A stretch of DNA of 64,000 nt from positions 2,186,335 to 2,250,334 of the forward strand of contig NZ_FWFR01000001.1 in assembly GCF_900172325.1 (NCBI RefSeq), in the 5' to 3' direction. Positions 1 to 64,000 of this stretch are shown piece after piece. The notes below the pieces were generated by a model. That model saw nothing but the letters and a program-made list of their open reading frames with translations. It ran no database searches and was not told where the DNA came from. The stretch comes from Oceanibacterium hippocampi. GTDB lineage: Bacteria; Pseudomonadota; Alphaproteobacteria; Sneathiellales; Sneathiellaceae. Numbering within the stretch: position 1 is the first letter of the stretch; each line of letters begins with the position of its first letter. Both the position numbers and the translations under genes were made by a program.

Positions 1-330
1 GAGCGTGTCGCCCATCTCGACGGGGTGCTCTGGACCTATAGCCGCGAGAGTTTCCTGGCGCATGGCCGGGCCGGGCAGGCACGGGCGGCGGAACAGCCGA
101 TCCTGCTTTGCGACAGCGGCGGAAACCCGAACGCGGCGAACCTGCTGGTCGTGGTCGACGGCGCCGAAACGGACGATGCGGGTGCGTTCGAGCGCTGTCT
201 CTACCTATTCGACGGCAAGTCGGAAGAAGGGGTCGCGGAAGCGCGCGCGCGGTGGCGCGGCTTCCGCGAGGCCGGGATCGCCGTGACCTATTGGCAGCAG
301 GGCGAACGCGGCTGGGAGAAGAAGACCTGA
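1..330 (+). CDS. holC: DNA polymerase III chi subunit, C-terminal part
   Basis: The reading frame is open from the first base, so the N-terminus lies outside the window. The visible 109 residues include HLDGVLWTYSRESFLAHG near the start, followed by a proline-containing strand (QPILLCDS), a hydrophobic strand (LLVVVDGAE) and a C-terminal region ending YWQQGERGWEKKT. This matches the end of HolC/chi, the clamp-loader accessory subunit that contacts single-strand binding protein. The conserved order of strands and the WxYWQQ ending are what identify it. The gene ends four bases before the oppositely oriented cytochrome gene. Confidence 0.85.
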   Translation, partial: ERVAHLDGVLWTYSRESFLAHGRAGQARAAEQPILLCDSGGNPNAANLLVVVDGAETDDAGAFERCLYLFDGKSEEGVAEARARWRGFREAGIAVTYWQQGERGWEKKT

Positions 331-334
331 GGCC

Positions 335-760
335 CTATTCGCAGGGCGGCAGGGCCAGCAGCCAGTCGACCAGGGCGGCCCGTTCGGACTCCTTCTTGAC
401 CCCGGCATAGGCCATGATCGTGCCGGGAACGGCGGCACGCGGATTGGCGAGGAACGCGTCGAGCGTCTCCTTGTTCCAGACGATGTGCGAATTCCGCATC
501 GCCTTCGAATAGTTGTATCCCTCGACGCTGCCGGCGGCCCGGCCGTTCAGCCCGCAATGGCGCGGTCCGGTCCGGTTGCGCTCGACCGAATGGCAGGCGA
601 AACAGCGCTGGTAGATTTTCTCGCCGTCGGGCTCGGCCCCGGCGGAGGCGCTGCCGGCGCCGGTGAGAAGCAGGGCAAGGACGGCGGCCGCGCCGGCCTG
701 ACGGAGACCCCCGCCCCGAAGACGGGACGGGGGCCTGCGCGCGATCACGCGGTCACGCAT
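335..760 (-). CDS. c-type cytochrome, class I, exported
   Basis: A 141-residue monohaem cytochrome c. It starts with a basic segment and a hydrophobic stretch (AAVLALLLTGAGSASAG) read as a Sec signal peptide, followed by the haem motif CFACH and a Gly/Pro-rich class I fold (GPRHCGLNGR, later PGTIMAYAG supplying the likely Met ligand). It should carry electrons in the periplasm. The ATG at base 760 was chosen because the longer frame upstream runs back into the ferritin-like gene and has low-complexity shadow sequence. It lies seven bases after that gene, and no good ribosome binding site is visible, so translation may be coupled. An extra Cys (RHCG) lies outside the haem motif. Confidence 0.85.
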   Translation of the reverse strand: MRDRVIARRPPSRLRGGGLRQAGAAAVLALLLTGAGSASAGAEPDGEKIYQRCFACHSVERNRTGPRHCGLNGRAAGSVEGYNYSKAMRNSHIVWNKETLDAFLANPRAAVPGTIMAYAGVKKESERAALVDWLLALPPCE

Positions 761-767
761 CGGATCG

Positions 768-1358
768 TCAGGAGACGAAGGCGCTCGGAACCGGGGCAAG
801 CCCGAGAGCCTGCCGCAGCACGGCCCAATGCATGGCCTCGTCGCCGAGGATGCTGGCGGCGGCGGTGGCGAGATCGCGATTGTCGAACAGCGGGACGGCG
901 CCGAGGTAGGCACTGACCGCGCCCTTCTCCAGGCCGGCGGCGAATTCCAGCACGTCGCGCTGGGACTTCAGCTTCTCGACCGGGAAGTCGTAGGACGACT
1001 TGGCCTTGGCCGGCTTGCCGCCGAGCTTCGAGATGGTGCTCGCGAGCACGTCGGCATGTTCCTTGTGATGACCCTGGAAGGTCACCGCGAGGTCGAGGAC
1101 CGGCTTCTGCAGCAGGCCGCTCTCGGCGCCGAGCTGGTAGGCGGCGATCGCTTCCTGCTCGGCCGCGAGCGCACCGGCCAGGATGTTGACGTCGGCTTCC
1201 GCGTTGCCGCTGGTGCCGGCGGCGAGGCTCTCCTTGCCGGCCAGCATGGCGACCGCGGCGGCGGACAGGGTCAGGCCGCCGAGGCCGGTCAGGAAGCTGC
1301 GGCGACGGAGGGTCGGGATCTCGGCGGATGCCGGGACGATGATCTGGCTTTCGGACAT
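768..1358 (-). CDS. Tat-exported ferritin-like domain protein
   Basis: A 196-residue protein with a twin-arginine type leader (RRRSFLTGLGG followed by a hydrophobic Ala-rich stretch, residues about 18-45), then a four-helix ferritin-like domain of the Ferritin_2 type. Candidate metal ligands are visible in pairs: LAAEQEAIAAYQ, FQGHHKEHAD, LEKGAVSAY and GDEAMHW. Tat export implies that folding or cofactor insertion happens in the cytoplasm before transport. It sits between an ECF sigma factor and a cytochrome c on the same strand. A strong Shine-Dalgarno (CCAGGAGAG) precedes the ATG. The real substrate (iron, peroxide or another oxidant) cannot be read from sequence. Confidence 0.85.
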   Translation of the reverse strand: MSESQIIVPASAEIPTLRRRSFLTGLGGLTLSAAAVAMLAGKESLAAGTSGNAEADVNILAGALAAEQEAIAAYQLGAESGLLQKPVLDLAVTFQGHHKEHADVLASTISKLGGKPAKAKSSYDFPVEKLKSQRDVLEFAAGLEKGAVSAYLGAVPLFDNRDLATAAASILGDEAMHWAVLRQALGLAPVPSAFVS

Positions 1359-1491
1359 GTTGGTCTCTCCTGGGGTTGCAGACAGGGTGGTAACGAACAG
1401 AGGGGATGCCCGGCGCGAGGGCGCAGGCGGTGGTTGCCGCCGGGCGATGCCCGACGGAATGGCGTTGCTGGTCGAAAGGTCTGGCGTGGCG

Positions 1492-2190
1492 CTAGCGGTC
1501 GTCCGCCAGGCCGAGACGGGCGAGGGTGGCCGCGACGACCCGGTCGCAGGTCCGTCCGCCGAACGGGAAGGCTTCCTTCAGCGACTGATGGATCTCTTCA
1601 TCGATCGCGCTCTGAAGCAGCGCCTTGGCCCGGTGGTAGCGGGTCTTGACCGCTTCCGGACGGATCCCGAGCAGCTCGGCGACCTCTTGCACCGAATATT
1701 CCTCGAGCGCGCGGAGCGCGAAGACATCCCGCATGCCGGCCGGCAGGTTGCCGATGGCGCGTTCGAGGCAACGGCGGATCTGCGCCCGGGCGACCGCCGC
1801 CTCCGGACTGGCCTGTCCGGCACCGCAGGTCGAGTCGCCGCGCAGGATGTCCATCGGCCGCACGTTGCTGATCTCGTCCAGTTCGACGGTCGGCCGGGAA
1901 CGGCGCCGACGGTCATGGGTCTCGTTGATGGCGATCCGGACCAGCCAGGACGACAGGCTGGCCTCGCCGCGGAAATCCATGATGTGCTGGTAGGCACGCA
2001 CATAGGTCTCCTGGACGATGTCCTCGGCCTCGCTGTCGTCGGGTACCATCGCCCGGACGACGCGGAACAGCCGTGAATTGTTGTCGCGCATGACGCGCTC
2101 GAACGCGTCGACGTCGCCGCGGCCGATACGGTCTGCCTGGACCCGGTCCGAATCGACCGCCAGCGCGGCATTGCCTTGTATCTGGATCAT
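1492..2190 (-). CDS. ECF-type RNA polymerase sigma factor
   Basis: A 232-residue extracytoplasmic-function sigma factor. Region 2 covers about residues 26-100 (DVDAFERVMRDNNSRLFRVV, then DIVQETYVRAYQH and LSSWLVRIAINETHDRRRR). Region 4 lies near residues 150-205 (LPAGMRDVFALRALEE, ELLGIRPEAVKTRYHRAKAL). A Cys-containing tail follows (FPFGGRTCDRVVAA). The ATG at 2190 is preferred over one 33 bases upstream: it has a good Shine-Dalgarno (CAGGAG), and the upstream ATG overlaps the likely transcription start. No anti-sigma gene is next to it, which is unusual for ECF factors. The conserved Cys tail could be the sensor. The ferritin-like gene follows after about 130 bases. Confidence 0.93.
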   Translation of the reverse strand: MIQIQGNAALAVDSDRVQADRIGRGDVDAFERVMRDNNSRLFRVVRAMVPDDSEAEDIVQETYVRAYQHIMDFRGEASLSSWLVRIAINETHDRRRRSRPTVELDEISNVRPMDILRGDSTCGAGQASPEAAVARAQIRRCLERAIGNLPAGMRDVFALRALEEYSVQEVAELLGIRPEAVKTRYHRAKALLQSAIDEEIHQSLKEAFPFGGRTCDRVVAATLARLGLADDR

Positions 2191-2225
2191 CGCCGGCTCC
2201 TGATGTGAAGATGCCTTCTTCACCG

Positions 2226-2253
2226 TTAGACGGGGCGCGGCGTAAAAGGTTAC
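2226..2253 (-). promoter_or_regulatory. putative ECF-dependent promoter of the sigma gene
   Basis: Read on the minus strand there is GTAACC (2253-2248), 15 bases, then CGTCTAA (2232-2226), about 35 bases upstream of the chosen start codon. GTAACC is a typical ECF -35 element (for example, Caulobacter SigF uses GTAACC), and CGT-type -10 elements are typical of ECF promoters. The placement suggests autoregulation. Inference from motif only. Confidence 0.55.
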
Positions 2254-2305
2254 ATCTCTAGGGAAGATTTATCGCGTTGCCGGGCGAAATCCAGAGAGGC
2301 GCGGC

Positions 2306-2671
2306 TCAGCCTGCGCTCGTACCGCTGCCGGCGGCGGCCCAAAGCCGCTCGCGCTCCATGCGGACGAAGATTTCCGCCGTCGCCCCGTGGTCGCTGCCGT
2401 CATGCAGGCCGAGTTTCTTCGCCTTGGCGAAGAATCCCGGGGCCGGCATGTCGCCGCGCACCTTGCTGGTGACGAGCGCGGCGAGGAGTGGCCGACCGGC
2501 GGCGGCGTCCTCGGCCATCATGATCTCGAGCGCCGTCGCGACCCGGTGGATGGTGTGCGGCGGGGCGAGCGCCAGGGCCATGGCCGCCTCGCCATAGGTC
2601 ACGGTGCGGCGGGTTGCCGCCAGCCCCTCGAGGTAATGGCGGAGCCGGGCTTCGAGCGCCTGATCGCCCAT
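2306..2671 (-). CDS. conserved hypothetical protein, HTH-like N-terminus
   Basis: A 121-residue cytoplasmic protein without a signal peptide or membrane segment. The N-terminal half (RHYLEGLAATRRTVTYGEAA, then HTIHRVATALEIMM) looks like a helix-turn-helix or an MGMT-like 'tyGEVA' strand-helix unit. The second half has RPLLAALVTSKVRG and APGFFAKAKKLGLH, a pattern resembling small proteins whose exact function is unknown. Its stop and start codons interlock with the ABC-F gene (the ABC-F stop overlaps its ATG by one base), so it is upstream of that gene in the same transcript. I do not recognise a function. Confidence 0.75.
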   Translation of the reverse strand: MGDQALEARLRHYLEGLAATRRTVTYGEAAMALALAPPHTIHRVATALEIMMAEDAAAGRPLLAALVTSKVRGDMPAPGFFAKAKKLGLHDGSDHGATAEIFVRMERERLWAAAGSGTSAG

Positions 2672-4596
2672 CAGTCGGCGTCCTCGGTCTCGCCTTCCTT
2701 CACCCCGGTCGCCGCCTCGACCGCTTCCATTGCCGTGAGCCAGCGTTCCTCGGCCGCCCCGTGGCGATCGCGGAGGGCCGCCAGTTTCACGTTCAGGCTG
2801 GCCACCTTGCTGTGATCGTCGCCGTAAAGCGAGGGATCGGCGAGCTTGGCCTCCAGCTTCTCGCGTTCGCGCACGAGGCGGGCCATTTCCGCCTCCGCCT
2901 CCTTGGCGGCCTTGCGGTGATGGGCGATGGCGGCCCGCTGCTGGGCGGCGAGCTGGCGCCGCTCGCGGCCGCTCAGGCCCTGGCTCTTGGTTCCGTTCCT
3001 GGGCGCGCTGCCGGCATCGCCGCCGCTCCGTCCGCGCCGGCTCAGGACCTCGGTCCGGTAATCGTCGAGGGTGCTGTCGTAGGGTTCGATGCGGCCGTTC
3101 TCGACCCGCCAGAGCTCGTCGGCGACGAGGCCGACCAGGTGCGGGTCATGGCTGATCAGCAGGACCGCGCCCTGGAATTCGTTGAGCGCACTGACCAGGG
3201 CTTCCCGGGAGTCCACGTCGAGATGGTTGGTCGGCTCGTCGAGGATCAGCAGGTGCGGCGCGTCGCGGGTTGCCAGGCAGAACAGCAGGCGCGCCTTCTC
3301 GCCGCCGGACAGGTTGCCGACCTTGGTGTCGGCCTTGCCCTGGGCGAAGCCGAAGCGACCGAGCGCGGCCCGCACCTTGGCTTCCGTCTGCAGCGGCATG
3401 AGCCGGCGCAGATGCTCGAAGGCGCTCTCGCCATGCACCAGTTCGTCGACCTGGTGCTGGGCGAAATAGCCGACCCGGAGCTTGGAGGATTTCTCGAAGG
3501 TGCCGGATTCCGCCTTGAGCCGGCCGACCAGGAACTTGGCGAAGGTCGACTTTCCGTTGCCGTTGGCGCCGAGCAGGGCGATCCGGTCCTCCATGTCGAG
3601 GCGCAGGTCGAGGCGCGAGAGCACCGGCTTGCCGGGGGTGTAGCCGATGCTGACATTCTCCAGCGTGATCAGGGGCGACGACAGGGCCTGCGGATCCGGG
3701 AAATGGAAGCTCGGCGTGCGAGACTCGATCACCGAGGCGACCGGCTGCATGCGCTCCAGCATCTTCAGCCGGCTCTGCGCCTGGCGCGCCTTGCTTGCCT
3801 TGGCCCGGAATCGCTCGACGAAGGATTCGATATGCCGGCGCTCGGCCTCCTGCCGGCTGCGCAGGGCCGCCTGGTGGATCAGATGTTCGCGCCGGGTCCG
3901 CTCGAAGGTATCGTAGTTGCCGCGATAGCGGACCAGACGACGATCCTCCAGGTGGATGATCTCGTCGACGACGTTGTTCAGCAGCGCCCGGTCGTGGCTG
4001 ACGATCAGCAGCGTGTGCGGATAGGCTCGCAGGAAACTCTCCAGCCAGATCGTCGCCTCGAGATCGAGATAGTTCGACGGCTCGTCGAGGAGCAGCAGGT
4101 CCGGTTCGCCGAACAGCGCCGCGGCGAGCGCGACACGCATCCGCCAGCCGCCGGAATAGGCGTCGCACGGTTGTTTCTGCGCCTCGTCGTCGAAGCCCAG
4201 TCCGGCGAGGATGCGCGACGCCCGGGCCGGCGCGGTATGGGCCTGGATGTCGCCCAGCCGGATGTGGATCTCGGCGATCCGGTGCGGGTCGCTCGCATGC
4301 TCCGCCTCGGCGAGCAGGGCGCTGCGCTCGGTGTCGGCGTCGAGAACCGTGTCGATCAGCGATCGCTGTCCGCCCGGTGCCTCCTGCGCCAGGTGGCCGA
4401 GGCGCGCCCGTGGCCGCATCGCGATGCTGCCGGTTTCCGGCGCGATCTCGTTGCGGATCAGGCGCAACAGGGTCGACTTGCCGGCGCCGTTCGGCCCGAT
4501 CAGGCCGACCTTGCGGTTGGCATGGACATGGACATCGGCGTTCTCGAGCAGGAGACGCTCGCCGATGCGGTAGCTGAGGTTCTGAATATGAAGCAT
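2671..4596 (-). CDS. ABC-F family ATPase (Uup/YheS-like)
   Basis: A 641-residue protein with two ATP-binding cassettes and no membrane segments. The first Walker A is GPNGAGKST (residues 34-42), with signature YSGGWRMR and Walker B LLLLDEPSNYLD. The second cassette has GANGNGKST, signature LSGGEKAR and LLILDEPTNHLD. A charged linker between the domains and a C-terminal coiled coil (about residues 540-625, rich in Lys, Glu and Ala) are typical of ABC-F proteins, which act on ribosomes rather than as transporters. Length and tail fit the YheS branch better than EttA. One-base overlap with the preceding small gene. Confidence 0.93.
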   Translation of the reverse strand: MLHIQNLSYRIGERLLLENADVHVHANRKVGLIGPNGAGKSTLLRLIRNEIAPETGSIAMRPRARLGHLAQEAPGGQRSLIDTVLDADTERSALLAEAEHASDPHRIAEIHIRLGDIQAHTAPARASRILAGLGFDDEAQKQPCDAYSGGWRMRVALAAALFGEPDLLLLDEPSNYLDLEATIWLESFLRAYPHTLLIVSHDRALLNNVVDEIIHLEDRRLVRYRGNYDTFERTRREHLIHQAALRSRQEAERRHIESFVERFRAKASKARQAQSRLKMLERMQPVASVIESRTPSFHFPDPQALSSPLITLENVSIGYTPGKPVLSRLDLRLDMEDRIALLGANGNGKSTFAKFLVGRLKAESGTFEKSSKLRVGYFAQHQVDELVHGESAFEHLRRLMPLQTEAKVRAALGRFGFAQGKADTKVGNLSGGEKARLLFCLATRDAPHLLILDEPTNHLDVDSREALVSALNEFQGAVLLISHDPHLVGLVADELWRVENGRIEPYDSTLDDYRTEVLSRRGRSGGDAGSAPRNGTKSQGLSGRERRQLAAQQRAAIAHHRKAAKEAEAEMARLVREREKLEAKLADPSLYGDDHSKVASLNVKLAALRDRHGAAEERWLTAMEAVEAATGVKEGETEDAD

Positions 4597-4664
4597 GGTG
4601 CCCGCCTCATATCACGGCACCGGCCGGCAAAGAAGAACTTGCCGCACCGCACGCGTTCGCCGGT

Positions 4665-4693
4665 TGCTGGCCGGGCCGGCTTTGGCTATAAGG
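4665..4693 (+). promoter_or_regulatory. sigma70-type promoter for ndk
   Basis: TTGCTG at 4665-4670, a 17-base spacer, then TATAAG at 4688-4693, about 50 bases before the ndk start. Spacing and hexamers fit the housekeeping consensus well. Confidence 0.6.
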
Positions 4694-4742
4694 CGCGCGA
4701 CTTCATGCTTCATGATTTTTCCAAACAAGGTGGACTGCCCAG

Positions 4743-5165
4743 ATGGCTGTGGAACGCACGCTCTCGATCATCAAGCCCGACGCGACTCGTCGCAACCTGA
4801 CCGGCAAGATCAACGCGCTGCTGGAAGGGGCGGGGCTGCGTATCGTCGCCCAGCGCCGGATCCAGATGACGCGGACCCAGGCCGAGACCTTCTACGCGGT
4901 GCACAAGGAACGCCCGTTCTTCGGCAGCCTGTGCGACTTCATGACCTCCGGTCCGGTCGTCGTCCAGGTTCTCGAGGGCGAGAACGCGGTGGCGAAGAAC
5001 CGCGAAGTCATGGGTGCGACCAATCCGGCCGACGCCGCGCCGGGCACCATCCGCAAGGAATTCGCCGAGAGCATCGAGGCGAATTCGGCACACGGGTCCG
5101 ATTCCGCCGAGAATGCCGCGGTCGAGATCGCCTATTTCTTCGCTGGCGCCGACATCGTCGGCTGA
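4743..5165 (+). CDS. ndk: nucleoside diphosphate kinase
   Basis: A 140-residue enzyme that moves the gamma phosphate of ATP onto nucleoside diphosphates through a phosphohistidine. It starts [15 protein letters not shown], has the substrate loop [14 protein letters not shown], and the active-site His is residue 117 in NSAHGSDS, the family signature. Length is standard. AAGGTGG lies eight bases upstream of the ATG. Its last 34 bases overlap the end of the glycosyltransferase gene on the other strand. Confidence 0.97.
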
Positions 5166-6121
5166 GACCCGGGTAACCGGACCGGCCCGACCGCCCGGAT
5201 CGCCGCGCAGGACCGCTCGATCAGCGCCTGCGCGGCAACGCGGTCGAGTGGCAGCGGCAGCCGGGCCCTGAGCCAGGGGCCGATCAGCGTCAGGCGGCTG
5301 CCCTGGCCGTTCTGCCGCACGAAGCGGCGGGCCCGCCCGGTCGCGCGCCGCGCCGCTAGGCGGCACAGGGCCGGGGCAAGATCCGCCCGGTCGGCCAGAT
5401 AGCCGCCGAGGGCGGCATTCAGATCATGGGTTTCCTGGGCCGCCCGGTTCGACATCCGGTCGCCGCCGCCGTCGCCCGCCAGCGGGCAATCGGCGACCAG
5501 GTCGTCGATCTGCGCGAAGGGACCAAGCCCCGCGAGCCTCAGGAACAGCGAATAATCCTGCACGAAGACGCGCTCGTCGCAGCCGCCGGCGGCGAAGAGC
5601 AGCTCGCGCCGCGCCAGCATGTCGCTCGGCGTCCAGTCGACCGCGCGGATGACCCGTGGCAGCGGATCGGGCCAGATCTCCGGGGCGGTTTCCGGCGGGT
5701 TGGCGCTTTGCCCCGAACTCGGTGTCGCGGAGGCGTCCGGGTCGTAGCGGCCATGGCGGCCGAAGGCGACGCCGGCGCCGCCCCGCCGGATCGCGTCGAG
5801 CAGCTTCAGGGTGGCATCGGGCCTCAGGACGTCGTCGCCGTCGACCAGCTTGACATAGTCGCCGGTCGCCCGGGCGAGCCCCGCATTGGTCGCGAAGGCC
5901 GGCCCGGCATTGGCCTGCTCGATGAGGATGAGGTTCGGCCAGTCCCGCGTCGCTTCGCGGACCAGGGCCGCCGAGCCGTCGGTCGAGCCGTCGTCGACGA
6001 TCACGTACTCGCGGGCGAATTCGCCCTCTTGGTCGGCGAGGGCGGCGAGGACGCGCGGCAGGTAGCGCGCCTTGTTGTAGACGGTGACGACGAAGCTGAC
6101 AGTCGGGCCGCCGGCCGTCAT
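5132..6121 (-). CDS. family 2 glycosyltransferase
   Basis: A 329-residue GT-A fold glycosyltransferase. The N-terminus [20 protein letters not shown] and the following [12 protein letters not shown] and [10 protein letters not shown] are the nucleotide-sugar binding strands and DxD metal site of GT2 enzymes. No membrane segments are visible, so it should work on the cytoplasmic face. The ATG at 6121 was chosen because it immediately precedes the GT2 fold and falls 25 bases after the purN stop; the longer frame only shadows purN. The acceptor cannot be predicted. The 3' end runs 34 bases into ndk on the opposite strand. Confidence 0.85.
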
Positions 6122-6146
6122 GGGTCTTGCCGCTGTCCGCTGCCGG

Positions 6147-6788
6147 TCATGGCTCCGGCGAGAGCAGGCGGTTGTCGCCGCAGCCGCTGTCGCGGATCCG
6201 CACGCGTTCGCCGTAGATGCTGACCCGGCCCTCGGCGATCCAGCGGAGCGCGGCCGGGTAGATCCGGTGTTCCTCGGCAAGGATGCGGGCGGCCAGGCTG
6301 TCCGGCGTGTCGTTGTCGGCGACCGGCACGGCGGCCTGGGCGATGATCGGGCCGGAATCCATTTCCGGGCGCACGTAATGGACCGTGCAGCCGCTGATCC
6401 GGACGCCGGCATCGAGGGCCCGTTCATGCACATGCAAGCCCTTGAAGGCGGGCAGCAGCGAGGGATGGATGTTGACCAGCCGGTCGCGCCAGGAGTTGAC
6501 GAAATCGTTGCCGAGGATGCGCATGAAGCCGGCGAGGCAGACCAGTTCGACGCCGGCGGCGCGGAGCGCGCCGTCCATCGCCGCTTCGAAGGCCGCCCTG
6601 TCCGCATGGTCGCGGTGGTCGATGACGGCCGTCGCGATGCCGGCGGCAGCGGCCGTGGCGAGGCCGCCCGCGTCGGCGCGGTTGGCGACCACCAGCACGA
6701 TCTTCGCCGGATGGTCGGGCAGGGCGGTGGCGCGGATCAGCGCCTCCATGTTGCTGCCGCGGCCGGAGATCAGGATCCCGACCTTCAC
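6147..6788 (-). CDS. purN: phosphoribosylglycinamide formyltransferase
   Basis: Third step of de novo purine synthesis, moving a formyl group from 10-formyl-tetrahydrofolate to GAR. The protein opens KVGILISGRGSNMEALI and has the active-site region LAGFMRILGNDFVNSW and HPSLLPAFKGLHVHERAL, followed by GCTVHYVRPEMDSGPIIAQA. The GTG at 6788 gives 213 residues, the usual size, and is preceded by CGGGGCTC. An ATG at 6839 would overlap the end of purM and add 17 residues that do not match the family. It follows purM by 19 bases, the usual purM-purN operon. Confidence 0.93.
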   Translation of the reverse strand: MKVGILISGRGSNMEALIRATALPDHPAKIVLVVANRADAGGLATAAAAGIATAVIDHRDHADRAAFEAAMDGALRAAGVELVCLAGFMRILGNDFVNSWRDRLVNIHPSLLPAFKGLHVHERALDAGVRISGCTVHYVRPEMDSGPIIAQAAVPVADNDTPDSLAARILAEEHRIYPAALRWIAEGRVSIYGERVRIRDSGCGDNRLLSPEP

Positions 6789-6807
6789 GAGCCCCGGGTC
6801 CGTTCGT

Positions 6808-7890
6808 TCATCGGTCCCATGCCGTCCTGTTTCCGTCATAGCGGACGCGTTCGGCTCCGCCGTCGGCGGCTTCGAGCCGGCCGATGGCGACCGTCGGCAC
6901 AGCGGCATCGCGGAAACAGGCGGTCAGGGCCTCGGCACGCTCGGCCGCGACGACCGCGATCATGCCGATTCCGCAATTGAAGGTGCGCAGCATTTCCGCC
7001 GTCTCGATGCCGCCCTGCTTGGCCAGCCAGCCGAAGACCGGCGGCGCGCGCCAGCTTTCCAGGTCGATCCGGGCATTCACGCCGTCGGGCAGGACACGTG
7101 GCAGGTTTTCCGTCAGCCCGCCACCGGTGATATGCGCGAGCGCCCGGACGCCGCCTTCGGCGATCGCCGCCAGGGCCGGGCGGACATAGATGCGGGTCGG
7201 CTCCAGCAGCGCCTCGCCAAGGCTGCGCGGATCCTCGAAGGGGGCGGGACCGGCGAGATCGAAGCTGCCATTGTCGAGAATCCGGCGGACCAGCGAGAAG
7301 CCGTTCGAATGGACGCCAGATGCAGCGAGGCCGAGCAGCACGTCGCCGGCCGCCGCCTCGGCCCCGGTGAGCAGCGCCTGGCGCTCGACCGCGCCGACAG
7401 CGAAGCCGGCGAGATCGTAGTCGCCGCCGCCGTACATGCCGGGCATTTCCGCCGTCTCGCCGCCGATCAGGGCGCAACCGGCGATCCGGCAGCCCTCGGC
7501 GATGCCCTCGACGACGCGCCGGGCGACATCGATCTCGAGCCGGCCGCTGGCGTAATAGTCGAGGAAGAAGAGCGGCTCCGCGCCCTGCACGACGAGGTCG
7601 TTGACGCACATCGCGACGAGATCGATTCCGACCCCGGCATGGCGACCCGCCTGGCCGGCGAGCTTCAGCTTCGTGCCGACCCCGTCGGTCGCGGCGACCA
7701 GCAGCGGGTCCCGGAAGCCGGCCGCCTTGAGGTCGAAGAGGGCGCCGAAACCGCCAAGCGCCGCGTCGGCGCCCGGACGGCGCGTCGAGGCGGCCGCGGG
7801 AACGATGGCGCGGACGAGCGCGTCGCCGGCCTCGATATCGACGCCGGCGTCCTTGTAAGTGACGCCTTTGTTGCTGCTTTCCCTGCTCAT
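6808..7890 (-). CDS. purM: phosphoribosylformylglycinamidine cyclo-ligase
   Basis: Fifth step of purine synthesis, ATP-dependent closure of the imidazole ring to give AIR. Family blocks in order: [38 protein letters not shown], the nucleotide loop [32 protein letters not shown] and [20 protein letters not shown]. With the ATG at 7890 the protein has 360 residues, close to the family norm; the longer upstream frame adds unrelated sequence. Cotranscribed with purN. Confidence 0.96.
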
Positions 7891-7976
7891 GGGATAGGCT
7901 TGCCCACCGATTTTCGCGAACTGGTAAGAGCCCCGGTCGGGGCGCGCCGAACATACTTCTTTTCGGACGGTTTTCA

Positions 7977-9101
7977 ATGTTGCTGACCATTCGTCGCATA
8001 GCCCGCGATCACGCCATGGTGGCGGTCGTGAGCCTGCTGGCCTGCCTGGCGGCGGGCGATGCCCTGGCGCGCGACATCTTCAGCGTCGAGGGGATCGCCG
8101 TCGACCGCTCGGCGGCGAGCGCCGCGGAGGCGCGGGTGCAGGCGCTGCGCGACGGCCAGCGCGAGGCCCTGGGGCTGCTGCTCCGCCGGCTGACGCTCAA
8201 GGCCGATCACGGGCGGCTGCCATCGCTTTCCGACACCGATCTCACCACCGTGGTGAAGAGCATCGGGATCGACAACGAGAAGACCTCGCCGACCCGCTAT
8301 CTCGCGAGCCTCTCGGTGAGCTTCAAGCCGAACGAGATCCGCTCGCTGCTGCGGAACGCGGGCATCCCGTTCAGCGAGACCCTGAGCAAGCCGATGCTGG
8401 TCCTGCCGGTCTACCGGACCGCCGGCGGCCCGGTACTATGGGATTCCGGCAGCGAATGGTTCAACGCCTGGGCGGCGATCGAGCGCCCGGACTCGGTCAT
8501 CCCGGTGATCCTGCCGCTCGGCGACATCGACGACATCGCGACCATCTCCGCCGATGCGGCGCTGGCCGGGAACCAGGAGGCGATCGATCGCATGGTGGCC
8601 CGCTACAACGTCGCCGAGCTGCTGGTCGCCGAGGCGGCGATCGTCGACACCACGGTCGACGGGAACGGCACGGTGAACGGCGGTCAGCTCGCCCTGGCGC
8701 TCTATCGGTACGGCGCCGGCGGTCCGCAGAGCCGGGTGGAAAATTTCGCGCTTTCCGGCACGACCGCCGAGATCCTGGCGCAGGGCGCGCGGCTGAGCGT
8801 CGAATCGCTCGAGGATGCGTGGAAGGCCGACAACCTGCTTCGCTTCGGCGAGGAGGGAGTGCTGAGCGCGCTGGTGCCGCTCACCGACCTGTCCGGCTGG
8901 CTCACCGTGCGCGACCGGCTGGAGCGCGCGGCGGCGGTTCGCCGCATCGATCTCGCGGCGCTCACCGTGACCGACGCCCAGGTCGTGCTGCATTATCTCG
9001 GGTCGCCCGAACAGCTTGCCGTGGCGCTCGCCCAGCTCGACCTCTCTCTGGCCGAGGAAGGCGGCTACTGGACGCTCCGCGTGGCCTCGTCTACCCGCTA
9101 G
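7977..9101 (+). CDS. DUF2066 domain protein, exported
   Basis: A 374-residue protein with a hydrophobic N-terminus ([18 protein letters not shown]) read as a signal peptide, then a DUF2066-type domain ([41 protein letters not shown]-type strand). In alphaproteobacteria and gammaproteobacteria this family is often beside hda and the PerM-like transporter, as here. Function is unknown; a periplasmic role is inferred. GGACGG a few bases before the ATG serves as ribosome binding site; an internal ATG 13 codons in is possible. Divergent from purM. Confidence 0.82.
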
Positions 9102-9137
9102 CATCCGACTCGCCGCCACCCGCGAAGGACGCCGGTC

Positions 9138-9668
9138 TTGAACCTGCCGAACTGCATCACGCTCGCCCGACTGTTCTCGGTGCCGCTGATCGTCTGGCTC
9201 ATGCTGGCCGACCGGACCCTGGCGGCGCTTGCCGTGTTCCTTCTGGCGGGACTCTCCGACGCGGTCGACGGAATCATCGCCAAGCGCTTCAACCTGGTCA
9301 CCGATCTCGGGCGCTTCCTCGACCCGGTCGCCGACAAGCTGCTGCTCACCAGCGTCTATGTCACGCTCGGGCTCAAGGGCGGGCTGCCGACCTGGCTGGT
9401 CATCCTGGTGGTCAGCCGCGATCTGCTGATCGTCGGCGGCGCGCTGTTCTCGATCTTTCTCGGCATGTCGATGCGGGTGCTGCCGTCCTTCATCTCGAAA
9501 CTCAACACGCTTCTGCAGATACTGCTGGCCGCGCTGGCGCTGGCGCATATGGAATATGCCGATCTTTACGCCACCGCCTTTGATATCCTTGTCGGACTCG
9601 TCGCCGCGACGACGGTGCTGTCGGGGGCCGGCTATCTTCGATACTGGATCAGCCTGCAGGAACGCTGA
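9138..9668 (+). CDS. CDP-alcohol phosphatidyltransferase family protein
   Basis: A 176-residue integral membrane enzyme with about five or six hydrophobic segments. It carries the family signature in the form SDAVDGIIAKRF followed by GRFLDPVADK, giving the Asp residues that bind the divalent metal and CDP. Enzymes of this type make phosphatidylglycerophosphate or cardiolipin from CDP-diacylglycerol. Position between DUF2066 and a PerM-type transporter resembles the pgsA-like gene of this neighbourhood, but which alcohol it uses is not certain. Starts with TTG, preceded by GAAGGAC. Confidence 0.88.
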   Translation: MNLPNCITLARLFSVPLIVWLMLADRTLAALAVFLLAGLSDAVDGIIAKRFNLVTDLGRFLDPVADKLLLTSVYVTLGLKGGLPTWLVILVVSRDLLIVGGALFSIFLGMSMRVLPSFISKLNTLLQILLAALALAHMEYADLYATAFDILVGLVAATTVLSGAGYLRYWISLQER

Positions 9669-9677
9669 GGGAAGGCG

Positions 9678-10820
9678 ATGACGCTTCGACAACATGCCCG
9701 GTTCTGGCTGATCGCGATTCTCGTCGCCGGCCTGTTCCTCTATTTTCTCGCCGACATCCTGCTGCCCTTCGTGCTCGGCATGGCGGTCTCGTATTTCCTC
9801 GACCCGGTCGCCGACCGGCTGGAGGCGGCGGGGCTCTCGCGCACCCTGGCAACCACAGTGATCACGCTGCTGTTCGTGATCGTCACGCTCGCCGGCTTCG
9901 TCGTCGTGGTCCCGCTGATCATCGAACAGACCGCTGGCCTCGCGGAGCGGCTGCCGGAATATGTCCGGAAGCTGCTGGAGGCGAGCATGCCGCTGATCGA
10001 GCGGGTGGTCGACATGTTCTTCCATGGCGACGCGGAGAGCCTGAAACAGGCGATCGGAGCCCAGGCGAGCAGCCTCGTGCAGTCGGTCGGGGCGATTGCG
10101 GCGAAGCTGGTCGGGGGCGGGCTCGCGGTCGTCAACCTGGTCTCGCTGCTGATCGTGACGCCGGTCGTGACCTTCTACCTGCTGCGCGACTGGGACGAGA
10201 TCGTCGCCCGCATCGACGGCTGGCTGCCGCGCCGGCAGGCCGGGACGATCCGCCGCCTGGCGCGCGAGACCGACCGGGTGCTGGCCGGCTTCGTGCGCGG
10301 CCAGGCCACGGTCTGCATCATCCTGGCACTCTATTACGGCATGGCGCTGCTCGCCGTCGGGCTCGATTTCGGGCTCGTGATCGGCCTTGTCACGGGACTG
10401 ATCTCCTTCATCCCCTTCGTCGGAGCGATCGTCGGCTTCGTCGCCTCGGTGGGCGTGGCGCTGCTGCAGTTCTGGCCGGATTATCCGATGATCGCCATCG
10501 TCGGCGTGATCTTCGTGGTCGGCCAGGTGCTGGAAGGCAACGTGCTGACCCCGCGGCTGGTCGGCGGCAGCGTCGGTCTGCACCCGGTCTGGGTGATGTT
10601 CGGGCTGTTCGCCGGGGGATCGCTGTTCGGCTTCGTCGGCATGCTGATCGCGGTGCCGACAACGGCGGTCGCCGGCGTGCTCGCCCGGTTCAGCCTCGGG
10701 CAGTATCTCGCCAGTCCGTTCTATCACGGCACCGCCGAGGATGCCGATGGCGCCGCGCTGGCCACCCCGCCGCCGCCGCCCGAGCATACCCCGCCGCCGC
10801 CCGCCAAGGATGCGCCATGA
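9678..10820 (+). CDS. AI-2E / PerM family membrane protein
   Basis: A 380-residue polytopic protein with about eight hydrophobic segments. Conserved landmarks are FVLGMAVSYFLDPVADRL, VSLLIVTPVVTFYLLRDWD, VRGQATVCIILALYYGMALL and PFVGAIVGFVASVGVALLQF. The C-terminus is a proline-rich tail (PPPPPEHTPPPPAK) that may be disordered. Members are called autoinducer-2 exporters, but most have no proven substrate, so the name is only a family label. It overlaps hdaA by four bases. Confidence 0.88.
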   Translation: MTLRQHARFWLIAILVAGLFLYFLADILLPFVLGMAVSYFLDPVADRLEAAGLSRTLATTVITLLFVIVTLAGFVVVVPLIIEQTAGLAERLPEYVRKLLEASMPLIERVVDMFFHGDAESLKQAIGAQASSLVQSVGAIAAKLVGGGLAVVNLVSLLIVTPVVTFYLLRDWDEIVARIDGWLPRRQAGTIRRLARETDRVLAGFVRGQATVCIILALYYGMALLAVGLDFGLVIGLVTGLISFIPFVGAIVGFVASVGVALLQFWPDYPMIAIVGVIFVVGQVLEGNVLTPRLVGGSVGLHPVWVMFGLFAGGSLFGFVGMLIAVPTTAVAGVLARFSLGQYLASPFYHGTAEDADGAALATPPPPPEHTPPPPAKDAP

Positions 10821-11503
10821 CGAACCGGCAGCTCGCCCTTGCCCTGCCGCACCGGCCGGCCTTCGGATTCGAGGATTTCCTCGTCGCGCGCTGCAACGAG
10901 GCCGCCGTCGGCTGGCTTGACCGCTGGCCGGACTGGCCGATGCGGGCGCTGCTGCTGGTCGGGCCGGCGGGGTCGGGGAAAAGCCATCTGGTGCGGGTCT
11001 GGGCCGAGCGGAGCGGGGCGCCGATCGTCGCCGCGGAACGCTATTCCGCGGCCGTCGATGCCCGCTGCCTTGTCATCGAGGACGCCGATCGCGGGCTCGA
11101 CGAGGAGGCGCTGTTCCATGCCTTCAACCGGTTGGCCGAACAGGACGGCTCCCTGCTGCTGACCGCGCGGGCGCCGCTGGCGGCGTGGCCGGTGATCCTG
11201 CCGGACCTGCGCTCGCGCCTGCAGGCGGCCGGGTCGGTCCGTCTCGACGGGCCGGACGACGAATTGCTGGCCGCGCTGCTGGTCAAGCAGTTCGCGGACC
11301 GGCAGATCGATGTCCACGTCGACTTGATCAGCTATCTGGTCGCCCGGATGGAGCGCACTTTTTCGGCTGTCGGCCATATTGTAGGATCGCTCGACGCCGC
11401 CGCGCTGGTCGAGAAGCGCCCGGTGACGGTGCCGTTCGCGCGTCGCGTGCTCGGTTGGGAGAATGAGGGGAAACGATCCGGCCGACGTCTGACCGACGCC
11501 TGA
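10817..11503 (+). CDS. hdaA: DnaA-like regulator HdaA/Hda
   Basis: A 228-residue protein built like the AAA+ part of DnaA but without the DNA-binding domain. It has the short clamp-binding style N-terminus (RQLALALPHRPAF), Walker A GPAGSGKSHL and a Walker B-like strand CLVIEDADRG. With the sliding clamp, Hda proteins trigger ATP hydrolysis on DnaA after initiation, preventing re-replication. Start ATG overlaps the stop of the preceding transporter gene, implying translational coupling. The C-terminal part (LISYLVARMERTFSAVGHIV) fits the lid domain. Confidence 0.9.
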   Translation: MTNRQLALALPHRPAFGFEDFLVARCNEAAVGWLDRWPDWPMRALLLVGPAGSGKSHLVRVWAERSGAPIVAAERYSAAVDARCLVIEDADRGLDEEALFHAFNRLAEQDGSLLLTARAPLAAWPVILPDLRSRLQAAGSVRLDGPDDELLAALLVKQFADRQIDVHVDLISYLVARMERTFSAVGHIVGSLDAAALVEKRPVTVPFARRVLGWENEGKRSGRRLTDA

Positions 11504-11532
11504 TCATGTGATTATCTGGGGGAGAGAGTAGC

Positions 11533-12312
11533 GTGGACATGGGTATTTCAGGGCGCAGCGCGCTCGTTTGTGCGGCCAGCAGGGGGCTTGGCAAGGCCTG
11601 CGCGATGGCGCTCGCCGCCGAAGGCGTGGCGGTCACCATCACCGCCCGCAATGCCGATGTCCTGAACGAGGCCGCGGACGAGATCCGCCGCGCCACCGGC
11701 GTCTCGGTCACCGCGGTCGCCGGCGACATCACCACGCCGGAAGGGCGTCGCGCGGCGCTTGCCGCCGCCGGATCCCCCGATATCCTTGTCAACAACGCCG
11801 GCGGCCCGCCGCCCGGCAATTTCCGCGACTGGACGCTCGACGACTGGAACAAGGCGCTCAACGCCAACATGCTGACGGCGATCGAACTGATCCGGGCCAC
11901 AGTCGATCCGATGATCGCCCGCCGTTTCGGGCGCATCGTCAACATCACGTCCAGCGCGGTGAAGGCGCCGATCGACATTCTCGGCCTGTCCAACGGCGCG
12001 CGCTCCGGGCTAACCGGGTTCGTCGCCGGCGTCGCGCGGACCACGGTCGCCCACAACGTGACCATCAACGGCCTGCTGCCGGGATTGTTCGACACCGACC
12101 GGCTGAAGGGCAATTTCGCCGCCCGCGCGCGCTCGACCGGACAGACCGAGGAGGCGGTCAGGGAACAGGCCGCCAAAGCCAACCCGGCCGGGCGCTTTGG
12201 CCGGCCGGCGGAATTCGGCGCCGCCTGCGCGTACCTGTGCAGCGCGCACGCGGGCTATATCACCGGGCAGAACATGCTGATCGACGGCGGCAGCTATCCG
12301 GGTACGTTCTGA
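11533..12312 (+). CDS. SDR-family protein lacking the usual Tyr/Lys pair
   Basis: A 259-residue short-chain dehydrogenase/reductase fold. The cofactor region is atypical (ALVCAASRGLGKACA instead of the common TGxxxGIG), followed by DILVNNAGGPPPG, and RIVNITSSAVKAPI keeps the Ser. Where most SDRs have YxxxK, this one reads LSNGARSGLTG, so both catalytic Tyr and Lys are replaced. The ending YITGQNMLIDGGSYPG is normal for the family. It belongs to a known divergent branch often named 3-oxoacyl-ACP reductase, but activity is uncertain. GTG start (ATG six bases later is possible) after a GGGGGAGAG ribosome binding site. Confidence 0.85.
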   Translation: MDMGISGRSALVCAASRGLGKACAMALAAEGVAVTITARNADVLNEAADEIRRATGVSVTAVAGDITTPEGRRAALAAAGSPDILVNNAGGPPPGNFRDWTLDDWNKALNANMLTAIELIRATVDPMIARRFGRIVNITSSAVKAPIDILGLSNGARSGLTGFVAGVARTTVAHNVTINGLLPGLFDTDRLKGNFAARARSTGQTEEAVREQAAKANPAGRFGRPAEFGAACAYLCSAHAGYITGQNMLIDGGSYPGTF

Positions 12313-12350
12313 GCGCCCGACGCGGCGCGAACAGGAAAGGGAGACGCTAG

Positions 12351-12800
12351 ATGACAGGTCGTCACGGTTTTCGCGCTATCCTTGCATTCTCGACCGGCCT
12401 TGCCGCGCTCGCTGCGCTCTCCACCGTGGCCGCGGCGGCGGACGTCGCCGGCGTCTGGGCGACCGAGGAAGAGAAAAGTCACGTCGAGATCGAGCCTTGC
12501 GGCGACAAGATGTGCGGCGGGATCATCTGGCTGAAGGAGCCCAATGACGCCGCCGGCAATCCGAAGGTCGACAAGCGGAACGAGGACGAATCGATGCACA
12601 GCCGGCCGATCATCGGCCTGCGCCTGCTGGAAGGCTTCGCATCCGCCGGTGACGGGGCCTGGGAAGGCGGCAAGATCTACAATCCCGAGGACGGCAAGAC
12701 CTATTCCTCGGAGCTGAAGCTGGTCGACGAGGACACCCTGGAAGTGAAGGGCTGCGTCTTCGTGTTCTGCAAGACACAGACCTGGACCCGGGTCGAATAG
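12351..12800 (+). CDS. DUF2147 domain exported protein
   Basis: A 149-residue protein with a signal peptide (FRAILAFSTGLAALAALS, cleavage likely after VAAAA). The mature part starts ADVAGVWATEEEKSHVEIEP and shows the beta-sheet pattern of DUF2147, with Cys pairs in EPCGDKMCGG and KGCVFVFCKT that could form disulfides, and the ending QTWTRVE. The fold resembles a lipocalin-like barrel in the family, but no ligand is known. AGGGAGACG precedes the ATG. Confidence 0.88.
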   Translation: MTGRHGFRAILAFSTGLAALAALSTVAAAADVAGVWATEEEKSHVEIEPCGDKMCGGIIWLKEPNDAAGNPKVDKRNEDESMHSRPIIGLRLLEGFASAGDGAWEGGKIYNPEDGKTYSSELKLVDEDTLEVKGCVFVFCKTQTWTRVE

Positions 12801-12855
12801 GACGTTACCGCCGGGGCCGGCCCGAACGGGGGGCGGTCTTGAAGGCGCGCGCCGC

Positions 12856-12884
12856 TTGACCCGCCGAATCGCGGGCGGTATCGT
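12856..12884 (+). promoter_or_regulatory. sigma70-type promoter, leuA leader
   Basis: TTGACC at 12856-12861, exactly 17 bases, TATCGT at 12879-12884. Transcription would start near 12891, almost at the ATG of the short leader frame. Confidence 0.6.
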
Positions 12885-12891
12885 GCGCGCC

Positions 12892-12951
12892 ATGACCAGC
12901 CGCACCCCTGTCGCCCTGCGCGCGCTTCGACTTACTGGCCCGGCGTCCTGA
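12892..12951 (+). CDS. possible leader peptide of leuA (19 aa)
   Basis: Open frame for MTSRTPVALRALRLTGPAS. Three of six residues around the centre are Leu, two of them coded by CTT and separated by the rare Arg codon CGA, unlike the CTG/CTC and CGC codons of neighbouring genes. A hairpin begins three codons after the second CTT and covers the stop. Leader peptides with clustered Leu codons regulate leu operons by ribosome stalling. There is no Shine-Dalgarno; the ATG is within a few bases of the predicted transcript start, so it would be nearly leaderless. Speculative. Confidence 0.4.
   Translation: MTSRTPVALRALRLTGPAS
12923..12934 (+). repeat. 12-base direct repeat, copy 1
   Basis: CGCTTCGACTTA, lying inside the candidate leader frame where it encodes the CTT-CGA-CTT (Leu-Arg-Leu) codons. 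An identical copy is found at 13101-13112. Confidence 0.7.
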
Positions 12952-13100
12952 ACGACGTCGGGAAACGGTATTCGCGCGTCCATTGGCGACAGGATTTCTC
13001 GGTATGAACCGGTCACGAAACTTCCCACGGTATTATTCTCTCCCGGGTCCCGGCGGCCCGTCGCTCGTGCCGGCCCGTCCGTGCGCGCCGGAGTCCGTGT

Positions 13101-13112
13101 CGCTTCGACTTA
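13101..13112 (+). repeat. 12-base direct repeat, copy 2
   Basis: Identical to 12923-12934. Here too CTT-CGA-CTT can be read in an open frame that starts with GTG at 13067 (or 13097) and ends with TGA at 13130-13132, so this may be a second leader-like frame. Confidence 0.6.
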
Positions 13113-13132
13113 TTCGGGGTCGGCCCGCGTGA

Positions 13133-14905
<1,773 letters not shown>

Positions 14906-14925
14906 TAGTCTAGGGTCCGACCATC

Positions 14926-14942
14926 CCGGACTGTGAGTCCGG
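14926..14942 (+). terminator. hairpin between leuA and ppk
   Basis: CCGGACT, loop GTG, AGTCCGG: a perfect seven-pair stem 20 bases after the leuA stop. No run of T follows, so it may be a weak or Rho-assisted terminator, or an mRNA-stabilising stem. Confidence 0.35.
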
Positions 14943-14972
14943 ACATCGACTGGAAACGGGGCGAGTGGCACG

Positions 14973-17177
14973 ATGGCGAGGACGAAATCGGGTGGACGGG
15001 GTGCGGTCAGGGCGGCGGCTGAAGGCGTCGCCGCGGCGGCGAAGCCGGACGTTGTCGCGCCGCTGGAACTGACCGACCCCGATCGCTTCATCAACCGGGA
15101 GATCTCCTGGCTCGCCTTCAACTGGCGGGTCATGGAAGAGGCCCGCAACGTGCGTCACCCGCTTCTCGAGCGGCTCCGCTTCCTGTCGATCTCGGCCAAT
15201 AACCTGGACGAGTTCTTCACCGTCCGCGTGGCCGGCCTTGCCGGGCAGGTCAATGCCGGCATCACCCAGACCAGCATCGACGGGCTGACCCCGGCGCAAC
15301 AGCTCGAACGGGTCGACCAGAAGGCCAACGAGCTGATCGTTGCCCAGCAGGAGGCCTGGAAGGAGATCAAGGCGGCGCTCCGCGAGGCAGGTGTCACGGT
15401 CACCGATCCGGCCGGCCTGACGGACGCCGAGCGGGAATGGCTGGACGGCTATTTCTTCGACCATATCTTCCCGGTGCTGACGCCGATGGCGGTCGACCCG
15501 GCGCACCCGTTCCCGTTCATCCCGAACTTCGGCTTCGGGCTGCTGCTGCTGCTGGAACGCGCCAAGGATGCTTTCCGGATGAACGCCCTGATCCTGCTGC
15601 CGAACCAGTTCGGGCGCTTTGTCCGGCTGCCCGGCGACGAAACCCGCTTCATCAGCCTCGAGCATATCGTCGAGATCTACCTCGGCCAGATGTTCCCCGG
15701 CTACAACGTTGTCGGGAAAGGCTATTTCCGGGTTCTGCGCGACAGTGACGTGGAAATCGAGGAAGAGGCCGTCGATCTCGTCCGGGTGTTCGAGAACGCG
15801 CTGATGCGCCGCCGCCGGGGCACCGTGGTCCGCCTCAAGGTCGATTCCGACATGCCGCCGGCCTTGCGCCGGTTCGTCGCCGACAAGCTCGAGGTTGAGC
15901 ATCGCTCGGTCTACGTGATCGACGGCCTGGTCGGCATGGTCGACATCAAGCGGCTGATCGTCGACGACCGTCCCGACCTGGTCTTCAAGCCCTATGTCGC
16001 GCGCTTCCCCGAGCGCGTCCGCGACACCGGCGGCGACTGTTTCGAGGCGATCCGCCAGAAGGATTTCGTCGTCCACCATCCCTACGAGAGCTTCGACGTC
16101 GTCGTCCAGTTCGTCCGCCAGGCGGCGGAGGATCCGAACGTCGTCGCGATCAAGCAGACGCTCTACCGGACCTCGGACGATTCGCCGATCGTCAAGGCGC
16201 TCATCAAGGCGGCCGAGCGCGGTGTCTCGGTGACCGCGATGGTCGAGCTCAAGGCCCGTTTCGACGAGGCTGCGAACATCAAGTGGGCGCGCGATCTCGA
16301 ACGGGCAGGGGCCCAGGTGGTCTACGGCTTCATCGACATGAAGACCCACGCCAAGGTGTCGCTGGTGGTGCGCCGGGAGGGCGGCGGGCTGCATTCCTAC
16401 GCCCATTTCGGCACCGGCAACTACCACCCGGTGACCGCAAAGGTCTATACGGACCTGTCGTTCTTCACCGACGATCCGGACCTGACCAAGGACGCGGCCT
16501 ACCTGTTCAATTTCATGACCGGCTATGCCCAGCCGGACCGGCTGACGCGGATCGCCGCCTCGCCGCATACCCTGCGCAAGCGCCTGATCGAGCTGATCGA
16601 GGCGGAGATCGCCCATGCCCGGGCCGGCCGCCCGGCGACGATCTGGGCCAAGCTCAACTCGCTGGTCGACGGCCGCATCATCGACGCGCTTTACCGGGCG
16701 AGCCAGGCCGGCGTCGAGATCCGGCTCGTGGTGCGCGGCATCTGCTGCCTGCGGCCGGGCGTGCCGGGCCTGTCCGAGACGATTCGGGTGAAGAGCATCG
16801 TCGGACGTTTCCTTGAGCATTCCCGTATCGTATGTTTCGGCGACGGACACGAGATGCCGTCGCGCGAAGCCAAGGTCTACATCAGCTCGGCCGACTGGAT
16901 GACACGCAATTTCGACTGGCGGGTCGAGACCCTGGTCCCGGTTTCGACGCCGTCGATTCACCAGCAGGTGGTCGACCAGATCATGGTCGCCTGTCTCAAG
17001 GATAACCTGCAATCGTGGGAACTCTGCCCCGACGGACAGTATGAGCGGACCGTTCCGCAAGATGAGGAGCCGTTCTCGGCGCACGACTATTTCATGACCA
17101 ATCCATCGCTTTCGGGGCGCGGCAAGGCGCTCGAGCTCTCGAAACCCGTTCCGACACTCGAATTGCTGGACAATTGA
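14973..17177 (+). CDS. ppk: polyphosphate kinase 1
   Basis: A 734-residue enzyme that builds inorganic polyphosphate from ATP. Blocks in order: an N-terminal domain with [38 protein letters not shown], then two phospholipase-D-like catalytic halves with [32 protein letters not shown] and the phosphorylated-His region [11 protein letters not shown] plus [13 protein letters not shown]. Length is normal. It is joined to ppx by a TTG start overlapping its stop, so the enzyme that makes polyphosphate and the one that degrades it are made from one message. Confidence 0.96.
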
Positions 17178-18688
17178 GCGCACGCCTGACTTCGAAACGG
17201 GATAGTGGTGGTCTCGCCCCGGGCGGTCAGGTCTCGGCGGTCATCGATATCGGCTCCAACTCGGTCCGGCTCGTCGTCTTCGACGGGCCGCCCCGGGCGC
17301 CGCTGCCCAAGTTCAACGAGAAGGCGACCTGCGGTCTCGGCCAGGGCATTGCCGAGACCGGCGCCCTCAAGGCGGAATCGATCGAGGCCGCGATCACCAC
17401 GCTGAAACGGTTTTCCAAGCTGCTCGCCCTGATGGGCGTCGAGCGGGTCCGCGTCGTCGCCACGGCGGCCGTTCGCGAGGCCAGCAACGGCGACGAGTTC
17501 GTCCGCCGGGTACGCCGGGAATGCCATTTCGACGTGCAGGTGCTGAGCGGCCGGGAGGAGGCGCGCTATGCCGCCTACGGCGTCATGGCCGGCACGCCGC
17601 ACGCCGATGGTATCGTCGGCGATCTCGGTGGCGGCAGCCTCGAACTGGTGAATGTCTCCCGTGCCCGGCTTGGGCGCTCGGCGACCCTGCCGCTCGGCGC
17701 GCTCCGCCTCTATTCGAGCGGCCTCAAGGGGGCGGCGCTGGAGGACGAGATCGACCGGCGGTTCGCGACCCTGCCGTGGCTGGCCGGGGGCAAGGGCCGG
17801 CCGATCTACGTGGTCGGCGGCGCCTGGCGGGCGATTGCCCGCATTCACATGGCGCAGGAGGATTATCCGCTGCGCGTCATCCACAATTACCGCCTGCCGC
17901 AGGCCGAGGCGATCGAGGTCTGCCGCCTGCTGGCCCGGCAGAGCACCGAGTCGCTGGCCGGGCTGTCGGCGATCCCCTCGAAGCGCCTGATGACGTTGCA
18001 GGTCGCGGCCACCCTGATGGGCCGGCTGCTCGCCGTGACCGGCGCCTCTGGCGTCGATTTCATGTCCTACGGCCTGCGCGAGGGGCTGCTCTACGGCGAA
18101 CTGAATCCTGCCGAGCGCCGCCGCGACCCGCTGATCGATGCCTGTCGCGACATGGCGGCGCGGGAAGGCCGCTTCCGCGAACATGGCAACGAGCTCCGGC
18201 GCTGGCTGATGCCGCTCTTTCCCGATGCCGACAAGTCGCTGCAACGGCTCATCCTCGCCGCCGCCCTGCTCGGCGACATCGCCTGGCGGGTCAATTCCGA
18301 CTATCGCGCCGGCCAGGCCTTCCGCCGCATCATCCGGGCCCCGTTCGGCGGCATCGACCATCGCGGCCGGGCGATCATCGCGCTCGCCGTCTATGCCCGC
18401 TACCGCAACAGCCTGGACGGCGACTCGGCCGCCTCCGGCCGGGCGCTCCTGTCCTCCGAAGACCGCCGCACGGCGCTGGTCATCGGCCTCGGCCTCGGCC
18501 TCGCGCACAAGATCTCCGGCGGCACCCTCGGCGTTCTCGACAAGGTTTCGCTGTCGCTCGACAAGAACGCCGTGGCGCTCGAGGTGATGCCCGATTTCCA
18601 GCCGCTGCTCGGCGATCATGTCGAGCGTCGCCTGGCCCAGCTTGCCCAGGCGCTCGACCGCGAGGCCCAGCTCCGCCTGCCGGCCTGA
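17174..18688 (+). CDS. ppx: exopolyphosphatase, Ppx/GppA family
   Basis: A 504-residue ASKHA-fold phosphatase. It has the first phosphate loop [15 protein letters not shown], a second [11 protein letters not shown] and the surrounding [12 protein letters not shown] region, with a C-terminal HD-like helical part ([13 protein letters not shown]). Removes terminal phosphates from polyphosphate or pppGpp. The start is TTG and overlaps the ppk stop (TTGA), the only frame-consistent start before the fold begins. The gene order ppk-ppx is typical. Confidence 0.92.
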
Positions 18689-18715
18689 GACCGCCAGGCG
18701 GACCGGGGAACGGTT

Positions 18716-19873
18716 TCAGTCTCCGGAGAGCCGCACCAGCTTGACCTGGCGGCGGCCGGCGGCAAGGGCGACGCGACCGGCCTTCAGCGCCAGCGCATCA
18801 TTGCCGAAGATCTCCCGCCGCCAGCCGCGCATCGCCGCGACGTCCGGCTCGTCCTCCGCGGCAATCCGCTCTAGATCGGCGGTGTTGGCGATCAGTTTCT
18901 GCGCGACATCGGCCTCTTCGCTGCGATATTTGAGAAGAACCTTCAAGAGCTCCATGAGCGGCCCGATGCCTTTCGCCGGCGGCAGCTTGGGCGCGGAGGA
19001 GGGGCATTCGGATTCCGGCCGCTCCTTGCCGCGGGCGATCGCGGCGAGCATCTCCTGGCCGCTGCGCCCTTCGGCAAGCCCGCGGGAGACGCCCCGGGCG
19101 GCGCTGAGTTCCTTCTGGTCCGACGGCGGATGCGCCGCGATCTCGAGCAGCGACTCGTCGCGCAGGATGCGGTTCCGCGGAATGTCCTTGGCCTGGGCCT
19201 GGAGTTCGCGCCAGGCGGCGAGTTCCTGCAGGATGGCAAGGAAGCGCGGCTTGTTGTTGCGGGTCTTGAGCCGCTGCCAGGCGCGATCCGGCTCCATCGC
19301 GTAGGTCTTCGGATCGCAGAGCACCGCCATTTCCTCGGCCAGCCAGGGCGTGCGGCCGCTCTCGTCGAGCCGGCGCTTGAGCTTCTCGTAGATCACCCGG
19401 AGATGGGTGACGTCGGACAGCGCATATTCCAGCTGCCGCTTGGCGAGCGGGCGGCGCGCCCAGTCGGTGAAGCGCGAGCTCTTGTCGACCTCGGCGCGGG
19501 CCAGCTTGCGGACCAGCGTATCGTAGGCGGCCGAATCGCCGAAGCCGCAGACCATCGCGGCGATCTGGGTGTCGAAGATCGGTTTCGGCACCCGGCCGGA
19601 CAGGTGGTAGAAGATTTCCACGTCCTGGCGGGCGGCATGGAAGACCTTGAGCACCGCCTCGTCGGCGAGCAGGCGGAGCAGGGGGTCGAGCGAGATGCCC
19701 TCGGCCAGCGGGTCGATGATCATCGCGTCGTCGGGGCCGGCGAGCTGAATCAGGCAGAGATGGGGCCAGTAGCTGTTCTCGCGCATGAACTCCGTATCGA
19801 CGGTGACATACTCTGCTGCATGAAGCGGTTCACAGGCGGCTTCGAGGGCGGCCGTGTCGGTAATAACTTTCAT
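18716..19873 (-). CDS. rnd: ribonuclease D
   Basis: A 385-residue 3'-to-5' exonuclease used in tRNA 3' end trimming. The DEDDy catalytic set is complete: VDTEF (Asp26 and Glu28), HAARQDVEIFYH (third Asp) and YALSDVTHLRVIY (Tyr and last Asp). An HRDC domain follows (RILRDESLLEIAAHPPSDQ region). It is divergent from aspS, with 162 bases between the two starts; a TTGACA hexamer at 19952 suggests an aspS promoter with a weak -10. Confidence 0.95.
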   Translation of the reverse strand: MKVITDTAALEAACEPLHAAEYVTVDTEFMRENSYWPHLCLIQLAGPDDAMIIDPLAEGISLDPLLRLLADEAVLKVFHAARQDVEIFYHLSGRVPKPIFDTQIAAMVCGFGDSAAYDTLVRKLARAEVDKSSRFTDWARRPLAKRQLEYALSDVTHLRVIYEKLKRRLDESGRTPWLAEEMAVLCDPKTYAMEPDRAWQRLKTRNNKPRFLAILQELAAWRELQAQAKDIPRNRILRDESLLEIAAHPPSDQKELSAARGVSRGLAEGRSGQEMLAAIARGKERPESECPSSAPKLPPAKGIGPLMELLKVLLKYRSEEADVAQKLIANTADLERIAAEDEPDVAAMRGWRREIFGNDALALKAGRVALAAGRRQVKLVRLSGD

Positions 19874-20035
19874 CGAGATGACGGCTCACTTCCTTGTCTT
19901 CGTTGCGGTATCCGCCACGTCGTCCGCGGCACCGGAAAGCCCGGGCGCTACTTGACATCGGCGGTCAATCCATGCGTCTTTTCGCACGCGCCTGCGCCCG
20001 CGTTACAAGCCCATTTCCGGATCGAGAGACTATAA

Positions 20036-21823
20036 ATGCATCGCTATCGCACTCACAATTGCGGTGAGCTCCGCACCACCCATGTCGGAGACACCGTGCG
20101 GCTTTCAGGCTGGGTGCACCGCAAGCGGGATCACGGCAACCTGATGTTCGTTGACCTGCGTGATCATTACGGCATTACGCAGTGCGTGGTCGAGTCCGAC
20201 AGCGCGCATTTCCCGATCCTGGAGCGTTTGCGGCCGGAAAGCGTCGTCACCATGACCGGCCGCGTCGTCATGCGGAGCGAGGAGACGGTCAACCGCGACC
20301 TCGATACCGGCGAGGTCGAGCTCCGGATCGACACGATGGAAGTCGACTCGAACGCCGACGAACTGCCGATGCCGGTCTTCGGCGAGCACGACTATCCGGA
20401 GGATATCCGGCTGCGCTACCGCTTCCTCGACCTGCGGCGCGAGAACCTGCATCGCAACATCGTGCTGCGCTCGAAGGTCATCTCGTCGCTGCGCCGGCGC
20501 ATGACCGATCTCGGCTTCATGGAATTCCAGACGCCGATCCTGACCGCCTCGTCGCCCGAGGGCGCACGCGACTTCCTGGTGCCGAGCCGGATGCATCCGG
20601 GCCAGTTCTACGCCCTGCCGCAGGCACCGCAGCAGTTCAAGCAGCTCATCATGGTGTCCGGCTTCGACCGCTATTTCCAGATCGCGCCCTGTTTCCGCGA
20701 CGAGGACGCGCGCGCCGACCGGAGCCCGGGCGAGTTCTACCAGCTCGACATCGAGATGGCCTTCGTCGAGCAGGAAGATGTCTTCGCCGCCGTCGAACCG
20801 GTGATGGCGGGCGTGTTCCAGGAATTCGCCGGCGAGCGCCAAGTGCCGACGCCGTTCCCGCGCATCAGCTATCGCGACGCGATGCTGCGTTATGGCAGCG
20901 ACAAGCCGGACCTGCGCAACCCGATCGAGATCGTCGACACGACCGAGGCGTTCCGGGGCGGCGGCTTCGGGATCTTCGCCCGCGCCATCGAGGGCGGAGC
21001 CGTGGTGCGCGCCATCCCCGCGCCCGGCGCGGCGGCGCAGCCGCGCAGCTTCTTCGACAAGATGAACGACTGGGCCCGGGGCGAGGGCGCGGCCGGTCTC
21101 GGCTACGTCGTCTATCGCGACGGCGAGCCGCAGGGCCCGATCGCCAAGAACCTGGGGGCCGAGCGCTGCGAGCGGATCCGCCAGGAATGCGGGGCGAGCG
21201 ACGGTGATGCGATCTTCTTCGCCTGCGATAAGCCGGCCGGCGCGGCCTCGCTCGCCGGAAAGGCGCGCATGCGGATCGGCGAGCAGCTCGATCTCTGCGA
21301 GAAGAATGTCTTCCGCTTCTGCTGGATCGTCGATTACCCGATGTACGAGTACAACGAGATCGATAAGAAGATCGAGTTCAGCCACAACCCGTTCTCGATG
21401 CCCCAGGGCGGGCTCGAGGCGCTGGAGACGATGGATCCGCTGGATATCCTTGCCTACCAGTACGACATCGTCTGCAACGGTGTGGAACTGTCGTCGGGGG
21501 CGATCCGGAACCATCGTCCGGATATCATGCTGAAGGCCTTCGGGATCGCCGGTTACTCGGCGGAGGAAGTCGAGGAACGGTTCGGGGGCATGCTGCGCGC
21601 GTTCCGCTTCGGTGCTCCGCCGCATGGCGGCATTGCGCCGGGCGTCGACCGAATCGTCATGCAGCTGGCCGATGCGCCGAATATTCGCGAGGTCATCCTG
21701 TTCCCGATGAACCAGCAGGCTCAGGATCTCCTGATGGGCGCGCCGGCACCGGCCGAACCCAAGCATCTGCGGGAACTTCACATCCGTCTGGCGCCGCCGC
21801 CGGCAGCAAAAAGCGGGAGCTAG
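20036..21823 (+). CDS. aspS: aspartyl-tRNA synthetase
   Basis: A 595-residue class II synthetase of the bacterial type. N-terminal OB-fold anticodon domain ([20 protein letters not shown]), motif 2 region [20 protein letters not shown], the bacterial GAD insertion in the middle and motif 3 [15 protein letters not shown] close to the end. In many alphaproteobacteria this enzyme also charges tRNA-Asn (non-discriminating); the sequence alone does not settle it here. Length is standard. Confidence 0.97.
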
Positions 21824-21897
21824 CCGCCGCGCGAATTAAGGCATTCTAAACGGAATAGTTGCACAATGGGGTCCTTATCAGTAGGTGGTATCGCATT

Positions 21898-23559
21898 GTG
21901 GATGATCTGCGTATCCGGAGGGATCGGGATCGCTTCGTAGCGTTCTCGTTCGCGGCGGCCGACGTCCTGTTCGAACTGGACGAAGCGGGGGCGATAGTTT
22001 TTGCCTCCGGGGCCACAAAGGGTCTGTTCGGCACGGACACCGAGGCGATCACCCGGATCGCCTTCCTCGATCTCCTGCATCCGGCCGACAGGCGGACGGT
22101 CGATTTCGCGATCCGGAGCCTGCAGCCCGGCCACAGGCTGGAGCCCATGCGGGTGCGGCCGAACGGGTCCGAGGTCGCGGTGCTGCTGGGCGGCTGCCGG
22201 CTCGGCGAACCGGACAATCACTGCTTCGTCACCTTCTCCGCCAACAATTCCTCGATCGACGATGTCGATCCGTCCCAGGTCGACGCCGAGACCGGTCTGC
22301 TCAATCGCGACAGTTTCCTCCGTCGCGCCCAGGAGCAGCGGCGCGTCGCGGCGAAGAGCAAGCGCAGCAGCGCGATCAACCTCCTCGACATTACCGGGCT
22401 CGACAGCCTTGGCGCGGAGAAGTCGGAGGAGGAAACGGCGAAATTCCTCTCCGATCTTGGCTCCCTGATGCGCGCCAACGCGATCGGCGGCGCCCTTGCC
22501 GGGCGCCTCGGCGATTCCAAGTTCGCGGTGCTCAGCGGCGAGAACGCGGTTGCCGGCGATATCGAACGCGGCTTCAACGAACTCGTTGCCGAAAGCGGCG
22601 GCGGCGGTGCGCTCTCGCTCTCCAGCGCCCAGGTTTCGCTGGATGGCAAGGGCTTGAGCGACGATCAGAGCGCTCGGGCGCTGATCTTCACGATCAACAG
22701 TTTCGCCCGCTCGGCGCCCGGTGAATTCTCGATTTCCGATCTCGACGGTGCCTGGAAGAACGAGGCGCTCGCCAACCTGCGCCGGGGTGCCGAACTGAAG
22801 AAGATGTTCGACAGCGGGGCGTTCAACATCGTCTTTCAGCCGATCGTCGACCTGAAGTCCCGCGTCCCGCATCATTTCGAGGTGCTGACCCGCTTCGAGG
22901 GCGACAGTTCCCCCTACCAGGATATCGTCTTCGCCGAGGATATCGGGCTCATCCTCGAACTTGATCTCGCGGTGTGCCGCAAGGCGATCGACTATCTGAA
23001 AGGCTGCGATACCGCCGTCGCGCCGAATCTCGCGATCAACCTCTCGGCCCGTTCACTGTCGAGCGACGGCTTCGTCGACAAGCTCCTGGGCGAGCTGGAA
23101 CAGTTCGGCGAGGACCACAAGTCGATCAGCTTCGAGGTCACGGAATCGACCGAAATCGACAATCTCGACCGCATGAACCAGATTCTCGGCAGGTTGCGGG
23201 GCCTTGGCTACCAGGTCGGCCTCGACGATTTCGGCGCCGGCGCCGCCTCGCTCTCCTACATACAGGCGCTCGAGATCGACATCGTGAAGCTCGACGGGAA
23301 ATATATCCGCAAGATGATCGACAGCCCGCGCGACCGGGCCATTCTCCGCTCGATGGCCGTGCTGTGCGAGGAACTTGGCGTGAAGACCGTGGCGGAGATG
23401 GTGGAAACCGAGGAGCAGGCGGTTTCCCTCGCCGATATCGGCATCACCTACGGACAGGGCTGGCTCTTCGGCAAGCCCATCCCGACGGTGCCGGCACCAC
23501 CCGTGTCGTCCGCCTCGGCGCGGGTCGATCGCGCCTGGCGTCGCCGGAGCATTGCCTGA
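21898..23559 (+). CDS. PAS / degenerate GGDEF / EAL signalling protein
   Basis: A 553-residue protein with no signal or membrane segment. A PAS-like sensor (DVLFELDEAGAIVFASGATKG), a degenerate GGDEF domain whose signature is reduced to RLGDSKFAVL, and a C-terminal EAL domain from about residue 290. The EAL part keeps the residues needed for c-di-GMP hydrolysis: FEVLTRFEG in place of EALLR, NLAINLSARSL, SFEVTES, GLDDFGAG, DIVKLDG, TVAEMVE and YGQGWLFGKP. It is therefore probably an active phosphodiesterase controlled by PAS and GGDEF input. GTG start chosen for AGGTGG nine bases upstream; a TTG at 21859 lacks one. Confidence 0.88.
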   Translation: MDDLRIRRDRDRFVAFSFAAADVLFELDEAGAIVFASGATKGLFGTDTEAITRIAFLDLLHPADRRTVDFAIRSLQPGHRLEPMRVRPNGSEVAVLLGGCRLGEPDNHCFVTFSANNSSIDDVDPSQVDAETGLLNRDSFLRRAQEQRRVAAKSKRSSAINLLDITGLDSLGAEKSEEETAKFLSDLGSLMRANAIGGALAGRLGDSKFAVLSGENAVAGDIERGFNELVAESGGGGALSLSSAQVSLDGKGLSDDQSARALIFTINSFARSAPGEFSISDLDGAWKNEALANLRRGAELKKMFDSGAFNIVFQPIVDLKSRVPHHFEVLTRFEGDSSPYQDIVFAEDIGLILELDLAVCRKAIDYLKGCDTAVAPNLAINLSARSLSSDGFVDKLLGELEQFGEDHKSISFEVTESTEIDNLDRMNQILGRLRGLGYQVGLDDFGAGAASLSYIQALEIDIVKLDGKYIRKMIDSPRDRAILRSMAVLCEELGVKTVAEMVETEEQAVSLADIGITYGQGWLFGKPIPTVPAPPVSSASARVDRAWRRRSIA

Positions 23560-23644
23560 TCGCGACGACGGGATGCCCGTCCGGCAAAAATCGGCGCGCC
23601 CCGTACGAATCATGGAGCGCGCCAGTTTCAGGGAGGCTTCTGAC

Positions 23645-23667
23645 ACGGGGCCATGATCGGGCCCCGT
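23645..23667. terminator. bidirectional terminator-like hairpin
   Basis: ACGGGGCC, seven-base loop, GGCCCCGT between the convergent EAL and nrdJ genes. Stem of eight pairs, mostly G-C; no T run on either strand. Confidence 0.45.
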
Positions 23668-23738
23668 ACGCGAACGCTACCCTACGCTAATCGTCCGAAC
23701 CCTCGGACTTCCCGGCAAACCGGCAAGCGCGCGGCGGC

Positions 23739-26700
23739 TCAGGAACAGCCGCTCGTGGCGCCGCAGGTATTGCATTTCAGGCAGGTCCCGTTGCGGACCA
23801 GGGTGAAGTTGCCGCACTCTCCGCAGGCATCGCCCTCGTATCCCTTCATCCGCGCCTCGGTGACCTGGTTGATCCGGCTGCCCGTGCCGCCGCCCGCGAC
23901 CGATGCCGCCGCCTGGCTCGCACCGGCTGCCACCGCCGACGCGCCGCGCGTCGCCTGGCGGCCGGCGCCGCCGTGCAGGACATAGAGATTCGACCGGACA
24001 TAGCCGTTCGAGGCCAGCGCGACGACGCGGTCGTAATCGGCGATGCCGCCGGCGCCTTCCTCGGTTTCCGCCTGTACGCCGCTCATCATGCCCGCGCTTT
24101 GCCGTTCGCCGCTGCCGATGCTGTCGAGGCGCAGGTCCTCGGGCTCGACATGGGCGAGATCGTTGCGCCCGAGATAGGAGACCGCGAGTTCGCGGAAGAC
24201 ATAGTCGAGGATCGAGGTCGACATCTTGATCGCGTCGTTGCCCTCGACGATGCCCGAAGGCTCGAAGCGGGTGAAGGTGAAGGCATCGACGAATTCTTCC
24301 AGCGGCACGCCGTATTGCAGGCCGATCGAGATGGCGATCGCGAAATTGTTCATCATGCTGCGGAAGGCGGCGCCCTCCTTGTGCATGTCGACGAAGATCT
24401 CGCCGAGCGCGCCGTCGTCGTATTCGCCGGTCCGAAGATAGACCTTGTGACCGCCGACGACCGCCTTCTGGGTATAGCCCTTGCGCCGGAGCGGCAGCCG
24501 CTTGCGCTCGGACACGAAGCGCTCGACGATTCGCTCGGCGATGATCTGGGCCGACTGCGCCGCCGGCTTTGCCGCGACTTCGCCGGCGGCCTCGCCCTCG
24601 TCCGAATCGTCCTCGAGGATCGAGGCGTTGAGCGGCTGGGAAAGTTTCGAGCCGTCGCGGTAAAGCGCATTGGCCTTGAGGCCGAGCCGCCAGGACAGCA
24701 TGTAGGCGTCCTTGCAATCCTCGACCGTGGCGCTGTTCGGCATGTTGATGGTCTTCGAGATCGCCCCCGAGATGAAGGGCTGTGCCGCCGCCATCATGCG
24801 GATATGGCTTTCCGCCGACAGGTAGCGCCGGCCGATCCGGCCGCACGGGCTTGCGCAGTCGAAGACCGGCAGGTGCTCTTCCTTCAGGTGCGGCGCGCCT
24901 TCCACCGTCATGGCGCCGCAGCAGTGGATATTGGCGGTCTCGATCTCGCCCCGGCTGTAGCCGAGGGCGGCCAGCAGATCGAAGCCGGGATCGTTCAGCG
25001 CGGCCGCGTCGAGGCCGAGCGTCTCGGTGCAGAAGGCCTCGCCCAGCGTCCATTTGTTGAACACGAAGCGGATGTCGAAGGCGGCCTCGAGCGCGGCCTC
25101 CACCTTGTCGATCTCGGCGCTGCCGAAACCCCTGGCCCTCAGGCTGTCGTGATTGATCGCCGGCGCCCCCTCCAGGGTGCCGTGGCCGACCGCGTAGTCG
25201 GCGATGTCGGCGATCTGGGTCTCGGAATAGCCGAGCCGCGCGAGCGCGCGGGGCACGGTCTGGTTGATGATCTTGAAATAGCCGCCGCCGGCGAGCTTCT
25301 TGAACTTCACGATGGCGAAGTCGGGTTCGATCCCGGTGGTGTCGCAATCCATCACCAGGCCGATCGTGCCGGTCGGCGCGATCACCGTGGTCTGGGCGTT
25401 GCGGAAACCGTGCGCCTCGCCGCCGGCAAGCGCGGCCTGCCAGCTTTCCGCGGCGGCGCTGGCGAGCGCCGGGAAGGGGCAGTTCACGATGTCGAGCGGC
25501 ACCGGCGCGACCGCCAGTTCCTCGTATCCGTCCGCTTCGCCGCGGGCCGCGCGGGCATGGTTGCGGATTACCCGGAGCATGGCCTCCCGGTTGGCCTCGT
25601 AACCCGGGAAGGCGCCCAGTTCGCCCGCCATTTCGGCGCTCGCCTGGTAGGCGGTACCGGTCATGAAGGCGGTGATCGCGGCGCAGAAGGCGCGCCCGGC
25701 ATCGCTGTCGTAGGACATCCCGTTGGCCATCAGCAGCGCGCCGATATTGGCGTAGCCGAGGCCGAGGGTGCGGAAGCGGTAGGAAAGCTCGGCGATTCGC
25801 GCCGAGGGGAACTGCGCCATCAGCACCGAGATCTCGAGCGTGACCGTCCAGATACGGACCGCGTGGCGGAAGCCCTCGATGTCGAATTCACCGCTCTCCG
25901 CGTCGTGGAAGGTCATCAGGTTGAGCGACGCTAGGTTGCAGGCCGTGTCGTCGAGGAACATGTATTCCGAGCACGGGTTGGAGGCGTTGATGCGGCCGTC
26001 CGCGGGGCAGGTGTGCCATTCGTTGATGGTGCTGTCGAACTGGACGCCGGGGTCGGCCGACTGCCAGGCGGCCTCGCCGATCTGGTCCCACAGTTCGCGG
26101 GCGCTGACGCGCTTCTGGACCTCGCCGTCGGTGCGGCGAATCAGGTCCCAGTCGCCGTTGTCCAGCACCGCCTGCAGGAAGGCGTTGTTGAGGCGCACCG
26201 AGTTGTTCGAATTCTGCCCCGAGACGGTCAGGTAGGATTCCGAATCCCAGTCGGTGTCGTAGGTCGGAAAATCGATCGCCGTATAGCCCTGGCGGGCGAA
26301 CTGGATGACCCGCTGGACATAGTTTTCCGGAATCATCGCCTTGCGCGCCTCGATGATCGCCTGCCGGAGCGCCTTGTTCCGGCGCGGATCGAAGCGGGCC
26401 TCGCCAAGCGCCTCGTCGGCGCAGGCGCCGATCACCCTGTTCAGGTGACGCTCGGCGAGTTTCGAGCCGGCGACCAGGCTCGCCACCTTGCGTTCCTCGG
26501 CGACCTTCCAGTTGATGAAGGCCTCGACGTCCGGGTGGTCGATGTCGAGCGTCACCATCTTGGCGGCGCGCCGGGTCGTGCCGCCGGACTTGATCGCCCC
26601 GGCGGCGCGGTCGCCGATCTTCAGGAAGCTCATCAGGCCGGACGAGCGGCCGCCGCCGGACAGCGGCTCGTTCTCGCCGCGCAGCGCCGAGAAATTGGTG

Positions 26701-27395
26701 CCGGTACCGGAGCCATACTTGAACAGCCGGGCCTCGCGGACCCAGAGATCCATGATCCCGCCTTCATTGACGAGATCGTCGCCGACCGACTGGATGAAGC
26801 AGGCGTGCGGCTGCGGATGCTCGTAGGCCGAGACCGAGCGGACCGTCTCGCCGGTGACGTGGTCGACGTAGTAGTGGCCTTGCGAGGGGCCGTCGATGCC
26901 GTAGGCCCAGTGCAGCCCGGTATTGAACCATTGCGGCGAGTTCGGCGCGCCCATCTGGCGGGCCAGCATGTAGCGCATCTCGTCGTAATAGGCGCGGGCG
27001 TCGCTCTCGCCGTCGAAGTATCCGCCTTTCCAGGCCCAGTAGGTCCAGGTCCCGGCCAGCCGGTCGAAGACCTGGCGGGCGTCGCGCTCGCCGCCATAGC
27101 GCTTGCCGGCCGGCAGGTCGGCCAACGCCTGCTCGTCGGCGGTGCGCCGCCACAGCCATTTCGGGACATCGTCCTCGGCCACGGTCTTCAGGGCCGCGGG
27201 CACGCCCGCCTTGCGGAAGTACTTCTGCGCCAGCACGTCGCAGGCGACCTGCGACCAGTGCGTGGGGACGGCGATGCCGCCCTGGGCGAACACCGCCGAG
27301 CCGTCCGGATTGCGGATCTCGCTCGCCGCCTCGCGAAACGCGATCGTCTCGTAGGCGGATGCGCCTTCACTGGTGAAACGACGCTGAATACGCAT
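23739..27395 (-). CDS. nrdJ: B12-dependent ribonucleotide reductase, class II
   Basis: A 1218-residue adenosylcobalamin-dependent enzyme that reduces ribonucleotides to deoxyribonucleotides in the cytoplasm, needing no oxygen. Recognisable parts: [20 protein letters not shown] near the N-terminus, the region [40 protein letters not shown] (active-site Cys and neighbours), [20 protein letters not shown], and a Cys-rich zinc-like tail ([20 protein letters not shown]). The start at 27395 follows GGCCTCAGG; the track further upstream is not conserved-looking. Two NrdR-box-like sites overlap its promoter, see below. Confidence 0.96.
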
Positions 27396-27448
27396 CCTGA
27401 GGCCCCCTAAGCCTGATTGCATGCCGCCGAATCCGGCAGAAATGCTTG

Positions 27449-27464
27449 ATACTATATTTGGTGT
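27449..27464 (-). promoter_or_regulatory. NrdR-box-like site, proximal
   Basis: Read on the minus strand: ACACCAAATATAGTAT, agreeing at 13 of 16 positions with the NrdR consensus acaCwAtATaTwGtgt. It lies 15 bases from the second box, so the two start 31 bases apart, about three helical turns, the usual geometry for NrdR. Confidence 0.65.
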
Positions 27465-27479
27465 AGCAGTGAAATTGCG

Positions 27480-27495
27480 GCACCGAATGTAGCGA
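27480..27495 (-). promoter_or_regulatory. NrdR-box-like site, distal
   Basis: Read on the minus strand: TCGCTACATTCGGTGC. It keeps the core CTA.AT...GTG, about 9 of 16 positions, and covers the likely -10 element of nrdJ. Confidence 0.5.
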
Positions 27496-27515
27496 AAACG
27501 CGAAAGCGCCGTCAA
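27486..27515 (-). promoter_or_regulatory. sigma70-type promoter of nrdJ
   Basis: Minus strand TTGACG (27515-27510), 18 bases, TACATT (27491-27486). The -10 lies inside the distal NrdR-like box, which fits repression by NrdR. Confidence 0.55.
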
Positions 27516-27718
27516 ATCCTTTCGGGCCACCGGGTGCATTGAAGGGGCTTCCGCGGGGTGCCTTCAGACTGGACGCGGGCCCGGGCGAATGCCATATTCC
27601 GCGGCGTTCCGGGAAGTCCTCGCCGTCAGACGGCCAGGCATCCGGAAAAGGCCTGTCCGCGGAGGCGGAAGCAGGGTTCCGACTGGTTGTGGCGAAACGG
27701 CGAGGCGACGGTAAAGCG

Positions 27719-28084
27719 ATGGCGACCTGGGGTACAAGGCTGTTCACCTGGCTCAACGGCGAGCCGGTCGGCGAGGATTCCTTCGGCAACCGCTATTACA
27801 CCGAGAAGGGCAAGGGCACCGGGCTCGGCGGCGCCAAGCGCCGCTGGGTGGTCTACAAGGGCCGTCCGGAAGCCTCGAAGGTGCCGGCCGAATGGCATTC
27901 CTGGCTGCATCACACCGTCGACGCGTTGCCGACGGAGCGGGCGCGCCAGCCCAAGGACTGGGAGAAGCCGCATCTGCCGAATCTGAGCGGCACCGATCAT
28001 GCCTACCGTCCGCCGGGTTCGGTGCTGGCCGAGCGCAGCCGGCCCGCCGCGACCGGCGATTACGAAGCCTGGCGCCCCGAGTAA
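27719..28084 (+). CDS. NDUFA12-like complex I subunit
   Basis: A 121-residue protein matching NDUFA12/B17.2, a supernumerary subunit of NADH:ubiquinone oxidoreductase shared by mitochondria and alphaproteobacteria. Landmarks: TWLNGEPVGEDSFGNRYY, the basic loop KRRWVVYKG, PAEWHSWLHHTVDALP and the C-terminal GDYEAWRPE. No signal or membrane helix; in the complex it binds at the matrix/cytoplasmic arm. First gene of the NDUFA12-mlaD-DUF2155 unit. Confidence 0.93.
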   Translation: MATWGTRLFTWLNGEPVGEDSFGNRYYTEKGKGTGLGGAKRRWVVYKGRPEASKVPAEWHSWLHHTVDALPTERARQPKDWEKPHLPNLSGTDHAYRPPGSVLAERSRPAATGDYEAWRPE

Positions 28085-28109
28085 CCGGGCGAGGCCGAGG
28101 GAGTATCCG

Positions 28110-28595
28110 ATGGGCAGTCATGTCGTCGAAACGGTGATCGGGGCGATCGTGCTCGCGGTCGCGGCCGTGTTCATGGTCTTTGCCTATCGGACCGCCGATC
28201 TGGGCGGCCCGGGCAATGCCATCCACCTGACCGCCAAGTTCGACCGCGTCGACGGCCTCAGTGTCGGCAGCGACGTCAGGGTCAGCGGTATCAAGGTCGG
28301 CACCATCGTCGGCCAGGACCTGGATCCCAAGAGCTACCTGGCGGTGGTCCGGATGAACGTCGACGCCGATGTCGGCCTGCCGGAGGACACCGCCGCGAAG
28401 ATCGCCAGCGAGAGCCTGCTCGGCGGGGCCTACCTGGCGCTCGAGCCGGGCGGCGCCGAGGACATGCTGAAGGACGGCGACGAGATCCAGTTCACCCAGG
28501 GCTCGGTCAGCATCATGGACCTGATCGGCCAGGCGATCTTCGGCGGTGCCGGCGGCGAGGCGACAAAGGACGGCGCGGCCGCGCCCGCCGACTGA
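28110..28595 (+). CDS. mlaD: MlaD-type lipid transport protein
   Basis: A 161-residue MCE-domain protein: an N-terminal membrane anchor (ETVIGAIVLAVAAVFMVFAY) then one MCE domain (LTAKFDRVDGLSVGSDVRVS, GIKVGTIVGQDLD, AKIASESLLGGAYLALEPGG). MlaD forms a periplasmic hexameric ring in the system keeping phospholipids out of the outer leaflet. No Mla transporter genes are near, which is usual for this alphaproteobacterial neighbourhood. GAGGGAG precedes the ATG. Confidence 0.93.
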   Translation: MGSHVVETVIGAIVLAVAAVFMVFAYRTADLGGPGNAIHLTAKFDRVDGLSVGSDVRVSGIKVGTIVGQDLDPKSYLAVVRMNVDADVGLPEDTAAKIASESLLGGAYLALEPGGAEDMLKDGDEIQFTQGSVSIMDLIGQAIFGGAGGEATKDGAAAPAD

Positions 28596-28603
28596 CGCCG
28601 ACC

Positions 28604-29083
28604 GTGCGCCAGCCCGCGATCACGCGGTGGCTTGCCGGGCTCGCGCTCGGCGCCGCCCTGGCCCTGAGCGCCGCCGCGCAGGCCCAGACGGCGACATCCA
28701 CTCCCGCGAACCCGCCGGACGGCGCCGGCGAGGCGACGGGGGCCGGGCCCACGGCGGAACGGCCGCTCGCCATCCTGCGCGGGCTCGACAAGATCACCGC
28801 CCGGATCTCGACCATAGAGGCGCCGATCGACAGCGAGGTCCGCTTCGGCACCCTGCACATGTTGGTCCGGCATTGCGAGAAGCGGCCGCCGGAAGAGCCG
28901 CCCGAGACCACGGCTTTCCTGGAAATCTGGGAACAGCTGCCGGACGAGCCCAGGGTCGTGTGGTTCTCCGGCTGGATGTTCGCCTCGAGCCCCGCGGTCA
29001 GCGCGCTCGAGCATCCGGTCTACGATGTCTGGGTCATCGACTGCAAAACCGCTTCGCCCGAGAGTCCCTCCGGCAACCGGTAG
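28604..29083 (+). CDS. DUF2155 domain exported protein
   Basis: A 159-residue protein with a signal peptide ([19 protein letters not shown]) and then the DUF2155 domain: [57 protein letters not shown] and the ending [16 protein letters not shown]. Two Cys residues in the domain may pair. Function unknown. GTG start, eight bases after mlaD. Its last 64 bases overlap the aat gene on the other strand. Confidence 0.9.
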
Positions 29084-29670
29084 AAATCGCCGTTCTGCCG
29101 GAGCGCCGAGGCGAGCAGCCGGCGATAGTCCTGGCGCGGGATCTCGATCGCACCGAAGCGGGTCAGATGCTCGGTCACGAACTGGGTGTCGAGCAGCCGG
29201 AAGCCGCCAACGGAAAGCCGGACGACCAGATGGACGAGCGCCACCTTGCTGGCGTCCCGGGCTCGCGAGAACATGCTTTCGCCGAAGAAGGCGGCGCCGA
29301 GGTTGACGCCGTACAGGCCGCCGACCAGCCGGTCTTCCTGCCAGCATTCGATCGAATGGCCGTGGCCGGCCTCGTGCAGCTCGTCGTAGATCGCCATGAT
29401 CGTGTCGTTGATCCAGGTCGCGCGGCGGTTCGGCCGGGATTCGGCGCAGCCCTCGACGACCGCATGGAAGGCGCGGTCGACGGTGATCCGGAACGGATCC
29501 TGGCGGACCGTGCGGGCGAGCCGTTTGGGAATGTGGAAGCGGTCGAGCGGCAGGATGCCGCGGAAGTCCGGGTTGACCCAGTAGATCGTCGGGTCGTCGC
29601 GATCTTCCGCCATCGGGAAACGCCCCGACGCATAGGCGCGGAGCAGGGCTTCAGGCGTCAGCCCCTGCAA
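29020..29670 (-). CDS. aat: leucyl/phenylalanyl-tRNA-protein transferase
   Basis: A 216-residue N-end-rule enzyme that adds Leu or Phe to proteins with N-terminal Arg or Lys, marking them for ClpAP. Motifs: [34 protein letters not shown], the catalytic part [20 protein letters not shown] and [20 protein letters not shown], then [19 protein letters not shown]. The start is TTG, with AGGATT upstream. It is the last gene after aroQ-accB-accC. Confidence 0.94.
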
Positions 29671-29679
29671 TTGATAATC

Positions 29680-31023
29680 CTAATCCAGACTTGAAAGATA
29701 TTCTTCCAACCACTTGATGTCGTAGGTCCCGTCGACGAAGTCCCGGTTTCCGACGAGATCGGAAAGGAGCGGGATCGTGCAAGTGATGCCGCCGATGACA
29801 TATTCTTCCAGCGCCCGCCGCAAGCGCATCAGGCATTCGTTCCGGGTATTGCCGTGGACGATCAGCTTGGCGATCAGGCTGTCGTAATACGGCGGAATCC
29901 GGTAGCCGGAATAGAGCGCGGAATCGACCCGGACGCCGAGGCCGCCGGGCTGGTGATAATCGGTGACCTGGCCGGGCGAGGCCATGAAGGTGCGCGGATG
30001 CTCGGCGTTGATCCGGCATTCGATCGCGTGCCCGGTGAAGCGGACATCCTTCTGGGTGAAGGAAAGCGGCGCCCCGCTGGCGATCCGGATCTGCTCGCGC
30101 ACCAGGTCGATGCCGGTCACCATCTCGGTCACCGGATGCTCGACCTGCAGGCGGGTGTTCATCTCGATGAAATAGAAGGCGCCGTCCTCATAGAGGAACT
30201 CGATGGTGCCGACGCCGAGATAGCCGAGTGCCGAGATCGCCTTCACGACGGTCTCGCCGATTTCCTCGCGCTCGCGGGCGTTGAGGGCGGGCGAGGGCGA
30301 TTCCTCGACGACCTTCTGGTGGCGCCGCTGCAGCGAGCAGTCGCGCTCGCCCAGGTGAACCACGTTGCCATGCGCGTCGGCGATGATCTGCATCTCGATA
30401 TGGCGCGGCCGGCTGAGATACTTCTCCATGTAGACGGCATCGTCGCCGAAGGCGTTGCGCGCCTCGGAGCGGGCGTCGGCGATCTCGGCGGACAGCCTTT
30501 CCGGCTCCTTCACGACGCGCATGCCGCGCCCGCCGCCGCCCGCCGCCGCCTTGACGAGCACCGGATAGCCGATCTCGGCGGCGATCCGCGCCGCCTCGGC
30601 CTCGTCGTCGATGGCGCCGTCCGAACCGGGCACGCAGGGCACGCCGAGCCGACGCACGGTGTCCTTGGCGGCGATCTTGTCGCCCATCAGGCGGATATGC
30701 TCGGCCGTCGGGCCGATGAAGGTAATGCCGTGGTCGGCAACGATCTCGGCGAACTTGGCGTTCTCGGAGAGGAAGCCGTAGCCCGGATGAATGGCGTCGG
30801 CGTTGGTGATCTCCGCCGCCGCCATGATGGCCGGAATGTTCAGGTAGCTGCGGGCGGCGCTCGGCGGGCCGATGCAGACGCTCTCGTCGGCCAGCCGCAC
30901 ATGCATGGCATCCTCGTCCGCCGTCGAATGGACGGCGACCGTGTGGATGCCCATCTCGCGGCAGGCGCGGTGGATGCGGAGGGCGATCTCCCCGCGATTG
31001 GCAATCAGGACCTTGTCGAACAT
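29680..31023 (-). CDS. accC: acetyl-CoA carboxylase, biotin carboxylase subunit
   Basis: A 447-residue ATP-grasp enzyme that carboxylates the biotin on AccB, first half of fatty-acid committed step. Motifs: KVLIANRGEIALRIHRACRE at the start, the glycine loop AAAGGGGRGMRVV, EKYLSRPRHIEMQI, the Glu/Arg catalytic set FIEMNTRLQVEHPVTE. Standard length. Stop TAG ten bases before the aat start on the same strand. accB precedes it by 19 bases. Confidence 0.97.
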   Translation of the reverse strand: MFDKVLIANRGEIALRIHRACREMGIHTVAVHSTADEDAMHVRLADESVCIGPPSAARSYLNIPAIMAAAEITNADAIHPGYGFLSENAKFAEIVADHGITFIGPTAEHIRLMGDKIAAKDTVRRLGVPCVPGSDGAIDDEAEAARIAAEIGYPVLVKAAAGGGGRGMRVVKEPERLSAEIADARSEARNAFGDDAVYMEKYLSRPRHIEMQIIADAHGNVVHLGERDCSLQRRHQKVVEESPSPALNAREREEIGETVVKAISALGYLGVGTIEFLYEDGAFYFIEMNTRLQVEHPVTEMVTGIDLVREQIRIASGAPLSFTQKDVRFTGHAIECRINAEHPRTFMASPGQVTDYHQPGGLGVRVDSALYSGYRIPPYYDSLIAKLIVHGNTRNECLMRLRRALEEYVIGGITCTIPLLSDLVGNRDFVDGTYDIKWLEEYLSSLD

Positions 31024-31042
31024 CGAATGCAGACCAGCCTCG

Positions 31043-31504
31043 CTATTCGATAATCATCAGGGTCTGGCCGAATTCGACCGGTTCCTCGTTGCTCACGAGA
31101 ATCCGCGACAGCGTGCCGCTGGTCGGGGCCGGAATCGGGTTCATGGTCTTCATCGCCTCGACGATCAGCAGGGTCTGGCCCTTGGTGACGCTGTCGCCGA
31201 CGCGGACGAAGGCCCCGACGCCGGGTTCGGGCGACAGGTAGGCGGTGCCGACCATCGGCGAGGTGACGGCGCCCGGATGGTTCTTCGGGTCGCTGTCGGT
31301 CGCCGCTGCGGCCGCGGCCGGCGCGGGCGCTGCGGCCGGCGCGGCGGCGACGGGCACGGCTGCGGCCTGCGCGCTCTGCGAGGTGCCGAGCGAGACGCGG
31401 ATCCGTGTCGTCTCGTCCTCCCACTCGATCTCGCCGAGACCGGTTTCGTGCAGCAGGCCCGCGAGTTCGCGGATCGCGTCGGTGTCGATCTTCCCTTTGC
31501 TCAT
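31043..31504 (-). CDS. accB: acetyl-CoA carboxylase biotin carboxyl carrier protein
   Basis: A 153-residue carrier. An N-terminal part (DAIRELAGLLHETGLGEIE), a long Ala/Pro-rich flexible linker (residues about 45-80) and a biotinyl domain with the acceptor lysine in VEAMKTMNPI. Works between AccC and the carboxyltransferase. Cotranscribed with accC and aroQ, the usual arrangement. Confidence 0.96.
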   Translation of the reverse strand: MSKGKIDTDAIRELAGLLHETGLGEIEWEDETTRIRVSLGTSQSAQAAAVPVAAAPAAAPAPAAAAAATDSDPKNHPGAVTSPMVGTAYLSPEPGVGAFVRVGDSVTKGQTLLIVEAMKTMNPIPAPTSGTLSRILVSNEEPVEFGQTLMIIE

Positions 31505-31515
31505 GTCGCTTCCGG

Positions 31516-31965
31516 TCAGTCCGTCGTTTCGTTCAGGATATGGGCGATGGCGTCAATCGCCAGCAGGTAGCTCTGGGCGCCGAAGCCCGCCACCATGCCA
31601 CGGACCGCCGGCCCGAGATAGCTGTGGCGGCGAAAATCTTCGCGCGCATGGATATTCGACAGATGGACCTCGATCGCCGGCAGTGCAACCGCGAGCAGCG
31701 CGTCGCGCAGCGCGACCGAGGTATGGGTATAGGCGGCCGCGTTGATGATGATGCCGTCGAAGCGGCCCGCCGCCTCCTGGATCCAGCCGACCAGCTCGCC
31801 CTCGTGGTTGCTCTGGCGGAAATCGGCCGACAGGCCGAGCGCCGTCGCCTTTTGCACGCAGGCGTCCCGGATGTCGTCCAGGCTCGCACGGCCATAGATG
31901 CCGGGCTCGCGCCGTCCGAGCATGTTCAGGTTGGGGCCGTTCAGGATGAGGATGGATGATGCCAT
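31516..31965 (-). CDS. aroQ: type II 3-dehydroquinate dehydratase
   Basis: A 149-residue dodecameric enzyme of the shikimate pathway. It opens ILILNGPNLNMLGRREPGIY, with catalytic Tyr and Arg; NAAAYTHTSVALRDALL and EVHLSNIHAREDFRR are the other active-site segments. The ATG at 31965 is at the start of the conserved fold; the longer frame upstream is not. First gene of aroQ-accB-accC-aat. Confidence 0.97.
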   Translation of the reverse strand: MASSILILNGPNLNMLGRREPGIYGRASLDDIRDACVQKATALGLSADFRQSNHEGELVGWIQEAAGRFDGIIINAAAYTHTSVALRDALLAVALPAIEVHLSNIHAREDFRRHSYLGPAVRGMVAGFGAQSYLLAIDAIAHILNETTD

Positions 31966-32153
31966 GTCTTCGCTTTTGCGCGCGAACGAAGAGGTCCGCC
32001 GGGCGTCTGTATAATCGCTTTTCGGGCAGGGGGAAAGTCTTGCGCCGCGTGCCCTGTCGGAGCCCGGCATCGGCCGGCCCGGCTTGTCAGTCCGCCTGTG
32101 GCCTACCATAATCAGGGTAACGGTCTGCCCAGCTGACGAAACGGAAAATACCG

Positions 32154-33149
32154 ATGCGTTTAACGATCAATGGTGAGGCGCGCGACGTTGCCGACGCCCT
32201 CACGGTCGCCGATCTGCTTGTCGAACTCGGCCTCGACGGCCGCAAGATCGCCTTCGAGCGGAATCTGGAAATCGTGCCGCGGTCTGCCTACCAGGCGACC
32301 AGCCTCGCCGACGGCGACCGGCTCGAGATCGTCCATTTCATCGGTGGCGGCTCGGGCCTGGCGGCCGCCGCGCCGGACGACGACGACATGCTGGAGGTCG
32401 CCGGGCTGCGCTTCCGCTCGCGCCTGCTGGTCGGGACCGGCAAGTACCGCGATTTCGAGGAGACCCGCCGGGCGATCGAGGCCTCGGGCGCGGAAATCGT
32501 CACCGTCGCCGTGCGCCGGGTGAACATCACCGACCCGAAACAGCCGATGCTGGTCGACCACGTCGACCCGAAGAAATACACCTACCTGCCCAATACCGCG
32601 TTCTGCTACACCGCCGACGAGGCGGTCCGGACCCTCAGGCTGGCGCGCGAGGCGGGCGGCTGGGAACTCGTCAAGCTCGAGGTCCTGGGCGACCACAAGA
32701 CGCTCTATCCGGACATGCTGGAAACCCTTCGCGCGGCCGAAGAGCTGATCCGCGACGGCTTCAAGGTCATGGTCTACTGTTCCGACGACCCGCTGATGGC
32801 CAAGCGGCTGGAGGATCTGGGCTGCGTCGCGATCATGCCGCTCGCGGCGCCGATCGGCTCCGGTCTCGGCCTCCAGAACCCGGTCAATATCCGCATCATC
32901 ATCGAGCAGTCGTCGGTCCCGGTGCTGGTCGATGCCGGCGTCGGCACCGCCTCCGACGCGGCGCTGGCCATGGAACTCGGCTGCGACGGCGTGCTCATGA
33001 ACACGGCGATCGCCCATGCCAAGGACCCGGTCATGATGGCCCACGCCATGCGGCACGGCGTCGAGGCCGGCCGCCTGGCCTACCTGGCGGGGCGGATGCC
33101 GAAGAAGTTCTATGCCGATCCGTCCTCGCCGCTCGCCGGGCTGATCTGA
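32154..33149 (+). CDS. thiG: ThiS-ThiG fusion, thiazole synthase
   Basis: A 331-residue protein joining the sulfur carrier ThiS (residues 1-65, [20 protein letters not shown], ending [10 protein letters not shown]) with thiazole synthase ThiG (from about residue 77: [32 protein letters not shown], the Schiff-base lysine region [10 protein letters not shown], and [11 protein letters not shown] at the end). Together they make the thiazole phosphate moiety of thiamine. ThiS normally needs a free C-terminal Gly-Gly for thiocarboxylation; here GG is followed by more protein. No TPP riboswitch was recognised upstream. Confidence 0.93.
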
Positions 33150-33153
33150 CCGG

Positions 33154-33699
33154 TCAGACGCCCTCGGGTTCGGCCTGGGCCTCGCCGGTTTCCGGCTGCA
33201 GCGCCAGCGCGCGATCCTGCAGCCGGGTGAGGATCTGGTCGAGGCGCTGCAGGTCGCGGGCCGGCAGGGCGGCCAGCAGGTCGCGTTCGTAATCGAGCGC
33301 CAGCGGCACGATCTCGTCGTAAATCCGCTTGCCCTCGGCGCTCATCTCGAGGATCGAGCGGCGCCGGTCGGCGGTGTCCTGGCGCCGGTCGAGGCGCTTC
33401 GCCCGGACCAGGCGGTCGACGGCACGGCTGACCATGACCTTGTCCATCGCCGATTTCTCCGCCACCTCGTTGGCGGAGATGCCGGGATTGGCGCCGAGCA
33501 CGGCAAGTACCCGCCACTCGGGCACGGTCAGCCGGAATCGATCGGCGTAGACGCGGGCCAGGTTTCGGCTGACGATGTTGGTCAGGACCGACAGCCGGTA
33601 GGGGATGAAATGGCCGAGGACGAGTGAGTCCTGGTCGGTGTCGCCGGACCCGGCTGCGTTGCCCGCCATGCTCTGGCGGGTCGGTCGGTCGAGGGTCAT
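33154..33699 (-). CDS. MarR-family transcriptional regulator
   Basis: A 181-residue winged-helix repressor. Core: FRLTVPEWRVLAVLGANPG, ISANEVAEKSAMDKVMVSRA (recognition helix), VDRLVRAKRLDRRQDTADRR (wing), followed by the dimerisation helix. It is divergent from hppD and the 99-106 bases between their starts carry a perfect palindrome, so it probably controls tyrosine degradation, sensing a pathway intermediate. Compare HpaR/HmgR-type MarR proteins. Confidence 0.9.
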   Translation of the reverse strand: MTLDRPTRQSMAGNAAGSGDTDQDSLVLGHFIPYRLSVLTNIVSRNLARVYADRFRLTVPEWRVLAVLGANPGISANEVAEKSAMDKVMVSRAVDRLVRAKRLDRRQDTADRRRSILEMSAEGKRIYDEIVPLALDYERDLLAALPARDLQRLDQILTRLQDRALALQPETGEAQAEPEGV

Positions 33700-33723
33700 G
33701 GCGGGTGATGTCCCACTTGCAAT

Positions 33724-33741
33724 TAGTTTCGGATGAAACTA
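33724..33741. promoter_or_regulatory. palindromic operator, MarR regulator/hppD
   Basis: TAGTTTC, GGAT, GAAACTA: a perfect seven-base inverted repeat with a four-base centre, in the divergent region between the MarR gene and hppD. Size and symmetry fit a MarR dimer site. Confidence 0.7.
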
Positions 33742-33804
33742 CTCATGGCATGAGCAGACGGTGGCCCGGCCGGCCGGGCCGCGCCAAACCACGGGAGAAT
33801 GCCG

Positions 33805-34881
33805 ATGGCTGACCTTTTCGACAACCCCATGGGTACCGATGGCTTTGAATTCGTCGAATATACCGCGCCCGACCCGGAAGCGCTCGGACGGCTGTTCGAG
33901 AGCATGGGCTTCCGGCCCGTGGCGCGCCACCGTTCCAAGAATGTGACGCTCTATCGCCAGGGCGACGTCAACTTCATCGTCAACGGCGAGAGCGACAGTT
34001 TCGCCCAGTCCTTCGCCCGGGTGCACGGGCCGAGCGCCTGCGCCATGGCCTTCCGGGTGAAGAATGCCGGGGAAGCCTACAAGCGGGCGATCGCCAACGG
34101 CGCGTGGGGCGTCGAGAGCACGGTCGGGCCGATGGAGCTGAACATCCCGGCGATCAAGGGGATCGGCGATTCGCTGATTTACCTGGTCGACCGTTACGGG
34201 CCGCGCGGCACGATCTATGACGTCGACTTCCTGCCGGTCGAGGGCGAGAGCCTGACGCCAGACGGTGTCGGCCTGACCTATGTCGACCACCTGACCCACA
34301 ACGTCCATCGCGGCCGCATGAACGAATGGGCGGATTTCTACGAGCGGCTCTTCAATTTCCGCGAGATCCGCTATTTCGATATCGAGGGCCAGGTGACCGG
34401 TCTGAAGAGCCGGGCGATGACCAGCCCCTGCGGCAAGATCCGCATCCCGATCAACGAGAGCTCGGACGACCAGTCGCAGATCGTCGAATACCTGAATGCC
34501 TATCATGGCGAGGGGATCCAGCATATCGCGCTCGGGACCAGCGACATCTATGCCACCGTCGAGGCGCTGCGCGCCGGCGGCGTCGCCTTCCAGACCGTGC
34601 CCGACACCTATTACGACCAGGTCGGTGCCCGGGTGCCAGATCACGGCGAGGATCTCGAACGGCTCGCCCGTAACCGGATCCTGATCGACGGCGCGCCGAC
34701 CGAGGGGCAGGGGCTGCTGCTGCAGATCTTCACGGAGAACGTCATCGGCCCGATCTTCTTCGAGATCATCCAGCGCAAGGGCAACGACGGCTTCGGCGAA
34801 GGCAATTTCAAGGCGCTGTTCGAATCGATCGAACTCGACCAGATCCGTCGCGGAGTGGTCAAGGCACCGGCGGAGGCTTGA
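33805..34881 (+). CDS. hppD: 4-hydroxyphenylpyruvate dioxygenase
   Basis: A 358-residue non-haem Fe(II) dioxygenase converting 4-hydroxyphenylpyruvate to homogentisate. N-terminal VOC half (FEFVEYTAPDPEALGRLFES, VHGPSACAMAFRVK), C-terminal half with metal His in YVDHLTHNVHRGRM, IQHIALGTSDIYATV, and Glu in IFFEIIQRKGNDG, GNFKALFESIE ending. The second ATG was chosen since GGGAGA lies six bases before it and abuts the first one. First gene of the tyrosine catabolic operon. Confidence 0.96.
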   Translation: MADLFDNPMGTDGFEFVEYTAPDPEALGRLFESMGFRPVARHRSKNVTLYRQGDVNFIVNGESDSFAQSFARVHGPSACAMAFRVKNAGEAYKRAIANGAWGVESTVGPMELNIPAIKGIGDSLIYLVDRYGPRGTIYDVDFLPVEGESLTPDGVGLTYVDHLTHNVHRGRMNEWADFYERLFNFREIRYFDIEGQVTGLKSRAMTSPCGKIRIPINESSDDQSQIVEYLNAYHGEGIQHIALGTSDIYATVEALRAGGVAFQTVPDTYYDQVGARVPDHGEDLERLARNRILIDGAPTEGQGLLLQIFTENVIGPIFFEIIQRKGNDGFGEGNFKALFESIELDQIRRGVVKAPAEA

Positions 34882-34885
34882 GAGC

Positions 34886-36025
34886 ATGGCCAGGAACTGG
34901 ATCAGGATTCCGCACCGGGAAGGCGAGCACAGCCGCCAGGCCCATGCCGACCTGCCCGACGGGACCTATGAGCGCGAGCTCGGCAAGGAGGGGTTCTTCG
35001 GCCCGGCGACGCACATGTACCATGCCCATCCGCCGACCGGCTGGAGTTCGTGGGAGGGGCCGCTCCGGCCGCGCGCCTTCGACACCACGAAGCTCAACAA
35101 GGCCGGCGACAGCCCGTGGGAGGCCCGCCATCTGCTCGGCAACGCCTCGGTCAAGCTGCGCGCCTGGTCCTGCGACGCGCCGATGGATCACCTGGTGCGC
35201 AATGCCGATGGCGACGAGCTGATCTTCATCCACCAGGGTGCCGGCGAGCTCTATTGCGACTATGGCCACATGACGGTGCGCGACGGCGACTACGTGATGC
35301 TGCCGCGGGCGACGATGTGGCGGCTCGAGCCGAGCGCGCCGGTCCGGGCGCTGCTGATCGAGGCGACCAACGATTCCTTCCAGTTGCCGGAGAAGGGCCT
35401 GGTCGGCGCCCATGCGATCTTCGATCCGGCGATCCTCGACGTGCCGGCCCTGGACGACGCCTTCCGCGCCCAGCAGGGCGACGACCCCTGGCGGGTCGTG
35501 GTCAAGCGCCGCGACCAGCTGTCGACCGTGAGCTATCCCTACAATCCGCTCGACGCGGTCGGCTGGAAGGGCGACCTCATGCCGGTGCGCGTCAACTGGC
35601 GCGACATCCGCCCGCTGATGAGCGCCCGCTATCACCTGCCGCCGTCGGCGCATACCACCTTCCTGGCCGGCCGCTTCGTCGTCTGCACCTTCTGCCCGCG
35701 GCCGATCGAAAGCGATCCGGGGGCGCTGAAGGTGCCGTTCTTCCATTCGAACGACGATTACGACGAGGTGATCTTCTATCACGCGGGCGATTTCTTCAGC
35801 CGCGACAACATCCATCCGGGGATGATCACCCTGCATCCCTCGGGCTTCACCCACGGGCCGCATCCGAAGGCCTTCGCCGCCGGCGCCAGGGCGAAGAAGA
35901 CGGCGACCGACGAGGTCGCGGTGATGATCGACACGCGCGACGCGCTCGACATCGCCGAGGCCGCGACGGGCATCGAATGGCCGGACTATCACCGCTCCTG
36001 GGGCGGCGGGACGGCATCCGAGTAG
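34886..36025 (+). CDS. hmgA: homogentisate 1,2-dioxygenase
   Basis: A 379-residue cupin-like Fe(II) ring-cleavage enzyme producing maleylacetoacetate. Blocks: PATHMYHAHPPTGWSSWEGP, LIFIHQGAGELYCDYGHM, the metal site FFHSNDDYDEVIFYHAGDFF with Glu, and HPSGFTHGPHPKAF. About 60 residues shorter than the human/Pseudomonas enzyme, but this short form is known in alphaproteobacteria. Five bases after hppD. Its stop lies in a perfect 14-base tandem duplication. Confidence 0.93.
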   Translation: MARNWIRIPHREGEHSRQAHADLPDGTYERELGKEGFFGPATHMYHAHPPTGWSSWEGPLRPRAFDTTKLNKAGDSPWEARHLLGNASVKLRAWSCDAPMDHLVRNADGDELIFIHQGAGELYCDYGHMTVRDGDYVMLPRATMWRLEPSAPVRALLIEATNDSFQLPEKGLVGAHAIFDPAILDVPALDDAFRAQQGDDPWRVVVKRRDQLSTVSYPYNPLDAVGWKGDLMPVRVNWRDIRPLMSARYHLPPSAHTTFLAGRFVVCTFCPRPIESDPGALKVPFFHSNDDYDEVIFYHAGDFFSRDNIHPGMITLHPSGFTHGPHPKAFAAGARAKKTATDEVAVMIDTRDALDIAEAATGIEWPDYHRSWGGGTASE

Positions 36026-36041
36026 ACGCATCCGAGTAGAC
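36014..36041 (+). repeat. perfect 14-base tandem duplication at hmgA stop
   Basis: GCATCCGAGTAGAC twice, back to back. The first copy contains the hmgA stop codon TAG, the second an in-frame-like copy after it. Looks like recent replication slippage. Confidence 0.9.
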
Positions 36042-36084
36042 TGGGGAACGTGCCAGAAACCGACAGGGCGGGAACGGGATCGAG

Positions 36085-37068
36085 ATGAAACTTGCTTCAC
36101 TGAAAGGCGGCCGGGACGGCCGCCTCGTGGTCGTCAGCCGTGATCTGGAGAGCTGCCTCGAAGTGCCTGACATCGCGCCGACCCTGCAGGCGGCGCTGGA
36201 CGACTGGAAGACCGCCGCGCCGCGCCTGAAGGCGGTCGCCGAGAGCCTCGATGCCGGCACGGCGAAGGGCGCGAGGCCGTTCGATCAGGCCGCCGCCGCC
36301 TCGCCGCTGCCGCGCGCCTACCAGTTCGTCGACGGCTCGGCCTATCTCTACCATGTCGAACTGGTCCGCAAGGCCCGCGGCGCCGAGATGCCCGAGGGGC
36401 TGAAGACCGATCCGCTGATGTACCAGGGGCTCTCCGACAGCTTCATCGGCCCCCGCGACGACATCCTGGTGGCGTCCGAGGATTACGGCATCGACTTCGA
36501 ATCCGAGGTCGCGGTGATCACCGGCGATGTGCCGATGGGCATCGACGCGCGGGCGGCGCGCGCGCATATCCGCCTCGTCATGCTGATCAACGACGTCTCG
36601 CTGCGCGGCCTGATCCCGGGCGAACTCGGCAAGGGCTTCGGATTCCTGCACGGCAAGCCGGCGAGTGCCTTCTCGCCGGTCGCGGTGACCCCGGACGCGC
36701 TCGGGCCCGCGTGGGACGGCGGCAAGCTCTCGCTGCCGCTGGTCAGCACCCTGAACGGGGCCGAGTTCGGCCATCCGGATGCCGGCGAGGACCTTGCCTT
36801 CGATTTCGGCGCGCTCATCGCCCATGCCGCGAAGACCCGGGCGCTGTCGGCCGGGACCATCGTCGGCTCGGGCACCGTGTCCAACCGTCGCGAGGGTGTC
36901 GGTTCGAGCTGCCTGGCCGAGAAGCGGATGATCGAGACGATCGAGCAGGGCAAGCCCTCGACGCCCTTCATGCGCTTCGGCGATCGCATCCGGATCGAGA
37001 TGCGCGACGAGGCAGGCGCCTCGATCTTTGGCGCCATCGACCAGACGGTCGTCCGCTACGAGGGCTAG
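36085..37068 (+). CDS. fumarylacetoacetate hydrolase family protein
   Basis: A 327-residue hydrolase of the FAH fold that completes tyrosine breakdown to fumarate and acetoacetate. Landmarks: YQFVDGSAYLYHVELVRKAR, LMYQGLSDSFIGPRDDILVA, DFESEVAVITGDVPMGID (metal ligands), NDVSLRGLIPGELGKGFGF and GTVSNRREGVGSSCLAEKRM. Length is short versus eukaryotic FAH (about 420) but normal for the bacterial two-domain type. Third gene of hppD-hmgA operon; isomerase step (maiA) is not in the window. Confidence 0.9.
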   Translation: MKLASLKGGRDGRLVVVSRDLESCLEVPDIAPTLQAALDDWKTAAPRLKAVAESLDAGTAKGARPFDQAAAASPLPRAYQFVDGSAYLYHVELVRKARGAEMPEGLKTDPLMYQGLSDSFIGPRDDILVASEDYGIDFESEVAVITGDVPMGIDARAARAHIRLVMLINDVSLRGLIPGELGKGFGFLHGKPASAFSPVAVTPDALGPAWDGGKLSLPLVSTLNGAEFGHPDAGEDLAFDFGALIAHAAKTRALSAGTIVGSGTVSNRREGVGSSCLAEKRMIETIEQGKPSTPFMRFGDRIRIEMRDEAGASIFGAIDQTVVRYEG

Positions 37069-37107
37069 GCGGGGCAGGGGCGCGGCGCTGGGGCTGGCGG
37101 GCCGAGC

Positions 37108-37704
37108 CTACTCGGCCGCTTCCGAGGCGTAGATCGACTGCTTCGGCCGTGCCATCACCCGGTTCAGCATCGGCACGAAGGCCTCCAGCGGCATGCTGTC
37201 GTAGTTCGGATCGAAGGCCGGCCCGTCGTACTTGGCGCAGAATTCCGCCGTCTGTTCGAAGCCCGGATGACCGCGGAACCGTTCGCGCATGTTGCGGTCG
37301 CGGCCGATGTGATGGAAGAAGTAATAGCCCTGGAAGATGCCGTGCTGCTCGACCATCCAGTGGTTCTCGGGCGAGACGAAGGGCTTGAGCACGGCGGCGG
37401 CAATGTCCGCATGGTTCCACGGGCCGAGCAGGTCGCCGATGTCGTGGATCAGGGCGCAGACAACGTATTCCTCGTCGCGGCCGTCGCGGTGGGCGCGCGT
37501 CGCGGTCTGCAGCGAATGTTCCAGCCGGTCGACGGCGAAACCGCCGCAATCGCCCTCGAGTCCGCGGAGATGGCCGAGAACCCGTTCCGGCAGGGCGCCG
37601 GCAAAGGCCGCGTAATGCGGGCCGATCGCCCGCCAGTCGGCCTTCGTGCTGTCGGCCATGTTGGTGAAGCTCGCGCGCGGAAGCTCGTCGTCGTTATCGG
37701 CCAT
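37108..37704 (-). CDS. HD-domain protein, PhnZ/MIOX-like
   Basis: A 198-residue cytoplasmic protein with an HD-type metal site: His in LEHSLQTATRAH, HD in CALIHDIGDL, His in GPWNHADIAAA and a later Asp/His cluster (ENHWMVEQHGIF). The C-terminal half (AFDPNYDSMPLEAFVPMLNR) resembles the HD oxygenases related to PhnZ and myo-inositol oxygenase rather than classic phosphohydrolases, where an HD pair binds a di-iron centre. Substrate unknown. Strong CCCAGGAGGAG before the ATG. It precedes nothing on its strand but follows the DsbA-like gene. Confidence 0.75.
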   Translation of the reverse strand: MADNDDELPRASFTNMADSTKADWRAIGPHYAAFAGALPERVLGHLRGLEGDCGGFAVDRLEHSLQTATRAHRDGRDEEYVVCALIHDIGDLLGPWNHADIAAAVLKPFVSPENHWMVEQHGIFQGYYFFHHIGRDRNMRERFRGHPGFEQTAEFCAKYDGPAFDPNYDSMPLEAFVPMLNRVMARPKQSIYASEAAE

Positions 37705-37733
37705 GGTCGTCTCCTCCTGGGCGGTCGGCGCGT

Positions 37734-38483
37734 TCAGCTGTCGCCGCGCGCCTGCCTCACGATCTCGCGGAACTGGTCGGCCGTCAGCGCGCCCGGATAG
37801 ACCTTTTCGCCGACCACGAACGCCGGCGTGCCGGTGATGTCGAGGGCCTGGGCGAGGGCATAGCTCCGGCGGATGACGGCGACGATCTCCTCGGAGGCCA
37901 TGTCCTGCTGCAACTTCGCGGTGTCGAGGCCGACCGAGGCGGCGAGCGCCAGCACCCGGTCCTCGCCGAGGTTGCCCTCGTTCGCCATCATGGCCTCGTG
38001 GAACGCTAGGTAGCCGTCCTGGTGGACGGCCGCCAGCGCGGCGCGGGCGGCGGTCACGCTGTCCTTGCCGAGCACCGGAAATTCCTTGAGCACGACGCGG
38101 ATGTTGCCGTCCGCCTCCAGGACCTCGGCGAGCGCCCGGTGGGCGCGCTTGCAATAGGGGCAGCGGTAATCGAAGAACTCGACGATCGTCACGTCGCCGT
38201 CCGGGTTGCCGAGGATCGGCGACGTCGGATCGTTGAACAGGCCGTCGGCATGGGCAACGACGCGATCCTTCAGCGAATCCTGGCGCGCCGCCTGCTCGCG
38301 CGCCTCGAGCGCCTGCAGCGCCTCGACGATGACCTCGGGGTGCTCGATCAGGTATTCGCGGACGATTTCGCGGATGCGCGCCTCCTGGGCCTCGTCCAGG
38401 GACTCGCCGGCCTGCGCGCCGGTGACGCCGAGAAGCGTGACGGCGAGGGCCAGCGCGGCAAGGAAGGTTCGGATGGCGGTCAT
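37734..38483 (-). CDS. DsbA-family thiol oxidoreductase
   Basis: A 249-residue exported protein: signal peptide (TFLAALALAVTLLGVTGAQA), a helical N-terminal part, then a thioredoxin fold with active site CPYC in VEFFDYRCPYCKRAHRAL, and cis-Pro in TGTPAFVVGEKVYPG. Acts in the periplasm, probably in disulfide formation or in cooperation with DsbB or copper proteins. Related to the Com1/ScsC-type DsbA group by length. Confidence 0.92.
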   Translation of the reverse strand: MTAIRTFLAALALAVTLLGVTGAQAGESLDEAQEARIREIVREYLIEHPEVIVEALQALEAREQAARQDSLKDRVVAHADGLFNDPTSPILGNPDGDVTIVEFFDYRCPYCKRAHRALAEVLEADGNIRVVLKEFPVLGKDSVTAARAALAAVHQDGYLAFHEAMMANEGNLGEDRVLALAASVGLDTAKLQQDMASEEIVAVIRRSYALAQALDITGTPAFVVGEKVYPGALTADQFREIVRQARGDS

Positions 38484-38582
38484 GCGATTCTCGCGAAACG
38501 GGGAACGTTTGGCGCATCTTGAGGGCGCGCAGGATGCATCACAAGGAAAATTCCCGTGAGCGGGTGCCTGACCCGGAGCGCC

Positions 38583-40082
38583 TCAGCCGCGGTGCCGCGT
38601 CTGGGCGACGGCGCGCCGCCAGCCGGCGCAGAGCGCGTTCCGCCGCGCCGCCGGCATCTGCGGCTCGAAGCGCCGCTGGCGCTGCCAGATCTCCGCGATG
38701 GTCGCCTGGCTGGCATAGAATCCGGTGGCGAGCCCGGCCAGGTAGGCGGCGCCGAGCGCCGTCGTCTCGGTCACCACCGGGCGCTCGATCGGCAGGTCGA
38801 GGATGTCGGCGAGGAACTGCATCGCCCAGTCGTTGGCGACCAGGCCGCCATCGACGCGGAGCGCGTTCGGCGCCGCCGCGCCTTCCGCGCGCATGTCGGC
38901 GGCCATCGCCTCCATCAGGTCGCGGCTCTGGTAGGCGACGGATTCGAGGGCCGCGCGGGCGATCTCCGCGACACCGGTGGCGCGGCTCAGGCCGACCAGG
39001 GCGCCGCGCGCGTCCGGGTCCCAGTAGGGCGCGCCGAGCCCGGTGAAGGCCGGCACCAGATAGGCGCCGCCGGTATCGTCGATGCCGGCGGCCAGCGCCT
39101 CGGTCTCGTGCGCCGAGCCGATCGCGCGCAGGCCGTCGCGGACCCATTGCACGGCGGCACCGGCGACGAAGATCGAGCCCTCCAGCGCGTAGGTGGTCCG
39201 GCCGCCGATCCGCCAGGCGATGGTCGAGAGCAGGCGGTTGGACGAGGTCACGACCCTGTCGCCGGTATTCAGCAGCATGAAGCAGCCGGTGCCGTAGGTG
39301 CTCTTGACCATGCCGGGCTCGAACAGCGCCTGGCCGAAACTCGCCGCCTGCTGGTCGCCGGCCATCCCGGTGATCGGGATCGCGCGCCCGAAGATGCGGC
39401 TGTCGGTGACGCCGAGCTCGCCGGAACAGTCGCAGACCGTGCCGAGCACCGCGCGCGGGATGCGGAACAGGCCGAGCAGCTCATCGTCCCAATCGTTGTC
39501 GTGGATGTTGTAGAGCATGGTGCGGGCGGCGTTGCTCGCGTCCGTGGCATGGACCCGGCCGCCGGTCAGATGCCAGAGCAGGTAGCTGTCGACAGTGCCG
39601 AAGGCGAGCTTGCCGGCCTCGGCCAGGTCGCGCGCGCCGGCAACGTTGTCGAGCAGCCAGGCGAGCTTGCTGGCCGAGAAATAGGCGTCGACGACAAGGC
39701 CGGTCCTGGCCGCGATGATGTCCGCCGCGCCTTCCTGCACGATGCGTTCGCAATGGGCCGCCGTGCGCCGGTCCTGCCAGACGATGGCATTGTGCAGCGG
39801 CTCGCCCGTCTCCCGGTCCCAGAGCAGGGTGGTTTCGCGCTGGTTGGTGATGCCGATCGCCTCGATCGTCTCGACGCCGGCCTGCTCGACCACGTCGCGC
39901 GCGACCTGCAGGCTGTCGCTCCGGATCCGTTCCGCGTCATGCTCGACCCAGCCCGATTGCGGGTAGATCTGCGGCAGCTCGACCTGCGCCGTGACGCCGG
40001 GCCTGCCGTCACGGTCGAACAGGATGGCCCGCGTGGATGTCGTTCCCTGGTCGATGGACAGGATATGGCGGCCTGCCGGCAT
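38583..40082 (-). CDS. glpK: glycerol kinase
   Basis: A 499-residue FGGY kinase phosphorylating glycerol to glycerol 3-phosphate. Motifs: [74 protein letters not shown] and the FGGY C-terminal domain with [31 protein letters not shown]. Start chosen at the conserved N-terminus with AGGGGGG upstream. No glycerol uptake or glpD gene is adjacent. Confidence 0.96.
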
Positions 40083-40126
40083 CGCGCCCCCCTCGCTGCT
40101 GTTCGTCGGTTTCTTTTGCGGCGATC

Positions 40127-41470
40127 TTATTCGGGTTTCGAGGCGGCCGCGAGAATATCGTCGGCCCGCTGGCGGCTGGGCGTGCCTTCGGGCAGCTTGT
40201 CGATGGCGCGCTGGGCGAAGATCCGCGCGTCGCGCTTGTTGCCGCCGAGCAGATGCTGCTCGGCGCTGGCGAGCGCCGAGAGGCCAAGCTGGTCGTCGCG
40301 GCCGAGGGCGATGGCAAGCTGCTGCCAGGCGCCGCGATTGTCGGGTTCGTAGCGGACCACTTCCTCGAGCTCGCCGATCGCCTGGCGATAGGCCTCGGGC
40401 CGTTCGGTGGCAATCAGCGCCCGGGCGTAGAGCAGCCGGAGCAGGGGCGAGGCGGGTGCCAGCCTGACCGATTTCGCCAGCGGCTCCAGCGAGTCCTCGA
40501 TCTTGCCGTTCTCGAACAGCATCTGGCCCTTCAGCTCCCAGAAATAGGGATCGTCCGGCCATTCGGCGAGGAGGCTGTCCATTTCCGCCGCCGCCTTGGC
40601 GAAATCCGGCTTGAGATGATAGGCAATCGCCCGGGCGTAGCGGGCAACGAGGCTGGTGTCGCTGGTCGGGTAGGTCTGCAGCACCTGGTTGAGCGGCTTG
40701 ATGAAGCCGATGAGCTTGGCCCGCATGCGGTCGTGGCGGATCACCAGGTCGGGATTGTTGGGGGTCTTCGCGTAGGGCGAGGCGTTGACCCGGCGTTCCA
40801 GCGCCGCGATACGGTCGCGGCTCAGCGGATGGGTGCGGGCATAGGGGTCCTGGGAGGCGGAGAGCAGCATCTCCTGCTCGCCCAGCAGTTCCAGCACGTC
40901 GATCATGCCTTTTCCGGTCACGCCGACATTGTCCAGGTAGCTGATCGCCGCCTGGTCGGCCGAGGCTTCCTGGGTCTGGCTGTATCTCAGGTAATTCTGC
41001 TGGGCGACGCCCTGGCCGCCGAGGATGATCGCCGATCCGGCCTGGCCGGCACCGGCAACGATCGCCGCGGCGCCGAGGATGTAGCCGATGATCGCCGCCG
41101 TCGTGGCGTTCTCGATCGCGTCCTTTCCGCGGGCCAGGTGGCCGCCGGCGATGTGGCCGGTTTCATGGGCGATCACGCCCATGAGCTGGTCGGGCTTCTC
41201 GGTCCGCATGATCAGGCCGGTGAACAGGAAGATCCGCTGGCCGCCGGCGACGAAGGCGTTGATCGAGTCCGATTTCACCAGGTGAACGCGGACGACCTCG
41301 CTGTCGAGCCCGGCCGCCTCGAAGATCGGCAGCGAGTAGAGCCGGATTGTATCTTCGATTTCCGCGTCGCGGATGATAGGAAGGGACGGGCGCGCAAACG
41401 CACCCGTCACATCGGCGAACAGGAAGCCGAACAACGCGAAGATTGTCAGAAAGCGTCGGAGCAAGGTCAT
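40127..41470 (-). CDS. M48 metalloprotease with TPR repeats (BepA-like)
   Basis: A 447-residue exported protein: N-terminal signal peptide ([21 protein letters not shown]), zinc motif [14 protein letters not shown] with later Glu ([17 protein letters not shown]), then TPR-like helices from about residue 260 ([57 protein letters not shown]). Such periplasmic proteases maintain outer membrane protein assembly. Its start lies seven bases from the divergent lipoprotein gene start, implying overlapped promoters. Confidence 0.92.
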
Positions 41471-41477
41471 ATCACCA

Positions 41478-42818
41478 TTGTCAGGGCTTGAAGGTAGGGA
41501 CCGCCGGGAGGCGCGTCAATGCAAGGGGGGCAAACTTGCCTCCGGACTCCGTCTCGGCCGGGCCCTGCCGCTGCTCGCCGGGCTGCTGCTCGCCGGCTGT
41601 GGCGCCTCGGTTCCCAAGGGAACGGTCGGCAGCGTCGAAGGGTTCCTCGGCGGCGCCGTCGCCGACGAGCCGCGCGCGGCGCTGGTCGCCCGCGAGATCC
41701 TGTCCGCCGGCGGCAACGCCGTCGATGCCGCGGTCGGTCTCTACTTCACGCTTGCCGTGACCTATCCGTCGGCGGCCGCGCTTGGCGGCGGCGGTCGCTG
41801 CCTGGTTTACCAGGCGCGCAAGAACGAGATCGAGAGCCTGGACTTCCTGCCCGGCGTGCCGAGCGCGGGCGGGCCGGTCGCGATCCCGGGCTCGATGCGC
41901 GGCATGGCCGCGATGCAGGCCCGCTACGGCGACCTGCGCTGGGCCGCGCTGCTCTCGCCGGCCGAGAATATCGCGCGGAACGGCGAGCGGGTGTCGCGGG
42001 CGATGGCCCGTTCGCTCACCGCCTTCGAGGGCCGTTCCGATGGCCGGCTGGCCCCGCTCCTGCGCGACCAGCAGGGCGCGCTGCTGAAAGAGGGGACGCC
42101 CTATCGCCGGATCGGCCTTGCCGGCCTGATCAGTCGGCTGCGGGCGCAGGGCGGTGCCGCCTTCTACGGCGGCCAGATCGCCGCCGACTTCGTCGCCGAT
42201 ACCGCCGCGCTCGGCGGCCGGCTGACGGTCGAGGATCTGCGCAACTACAAGCCGCGCTGGCAGAAGACCCGGACGGTCGAGATCGGCGATCTCGAGGCGC
42301 ATACGACCAGCGACGAGGACGGCGAACGGGTCGCGGCGGCGCTGACGGCGCTCGAGGATGGCGGCCAGGTGGCAGCCGATTCCGAGGCCACGGCCGATTA
42401 TGCCAGCACCAGCTTCCTCACCGTCGACCGCCAGGGCAATGCCGTCGCCTGCGCGGTAACCATGAACCGGCCGTTCGGGATTGCCGATCTGGCAGCCATT
42501 TCCGGCACCATTCCGGCCGCCGCCGACAATCCGTCGAAGGGACCGGCGCCGCTGCTCGTCGCCTTCAACCGCTATACCGACCAATTCTATGGCGCGGCGG
42601 TCGCGACCGGCGGGGCACGGACACCCGAACGGGTCGCCGCGGCCGCCTTCCGGATGCTTCGGAAACGCGACGATGCGGGGCAGGCGATGGCGCACAGCAA
42701 GGGCGGGCTGCTCAATCTCGCTGTCTGTCCCGAGGGTCTGCCCGACAAACCGAAGAGCTGCCGCGCCGTCAACGATCCGGCCGGCTTCGGCCTCGCCAGC
42801 AGCGCCGACAATTACTGA
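41478..42818 (+). CDS. gamma-glutamyltransferase-like lipoprotein
   Basis: A 446-residue protein with a lipobox (LLAGLLLAGC) and a gamma-glutamyltransferase fold: EPRAALVAREILSAGGNAVD, AALGGGGRCLVYQARKNEIE, SMRGMAAMQARYG, then FLTVDRQGNAVACAVTMNRP in the small subunit. By alignment with the usual TTHxSVVD site, the nucleophile Thr appears as Ser (STSFLTVD). The protein is about 100 residues shorter than normal, lacking much around the self-cleavage loop. Start uncertain: TTG at 41478 is the only in-frame start near the divergent gene; an upstream ATG (41373) lies within it. Confidence 0.7.
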   Translation: MSGLEGRDRREARQCKGGKLASGLRLGRALPLLAGLLLAGCGASVPKGTVGSVEGFLGGAVADEPRAALVAREILSAGGNAVDAAVGLYFTLAVTYPSAAALGGGGRCLVYQARKNEIESLDFLPGVPSAGGPVAIPGSMRGMAAMQARYGDLRWAALLSPAENIARNGERVSRAMARSLTAFEGRSDGRLAPLLRDQQGALLKEGTPYRRIGLAGLISRLRAQGGAAFYGGQIAADFVADTAALGGRLTVEDLRNYKPRWQKTRTVEIGDLEAHTTSDEDGERVAAALTALEDGGQVAADSEATADYASTSFLTVDRQGNAVACAVTMNRPFGIADLAAISGTIPAAADNPSKGPAPLLVAFNRYTDQFYGAAVATGGARTPERVAAAAFRMLRKRDDAGQAMAHSKGGLLNLAVCPEGLPDKPKSCRAVNDPAGFGLASSADNY

Positions 42819-42827
42819 GTGGCAGGC

Positions 42828-43991
42828 ATGACCTTCTCGAAGCGTAGTGACGTCGATCCCTTCATCGTCATGGAGGTCATGAAGGCGGCGGCGGCGCGCG
42901 CCGCGGCCGGCGGCGATGTCCTTCACATGGAGGTCGGGCAGCCGGGCACCCCGGCGCCGCGCCTGGTCCGGGAAGCGGCCAAGGCGGCGATCGACAGCCA
43001 GGTCCTGGGCTACAGCGACGCGCTCGGCCTGCCGGCACTGCGCGAGTCGATCGCCGGCCATTACCGCGAAACCTATGGCGTCGACGTGGGGGCGGAACGG
43101 ATCGCCGTCACGACCGGCTCTTCCGGCGCCTTCCTGCTCGCTTTCCTGGCGCTGTTCGATCATGGCGAGCGGATCGCCCTCGGCCGGCCCTGCTACCCGG
43201 CCTACCGCAACATCCTCCGTGCCCTCGGGATCGAGGTGGTCGACATCCCGGTCGGGCCGGACAGCCGCTTCCAGCCGACCGTGGCCCATCTCGACGCCGT
43301 CGAGGGTCCGCTCAAGGGCCTGCTGGTCGCCAGTCCCGCCAACCCGACCGGCACGATGCTGGAACTCGACGACTACCGCGCGCTATCGGCGGCCTGCCGG
43401 GCGCGGGGGATGCGGCTGATTTCCGACGAGATCTACCACGGCATCACCTACGAACGACCGGCGGTGACGGCGCTGGCCGTCGATCCGTCCGCCATCGTGG
43501 TCAACTCCTTCTCGAAATATTTCTCGATGACCGGCTGGCGCGTCGGCTGGATGGTCCTGCCGCCGGACATGGTTCGCCCGATCGAGCGGCTGGCCCAGAG
43601 CTTCTATATTTCCGTGCCGGTGGTGAGCCAGTGGGCGGCGCTCGCCGCCTTTTCGGCGCGCGAGGAACTGGAGGCCAATGTCGCGGCCTATGCGCGCAAC
43701 CGGGCGGTGCTGCTGGAGGCATTGCCGAAGGCCGGTTTCGACCGGCTGGCGCCGGCCGACGGGGCCTTCTACATCTACGCGGATGTCAGCCGGCACACCA
43801 ACTCGGCAACCGATTTCTGCAAGGAGATGCTGGCCGAGATCGGTGTCGCGGCGACGCCGGGGACGGATTTCGATCCGGTCGACGGCGAATCATACGTGCG
43901 CTTTTCCTTCGCGGGCGCGGAGCCCGAGATTGCCGAGGCCGCCCGGCGCATCGTCGGCTGGCCAAGGCTTCGCACGGCGGGCAGGGGCTGA
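42828..43991 (+). CDS. class I/II PLP-dependent aminotransferase
   Basis: A 387-residue fold-type I aminotransferase. Landmarks: VGQPGTPAPRLVREAA, GYSDALGLPALRESIA, GSSGAFLLAFLALFDHG, LVASPANPTGTMLELDDY, LISDEIYHGITYE with the Asp, and the lysine in VVNSFSKYFSMTGWRVGWMV that binds PLP. The C-terminal RFSFAGAEPEIAEAARRI is typical of aspartate-type enzymes. Substrate not determined. A GTG nine bases upstream is an alternative start. Follows the lipoprotein gene with little gap. Confidence 0.92.
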   Translation: MTFSKRSDVDPFIVMEVMKAAAARAAAGGDVLHMEVGQPGTPAPRLVREAAKAAIDSQVLGYSDALGLPALRESIAGHYRETYGVDVGAERIAVTTGSSGAFLLAFLALFDHGERIALGRPCYPAYRNILRALGIEVVDIPVGPDSRFQPTVAHLDAVEGPLKGLLVASPANPTGTMLELDDYRALSAACRARGMRLISDEIYHGITYERPAVTALAVDPSAIVVNSFSKYFSMTGWRVGWMVLPPDMVRPIERLAQSFYISVPVVSQWAALAAFSAREELEANVAAYARNRAVLLEALPKAGFDRLAPADGAFYIYADVSRHTNSATDFCKEMLAEIGVAATPGTDFDPVDGESYVRFSFAGAEPEIAEAARRIVGWPRLRTAGRG

Positions 43992-44110
43992 GCCCGGCCT
44001 GATCGGTTAACGCCGAAGGGCGGGCGAGGGGGCGCAACGCACTCCGCTCGACCCGCCCGTCGGGTTGTCAGGTCAGCGGTCGAACCGCCGCCAGCCGGGT
44101 TGACGGCGCG

Positions 44111-46945
44111 TCAGTCGCGCCGCCGCCACCAGCCGAGCCGGATACGGCGCTTGCCTTCGGCCTTCTCGTCCTCGCCGTTGCCGGCGTCGACGGTTTCCGG
44201 TGTCGGTTCGTCGGCGCTGTCGGCGACCTGCTCGTTGGCCGGTTCCGGCAGTGTCTCAACCCGTTCGGTCTCGGCGATATCGTGCGCCATCGCCTCGTCC
44301 CGCACGGCTGCTGTCTCGACCGGCGGCTCCTCGACCGGAGCGTCCTCTGTGCCAGCGGCCGCCTGCTCGATCGCCGGCTGCTCGCTCGAAACGGTTTCCG
44401 GGGCAGGGCTTGCGGCCACCGGTTCCGTCGTGCTGGCGGTCTCGGTCTCGGCCACGGTTTCGGCTCCAATTTCGGCCGGCGTCTCCTCGACCTTCTTGGC
44501 GCGCGGGCTCCGGCGTCGGCGCTTCGGCTTCTCCGGCGCCGTCTCGACGGCCGCTTCGACCGTCTCCGCGGCGGGTGCCTCGGCCACCTCCGCAGCGACC
44601 GGTTCGGCGGGCTCCGCCGCCTGTGGCATGTCGGGGGTTTCCTCGGCTGCCGGCCGTGCCGCGTCGATATCGGCGCTCGCGGCGCCCGACACGATGCCGA
44701 CGTCCGGCTGTTCGCCTTCGCCCGGCATCACGGCCGGTGTGTCGCCATCCTGGGGCTGTTCGCCCGAAGTCGTGTCGCGGTTGCCCTCGTCACCCTGAAC
44801 GGCAGTCGACGTCTCGGTCGACGATTCGTCGCCGGACCGCCGGCGGCGCCCGCCGCGACGGCCGCGACGGCGGCGCTTGGGCTGACCCTCCGGCTGTTCG
44901 CCATCGGCGGCGGCGGGCCGGGATGCGGCACCGCCATCGCTGTCGCCTTCCTCATCGTCGCTCTGCTCGGACGCCTCATGGCCCTGCTGGGCATGGCCCT
45001 CGCCATCGCCGGGTTTCCGGCGGCGGCGGCGGCGGCGGCGCTTGCTCGGTGCGGCCTCGCCGTCGCTGTCCGCGCTCGGCGTTTCCGCGACCTCGATCTC
45101 GGGCTCGTCGTCGTCCTCGTCCTCTTCAGGCGGCGGGGCGAGCGCGACGGCGGTCTTGCCGCGTTCCTCCTCCGGCTTGGCGACGGTCCGGTCGAGCCGG
45201 TGGTCCGGCGGGATCAGGCTCGGATCGGCATAGACAAAGGCGCGCATGCCGTAGCGACCTTCGATCGCCTGCAACGTGTCGCGCTTCTGGTTGAGCAGGT
45301 AGATCGCGGTGTCGGTGTCGACATGCACGGTCAACGCCGAGGTGCGATCACGCACGCCTTCCTCCTCGATCGCGCGGAGGATGTGCAGCGCGGTCGATTC
45401 GGTGGAGCGGATATAACCGGTGCCCTGGCAATGAGGGCAGGGCTCGGTGCTCGCCTCGAGCAGGCTCGGCCGCATCCGCTGGCGCGACATCTCGAGCAGC
45501 CCGAAGGCGCTGATCCGGCCGACCTGAATGCGGGCACGGTCGGATTTCAGGGCATCCTTGATCCGCCGTTCGACATTCCGGTTGTTGCGATTCTCCTCCA
45601 TGTCGATGAAGTCGATGACGATCAGTCCCGCCAGATCGCGCAGCCGGAGTTGCCGGGCGACCTCGTCGGCCGCCTCCAGGTTGGTCTTGTAGGCAGTATC
45701 CTCGATCGAATGCTCGCGCGTCGCCTTGCCCGAGTTGACGTCGATCGAGACCAGCGCTTCGGTCGGATTGATGACGATGTAGCCGCCGGAGCGCAGCGTC
45801 ACGGTCGGCGAATACATCGACGCGAACTGCTGCTCGACCTGGTAGCGCTGGAACAGCGGGAGCGGCTCGCGGTAGGCTTGGACCTTCTTGGCATGGCTCG
45901 GAATGAGCATGCGCATGAAGCTCTTCGCGGTCTTGTAGCCTTCCTCGCCCTCGACCAGGATCTCGTCGATATCCTTGTCGTAGAGGTCGCGGATCGAGCG
46001 CTTGATCAGGCTCGCCTCCTCGTAGACGAGGCATGGCGCGATCGACTTCAGCGTGGTCTCGCGGATTTCGTCCCAGGCACGCAGCAGGTAATCGTAGTCG
46101 CGCTTGATCTCCGCCTTGGTCCGGCTCAGGCCGGCGGTCCGGACGATGACGCCGGTGCCTTCCGGAACCTCGAAGGAGGAGACGATTTCCTTCAGCCGCT
46201 TGCGGTCGGTGAGATTGACGATCTTGCGGCTGATTCCGCCGCCGCGCGCGGTGTTCGGCATGAGCACGCAATAGCGGCCGGCCAGCGACATGTAGGTGGT
46301 CAGCGCCGCGCCCTTGGTGCCGCGCTCTTCCTTGACGACCTGCACGAGCAGGATCTGGCGGCGCTTGATGACTTCCTGGATCTTGTAGTCCCGGGCCCGA
46401 TGTACCGCCCGCTTCTGGCGCACATCGTCGAGCTCGTCGCCGCCGACGCTCTCGACCGCGTGGGTCTCGCCGTTGGCGTCCTCAGTGCCGTCATCGGCAC
46501 CGTGCTCGGCGTCGGACTGGCCGGACTGGTCCGCATCCGACGCCGTCTCGGCGTTGCCGGCCTGGCCCTCGTCGTCCTTCTTGGAGCGCCGGCCGCGGCC
46601 GCGCCTCCCGCGGGGCCGTTCGACGTCGGCCTCTTCCTCCTCGACGGCGGCGCGTTCGGCCGCCTTGGTCTGCTCGATCAGTGCCTCGCGATCGGCGACC
46701 GGGATCTGGTAATAGTCCGGGTGGATTTCGCTGAAGGCGAGAAAGCCGTGCCGGTTGCCGCCATATTCGACGAACGCCGCCTGAAGCGACGGTTCGACGC
46801 GGGTTACCTTGGCGAGGTAGATATTGCCCTTGAGTTGCTTCTTCGTCGAAGTCTCGAAATCGAACTCTTCGAGCCGCGTTCCCTTGACGACGACAACACG
46901 AGTTTCCTCGGCGTGTGTCGCGTCGATCAACATACGCGTAGCCAT
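44111..46945 (-). CDS. rne: ribonuclease E/G
   Basis: A 944-residue endoribonuclease. S1 domain begins GNIYLAKVTRVEPSLQAAFV and is split by an acidic/basic insertion (residues about 92-175) before KRRQILLVQVVKEERGTKGA. Then the RNase E core LIVIDFIDMEENRNNRNVER (catalytic Asp), SRQRMRPSLLE, and the zinc link CPHCQGTGYI. From about residue 590 the tail is low-complexity and charged (KRRRRRRRRKPGDG; Glu/Pro/Ala repeats), the usual scaffold for the degradosome. GGAGA eight bases before ATG. The opposite strand shows a 936-codon frame that is only a shadow. Confidence 0.96.
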   Translation of the reverse strand: MATRMLIDATHAEETRVVVVKGTRLEEFDFETSTKKQLKGNIYLAKVTRVEPSLQAAFVEYGGNRHGFLAFSEIHPDYYQIPVADREALIEQTKAAERAAVEEEEADVERPRGRRGRGRRSKKDDEGQAGNAETASDADQSGQSDAEHGADDGTEDANGETHAVESVGGDELDDVRQKRAVHRARDYKIQEVIKRRQILLVQVVKEERGTKGAALTTYMSLAGRYCVLMPNTARGGGISRKIVNLTDRKRLKEIVSSFEVPEGTGVIVRTAGLSRTKAEIKRDYDYLLRAWDEIRETTLKSIAPCLVYEEASLIKRSIRDLYDKDIDEILVEGEEGYKTAKSFMRMLIPSHAKKVQAYREPLPLFQRYQVEQQFASMYSPTVTLRSGGYIVINPTEALVSIDVNSGKATREHSIEDTAYKTNLEAADEVARQLRLRDLAGLIVIDFIDMEENRNNRNVERRIKDALKSDRARIQVGRISAFGLLEMSRQRMRPSLLEASTEPCPHCQGTGYIRSTESTALHILRAIEEEGVRDRTSALTVHVDTDTAIYLLNQKRDTLQAIEGRYGMRAFVYADPSLIPPDHRLDRTVAKPEEERGKTAVALAPPPEEDEDDDEPEIEVAETPSADSDGEAAPSKRRRRRRRRKPGDGEGHAQQGHEASEQSDDEEGDSDGGAASRPAAADGEQPEGQPKRRRRGRRGGRRRRSGDESSTETSTAVQGDEGNRDTTSGEQPQDGDTPAVMPGEGEQPDVGIVSGAASADIDAARPAAEETPDMPQAAEPAEPVAAEVAEAPAAETVEAAVETAPEKPKRRRRSPRAKKVEETPAEIGAETVAETETASTTEPVAASPAPETVSSEQPAIEQAAAGTEDAPVEEPPVETAAVRDEAMAHDIAETERVETLPEPANEQVADSADEPTPETVDAGNGEDEKAEGKRRIRLGWWRRRD

Positions 46946-47187
46946 TTATTTCTCCGGGACGACACCCCCGCTGCGCGCGAACAACGCGCGGGTTGCCGTC
47001 ATCTGTTCAGGCGAAACCTCCGCGCTTCAGCCGGACAACCTGGCGGCTCACGACAAATACTGACCGTGGCGCCTGGCAATAACCGCCATTAACGCGGTGC
47101 AGCGGATCGTGAACGATACCGCCGCACGGCTTCGAGTCTCATTCAAACTCCGTGCTGTCTTGAGCGCGGCACCCGTACGCTCCGGGG

Positions 47188-47207
47188 ATTTGGCAACTTG
47201 ACCAAAT
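47188..47207. promoter_or_regulatory. inverted repeat overlapping amiC promoter
   Basis: ATTTGG, CAACTTGA, CCAAAT: a perfect 6-8-6 inverted repeat covering the -35 of the proposed amiC promoter. Candidate operator, unknown regulator. Confidence 0.45.
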
Positions 47208-47217
47208 GCCGTACTAA
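47190..47217 (+). promoter_or_regulatory. putative sigma70-type promoter of amiC
   Basis: TTGGCA (47190-47195), 16 bases, TACTAA (47212-47217). It would give a leader of about 220 bases. Confidence 0.45.
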
Positions 47218-47447
47218 AGCTGTCGAATGTTGCGCCGACCGTCCCTTTCGGGGCGCGGTCTGACTACGGAGGCTCGCACCCGCAAGATAGCTTCAAAGCG
47301 CGGAGTTCCACAATATAATTCTCCGGCCTCCGCAATATCGGCGGATGCCGCGCGGCGCGGCCGACCGAAAGGGTTCCGACGTGTTGGCGGGCGGGCCCGA
47401 AGCTGGTATGCAGGGAACCCTTCGAACCGGGCAGCGAAATCCGTCTC

Positions 47448-48653
47448 ATGTGGCCAGTCCAGCGTCGTCTCCTGCAAATCCTGTTCGCCCTGCTGTTCTG
47501 CGCGGCCGCGACCCCGGCGACGGCCGACCTCGTGGCGACGGCGGCCCGCGTCGGCGATCACGGCGGCAAGACGCGGTTCGTCCTGGAACTGACCGAGAAA
47601 GCGCCGTTCCAGGTCTTCGTGCTGCCGGATCCCTATCGCGTGGTGATCGATTTCCCGGTGGTGGACTGGCACCTGCCGCCGCATCAGGACCAGCGTCCCG
47701 TCGGCCTGATCGACAGCTATCGCTTCGGCCTGTTCCGTCCCGATACCTCGCGCGTCGTGCTCGACGTGCGCGGCCCGGTCGAGGTGACCGCGGCGGAACT
47801 GCTGCCGCCCCGGGACGGAAAGCCCTACCGCTTCTACATCGACATCAGGCCGACCGGCCGGGACGCCTTCCTTGCCGCCGCGGCGCGCGATCGTGAACGG
47901 CTTGCCAAGATCGCGGCGATTCGGCCGGAGCCGCTGCCGGCGACGCCGCCGGTCGCGAAGGAGGCCAGACGCTACACCATCGTCATCGATGCCGGCCATG
48001 GCGGCGTCGATCCGGGGACGATCGGCGTCCACGGCGGCCAGGAGAAGGATCTCGTGCTGGCGGTGGCCCGGCGGATCGCCGGGGAACTGCACAAGTCGCC
48101 GCAGTATCGTGTGGTCATGACCCGCTCGAGCGACGTTTTCCTCTCGCTTCGCGACCGGGTGGCCGTCGCCCGTAAGGAAGAGGCCGACCTGTTCATCTCG
48201 ATCCACGCGGACAGCATCAAGAGCCCCAAGGTGCGAGGCGCCACCGTCTACACGCTCTCGGAGACCGCCTCCGACGACGAGGCCGAGGCGCTCGCCCACA
48301 AGGAAAACAAGTCCGACGTCATCGCCGGCGTCGACCTGGCGCTGCATGACGATGCGGTCAGCGGCATCCTGATCGATCTCGCCCAGCGCGAGACCAAGAA
48401 TTTCGCCGCCGCCTTCGCCAAGATCCTGCTGCCCGAGATCACCCAGCGGAACGGCGGGGTGAGCCGCGATCACCGCTATGCCGGCTTCCGCGTGCTGCGG
48501 GCGCCGGACGTGCCCTCGGTTCTGGTCGAACTCGGCTATCTCTCGAACAGTCAGGACTACGACTTCCTGTTCTCCAAGGCCGGCCAGGAACGCATGACCG
48601 AAGGCGTGGTCTCCGCCGTTGACCGTTATTTCAGGGAAATCAGGTCGGAATAG
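47448..48653 (+). CDS. amiC: N-acetylmuramoyl-L-alanine amidase, AMIN domain
   Basis: A 401-residue septal amidase. Signal peptide (LLQILFALLFCAAATPATA), AMIN domain (TRFVLELTEKAPFQVFVLP ... YRVVIDFPVVDWHLPPHQ) that localises it to peptidoglycan, then the Amidase_3 zinc domain: IVIDAGHGGVDPGTIG, VVMTRSSDVFLSLRDRVAVA, LFISIHADSI and VPSVLVELGYLSN with Glu. Splits daughter cells with PBP1A made from the adjacent gene. Active form may need an EnvC-type activator; the M23 gene at 55.8-57.5 kb is a candidate partner by fold only. Confidence 0.94.
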   Translation: MWPVQRRLLQILFALLFCAAATPATADLVATAARVGDHGGKTRFVLELTEKAPFQVFVLPDPYRVVIDFPVVDWHLPPHQDQRPVGLIDSYRFGLFRPDTSRVVLDVRGPVEVTAAELLPPRDGKPYRFYIDIRPTGRDAFLAAAARDRERLAKIAAIRPEPLPATPPVAKEARRYTIVIDAGHGGVDPGTIGVHGGQEKDLVLAVARRIAGELHKSPQYRVVMTRSSDVFLSLRDRVAVARKEEADLFISIHADSIKSPKVRGATVYTLSETASDDEAEALAHKENKSDVIAGVDLALHDDAVSGILIDLAQRETKNFAAAFAKILLPEITQRNGGVSRDHRYAGFRVLRAPDVPSVLVELGYLSNSQDYDFLFSKAGQERMTEGVVSAVDRYFREIRSE

Positions 48654-48742
48654 CCGTCGCGTCGCCCGCCCGGGTCCGGCCTGGTCCTGAAAAAGCGCGC
48701 GAAACTGGAACTTTCAGAGACCTCGCCCATTTGAATGACACC

Positions 48743-51175
48743 ATGAAGCGTCTCCTCAAGGTCTTTATCGTTCTGCTTGTGCTCGGGCTGCTTGGCGGCA
48801 TCGCCGGGGCCGGTGCCGTGCTTTATGCCTTCTGGCATTACGGCAAGGGCCTGCCCGATTACCAGCAGCTCGCCGGCTACGAGCCGCCGGTGGTCACCCG
48901 CGTGCATGCGGGCGACGGCTCCCTGCTGACCGAATATGCCCGGGAACGGCGGCTCTTCGTGCCGATCGAGGTGATCCCGAAGCATGTCTGGCAGGCCTTC
49001 CTCTCGGCCGAGGACCAGCGCTTCTTCAGCCATCCGGGCGTCGATTTCATCGGCGTGGCGCGCGCCGTCCTGGTCAACCTGCGGCAGATCGGTACCGACC
49101 GGCGGCCGGTCGGCGCCTCGACAATCACGCAGCAGGTCGCGAAGAACATGCTGCTGACCAACGAGGTCTCGATCGAGCGCAAGGTCAAGGAGATGATCCT
49201 CGCCTTCCGGATCGAGCGCACGATGCCGAAGGAGCGGATCCTCGAGCTCTATCTGAACGAGATCTACCTCGGCCAGGGCAGCTACGGCGTCGCGGCCGCG
49301 GCGCTGACCTATTTCGACAAGGCGCTCGGTGAATTGACGATCCCCGAGGCGGCCTACCTGGCGGCGCTGCCGAAGGCGCCGAACAATTACCACCCGGTGC
49401 GCAAGCGCGATGCCGCGATCGCCCGGCGCAACTGGATCATCGGCCGGATGGTCGAGGACGGCTATGTCCCGGCCGACCAGATGGTGGCCCTGGAGGCGAC
49501 CCCGCTCGGCGTCGTTCCCGGTCGCGAGGCGACCTTCGTCAAGGCCGACTGGTTCGTCGAGGAGGTCCGCCGCGAGCTTTACGATCTCTATGGCGCAGAC
49601 GGTCTCTACGATGGCGGGCTCTCGGTCCGGACGACGATGGAGACCGAGCTGCAACTGCTCGGCCAGCGGGTCCTGCGCGACGGCCTGCGCGCCTACGACC
49701 GGCGGCACGGCTGGCGTGGCCCGCTCGACAGGCTGCCGCTCGACGGCGACTGGCAGGCGCGCTTCGCCGAATGGCCGGTTCCGTCCGGCCTGACGAGCTG
49801 GTGGCCGGCCGTGGTGACCGGTCTCGATGCCCGCGAGGCGATGATTGCCTTCCAGGACGGGAGCACCGGGACGATCCCGCTCGACGCGCTGAAATGGGCG
49901 CGGAAATTCATCTCGGTCGACGGCCGGGGGCCGGCCGTCAAGTCACCGGCTGATGTCCTGGACAAGGGCGACATCGTCGCGGTCTCGCCGCTGGCGGAAG
50001 AGGGCGGGGCCGGCAATCGCTACGCGCTCGAGCAGATCCCGAAGATCAACGGCGCCCTGGTCGCGATGGATCCCCACACCGGGCGGGTGCTGGCGCTGGT
50101 CGGCGGCTGGAGCCACGCGGTGTCCGAGTTCAACCGCGCGACCCAGGCGGCCCGGCAGCCGGGCTCGGCCTTCAAGCCCTTCGTCTACGCCGCGGCAATG
50201 GAGAACGGCTTCACGCCGTCGAGCCTCGTGCTCGACGCCCCGTTCGTCCTCGACCAGGGCGAACTCGGCAAATGGAAGCCGGGCAACTATTCGAACAAGT
50301 TCTACGGTCCCAGTACCTTGCGCCTCGGTCTTGAGAAATCGCGCAACCTGATGACGGTGCGGCTCGCCCGGTCGCTCGGGATCGACGTCGTCGCCGACTA
50401 CGCGAAGCGCTTCGGGATCGCCGAGGACATGCCGCAGATCCTCTCCATGTCGCTCGGCGCGATGCAGACGACGCTGCTCCAGCTCACGACCGCCTACGCG
50501 ATCCTCGACAATGGCGGCAAGAGCCTGACCCCGACCCTGATCGACCGGGTCCAGGATCGCCGCGGCCGGACCATCTTCCGTCATGACAAGCGCGATTGCG
50601 ACGGCTGCCTTGCCGCCTCCTGGCATGGCCAGCCGGTGCCGAAGCTGCCCGACAACCGGAGCCGGGTGATGAGCGCGGAGGGCGCCTACCAGGTCGTGTC
50701 CATGCTCGAGGGCGTGGTCGAGCGGGGGACCGGGCGGAGCATCGCCAGCCTCGGCCGGCCGCTCGCCGGCAAGACCGGCACCACCAACGACAGCTTCGAC
50801 GCCTGGTTCGTCGGCTTCGCGCCGGACCTCGCGGTCGGCGTCTATACCGGCTTCGACCAGCCCTCGACGCTCGGCGACAAGGAGCAGGGGGCCTCGGTCG
50901 CGGCGCCGATCTTCAAGGCCTTCATGGCCGAGGCGCTGGCCGGCCAGCCGGCCATCCCGTTCCGGGTGCCGCCGGGCATCCGCCTGGTCCGGGTGCGCGC
51001 CGATTCGGGCGTCGCCGCCCAGCCGGGCGACCGCAACGTGATCCTGGAGGCCTTCCGGCCGGGCACAGAACCGACCGCCGCGGCCGCCGTGCTGGACGGA
51101 TCCGATATCGGCGCGGCCGGTGGGGCAGCTAGCGCGGGCGGCTCGCTGTCGTCGGGGACCGGCGGGCTTTACTGA
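48743..51175 (+). CDS. mrcA: penicillin-binding protein 1A
   Basis: An 810-residue bifunctional peptidoglycan synthase. Membrane anchor (FIVLLVLGLLGGIAGAGAVL), glycosyltransferase domain with FLSAEDQRFFSHPGVDFIG and GGASTITQQ-type segment (GASTITQQVAKNMLLT), an OB-like insertion, and the transpeptidase: SxxK in QPGSAFKPFVYAAAME, SxN in KSRNLMTVRL, KTG in LAGKTGTTNDSFDAWFVG. The ATG at 48743 was chosen over a TTG four codons earlier. Follows amiC closely and may be cotranscribed. Confidence 0.95.
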   Translation: MKRLLKVFIVLLVLGLLGGIAGAGAVLYAFWHYGKGLPDYQQLAGYEPPVVTRVHAGDGSLLTEYARERRLFVPIEVIPKHVWQAFLSAEDQRFFSHPGVDFIGVARAVLVNLRQIGTDRRPVGASTITQQVAKNMLLTNEVSIERKVKEMILAFRIERTMPKERILELYLNEIYLGQGSYGVAAAALTYFDKALGELTIPEAAYLAALPKAPNNYHPVRKRDAAIARRNWIIGRMVEDGYVPADQMVALEATPLGVVPGREATFVKADWFVEEVRRELYDLYGADGLYDGGLSVRTTMETELQLLGQRVLRDGLRAYDRRHGWRGPLDRLPLDGDWQARFAEWPVPSGLTSWWPAVVTGLDAREAMIAFQDGSTGTIPLDALKWARKFISVDGRGPAVKSPADVLDKGDIVAVSPLAEEGGAGNRYALEQIPKINGALVAMDPHTGRVLALVGGWSHAVSEFNRATQAARQPGSAFKPFVYAAAMENGFTPSSLVLDAPFVLDQGELGKWKPGNYSNKFYGPSTLRLGLEKSRNLMTVRLARSLGIDVVADYAKRFGIAEDMPQILSMSLGAMQTTLLQLTTAYAILDNGGKSLTPTLIDRVQDRRGRTIFRHDKRDCDGCLAASWHGQPVPKLPDNRSRVMSAEGAYQVVSMLEGVVERGTGRSIASLGRPLAGKTGTTNDSFDAWFVGFAPDLAVGVYTGFDQPSTLGDKEQGASVAAPIFKAFMAEALAGQPAIPFRVPPGIRLVRVRADSGVAAQPGDRNVILEAFRPGTEPTAAAAVLDGSDIGAAGGAASAGGSLSSGTGGLY

Positions 51176-51195
51176 GGCCGGGCAAGGTTTTATGG

Positions 51196-51218
51196 TCGCC
51201 CGCCGCGATAGCGGGCGA
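51196..51218 (+). terminator. hairpin after PBP1A
   Basis: TCGCCCGC, loop CGCGATA, GCGGGCGA: eight-pair stem 20 bases after the mrcA stop, before prfB. No T run. Confidence 0.35.
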
Positions 51219-51279
51219 GATCGAGCGATGCGCGATATCCGCTGGCTGTCGCGCCGAATTCCGAAGCTAGAGAGATCAG

Positions 51280-52408
51280 ATGCGGGCTGAACAGCAGGCG
51301 TTAATCGATGACATCAAGCAGTCGCTGGAACTGCTGAGGAGGCATCTTTGACTGGGATCGCGCAACCCGTCGCCTCGACGAGCTGAACGCCCTCAGCGAG
51401 GATCCCGCGCTCTGGAACGATCCGGACCGCGCCCAGTCGCTGATGAAGGAACGCCGCCGCCTCGACGAGGCGGTCACCGGCTACAAGACCCTCGAACAGG
51501 ATCTTGCCGACACCATCGAGCTGATCGAGCTTGCCGAGCTTGAGGATGACGAGGAAGTCCTCGGCGAGGCCGAGGCGTCGCTGCGGGCGCTGCAGGCCAA
51601 CGCGGCGCGCCGGCGGCTGGAAAGCATGCTGTCCGGCGAGGCCGACCAGCTCGACAGCTATCTCGAGATCCATGCCGGCGCGGGCGGCACGGAGAGCCAG
51701 GACTGGGCCTCCATGCTGGTCCGCATGTACAGCCGCTGGGCCGAGGCGCGCGGCTACAAGGTGACGCTGATCGAGGAGAGCGGCGGCGAGGAGGCCGGCA
51801 TCAAGTCGGCGACCCTGCAGATCGCCGGCGAGAACGCCTATGGCTGGCTGAAGACGGAATCCGGCGTGCACCGCCTGGTCCGCATCTCGCCGTTCGATTC
51901 GTCGGCCCGGCGCCACACCAGCTTCGCCTCGGTCGGCGCATTCCCCGTGATCGACGACAGCATCGAGATCGAGATTGAGGACAAGGATCTCCGGATCGAC
52001 ACCTACCGGGCCTCGGGCGCCGGCGGACAGCACGTCAACCGGACCGATTCGGCCGTCCGCATCACCCATATTCCGACCAACATCGTCGTGCAGTGCCAGA
52101 ACGACCGCTCGCAGCACAAGAACCGGGCGACGGCGATGGGCATGCTGAAGGCCCGCCTCTACGAGCGCGAGTTGCAACTCAGGGAAGAGAAGGCGGCGGC
52201 GATGCGCGGCGCCCAGACCGATATCGGCTGGGGCCACCAGATCCGCTCCTACGTCCTGCATCCCTACCAGATGGTCAAGGACCTGCGGACGAGCGTCGAG
52301 ACCAGCAACACGCAGGGCGTGCTCGACGGGGCGCTGGACGATTTCATGGCGGCGGCGCTGGCCCAGCGGGTCGGCGAAGACAATGAGGCCGAGGACGGCG
52401 CGTCCTGA
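51280..52408 (+). CDS. prfB: peptide chain release factor 2, programmed frameshift
   Basis: RF2 recognises UGA and UAA stops. Translation starts at 51280; after 23 codons there is an in-frame TGA (51349-51351), and the main body continues in the +1 frame from 51350, giving 375 residues. The second frame holds the RF2 anticodon tripeptide SPF ([15 protein letters not shown]) and the catalytic GGQ in [15 protein letters not shown]. Length and content are otherwise normal. The start frame alone would give a 23-residue peptide; annotating only the downstream frame from 51443 truncates the protein. Confidence 0.96.
51337..51352 (+). promoter_or_regulatory. RF2 +1 frameshift signal
   Basis: Internal Shine-Dalgarno AGGAGG (51337-51342), then CAT, slippery CTT and TGA followed by C. 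Same order and three-base spacing as in E. coli prfB. Slow reading of UGA at low RF2 lets the ribosome slip to UUU and continue. Confidence 0.92.
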
Positions 52409-52429
52409 GGCAGGGCGGCGTGCGCCGGG

Positions 52430-53206
52430 TCAGTTCATCCTGGTGAGCGGGCGCTCGACAGCCGGCACGTCCGCCGGCAACCGCTCGACCGACGCGGCCG
52501 GGCCCGCGCCGGCCGGCGCGGCGACGACGGTCGGGTCGGCGGCACCGTAAAGCGCGGCGGCGCCGGCGATGTCGCCGGGCTGCAGGCCGCGAAAGAGCTC
52601 GGTATAGCGGAACGACATCAGCTGCCCCGAGGGGCCGGCATGGTCCAGGCCGATCGCGTGGCCGATCTCGTGCGCCAGGGCATAGCGGAGGTCATAGATC
52701 GTCCGGTCGCCGTCGAAGCCGATCTTCCATGTCCGTTCGGGGTTGAGGCAGATCCGCGACTGGCGGATGGCGCGGATACCGCCATCCTGGTCCCGGCGGT
52801 AATCGACATCGGCATAGGCGATGCCCCGGGGAACCGCCTGGACGCCGATGACGATGCCCGCTTTGGTGGCGTCATCGGTGCGCACGAAGCGGATATCGGC
52901 AGCCTGTTCCCACATGGCGAAGGCGGCCGCGGTCTCGCGGTCGAGAACCTCCGGGCTGATGGCCGGATCGTCGAACAGCGAGGTCATGGCATCGATGGCG
53001 CGGCAGTTCCGGGCGGTCGGGAAATGCATCGCCGAGGCGGCGAAAGCATAGCTCACGGTTGCGCCCGACTTCAGCGCGGGCGCGCCCCATTTCACGAGAC
53101 TGCCGTTGAGGCTGAGAAGCTGGTAACGGTCGCGCGCGACCGCCGCCGACATGATGCCGGGCAGGAGCACTGCCAGAAGGGCAACAACTGTAACCGGTAT
53201 CCTCAC
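52430..53206 (-). CDS. secreted matrixin-like zinc metalloprotease
   Basis: A 258-residue exported protein: signal peptide (VTVVALLAVLLPGIMSAAVA), then a metzincin-type zinc site HEIGHAIGLDHAG, which has the third His and is followed by a Met-turn candidate (GQLMSFRY). Earlier blocks include YAFAASAMHFPTARNCRAID and AAAFAMWEQAADIRFVRTDD, resembling the matrixin domain of bacterial M10 proteases. The GTG at 53206 was chosen for its GGAG ribosome binding site; an ATG further upstream adds 28 unrelated-looking residues. A proline/alanine-rich C-terminus follows. Substrate unknown. Confidence 0.85.
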   Translation of the reverse strand: MRIPVTVVALLAVLLPGIMSAAVARDRYQLLSLNGSLVKWGAPALKSGATVSYAFAASAMHFPTARNCRAIDAMTSLFDDPAISPEVLDRETAAAFAMWEQAADIRFVRTDDATKAGIVIGVQAVPRGIAYADVDYRRDQDGGIRAIRQSRICLNPERTWKIGFDGDRTIYDLRYALAHEIGHAIGLDHAGPSGQLMSFRYTELFRGLQPGDIAGAAALYGAADPTVVAAPAGAGPAASVERLPADVPAVERPLTRMN

Positions 53207-53353
53207 CGAAACTCCGTGCCGCCGTAACGGATTTCCGTAATTCGAGCGGACCCGGCTCGGTAGGACTACTGTACCCGGCCCATTCGGCAACCAGCATCGC
53301 GCCGATTGGTAATGATTCGATAAACGACATCGGCCGCGAGGTCAACGAAGGGT

Positions 53354-53398
53354 AGAAAAAGAACGGGACGCCCGACCGCTCTGGCGGCGGGACGTCCC
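53354..53398 (-). terminator. intrinsic terminator of PRC-barrel gene
   Basis: On the minus strand a long GC-rich stem (GGGACG...CGTCCC outer, with an inner CCCG/CGGG part, 53398-53365) is followed by TTCTTTTTC. Textbook Rho-independent terminator 87 bases after the PRC-barrel stop. Confidence 0.85.
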
Positions 53399-53484
53399 GG
53401 AGTTTCAGGCCGCTGCCGCGTCATTCGCGGCCGCGGGAGGCGAGCGGTCTCTCGCGGCGGCGACCCGCAGGGAGGCGGACCGGG

Positions 53485-54042
53485 TTACTCGGCCGCGGCA
53501 CCCGGAAGCTGACCCTTGGTCTGCTGCTCGAGCTGGCGGGCCCGCTCGGCCTGGGCGGCCGCGGCGGCGCGGTCACGCTCGGCCTCGGCCAGCGACTTGA
53601 ACTCCGGCGCCGCGGTGAGCGACTGCTCGGACATGTCGACCATCGCGATCAGCTTGTCGTCCTCGCGGCTCAGCCGGATCTCGTTCCAGGCGACCCCGAC
53701 CTCCTTGCTGCCGAGGCCGAGAAATCCGCCGACCGAGACCACGGCGCCGACCACGCGATCCTGGTCGTCGATGATCAGGTTGGAGATCTCGCCGATATTC
53801 TGGCCTTCCGAGTTGACGACCGGCCGGCCGACGAGATCGGACGAAAGGACCTGGTTGTCGTGCTGGACGGTGATCGAGGCGGTCCCGGCCGGTGCCGTCA
53901 TCGCGCGCGGCGTGGTCTGGGTCGCCTCGGGCGCCTTCGGCTGCACGGCGTCGCTGCCGGTGGTCGCGGTCTCGGCGATGGCCGGGCTCGCGACGGCAAG
54001 CGCGAGCAGCGAGGCGAGGACGAAATTCTGCGTCTTGTACAT
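53485..54042 (-). CDS. PRC-barrel domain exported protein
   Basis: A 185-residue protein: signal peptide (FVLASLLALAVASPAIA), a Thr/Pro-rich linker, then a PRC-barrel-like domain (LSSDLVGRPVVNSEGQNIGE, ISNLIIDDQDRVVGAVVSVG, GVAWNEIRLSREDDKLIAMV) and an Ala/Glu/Gln-rich helix at the end. Similar proteins are often stress-linked, but none has a clear function. CATGGAGGAAG precedes the ATG. Confidence 0.88.
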   Translation of the reverse strand: MYKTQNFVLASLLALAVASPAIAETATTGSDAVQPKAPEATQTTPRAMTAPAGTASITVQHDNQVLSSDLVGRPVVNSEGQNIGEISNLIIDDQDRVVGAVVSVGGFLGLGSKEVGVAWNEIRLSREDDKLIAMVDMSEQSLTAAPEFKSLAEAERDRAAAAAQAERARQLEQQTKGQLPGAAAE

Positions 54043-54499
54043 GGTTCTTCCTCCATGATTGCCACTCTCCGTCCCCTCCACATAGGAAGATGCCCCGGCC
54101 TCGTCAGCAGGCGTCCGGAAATTGACACGATCCGGATTCACAACTGTCACAACGCCGGTTCATCTTGCTTTTCCGCCGGGTTTCCCTAGATAGAGGGGAT
54201 GATGACCGTCCTGCACATTTTCGCTGCGCTACGACGATCGGGGTGCCTGGCCGCGGATGGCCCGCCCCCGAGCTTGCGGTAGGATTCGCGTCTACTGTTC
54301 TTGCCGGCTCGGGGCTGCCCAACGAGTCCCAACTCCATAACGCTCATTCCGGTGTCCTGACCGATCAGTCCTGCTGATCGACCGTCGTCGTTGACGACGG
54401 TCGGCCCGTAACTGTTCCGGTCACGGCTGCGGATTCGGGCTCTGGCAGGAACGGGCCGGCAGCCGTCACGACGGGCCGGCCACTGGCGAGGCACGTACC
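54043..54499. other. intergenic region with two overlapping hairpins
   Basis: No gene recognised over 457 bases. It contains CGATCAG-TCCTG-CTGATCG (54362-54380) directly followed, with two shared bases, by CGACCGTCGTC-GTT-GACGACGGTCG (54379-54403), an 11-pair perfect stem. The pair lies about 100 bases before the DUF1127 gene and could be a leader structure or the end of a small RNA; no T run. ACGGGCCGGC also occurs twice near 54450-54480. Confidence 0.5.
54379..54403 (+). other. perfect 11-bp hairpin
   Basis: CGACCGTCGTC, loop GTT, GACGACGGTCG, the strongest stem in the intergenic sequence upstream of the DUF1127 gene. Role unknown. Confidence 0.6.
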
Positions 54500-54802
54500 A
54501 TGATCTGGTTTCATCGTTTGAAGTCCGATTTCCATTCCCTGCGATCGTTGTGGCGGCGGCGCCAGACACGCATCGCCACGATCCGGGTCCTGCGCCGGCT
54601 CGACGACCGGCTGCTCGACGATATCGGCGTGGTCCGGGGGCGCATCGGGGAGGCCGCCCGCAAGGCGGTCGACGATCGCGCGGCAGCGGGGACGGAGCAG
54701 GCACCCGCCTCCGGGAGGAGGCCGGGACCGCGCCGCACCGTGAGCGGCGAGCGCCCGTCCATCATTCTTCCGTCACCGTTACCGGCGCTGGCGATCGCCT
54801 GA
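54500..54802 (+). CDS. DUF1127 domain small basic protein
   Basis: A 100-residue basic protein. The DUF1127 core RVLRRLDDRLLDDIGVVRGR lies at residues about 30-50, after an Arg-rich helix (LWRRRQTRIATI). Proteins of this family in alphaproteobacteria are small, stress-linked, and some bind RNA or regulate phosphate and carbon flow. The C-terminal Pro/Arg-rich part is variable. CGAGG precedes the ATG. Upstream are two overlapping hairpins. Confidence 0.8.
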   Translation: MIWFHRLKSDFHSLRSLWRRRQTRIATIRVLRRLDDRLLDDIGVVRGRIGEAARKAVDDRAAAGTEQAPASGRRPGPRRTVSGERPSIILPSPLPALAIA

Positions 54803-54852
54803 TCGCCCGCCGTCAGCACCCATTCATTCATTTCAAGACAAAGGATAAAGTC

Positions 54853-55287
54853 ATGTCGACAAGGCACAGCGAGACAACTCTCGGCTCCGACGCCATCATC
54901 GTGACCGACCGCGACCACGAGCGGCTGTTCGGGCTCGCGAATCGGTATGACCAGTTGAACGAAGTCAGCCGCATGCTGGCGCAGGAACTCGAGAACGCCA
55001 AGGTGGTCGACGCCACCGAGATCCCGGCGACCGTGGTCACCATGAATTCGCAGGTGACCGTGCGCGAGGAGGATACCGGCAAGGTCCGCACCTACACGCT
55101 CGTCTATCCGGGCGAGGCGGATATCTCGGCCGGCAAGCTTTCCATCCTGACCCCGGTCGGGACGGCGCTGATCGGCCTGTCCGAGGGCGAGACGATGGAG
55201 TGGACGACACGGGACGGCCGTTCCAAGGAACTGACCGTCGTCAAGGTTGTCTACCAGCCAGAGGCGGACGGCCGCTTCGATCTCTGA
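54853..55287 (+). CDS. Rnk-type regulator, GreA/GreB C-terminal domain
   Basis: A 144-residue cytoplasmic protein. The N-terminal coiled-coil stub (DRDHERLFGLANRYDQLNEV) is short and lacks the acidic tip of GreA, and the C-terminal FKBP-like domain (TLVYPGEADISAGKLSILTP, VGTALIGLSEGETMEW) matches Rnk, the nucleoside diphosphate kinase regulator that binds RNA polymerase. Starts with ATG after AAGGATAAAG. It is close to the DUF1127 gene, possibly cotranscribed. Confidence 0.88.
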   Translation: MSTRHSETTLGSDAIIVTDRDHERLFGLANRYDQLNEVSRMLAQELENAKVVDATEIPATVVTMNSQVTVREEDTGKVRTYTLVYPGEADISAGKLSILTPVGTALIGLSEGETMEWTTRDGRSKELTVVKVVYQPEADGRFDL

Positions 55288-55344
55288 AACGGTCGCTGGC
55301 CGGCTTCGCAGGCGCGTCGCGATCGCGGCGTCCCGGCGGGCCGG

Positions 55345-55830
55345 TCAGATCCGCGCGGCGATCGAATCCTTCGCGGCGAGCCCGTTGCCGGCGTCGTCCT
55401 GCGCCGCCGGCCTGTCCGCACCGTCGGCCGGCTTCGACGGCTGCGGCGCCTCGATACGCTTGGTCTCGGCGGCCTTCTGCGAGTTGCGGCAATGACCGTC
55501 AAGCGTCGCGCCTGCCTCGATCGCGAGGCTCTCGTGATGGATGTCGCCGGTGATCCGCGCGGTCTTCGTGAGCGCGACCCGGCCCGCGCGGACGCAGCCC
55601 CGGACCTCGCCATGGATGGTCACGTCGTCGGCGCGAACCTCGCCCCGGACACAGGCTGTCTGCCCGATGGTCAGCTTGCGCGCGGCGATGTCGCCGTCGA
55701 CCTCGCCATCGACATGGAGCTCGCCATCGGTCTCGAGATTGCCGAGGACCTTCAGGTTGGCGCTGATGATGGACGGCGGCGCGTTGCTCGTCGTCCGTCT
55801 AGCCGTCGTCTTTTCCGCCTTTGAAAACAT
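55345..55830 (-). CDS. bactofilin-family cytoskeletal protein
   Basis: A 161-residue protein with a central bactofilin domain made of repeated beta-strands: NLKVLGNLETDGELHVDGEV, DGDIAARKLTIGQTACVRG, EVRADDVTIHGEVRG, flanked by flexible basic and Ala/Pro tails. Bactofilins polymerise without nucleotides into membrane-near filaments. The ATG chosen (55830) starts the MFSKAEKTT N-terminus typical of the family and lies 32 bases inside the upstream M23 gene, so the two are translationally coupled. Confidence 0.92.
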   Translation of the reverse strand: MFSKAEKTTARRTTSNAPPSIISANLKVLGNLETDGELHVDGEVDGDIAARKLTIGQTACVRGEVRADDVTIHGEVRGCVRAGRVALTKTARITGDIHHESLAIEAGATLDGHCRNSQKAAETKRIEAPQPSKPADGADRPAAQDDAGNGLAAKDSIAARI

Positions 55831-57553
55831 AGCGTCCTGCCTCGAAAAAGTCGGATGGGTCGTAATTCTTGCCCTGGAAGAGGACCTCGTAATGGACATG
55901 CGACCCGGTGCTCCGCCCGGTCGATCCCATGAGTCCGATTTTCTGCCGGAACTGCACCTTCTCCCCGCGCTTCACGAGGGTCTTGTAAAGATGCGCGTAG
56001 CGGGTCTTGAAGCCGGCCCCGTGGTCGATCTCGACCAGCCGACCGTAGGGACCCTTGCTGCCGACATAGGTGACCGTGCCGGCCGACGTGGCCAGTACCG
56101 GGGTCTTCTTCGGTGCCGCGATATCGACACCCGAATGGTAGGCCTTGCGCTTAGTGAACGGATCGCGCCGCTTGCCGAACAGCGACGAGATGTAGCCATT
56201 GTCCGAGGGGCGGGCGAGCGGCATCTGCGACAGCGCCGCCTGCAGGCCGCTCCAGCGGGCAAGGATCAGCTCGATCTGCCCGGCATCCGACATGACGCTG
56301 CCGAGATCGTCCGCGGCACCGGCCGACACGCCGGTCAGGGTCAGCGGCCCGCCCTGGCCGATCGTTTCCGCCGGCGGTTCGGTCACGAAACTGTCGGGGT
56401 CAAGCCCGGCCAGCCGGATCGCGTCCTCAAGGACCGCGACCCCGGCCAGGGTCTGTTCCTGCACCCGGGCGAGCAGATTGGTCTGCGAGCGGCGGATGAT
56501 ATCGACGGTATCCTCGAGCTCGGCGACGGCGCGACGCAGCCGGTCGCGTTCCTGCAGGATGCCTTCCTGGCGCGCCCGCTCGGCGGCGAGCCGGCTCTGG
56601 TTCGCATGCAGCGCGTCGCGCGCCAGCGCCGCCGTCTCGGTGGTCCGGGCGAGTTGGGTCAGAAGCTCCGACGCCCGGCTGCTGACATCGCTGCTGGTAT
56701 CGGCGAGCCGGTCGCGCTGGGCGATGACGCCGGCCAGGGTCGCCTCGCGCTCGGTCAGCTCGGCGGTCAGCGCGGCGCTCTTCCGCTTGGCGGACTCGTA
56801 GGCGGCTTCCAGGTTCGCCAGCCGGCTGCGCAGGCGCTCGCCGGCGGCCGCCTCTTGCGCGGCGAGGCTGCGCTTGGCTTCCAGTTCGCCGGCCAGCGTG
56901 GCCAGCCGGGCATCGCGCCGCCGGTTGTCGGCAAGCGCCGTCTGCAGCTTGTCGCGCAGTTCGGTGAGGTCGCGGAGCGAGGCGGCGAGCCTGTTCCGTG
57001 TCGTGTCGCGATCCTCGCCGGCGGCCGCGACCTCCAGCTCGAGTTTCGCGAGCTTGCGGGCGAGGTCGGCGGACCGTTGCTCGGCCGCCTGCAGCTTGCG
57101 GCGGAGCGTCGCGTTGTCGGAGGCGAGCCGCCCGCCGCGCTGCTCGGCCTTCTGCCGGCGCGCCGTTTCTGCCTCGAGGATGCTCGATGTGGCATCCAGG
57201 TCGGAACGGAGTTTCGACCTGAATTCAATGAGTTCCTGCAATTTGCTGTAGCCGGAGGCGAGCTCGTCGTTGGCCCGGACAAGCTCCTGCCGGGTGGTGT
57301 CGAGCGAGTCGGCAAGATGGTGCCGCTCGGTCCGGAGGATCTCGATCTCGATCCCGCGCGCGTCGAGCAGGCTGTCCTGGAAGACCACCTCGTAGGCACC
57401 ACGGGCAAGCCCGGCGAGGCCGAGTACGAGCAGGGCGACAAGGCCGATCTGGTGACCCAGGCGTAGTGTCAGGAAGCGCACGCGCCCCCTGCTGCGCAGG
57501 TAGATCTGGCGCTCGGGAAAGAATCGCTCGCGCCAGTTTGGCCGCTGGTTCAC
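55799..57553 (-). CDS. M23 family metallopeptidase with coiled coil
   Basis: A 584-residue membrane-anchored envelope protein. A transmembrane segment (IGLVALLVLGLAGLARGAY), a very long coiled coil (residues about 60-360, Ala/Glu/Arg/Leu-rich), and a C-terminal LytM domain with zinc ligands in KAYHSGVDIAAPKKTP and SHVHYEVLFQGKNYDPSDFF. Because the first and last His are present, it is probably an active endopeptidase. In many bacteria a LytM protein is encoded with a bactofilin and the two shape the cell. Overlaps the bactofilin gene by 32 bases. Confidence 0.93.
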   Translation of the reverse strand: MNQRPNWRERFFPERQIYLRSRGRVRFLTLRLGHQIGLVALLVLGLAGLARGAYEVVFQDSLLDARGIEIEILRTERHHLADSLDTTRQELVRANDELASGYSKLQELIEFRSKLRSDLDATSSILEAETARRQKAEQRGGRLASDNATLRRKLQAAEQRSADLARKLAKLELEVAAAGEDRDTTRNRLAASLRDLTELRDKLQTALADNRRRDARLATLAGELEAKRSLAAQEAAAGERLRSRLANLEAAYESAKRKSAALTAELTEREATLAGVIAQRDRLADTSSDVSSRASELLTQLARTTETAALARDALHANQSRLAAERARQEGILQERDRLRRAVAELEDTVDIIRRSQTNLLARVQEQTLAGVAVLEDAIRLAGLDPDSFVTEPPAETIGQGGPLTLTGVSAGAADDLGSVMSDAGQIELILARWSGLQAALSQMPLARPSDNGYISSLFGKRRDPFTKRKAYHSGVDIAAPKKTPVLATSAGTVTYVGSKGPYGRLVEIDHGAGFKTRYAHLYKTLVKRGEKVQFRQKIGLMGSTGRSTGSHVHYEVLFQGKNYDPSDFFEAGRYVFKGGKDDG

Positions 57554-57670
57554 CGTCCTCGCCCCCCAGGGTTCCGCTTCGGCTATGGACGCCGAAAGAT
57601 GTGAAGAAATCGGTAATGCCGATTATGCGAAAGCGCGGCCAAGAGTCCATCGCGCTGCACGCGAGCCCGG

Positions 57671-58492
57671 TCAGGATGCCGCCGGCGGCCCCCAGAAGCG
57701 TTCGGGGAAACCGGCGCGATCGCGGGCCTCGGCGTTGAACGGCGGCTTCAGGCCGCCCCGGAAACGTTCGCGGACGAGGGCCTGCCAGGTCTCTTCGGGC
57801 GGCAGACCGCGATGGCCGGCAATCACTTCGAACCAGTGCCGTCCGGCCGCGACATGGCCGATCTCGTCCTCGTAGATCACCCTGAGCACCGCCGCGCTCC
57901 CGGTATCGCCGGCGGCATCGAGGCGTCGGATCATGTCGGGCGTGACGTCGAGGCCGCGCGCCTCCAGCACCATCGGGACGATGGCGAGCCGGGCCAGCAG
58001 GTCGTCGGCGGTCGATGCCGCCGCTTCCCACAGGCCGTCGTGGGCCGGCAGGTCGCCATAGCCGCCACCGAGCGCCCTGAGTCGGGATTCGACCAGCATG
58101 AAATGCCGCGCCTCGTCGTCACCGACGGCGATCCAGTCGGCAAAGAAGCGATCCGGCAGCCCGCCGTCGGCAAAACGCCCGACCAGGTCCCAGGCGAGAT
58201 CGATGGCGTTGAACTCGATATGGGCGACCGCGTGAAGCAGGGCGAAACGGCCGGCCCGCCCCCGGCCGATCCGCCGTCGCGGCATCCGGCCGGGCGGCAA
58301 CAGTTCCGGGCGTTCCGGCCGGGCAGGGCGGTCCGGCATCGGCGGCCCGCCGTTCTCGACGGCCAGCTCGCCGGCCCGCCACAGCGACGCCATGCGGCGG
58401 GAGCGCTCCGCCTTGGTCGCGGGCTCGGCACTGCCGAGGACCGCGGCGGCGGCCTCGGTGACGGTACGGACCGGCCCGAGGTCTCCGCTCAA
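57671..58492 (-). CDS. DUF455 ferritin-like protein
   Basis: A 273-residue protein of the DUF455 family with a ferritin-like helical core. Candidate metal residues occur in LLHAVAHIEFNAIDLAWD, WIAVGDDEARHFMLVESRLR and IYEDEIGHVAAGRHWFEVI, consistent with a di-metal four-helix site. Related proteins act in tRNA hydroxylation-like chemistry (MiaE fold), but the role is unknown. Start overlaps the bcp stop by four bases (ATGA). Confidence 0.88.
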   Translation of the reverse strand: MSGDLGPVRTVTEAAAAVLGSAEPATKAERSRRMASLWRAGELAVENGGPPMPDRPARPERPELLPPGRMPRRRIGRGRAGRFALLHAVAHIEFNAIDLAWDLVGRFADGGLPDRFFADWIAVGDDEARHFMLVESRLRALGGGYGDLPAHDGLWEAAASTADDLLARLAIVPMVLEARGLDVTPDMIRRLDAAGDTGSAAVLRVIYEDEIGHVAAGRHWFEVIAGHRGLPPEETWQALVRERFRGGLKPPFNAEARDRAGFPERFWGPPAAS

Positions 58493-58959
58493 AGCGCCTT
58501 CGCCGCGGCCAGCACCGCGTCGACATGGCCCTTGACCTTGACCTTGCGCCAGACCTCGCGGATCACGCCGCCGCCGTCGACGAGAAAGCTCGCCCGCTCG
58601 ATGCCCATGTATTTGCGGCCGTACATGGATTTCTCGACCCAGACCCCGAATGCCTCGCAGGTGCTGCCGTCCTCGTCGGCGGCAAGCGTCACGGCAAGGC
58701 CGTGCTTGGCCTTGAAGCGGTCATGCTTGGCGACGCTGTCCTTCGAGCAGCCGATCACGGTGACACCGAGGGCGGCGAAATCGGCCGCCCTGGCGGTGAA
58801 GTCGATCGCCTCGGTGGTGCAGCCCGGGGTGTCGTCCTTGGGGTAGAAATAGAGCACGAACGGCGTGCCCTTCAGGGCCTCGAGGCTGACGTTGCCGCCG
58901 CCATCGGTCGGCATGGAGAAGCGGGGCGCGGGATCGCCCGCGCCGGGAGCAGCAGTCAT
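58489..58959 (-). CDS. bcp: thiol peroxidase Bcp/PrxQ
   Basis: A 156-residue peroxiredoxin that removes organic and hydrogen peroxides. Peroxidatic Cys in KDDTPGCTTEA; the resolving Cys found five residues later in E. coli Bcp is absent (IDF here), so resolution must use another Cys (GCSKDSV or STCEAFG) or an external thiol. The fold and C-terminal ERASFLVDGGGVIREVW are typical. First gene of bcp-DUF455. Confidence 0.94.
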   Translation of the reverse strand: MTAAPGAGDPAPRFSMPTDGGGNVSLEALKGTPFVLYFYPKDDTPGCTTEAIDFTARAADFAALGVTVIGCSKDSVAKHDRFKAKHGLAVTLAADEDGSTCEAFGVWVEKSMYGRKYMGIERASFLVDGGGVIREVWRKVKVKGHVDAVLAAAKAL

Positions 58960-59138
58960 GGATCGGTCATTCCTTCTCGTCTGGCCATCTTGTCGGGAGG
59001 GCGCGTTCTGTGAACGCGCTCACAAAACAGGGTAAAGACGCGTGTTTCCCTGTCAATCCGCGCGATTCCGAGGATTGCCGGGGGCACGATCTGCGGCTAG
59101 CGTCTTGCGCGATAAAGTCTCTCCTCATGGAGGCAGCC

Positions 59139-59996
59139 ATGCGCGCAGCTCCCGTATTAATCGCGTTGTTGTTGTCTGTGTACCCGTTTGCCGGGTCGGC
59201 TTCCGAAACGCCGCTCGAGCGCGGAACCTACCTGGTGCGGGCGATCGTCGCCTGCGGAAACTGTCATACCCCGCAAGGACCGGACGGGCCCGTCGCGGGC
59301 CAGGAACTGGCCGGCCAGCTGGTCATCGATTTCCCGGAATTCACCGCCTACGCGCCGAACATCACGTCCGATCCGGTGTCCGGCATCGGCAACTGGACCG
59401 ACGAGCAGATCATCGCCGCAATTCGCGAGGGCATCCGCCCGGACGGTACGATCATCGGCCCGCCGATGCCGATCGATCTCTATCGCGGCATGTCGGACGA
59501 GGACGTCCGGGCGATCGTCGCCTATCTGCGCACTGTCGCGCCGGTCCGGAACGAGGTCCCGAAGTCTGTCTACCGGATTCCCCTGCCGCCGAGCTGGGGC
59601 CCTCCGGTCGGCACCGTTGCCACGCCGTCGCGTGAGGACAAGGTGGCCTACGGCGCCTATCTCGCCGGGCCGCTCGGCCATTGCGTGGAATGCCATTCGA
59701 CCTTCGTGAACGGGGTTCCGGATACCAAGGGCCATCTTGGCGCCGGCGGCAATCGCTTCGAGGGGCCGTGGGGAATCAGCGTGTCGGCCAACATCACGCC
59801 GCACGCGGACGGCATCGGCCATTACAGCGACGCCGACCTCCGCACGATCTTCAAGACGGGCGCGCGCCCGGACGGCACGCCGATCATGCCGCCGATGGGA
59901 ACGGCATATTACCGCAACATGACGGACGCCGATATCGACGCGCTGATCGCCTATCTGCGCAGTCTGCCGCCGCTGCCCTCTCCGGCAGGCGACTGA
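59139..59996 (+). CDS. diheme c-type cytochrome, exported
   Basis: A 285-residue protein with a signal peptide (APVLIALLLSVYPFAGSA) and two haem-binding domains: IVACGNCHTPQGPDG and GHCVECHSTFVNGVP. Each is followed by a likely Met ligand (GPPMPIDLYRGMSDED; MPPMGTAYYRNMTDAD). The repeated build suggests gene duplication, as in gluconate or alcohol dehydrogenase cytochrome subunits. No dehydrogenase is next to it; the GMC oxidoreductase 1.8 kb downstream is a possible partner. ATG chosen for GGAGG six bases upstream. Confidence 0.9.
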   Translation: MRAAPVLIALLLSVYPFAGSASETPLERGTYLVRAIVACGNCHTPQGPDGPVAGQELAGQLVIDFPEFTAYAPNITSDPVSGIGNWTDEQIIAAIREGIRPDGTIIGPPMPIDLYRGMSDEDVRAIVAYLRTVAPVRNEVPKSVYRIPLPPSWGPPVGTVATPSREDKVAYGAYLAGPLGHCVECHSTFVNGVPDTKGHLGAGGNRFEGPWGISVSANITPHADGIGHYSDADLRTIFKTGARPDGTPIMPPMGTAYYRNMTDADIDALIAYLRSLPPLPSPAGD

Positions 59997-60102
59997 CGGC
60001 AAGACATTCCGTCATTATCGGGCTATACCGGTTTCCGGCCGAATACAAACCGTGAACATGTACGTCGGCCGGAACCGGTTCCGCCATCAGGAGAAGGGAA
60101 AC

Positions 60103-60480
60103 ATGCACAAGAGCCGCCTCGGCGCCATCGTCATCGATTGCCGGTCCGACGATATCGACCGCGAAGCCGCCTTCTGGACGGAAGCGCTCGGTCTCTCGCT
60201 CGCGCCGGGCAGCGATGATCGCTACCGGGCGCTTGTCGGCCCGGACGACGAGGTCAAGGTCCTGCTGCAGAAAGTCGAGCATGAAAGCCGCGTCCATCTC
60301 GACATCGAGAGCGACGATATCGCGGCCGAGGTCGCGCGGCTGGAGAAGCTGGGCGCGAAGCCTGTCGGCGAGGTCAAGCGCTGGGTGGTGATGGAGGCGC
60401 CGAGCGGTCACCGCTTCTGCGTCGTCCGCCCGCAGCGCAAGGATTTCGCGGCCCGGGCCAGGGCCTGGAACGACGCCTGA
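60103..60480 (+). CDS. VOC superfamily protein
   Basis: A 125-residue glyoxalase/bleomycin-type protein. One VOC module: GAIVIDCRSDDIDREAAFWT, LGLSLAPGSDDRYRALVGP, and HRFCVVRPQRKDF near the end. No signal peptide. A single short domain suggests a dimer. Ligand not known. AGGAGAAGGG precedes the ATG. Confidence 0.85.
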   Translation: MHKSRLGAIVIDCRSDDIDREAAFWTEALGLSLAPGSDDRYRALVGPDDEVKVLLQKVEHESRVHLDIESDDIAAEVARLEKLGAKPVGEVKRWVVMEAPSGHRFCVVRPQRKDFAARARAWNDA

Positions 60481-60481
60481 A

Positions 60482-61114
60482 CTATTCCGCGGGAGCGGTC
60501 GTTCTGGCCTGCGCGATCTCGTCCATCGCCTGGCCGATGATCCGCACGGCTGACCAGAGGAACAGGCTCGCCATCACCGCCGCGACGATCAGGTCGGGCC
60601 ATGCCGATCCGGCGGCGAAGACGCCGGTCGCCGCGATCACGACGGCGACGTTGCCGATCGCGTCGTTGCGGCTGCACAGCCAGACCGAGCGGACGTTGGC
60701 ATCGCCGTTCCGGAAGCGCAGCAGCAGCAGCGCCGAGGCCACGTTGGCGACGAAGGCGAGCGTGCCGATCGTGCCCATGCTGAGCGCATCCGGCGTTTCC
60801 AGTATGAAGACCCGGTAGAGCGTCGAGCCGAGCACCCAGCAGCCGAGCAGGCCGAGCGAGACGCCCTTGAACAGCGCCGCCCGGGCACGCACGGCGAGGG
60901 CCCGGCCGATGACCGCCAGGGACAGCGCGTAGGTCAGACTGTCGCCGAGAAAGTCCAGCGCATCGGCCTGCAGCGCCATCGAGCCGGCACTGATCCCGGC
61001 GACAAGCTCGACCACGAACATCGTCGCATTGATCGCGATGACGGCGAACAGCACGCGCCGGTAGGCGGTCGAGGCCCCGTCGAAACTTCCGTGATCGTGA
61101 TGGCAGCCGGCCAT
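60482..61114 (-). CDS. cation diffusion facilitator, short form
   Basis: A 210-residue inner-membrane transporter. A His/Cys-rich N-terminus (AGCHHDHGS) is followed by about six membrane segments; metal site Asp residues are in LQADALDFLGDSLTYALSL and the second site reads SRNDAIGNVAVVI. The cytoplasmic domain of ordinary CDF proteins is missing, which is usual for this short branch. Likely exports a divalent metal. It is divergent from a MerR regulator whose operator lies upstream, so expression is probably metal-induced. Confidence 0.88.
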   Translation of the reverse strand: MAGCHHDHGSFDGASTAYRRVLFAVIAINATMFVVELVAGISAGSMALQADALDFLGDSLTYALSLAVIGRALAVRARAALFKGVSLGLLGCWVLGSTLYRVFILETPDALSMGTIGTLAFVANVASALLLLRFRNGDANVRSVWLCSRNDAIGNVAVVIAATGVFAAGSAWPDLIVAAVMASLFLWSAVRIIGQAMDEIAQARTTAPAE

Positions 61115-61168
61115 AAAAGTACTCTCTGTCTGGTTGCATTCCGAAGGCGTATCTTGTCCCTCGCCATC

Positions 61169-61199
61169 AAGGTAGTATCTACAAGGCTTGTAGCTTCAA
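61169..61199 (-). promoter_or_regulatory. MerR-type promoter with 19-bp spacer
   Basis: On the minus strand: TTGAAG (61199-61194), 19 bases, TACCTT (61174-61169), with a perfect inverted repeat CTACAAG-G-CTTGTAG (61179-61193) in the spacer. A lengthened spacer with a palindrome between the hexamers is the hallmark of MerR-activated promoters. Drives the CDF gene. Confidence 0.8.
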
Positions 61200-61247
61200 G
61201 AGGTATTCGCCGATTCTCCGTCGGCCGGTACCGGGACCGGAGAAACG

Positions 61248-61715
61248 ATGGCAAAGAATTACTCGATCGGCGCGCTGGCCAGGCGGACCGGGGCGAGCGT
61301 CCAGACGATCCGCTACTACGAGGAACAGGGACTGATGCCGCCCGCCGAACGCACGGCCGGCAACCAGCGCCGCTACGACGAGCGCACCCTGGACCGGCTC
61401 GGTTTCATCCGCCATGCCCGGGAACTGGGCTTCCCGCTCGAGCGGATCCGGATCATGCTGGATCTCGCCGATGAACCGGATCGGAGTTGCGCCGATGTCG
61501 ATCGAATCGCCGGTCGCCAGCTTGCCGACGTCGAGGCGCGGATCGCCCGTCTCGAGGCCTTGCGGGCGGAACTTCAGCGGATGGTCCGGCAATGCCAGGG
61601 CGGCCGGGTTGCCAACTGCCGGATTATCGAGGTCCTGAAGGATGCCCGGCACGGCCATTGCCTGGACGCGGATCATGGTCGTCCGACCGCCGTCGCCGAG
61701 GATTCCATTGCCTGA
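61248..61715 (+). CDS. MerR-family metal-responsive regulator
   Basis: A 155-residue regulator. The winged-helix DNA-binding part is YSIGALARRTGASVQTIRYY and GLMPPAERTAGNQRRYDERT; a long dimer helix follows. Metal-binding candidates are Cys in DRSCADVD and in the C-terminal VRQCQGGRVANCRIIEVL, plus HGHC near the end. This arrangement resembles ZntR/CadR/PbrR. It should bind the palindrome in the divergent region and activate the CDF transporter gene. Starts with ATG after GGAGAAACG. Confidence 0.9.
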   Translation: MAKNYSIGALARRTGASVQTIRYYEEQGLMPPAERTAGNQRRYDERTLDRLGFIRHARELGFPLERIRIMLDLADEPDRSCADVDRIAGRQLADVEARIARLEALRAELQRMVRQCQGGRVANCRIIEVLKDARHGHCLDADHGRPTAVAEDSIA

Positions 61716-61826
61716 CGCAATGATTGTATAAAGACGCTATAAAACACCAATAAGAGAAACCGGTCGGAGGTGCAGGGACTGCCGCCGCGTCGGCGATGCC
61801 GGCGCGGGGCGATCGGGAGGGGACAC

Positions 61827-63416
61827 ATGTTCGACTTTGACTACGTGATCGTCGGCGCGGGTTCGGCGGGTTGCGTTCTGGCGAACCGGTTGAGCGAGGA
61901 TGGCAGCCGGCGCGTCTGCCTCATCGAGGCCGGCAAGAGCGACGACAGCCTGCTGGTCCGGATGCCGGTCGGCGTCGCGGCCATTCTGCCGACGAGGATT
62001 CGCAACTGGGCCTTCCAGACATTACCGCAGCCGGGGCTCGGCGGACGCCGGGGATACCAGCCGCGCGGCAAGATGCTCGGCGGCTCGAGCTCGATGAACG
62101 CGATGATCTATATCCGCGGCCAGCGCGAGGATTACGACGGCTGGGCGGCTGGCGGCTGCACCGGCTGGGGCTGGCACGACGTGCTGCCCTATTTCCGCAA
62201 GGCCGAGCATCAGGAGCGCGGCGACGACGACTTCCATGCCGTCGGCGGCCCGCTCAACGTCGCCGACCTTCGGAGCCCAAACCCGCTCTCCCGGGCCTTC
62301 GTCGAGGCAGCCCGGGAACTCCAGGTGCCGGTCAATCCGGATTTCAACGGACCGGTCCAGGAAGGCGCCGGTTTATACCAGGTCACCCAGAAGGACGGCG
62401 AGCGGTGCAGTGCCGCCCGCGCCTATTTGGCGCCGGTGCATGACCGTGCCAACCTGCGCGTGATCACCGGCGCCCGGGTCTCGCGAATCCTCTTCGACGG
62501 TCGCCGCGCGGTCGGCGTCGCCTATCGCCACGGTGGCACCACCCGCGTGATCCGGGTCGGCGCCGAGGTCATCCTCGCGGCCGGCGCCTTGCAGTCGCCG
62601 CAGCTCCTCCAGCTGTCGGGCATCGGCGACGGCGCAATGCTGCGTCGCCACGGAATCGAGGTGTTTCACGACCTGCCGTCGGTCGGGCAGCATCTGCAGG
62701 ATCATATCGACTATGTCACGTCCTACCGCTGCCGGACCCGGGATGCCTTCGGTATCTCCCTTGGCGGAATGCCGATCCTGCTTCGCGCGATCGGCGAGTA
62801 CCGGCGCGAGCGCAAGGGCCTGCTGACCAGCAATTTCGCCGAGGCCGGGGCCTTCCTCCGGAGCGATCTCGCCATCGAGCGGCCGGACCTGCAGCTGCAT
62901 TTCGTGGTCGGGATCGTCGACGACCACAGCCGGAAGCTCCATCTCGGGCACGGCTACAGCTGCCATGTCTGCCTGCTGCGGCCGAAGAGCGAGGGGTCCG
63001 TGTATCTGCAGAGCGCCGATCCCTTCTCGGCGCCGGCGATCGACCCGAACTATCTGGGCGAGGAGGAGGATCTCGACACCCTCGTCAAGGGCTTCCGGAT
63101 CATGCGCCGGATTCTCGAGGCGCCGGCCCTGGCGCCCTACCGGGGGCGCGAGTTCTATACCGCCGACGTTCAGGACGACGCGGCGATCCGGGCTGCGATC
63201 CGGGCCCGCGCCGACACCGTCTATCATCCGGTCGGCAGTTGCCGGATGGGCACGGGCGAGGACGCGGTGGTCGATCCGGAACTGAAGGTCTGGGGGGTCG
63301 AGCGACTGCGCGTGGTCGACGCCTCGGTCATGCCGCGGATCGTGTCGGGCAACACCAACGCGCCGACGATCATGATCGCGGAGAAGGCGGCCGAGATGAT
63401 CCGCGTCGCCGCCTGA
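61827..63416 (+). CDS. GMC family FAD-dependent oxidoreductase
   Basis: A 529-residue flavoprotein of the choline dehydrogenase-like group. FAD-binding GAGSAGCVLANRLSEDG at the start, GKMLGGSSSMNAMIYIRGQ, GALQSPQLLQLSGIGDG, and the catalytic His in VYHPVGSCRMGTG plus Asn in SGNTNAPTIMIAEKAAEMI. Oxidises an alcohol, substrate unknown. GGGAGGGG lies before the ATG at 61827. No partner dehydrogenase subunit is adjacent. Confidence 0.9.
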   Translation: MFDFDYVIVGAGSAGCVLANRLSEDGSRRVCLIEAGKSDDSLLVRMPVGVAAILPTRIRNWAFQTLPQPGLGGRRGYQPRGKMLGGSSSMNAMIYIRGQREDYDGWAAGGCTGWGWHDVLPYFRKAEHQERGDDDFHAVGGPLNVADLRSPNPLSRAFVEAARELQVPVNPDFNGPVQEGAGLYQVTQKDGERCSAARAYLAPVHDRANLRVITGARVSRILFDGRRAVGVAYRHGGTTRVIRVGAEVILAAGALQSPQLLQLSGIGDGAMLRRHGIEVFHDLPSVGQHLQDHIDYVTSYRCRTRDAFGISLGGMPILLRAIGEYRRERKGLLTSNFAEAGAFLRSDLAIERPDLQLHFVVGIVDDHSRKLHLGHGYSCHVCLLRPKSEGSVYLQSADPFSAPAIDPNYLGEEEDLDTLVKGFRIMRRILEAPALAPYRGREFYTADVQDDAAIRAAIRARADTVYHPVGSCRMGTGEDAVVDPELKVWGVERLRVVDASVMPRIVSGNTNAPTIMIAEKAAEMIRVAA

Positions 63417-63422
63417 ACGGCC

Positions 63423-64000
63423 TCAGGTTCCGTCGCCGGCCGACGCCGAGGCGGTCTCGGCCGCGGCCGCCGCTTCGGCCGGCACGGTGATGATATCCTC
63501 GAAGATCTCCCGCACTTCGCCCTCGGCGCGCAGCAGCGCGTCGGTCAGGCCGGCGAAATCGGTCGCGCCGCCGGCCCGGACCAGCTTGTTGCGCAGCGCC
63601 AGCGGCGAATTCTCTTCCGAGAAGCGCCCGATCTGGCCGGTCTGCAACAGGAACTGGAGATTGCGGTAGAGGGTGAGCGCCCGCAGCAGGAGCCTGGCGC
63701 TGCCTTTGGCGAGCACGCCGGCATCGCGCAGCGCGGACAGCACGTCGGCGGTGTTGCGCTTGCGGCATTCGGGATGCCTGGACAGATGGACGAGCTGCAG
63801 ATACTGGCAGACGAATTCGATGTCGATCAGGCCGCCCGGCACCAACTTGATGTTCCACGGATCGTTGCTGCCCTTGCCGGCGGCGATGCGCCGCCGCATG
63901 TCGGCGATATCGACGGCGACCCGGCCGGCGTCGCGTGGCAGGGCGAGAACCTCGTCGATGATCGTCTCTAGGCGCTCCCGGAGCGGCTGCGGCGCGACCA
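63423..64000 (-). CDS. glnE: glutamine synthetase adenylyltransferase, C-terminal part
   Basis: The gene runs off the right edge; only about 190 C-terminal residues are seen, its start lying beyond the window. Identified by the second-half active site NIKLVPGGLIDIEFVCQYLQ and by the helical tail TLYRNLQFLLQTGQIGRFSE. GlnE adds and removes AMP on glutamine synthetase in response to PII. An Ala/Glu-rich tail ends the protein. Confidence 0.93.
   Translation of the reverse strand, partial: VAPQPLRERLETIIDEVLALPRDAGRVAVDIADMRRRIAAGKGSNDPWNIKLVPGGLIDIEFVCQYLQLVHLSRHPECRKRNTADVLSALRDAGVLAKGSARLLLRALTLYRNLQFLLQTGQIGRFSEENSPLALRNKLVRAGGATDFAGLTDALLRAEGEVREIFEDIITVPAEAAAAAETASASAGDGT

Follow-up and report, generated by a model that had tools for sequence, protein, structure and literature searches.

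Two leucine-coded leader frames in series before leuA in Oceanibacterium hippocampi and a possible two-step translational relay

Amino-acid attenuation is usually taught with one leader peptide and one terminator. The enterobacterial Leu_leader (Rfam RF00512) relies on an intrinsic terminator, and ermC is controlled by translational attenuation through a leader peptide. Two leader peptides have been reported for ermB, also a case of translational attenuation (PMC8274638). In Actinobacteria the leuA leader is known as the LEU element, and pairing of its run of Leu codons with the leuA Shine-Dalgarno box was proposed in PMC1262725. A uORF upstream of leuA in Mycobacterium abscessus is named in a ribosome-profiling paper (PMC4974804). 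The uORFC-8-2 motif before cysS in Rhodobacterales has Cys codons and a likely intrinsic terminator at its end (PMC8632094). A tandem leuA leader did not appear among the papers listed by full-text literature searches; single alphaproteobacterial ones may be in Vitreschak 2004 and Lopatovskaya 2010, and no priority is claimed here.

We analysed the region before leuA in a stretch of 64,000 nucleotides from Oceanibacterium hippocampi (the window), for which a leucine attenuator with a repeated 12-base block had been proposed. With a probability of roughly 0.58, the 434 bases before leuA would be a leader RNA that reads charged Leu-tRNA by way of two consecutive leader peptides, acting as a two-step translational relay.

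Layout and conservation of the two leader units

The features of the leader are as follows.

12856-12884, plus strand: promoter-like site TTGACC-17-TATCGT, the only one found in 12780-13300 (shuffle mean 0.0)
12892-12951, plus strand: ORF1, leader peptide MTSRTPVALRALRLTGPAS, 19 codons from ATG 12892 to TGA 12949-12951, Leu codons in CTT CGA CTT; its ending LRLxxPA is recurrent across families
12907-12915, plus strand: CCTGTCGCC, ORF1 segment 5' of the Leu codons, which as the 5' strand of helix P0 can form nine Watson-Crick pairs with 12985-12993 (p=0.017 versus shuffles)
12923-12934, plus strand: first CGCTTCGACTTA block, regulatory codons of ORF1 (repeat search of 64 kb)
12939-12962, plus strand: hairpin P1, nine pairs, ORF1 stop codon within the loop (covariation, 27 sequences)
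12985-12993, plus strand: GGCGACAGG, Shine-Dalgarno region of ORF2 and 3' strand of helix P0 (pairing tests)
13004-13132, plus strand: ORF2, second leader frame, 42 codons, C-terminal end SVSLRLIRGRPA; open frame conserved in the sister genus
13094-13101, plus strand: TCCGTGTC, ORF2 segment 5' of its Leu codon, possible partner of the leuA Shine-Dalgarno region; eight Watson-Crick pairs (p=0.030 and p=0.013 in two tests)
13101-13112, plus strand: second CGCTTCGACTTA block, regulatory codons of ORF2 (repeat search of 64 kb)
13115-13150, plus strand: hairpin P4, ORF2 stop codon within the loop (covariation, 24 sequences; match to the unit-2 model R3 at 44.9 bits, the window being in the R3 training set)
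13219-13226, plus strand: GACACGGA, leuA Shine-Dalgarno region, possible partner of 13094-13101 (pairing tests)
13235-14905, plus strand: leuA, coding for a 556-aa type II (TIGR00970) 2-isopropylmalate synthase (824 bits to the NCBIfam model, cut-off 697)

The two copies of the block, 178 bases apart as first described, are the only ones in the 64 kb, with both strands searched and one mismatch allowed, and two copies arose in 0 of 100 shuffles. The initial annotation had also pointed to a good promoter, a 19-codon frame containing CTT-CGA-CTT, a nine-pair hairpin over its stop and a second block inside a short frame, and each of these was recovered at the positions listed. The P1 arms are CCCGGCGTC (12939-12947) and GACGTCGGG (12954-12962), with one G-U pair and the TGA in the loop. 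The codons said to be rare are indeed so: across eight neighbouring frames, CTT accounts for 25 of the 318 Leu codons and CGA for 7 of the 207 Arg codons. Among the nearest LeuA relatives with a name are Pelagibius, Reyranella, Kiloniellaceae and other Alphaproteobacteria. A 149-aa frame 5' of the leader (12351-12800) had no NCBIfam match.

Over 34 loci the best-scoring promoter site before ORF1, taken as the best over candidate starts, had a mean score of 8.68/12, compared with 5.44 at 500 random window positions. The -10 box of the window ends 7 bases before the ORF1 ATG (12856-12892), and it lies 6 or 7 bases 5' of the ATG in 22 of the 34 loci; ORF1 is therefore probably translated from a leaderless RNA. 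The predicted fold of 12893-13234 was not stabler than shuffles (z -0.91; 14 of 100 shuffles as stable), so that the structure of the leader is visible by comparison only.

A LeuA search in 60 relatives gave a match in 47, and the 500 bases upstream were read for 29 loci. In the sister genus (g2), a peptide M.N.NRLL.LRLIGPAL lies about 320 bases 5' of leuA, the position of ORF1 in the window, and a second CGACTT about 120 bases 5' of leuA. A covariance model of the ORF1 codons and hairpin P1 (R1), searched in 385 genomes of the class, gave 40 matches in 39 genomes; 35 of them adjoin type II leuA, and four of the five away from leuA adjoin ileS. A covariance model of the second element (R2) locates it 3' of ORF1 also in families outside its training set. 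Peptides of unit 1 typically end in LRLxxPA and those of unit 2, in many families, in LRLIxGR or LRLIxGRxA; some ORF1 frames have a Leu codon in place of CGA, e.g., MKRDRRLTQLLLINPIL.

Type II LeuA is present in 112 of the 385 class genomes, which yielded 96 upstream regions (three partial matches and 13 genomes covered by earlier loci set aside; four regions shorter than requested). R1 and a broader unit-2 model whose training included Rhizobiales (R3) were applied to the whole set at E up to 0.1, with two wrong-strand R1 matches discarded. Among these 96 untrained leuA leaders, none a training record and some close kin of one, 26 carry the two units in order, 30 carry unit 1 alone and 9 unit 2 alone, 7 give overlapping R1/R3 matches and 24 have neither. 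The duplicated control segment suggested for this locus is thus borne out in those 26 tandem leaders, in which each unit has Leu codons and a hairpin at its stop. The two units share a design without being copies of each other. In 13 earlier loci, R1 detects 11 (all training members) and R3 detects seven (six training members). Short single leaders of the form MLRLTTLRLIG were seen in L075, L077, L173 and L174, the first two being Reyranella records with CGACTTA. Both frames of the tandem leader are visible in a Pelagibius record (L072).

Both hairpins covary. For P1 in 27 sequences, the observed share of paired cells was reached by none of 500 shuffles, and the observed number of pairs with two-sided changes by 2 of 500; for P4, two-sided changes occur at 7 of 11 pairs in 24 sequences. 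When P3, P4 and a loop-to-3' pseudoknot were taken jointly in the 24 sequences, 36 cells showed two-sided changes, compared with 10.6 in shuffles (0/500). The pseudoknot is paired in 91.7% of cells across relatives and is poor in the window itself (p=0.425). Across the 24 aligned sequences the CGACTT of unit 2 does not vary, these loci having been selected by a CGACTT-like string, so that the invariance of the string, unlike the pairing, is partly by choice. Automatic locus-by-locus detection of the pseudoknot was dropped in favour of the alignment counts, since the unconstrained fold often misplaced P4 and many p values were high.

ORF2 is open in 20 of 20 sister-genus loci from an ATG 93, 102, 105 or 108 bases 5' of CGA. 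These starts were chosen in frame and the multiple of three is therefore by choice, but the absence of stops is not: frames 0, +1 and +2 contain 0, 25 and 38 stops in 638 codons. Third-position substitution bias is absent from the ORF2 codons before the motif (0.455, 0.411, 0.462), suggesting that the peptide there is under little constraint; ORF1 has such a bias (0.239, 0.172, 0.366). In 33 of 49 loci, including 11 of 13 in Rhizobiales, the distance from the start of the last CTT to the ORF2 stop is 21 or 24 bases, and in part of the sister genus the frame extends beyond P4. Programmed frameshifting at CUU-A before the pseudoknot was also considered and rejected, the open lengths of the +1 frame being very different across the 49 loci.

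Comparison across relatives shows ORF1 and ORF2 to be conserved frames, each with one or more Leu codons, mostly as CGA-CTT, followed directly by a covarying hairpin round the stop codon. ORF1 and ORF2 are the kind of short, Leu-coded leader frame expected of a ribosome-mediated amino-acid attenuator in the broad sense, and the Ile codons before ileS (below) agree with this. The initial annotation had made its reading depend on conservation of the short frame and hairpins in related leuA leaders, and this conservation was observed. We conclude from the comparison that the leader before leuA is real.

Complementarity of each unit with the next start site

The pairing of the ORF1 segment with the ORF2 start region was compared with that obtained after permuting partners among loci. 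For the 20 sister-genus loci, the own mean was -11.83 kcal/mol and the permuted mean -8.63, and 0 of 2000 permutations did as well, which was still so after dereplication to 14 loci. The 25 tandem loci outside g2, made up of five training loci (the window included) and 20 selected for both peptides being visible, gave -13.73 and -10.54, again with 0/2000; 16 of those 20 belong to the 26 untrained tandem leaders, the other 10 of which lie outside the pairing test. The corresponding counts for the ORF2 segment and the leuA start region were 13/2000 in the 25 loci and 161/2000 in the 20 g2 loci. Four mismatched control pairings showed nothing (1030 and 1270 of 2000 in g2, 1364 and 1754 in the 25 loci); the permutation test ignores ancestry, which the controls share. 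In the 25 loci outside g2, each unit matches the next start and not the other.

Pairing was also scored against shuffles, with p<0.05 for ORF1 and the ORF2 start in 11 of 44 loci (2.2 expected; sister genus included), for ORF2 and leuA in 3 of 31 (1.6 expected) and for ORF1 and leuA in 0 of 31. Pairing of ORF2 with its own start reached this level in 1 of 42 loci, the one being the window (p=0.027). The g2 pairs look compensatory (AACTGTC/GACAGTT, ATCGAC/GTCGAT, TTGAG/CTCAA). An earlier swap test, which counts against the relay, had given mean ranks of only 0.42 and 0.37, where chance is 0.5. RNAalifold, run on an alignment from ORF1 to the ORF2 start, did not predict P0, which we put down to an alignment without the strands in register. 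Comparison shows that the ORF1 segment just 5' of the Leu codons is kept complementary to the predicted ribosome-binding region of ORF2. A leader segment able to sequester the next ribosome-binding site, the mark of a translational attenuator, is found here as ORF1-ORF2 complementarity across relatives.

For leaders with a single unit, pairing with the leuA start gave 18/2000 permutations for the pre-Leu segment of 20 unit-1-only leaders (19 of the set of 30, and L242), 197/2000 in 12 Rhizobiales and 516/2000 in 25 Actinobacteria. Two unit-1-only leaders ending in LLRLTRP, L238 and L239, show good pairing between the pre-Leu segment and the leuA start (p=0.010 and 0.017). As a general switch, base-pairing between the Leu region of ORF2 and the leuA Shine-Dalgarno was rejected (mean z -0.03, 26 loci).

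Ribosomes were then simulated by blocking the bases under a ribosome at the Leu codons and comparing the openness of the downstream start, the untrained loci being the 20 of the pairing test. A ribosome on the ORF1 Leu codons opened the ORF2 start in 16 of these loci and closed it in two (Wilcoxon p=0.0001); in 25 training loci, it went up in 15 and down in eight (p=0.014). A ribosome on ORF2 did not open the ORF2 start (p=0.93 untrained, 0.18 training). The leuA start gave p=0.30 in the 20 untrained and p=0.03 in the 25 training loci with the ribosome on ORF2, and no effect with the ribosome on ORF1 (p=0.41 and 0.74). An earlier accessibility run with a shorter, 29-base footprint had shown no effect on leuA in 23 loci. 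In the window itself, the ORF2 start became less open with a ribosome on ORF1 (0.38 to 0.30), in the contrary direction, and the leuA start went slightly up (0.33 to 0.37). The pairing of the window's ORF2 start with its own later codons noted above may explain the contrary result.

Isoleucine codons before ileS

The second-best R1 match in the O. hippocampi genome is a frame ending in ALVALRIIGPALD directly 5' of ileS (TIGR00392, 829 bits), at G000:C16:1302326-1302385 (L062 1027-1086), in which the ORF1 scaffold carries Ile codons. Four other genomes have an R1 match with no LeuA nearby. In three of these, frames with RIIGPAL, RRISGPVL and IRIISPAL stand before IleS; in the fourth (L069), no IleS-type arrangement was found.

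The motif CGAATTATNNGCCCGG gave 39 matches in 37 of the 385 genomes, and 2 in the backward control. Of the 39 loci, 30 were read, and 20 (the own genome included) lie 42 to 168 bases 5' of ileS. The motif fixes the Ile codons by construction, and nothing in it forces ileS to be the next gene. A looser motif matched seven places in the own genome, of which the ileS one was examined. In the permutation test of pairing, 18 ileS leaders gave 116/2000, compared with 1816 for the control.

Citramalate synthase is an isoleucine gene. In one further locus (L294, near base 1501, minus strand), MNRHLTILAIRRIIRPVL with Ile codons precedes a 115-aa frame without a known family; 418 bases past the motif comes a citramalate synthase frame (445 bits against a cut-off of 450) that is interrupted by the locus end. 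The remaining nine loci comprise five matches inside longer frames and four leader-like ones. The latter (L300 and L320-L322, near base 1501) end in RIIGPAA, RIIGPVLH or RIIGPVLR, and the downstream frames tested (L300, L320, L322) had no NCBIfam match.

The swap before ileS is the best evidence that the leader codons would name the amino acid, and such Ile-coded leaders are a ready natural test of codon specificity.

Mechanism, alternatives and known systems

The response of the leader to leucine is what we infer from these data. Under leucine shortage, the leader would probably switch leuA on in two steps. When leucine is plentiful, the ribosome would clear ORF1 and helix P0 would form, hiding the ORF2 start; the ORF2 segment would likewise tend to mask the leuA start. 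When leucine is scarce, a ribosome stalled at the ORF1 CTT codons would cover the P0 strand and allow ORF2 to be translated, and the ORF2 ribosome, stalling at its own CTT, would free the leuA start. Such serial gating would make the response steeper than a single gate. The step from ORF2 to leuA is the weakest of the scheme, and Rho polarity on the untranslated leader could act there instead.

A wider reading, which we hold tentatively and at slightly less than even odds, is that Alphaproteobacteria share a swappable leader cassette (CGA, regulatory codons and GGC-CCG, with the stop codon in a hairpin), reading charged Leu-tRNA before leuA and charged Ile-tRNA before ileS, perhaps before a cimA operon too. 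Before leuA, many lineages would stack this cassette on a LEU-like unit, one stalled ribosome licensing the next in a terminator-free two-stage relay.

Rho-dependent attenuation as the main mechanism is, in our judgement, rather unlikely. The leader would be exposed to Rho when ORF2 is untranslated; a stalled or busy ribosome would protect it and let transcription reach leuA, the tandem frames tuning the protection. Gating of ORF2 by P0 would feed directly into such a mechanism, the untrained tandem leaders show no prominent intrinsic terminator, and positions 13015-13092 of the window are rich in C (C minus G at the 94.6th percentile of 78-base windows on the plus strand). However, the C-over-G excess over 34 tandem loci is small on average (0.034), and a rut site is unrecognisable by sequence alone.

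Binding of a protein or small molecule at P4 and the pseudoknot, with the peptides mattering little, appears improbable. It was argued for the Actinobacterial LEU element in PMC1262725, and the covarying pseudoknot and the unit-2 CGACTT, invariant in 24 sequences partly by choice, would suit it; the pseudoknot is, however, poor in the window, and both the Ile codon swap before ileS and the nearly fixed place of the stop point to translation and to the identity of the codons.

Classical attenuation of transcription at an intrinsic terminator, the enterobacterial leuABCD scheme, is quite improbable here. A Leu-coded leader peptide, a promoter and hairpins are present, and terminator-like sites were counted in 8 of the 25 training tandem loci (3.6 expected; this and all expectations below come from five shuffles per locus), with a T-rich run 3' of P1 in L023 and of P4 in L027. 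These sites are nevertheless scattered, three being upstream of ORF1; the untrained tandem leaders have such sites in 3 of 26 (5.0 expected), so a conserved intrinsic terminator is not seen in them, and none was detected in the window, in line with the lack of a T-tracted terminator remarked on at the outset. With terminator-like sites below the shuffled level, the output is more likely translational. Of the leucine attenuation initially proposed, the conserved leader with Leu codons stands, and classical termination finds no support in these counts. Other leader sets gave 6 of 30 for unit 1 only (5.0 expected), 3 of 16 for unit 2 (2.2), 5 of 22 for neither (2.4), 2 of 13 in Rhizobiales (1.8), 1 of 26 in Actinobacteria (1.2) and 3 of 8 in Beta (1.2).

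T-tract terminators, which would favour the classical scheme, were found in 8 of 11 Acidimicrobiia-like leuA leaders (1.2 expected) and in two Polaromonas loci. The eight (L090, L101, L103, L109, L133, L139, L141, L143), most with a short Leu-rich frame before the terminator, look like classical attenuators. In the Polaromonas loci (L107, L144), the leuA leader LALLLSANGRRR is followed by a strong terminator, and AACGGGC looks complementary to its first arm.

Local duplication can produce 12-base repeats, but a chance repeat or functionless duplicated fragment is hardly conceivable, position, frame and structure being conserved over many families, which refutes it as far as comparison can.

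If the two-step relay is correct, two leader peptides, each masking the start of the next frame, would form a serial logic gate made of RNA, with no need of a terminator, and leuA control would be explained in a wide set of Alphaproteobacteria. The enterobacterial Leu_leader resembles it in having Leu codons in a leader peptide before the leu operon; the Rfam models, Leu_leader included, gave no match to the present leader. The erm attenuators share the principle that a ribosome stalled in a leader affects the next gene, but their trigger is an antibiotic rather than an amino acid. The uORFC-8-2 motif is likewise an alphaproteobacterial leader frame for an aminoacyl-tRNA synthetase gene, but is terminator-ended with Cys codons (PMC8632094), whereas the tandem leuA leaders have Leu codons and no conserved terminator.

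The single leuA leaders of Rhizobiales are close to unit 2: they have the pattern CTTAnnnGCGGTyGCCGGG, the same stop spacing after the start of the last CTT (21 or 24 bases, 11 of 13) and, in 6 of the 12 scored, a loop-to-3' pseudoknot at p<0.05. They differ in having no separate unit 1; R1 at E up to 1 matches 1 of 13 loci (L123), atop unit 2. The LEU element (PMC1262725) also precedes leuA, of type II in the Actinobacterial loci examined, and has a Leu-codon leader frame; its pseudoknot has a counterpart in the relatives that is weak in the window. The Actinobacterial loci have no terminator excess (1 of 26, 1.2 expected). R3, applied to 56 other leuA loci (mostly Actinobacteria, with Beta- and Gammaproteobacteria and two Alphaproteobacteria), gave one match, which was not in a leader, so that the kinship to the LEU element is by layout only. 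The tandem leader provides an approach to the LEU element, the mechanism of which had not been settled in 2005. The LEU element is a single unit, whereas here a second unit precedes the LEU-like one.
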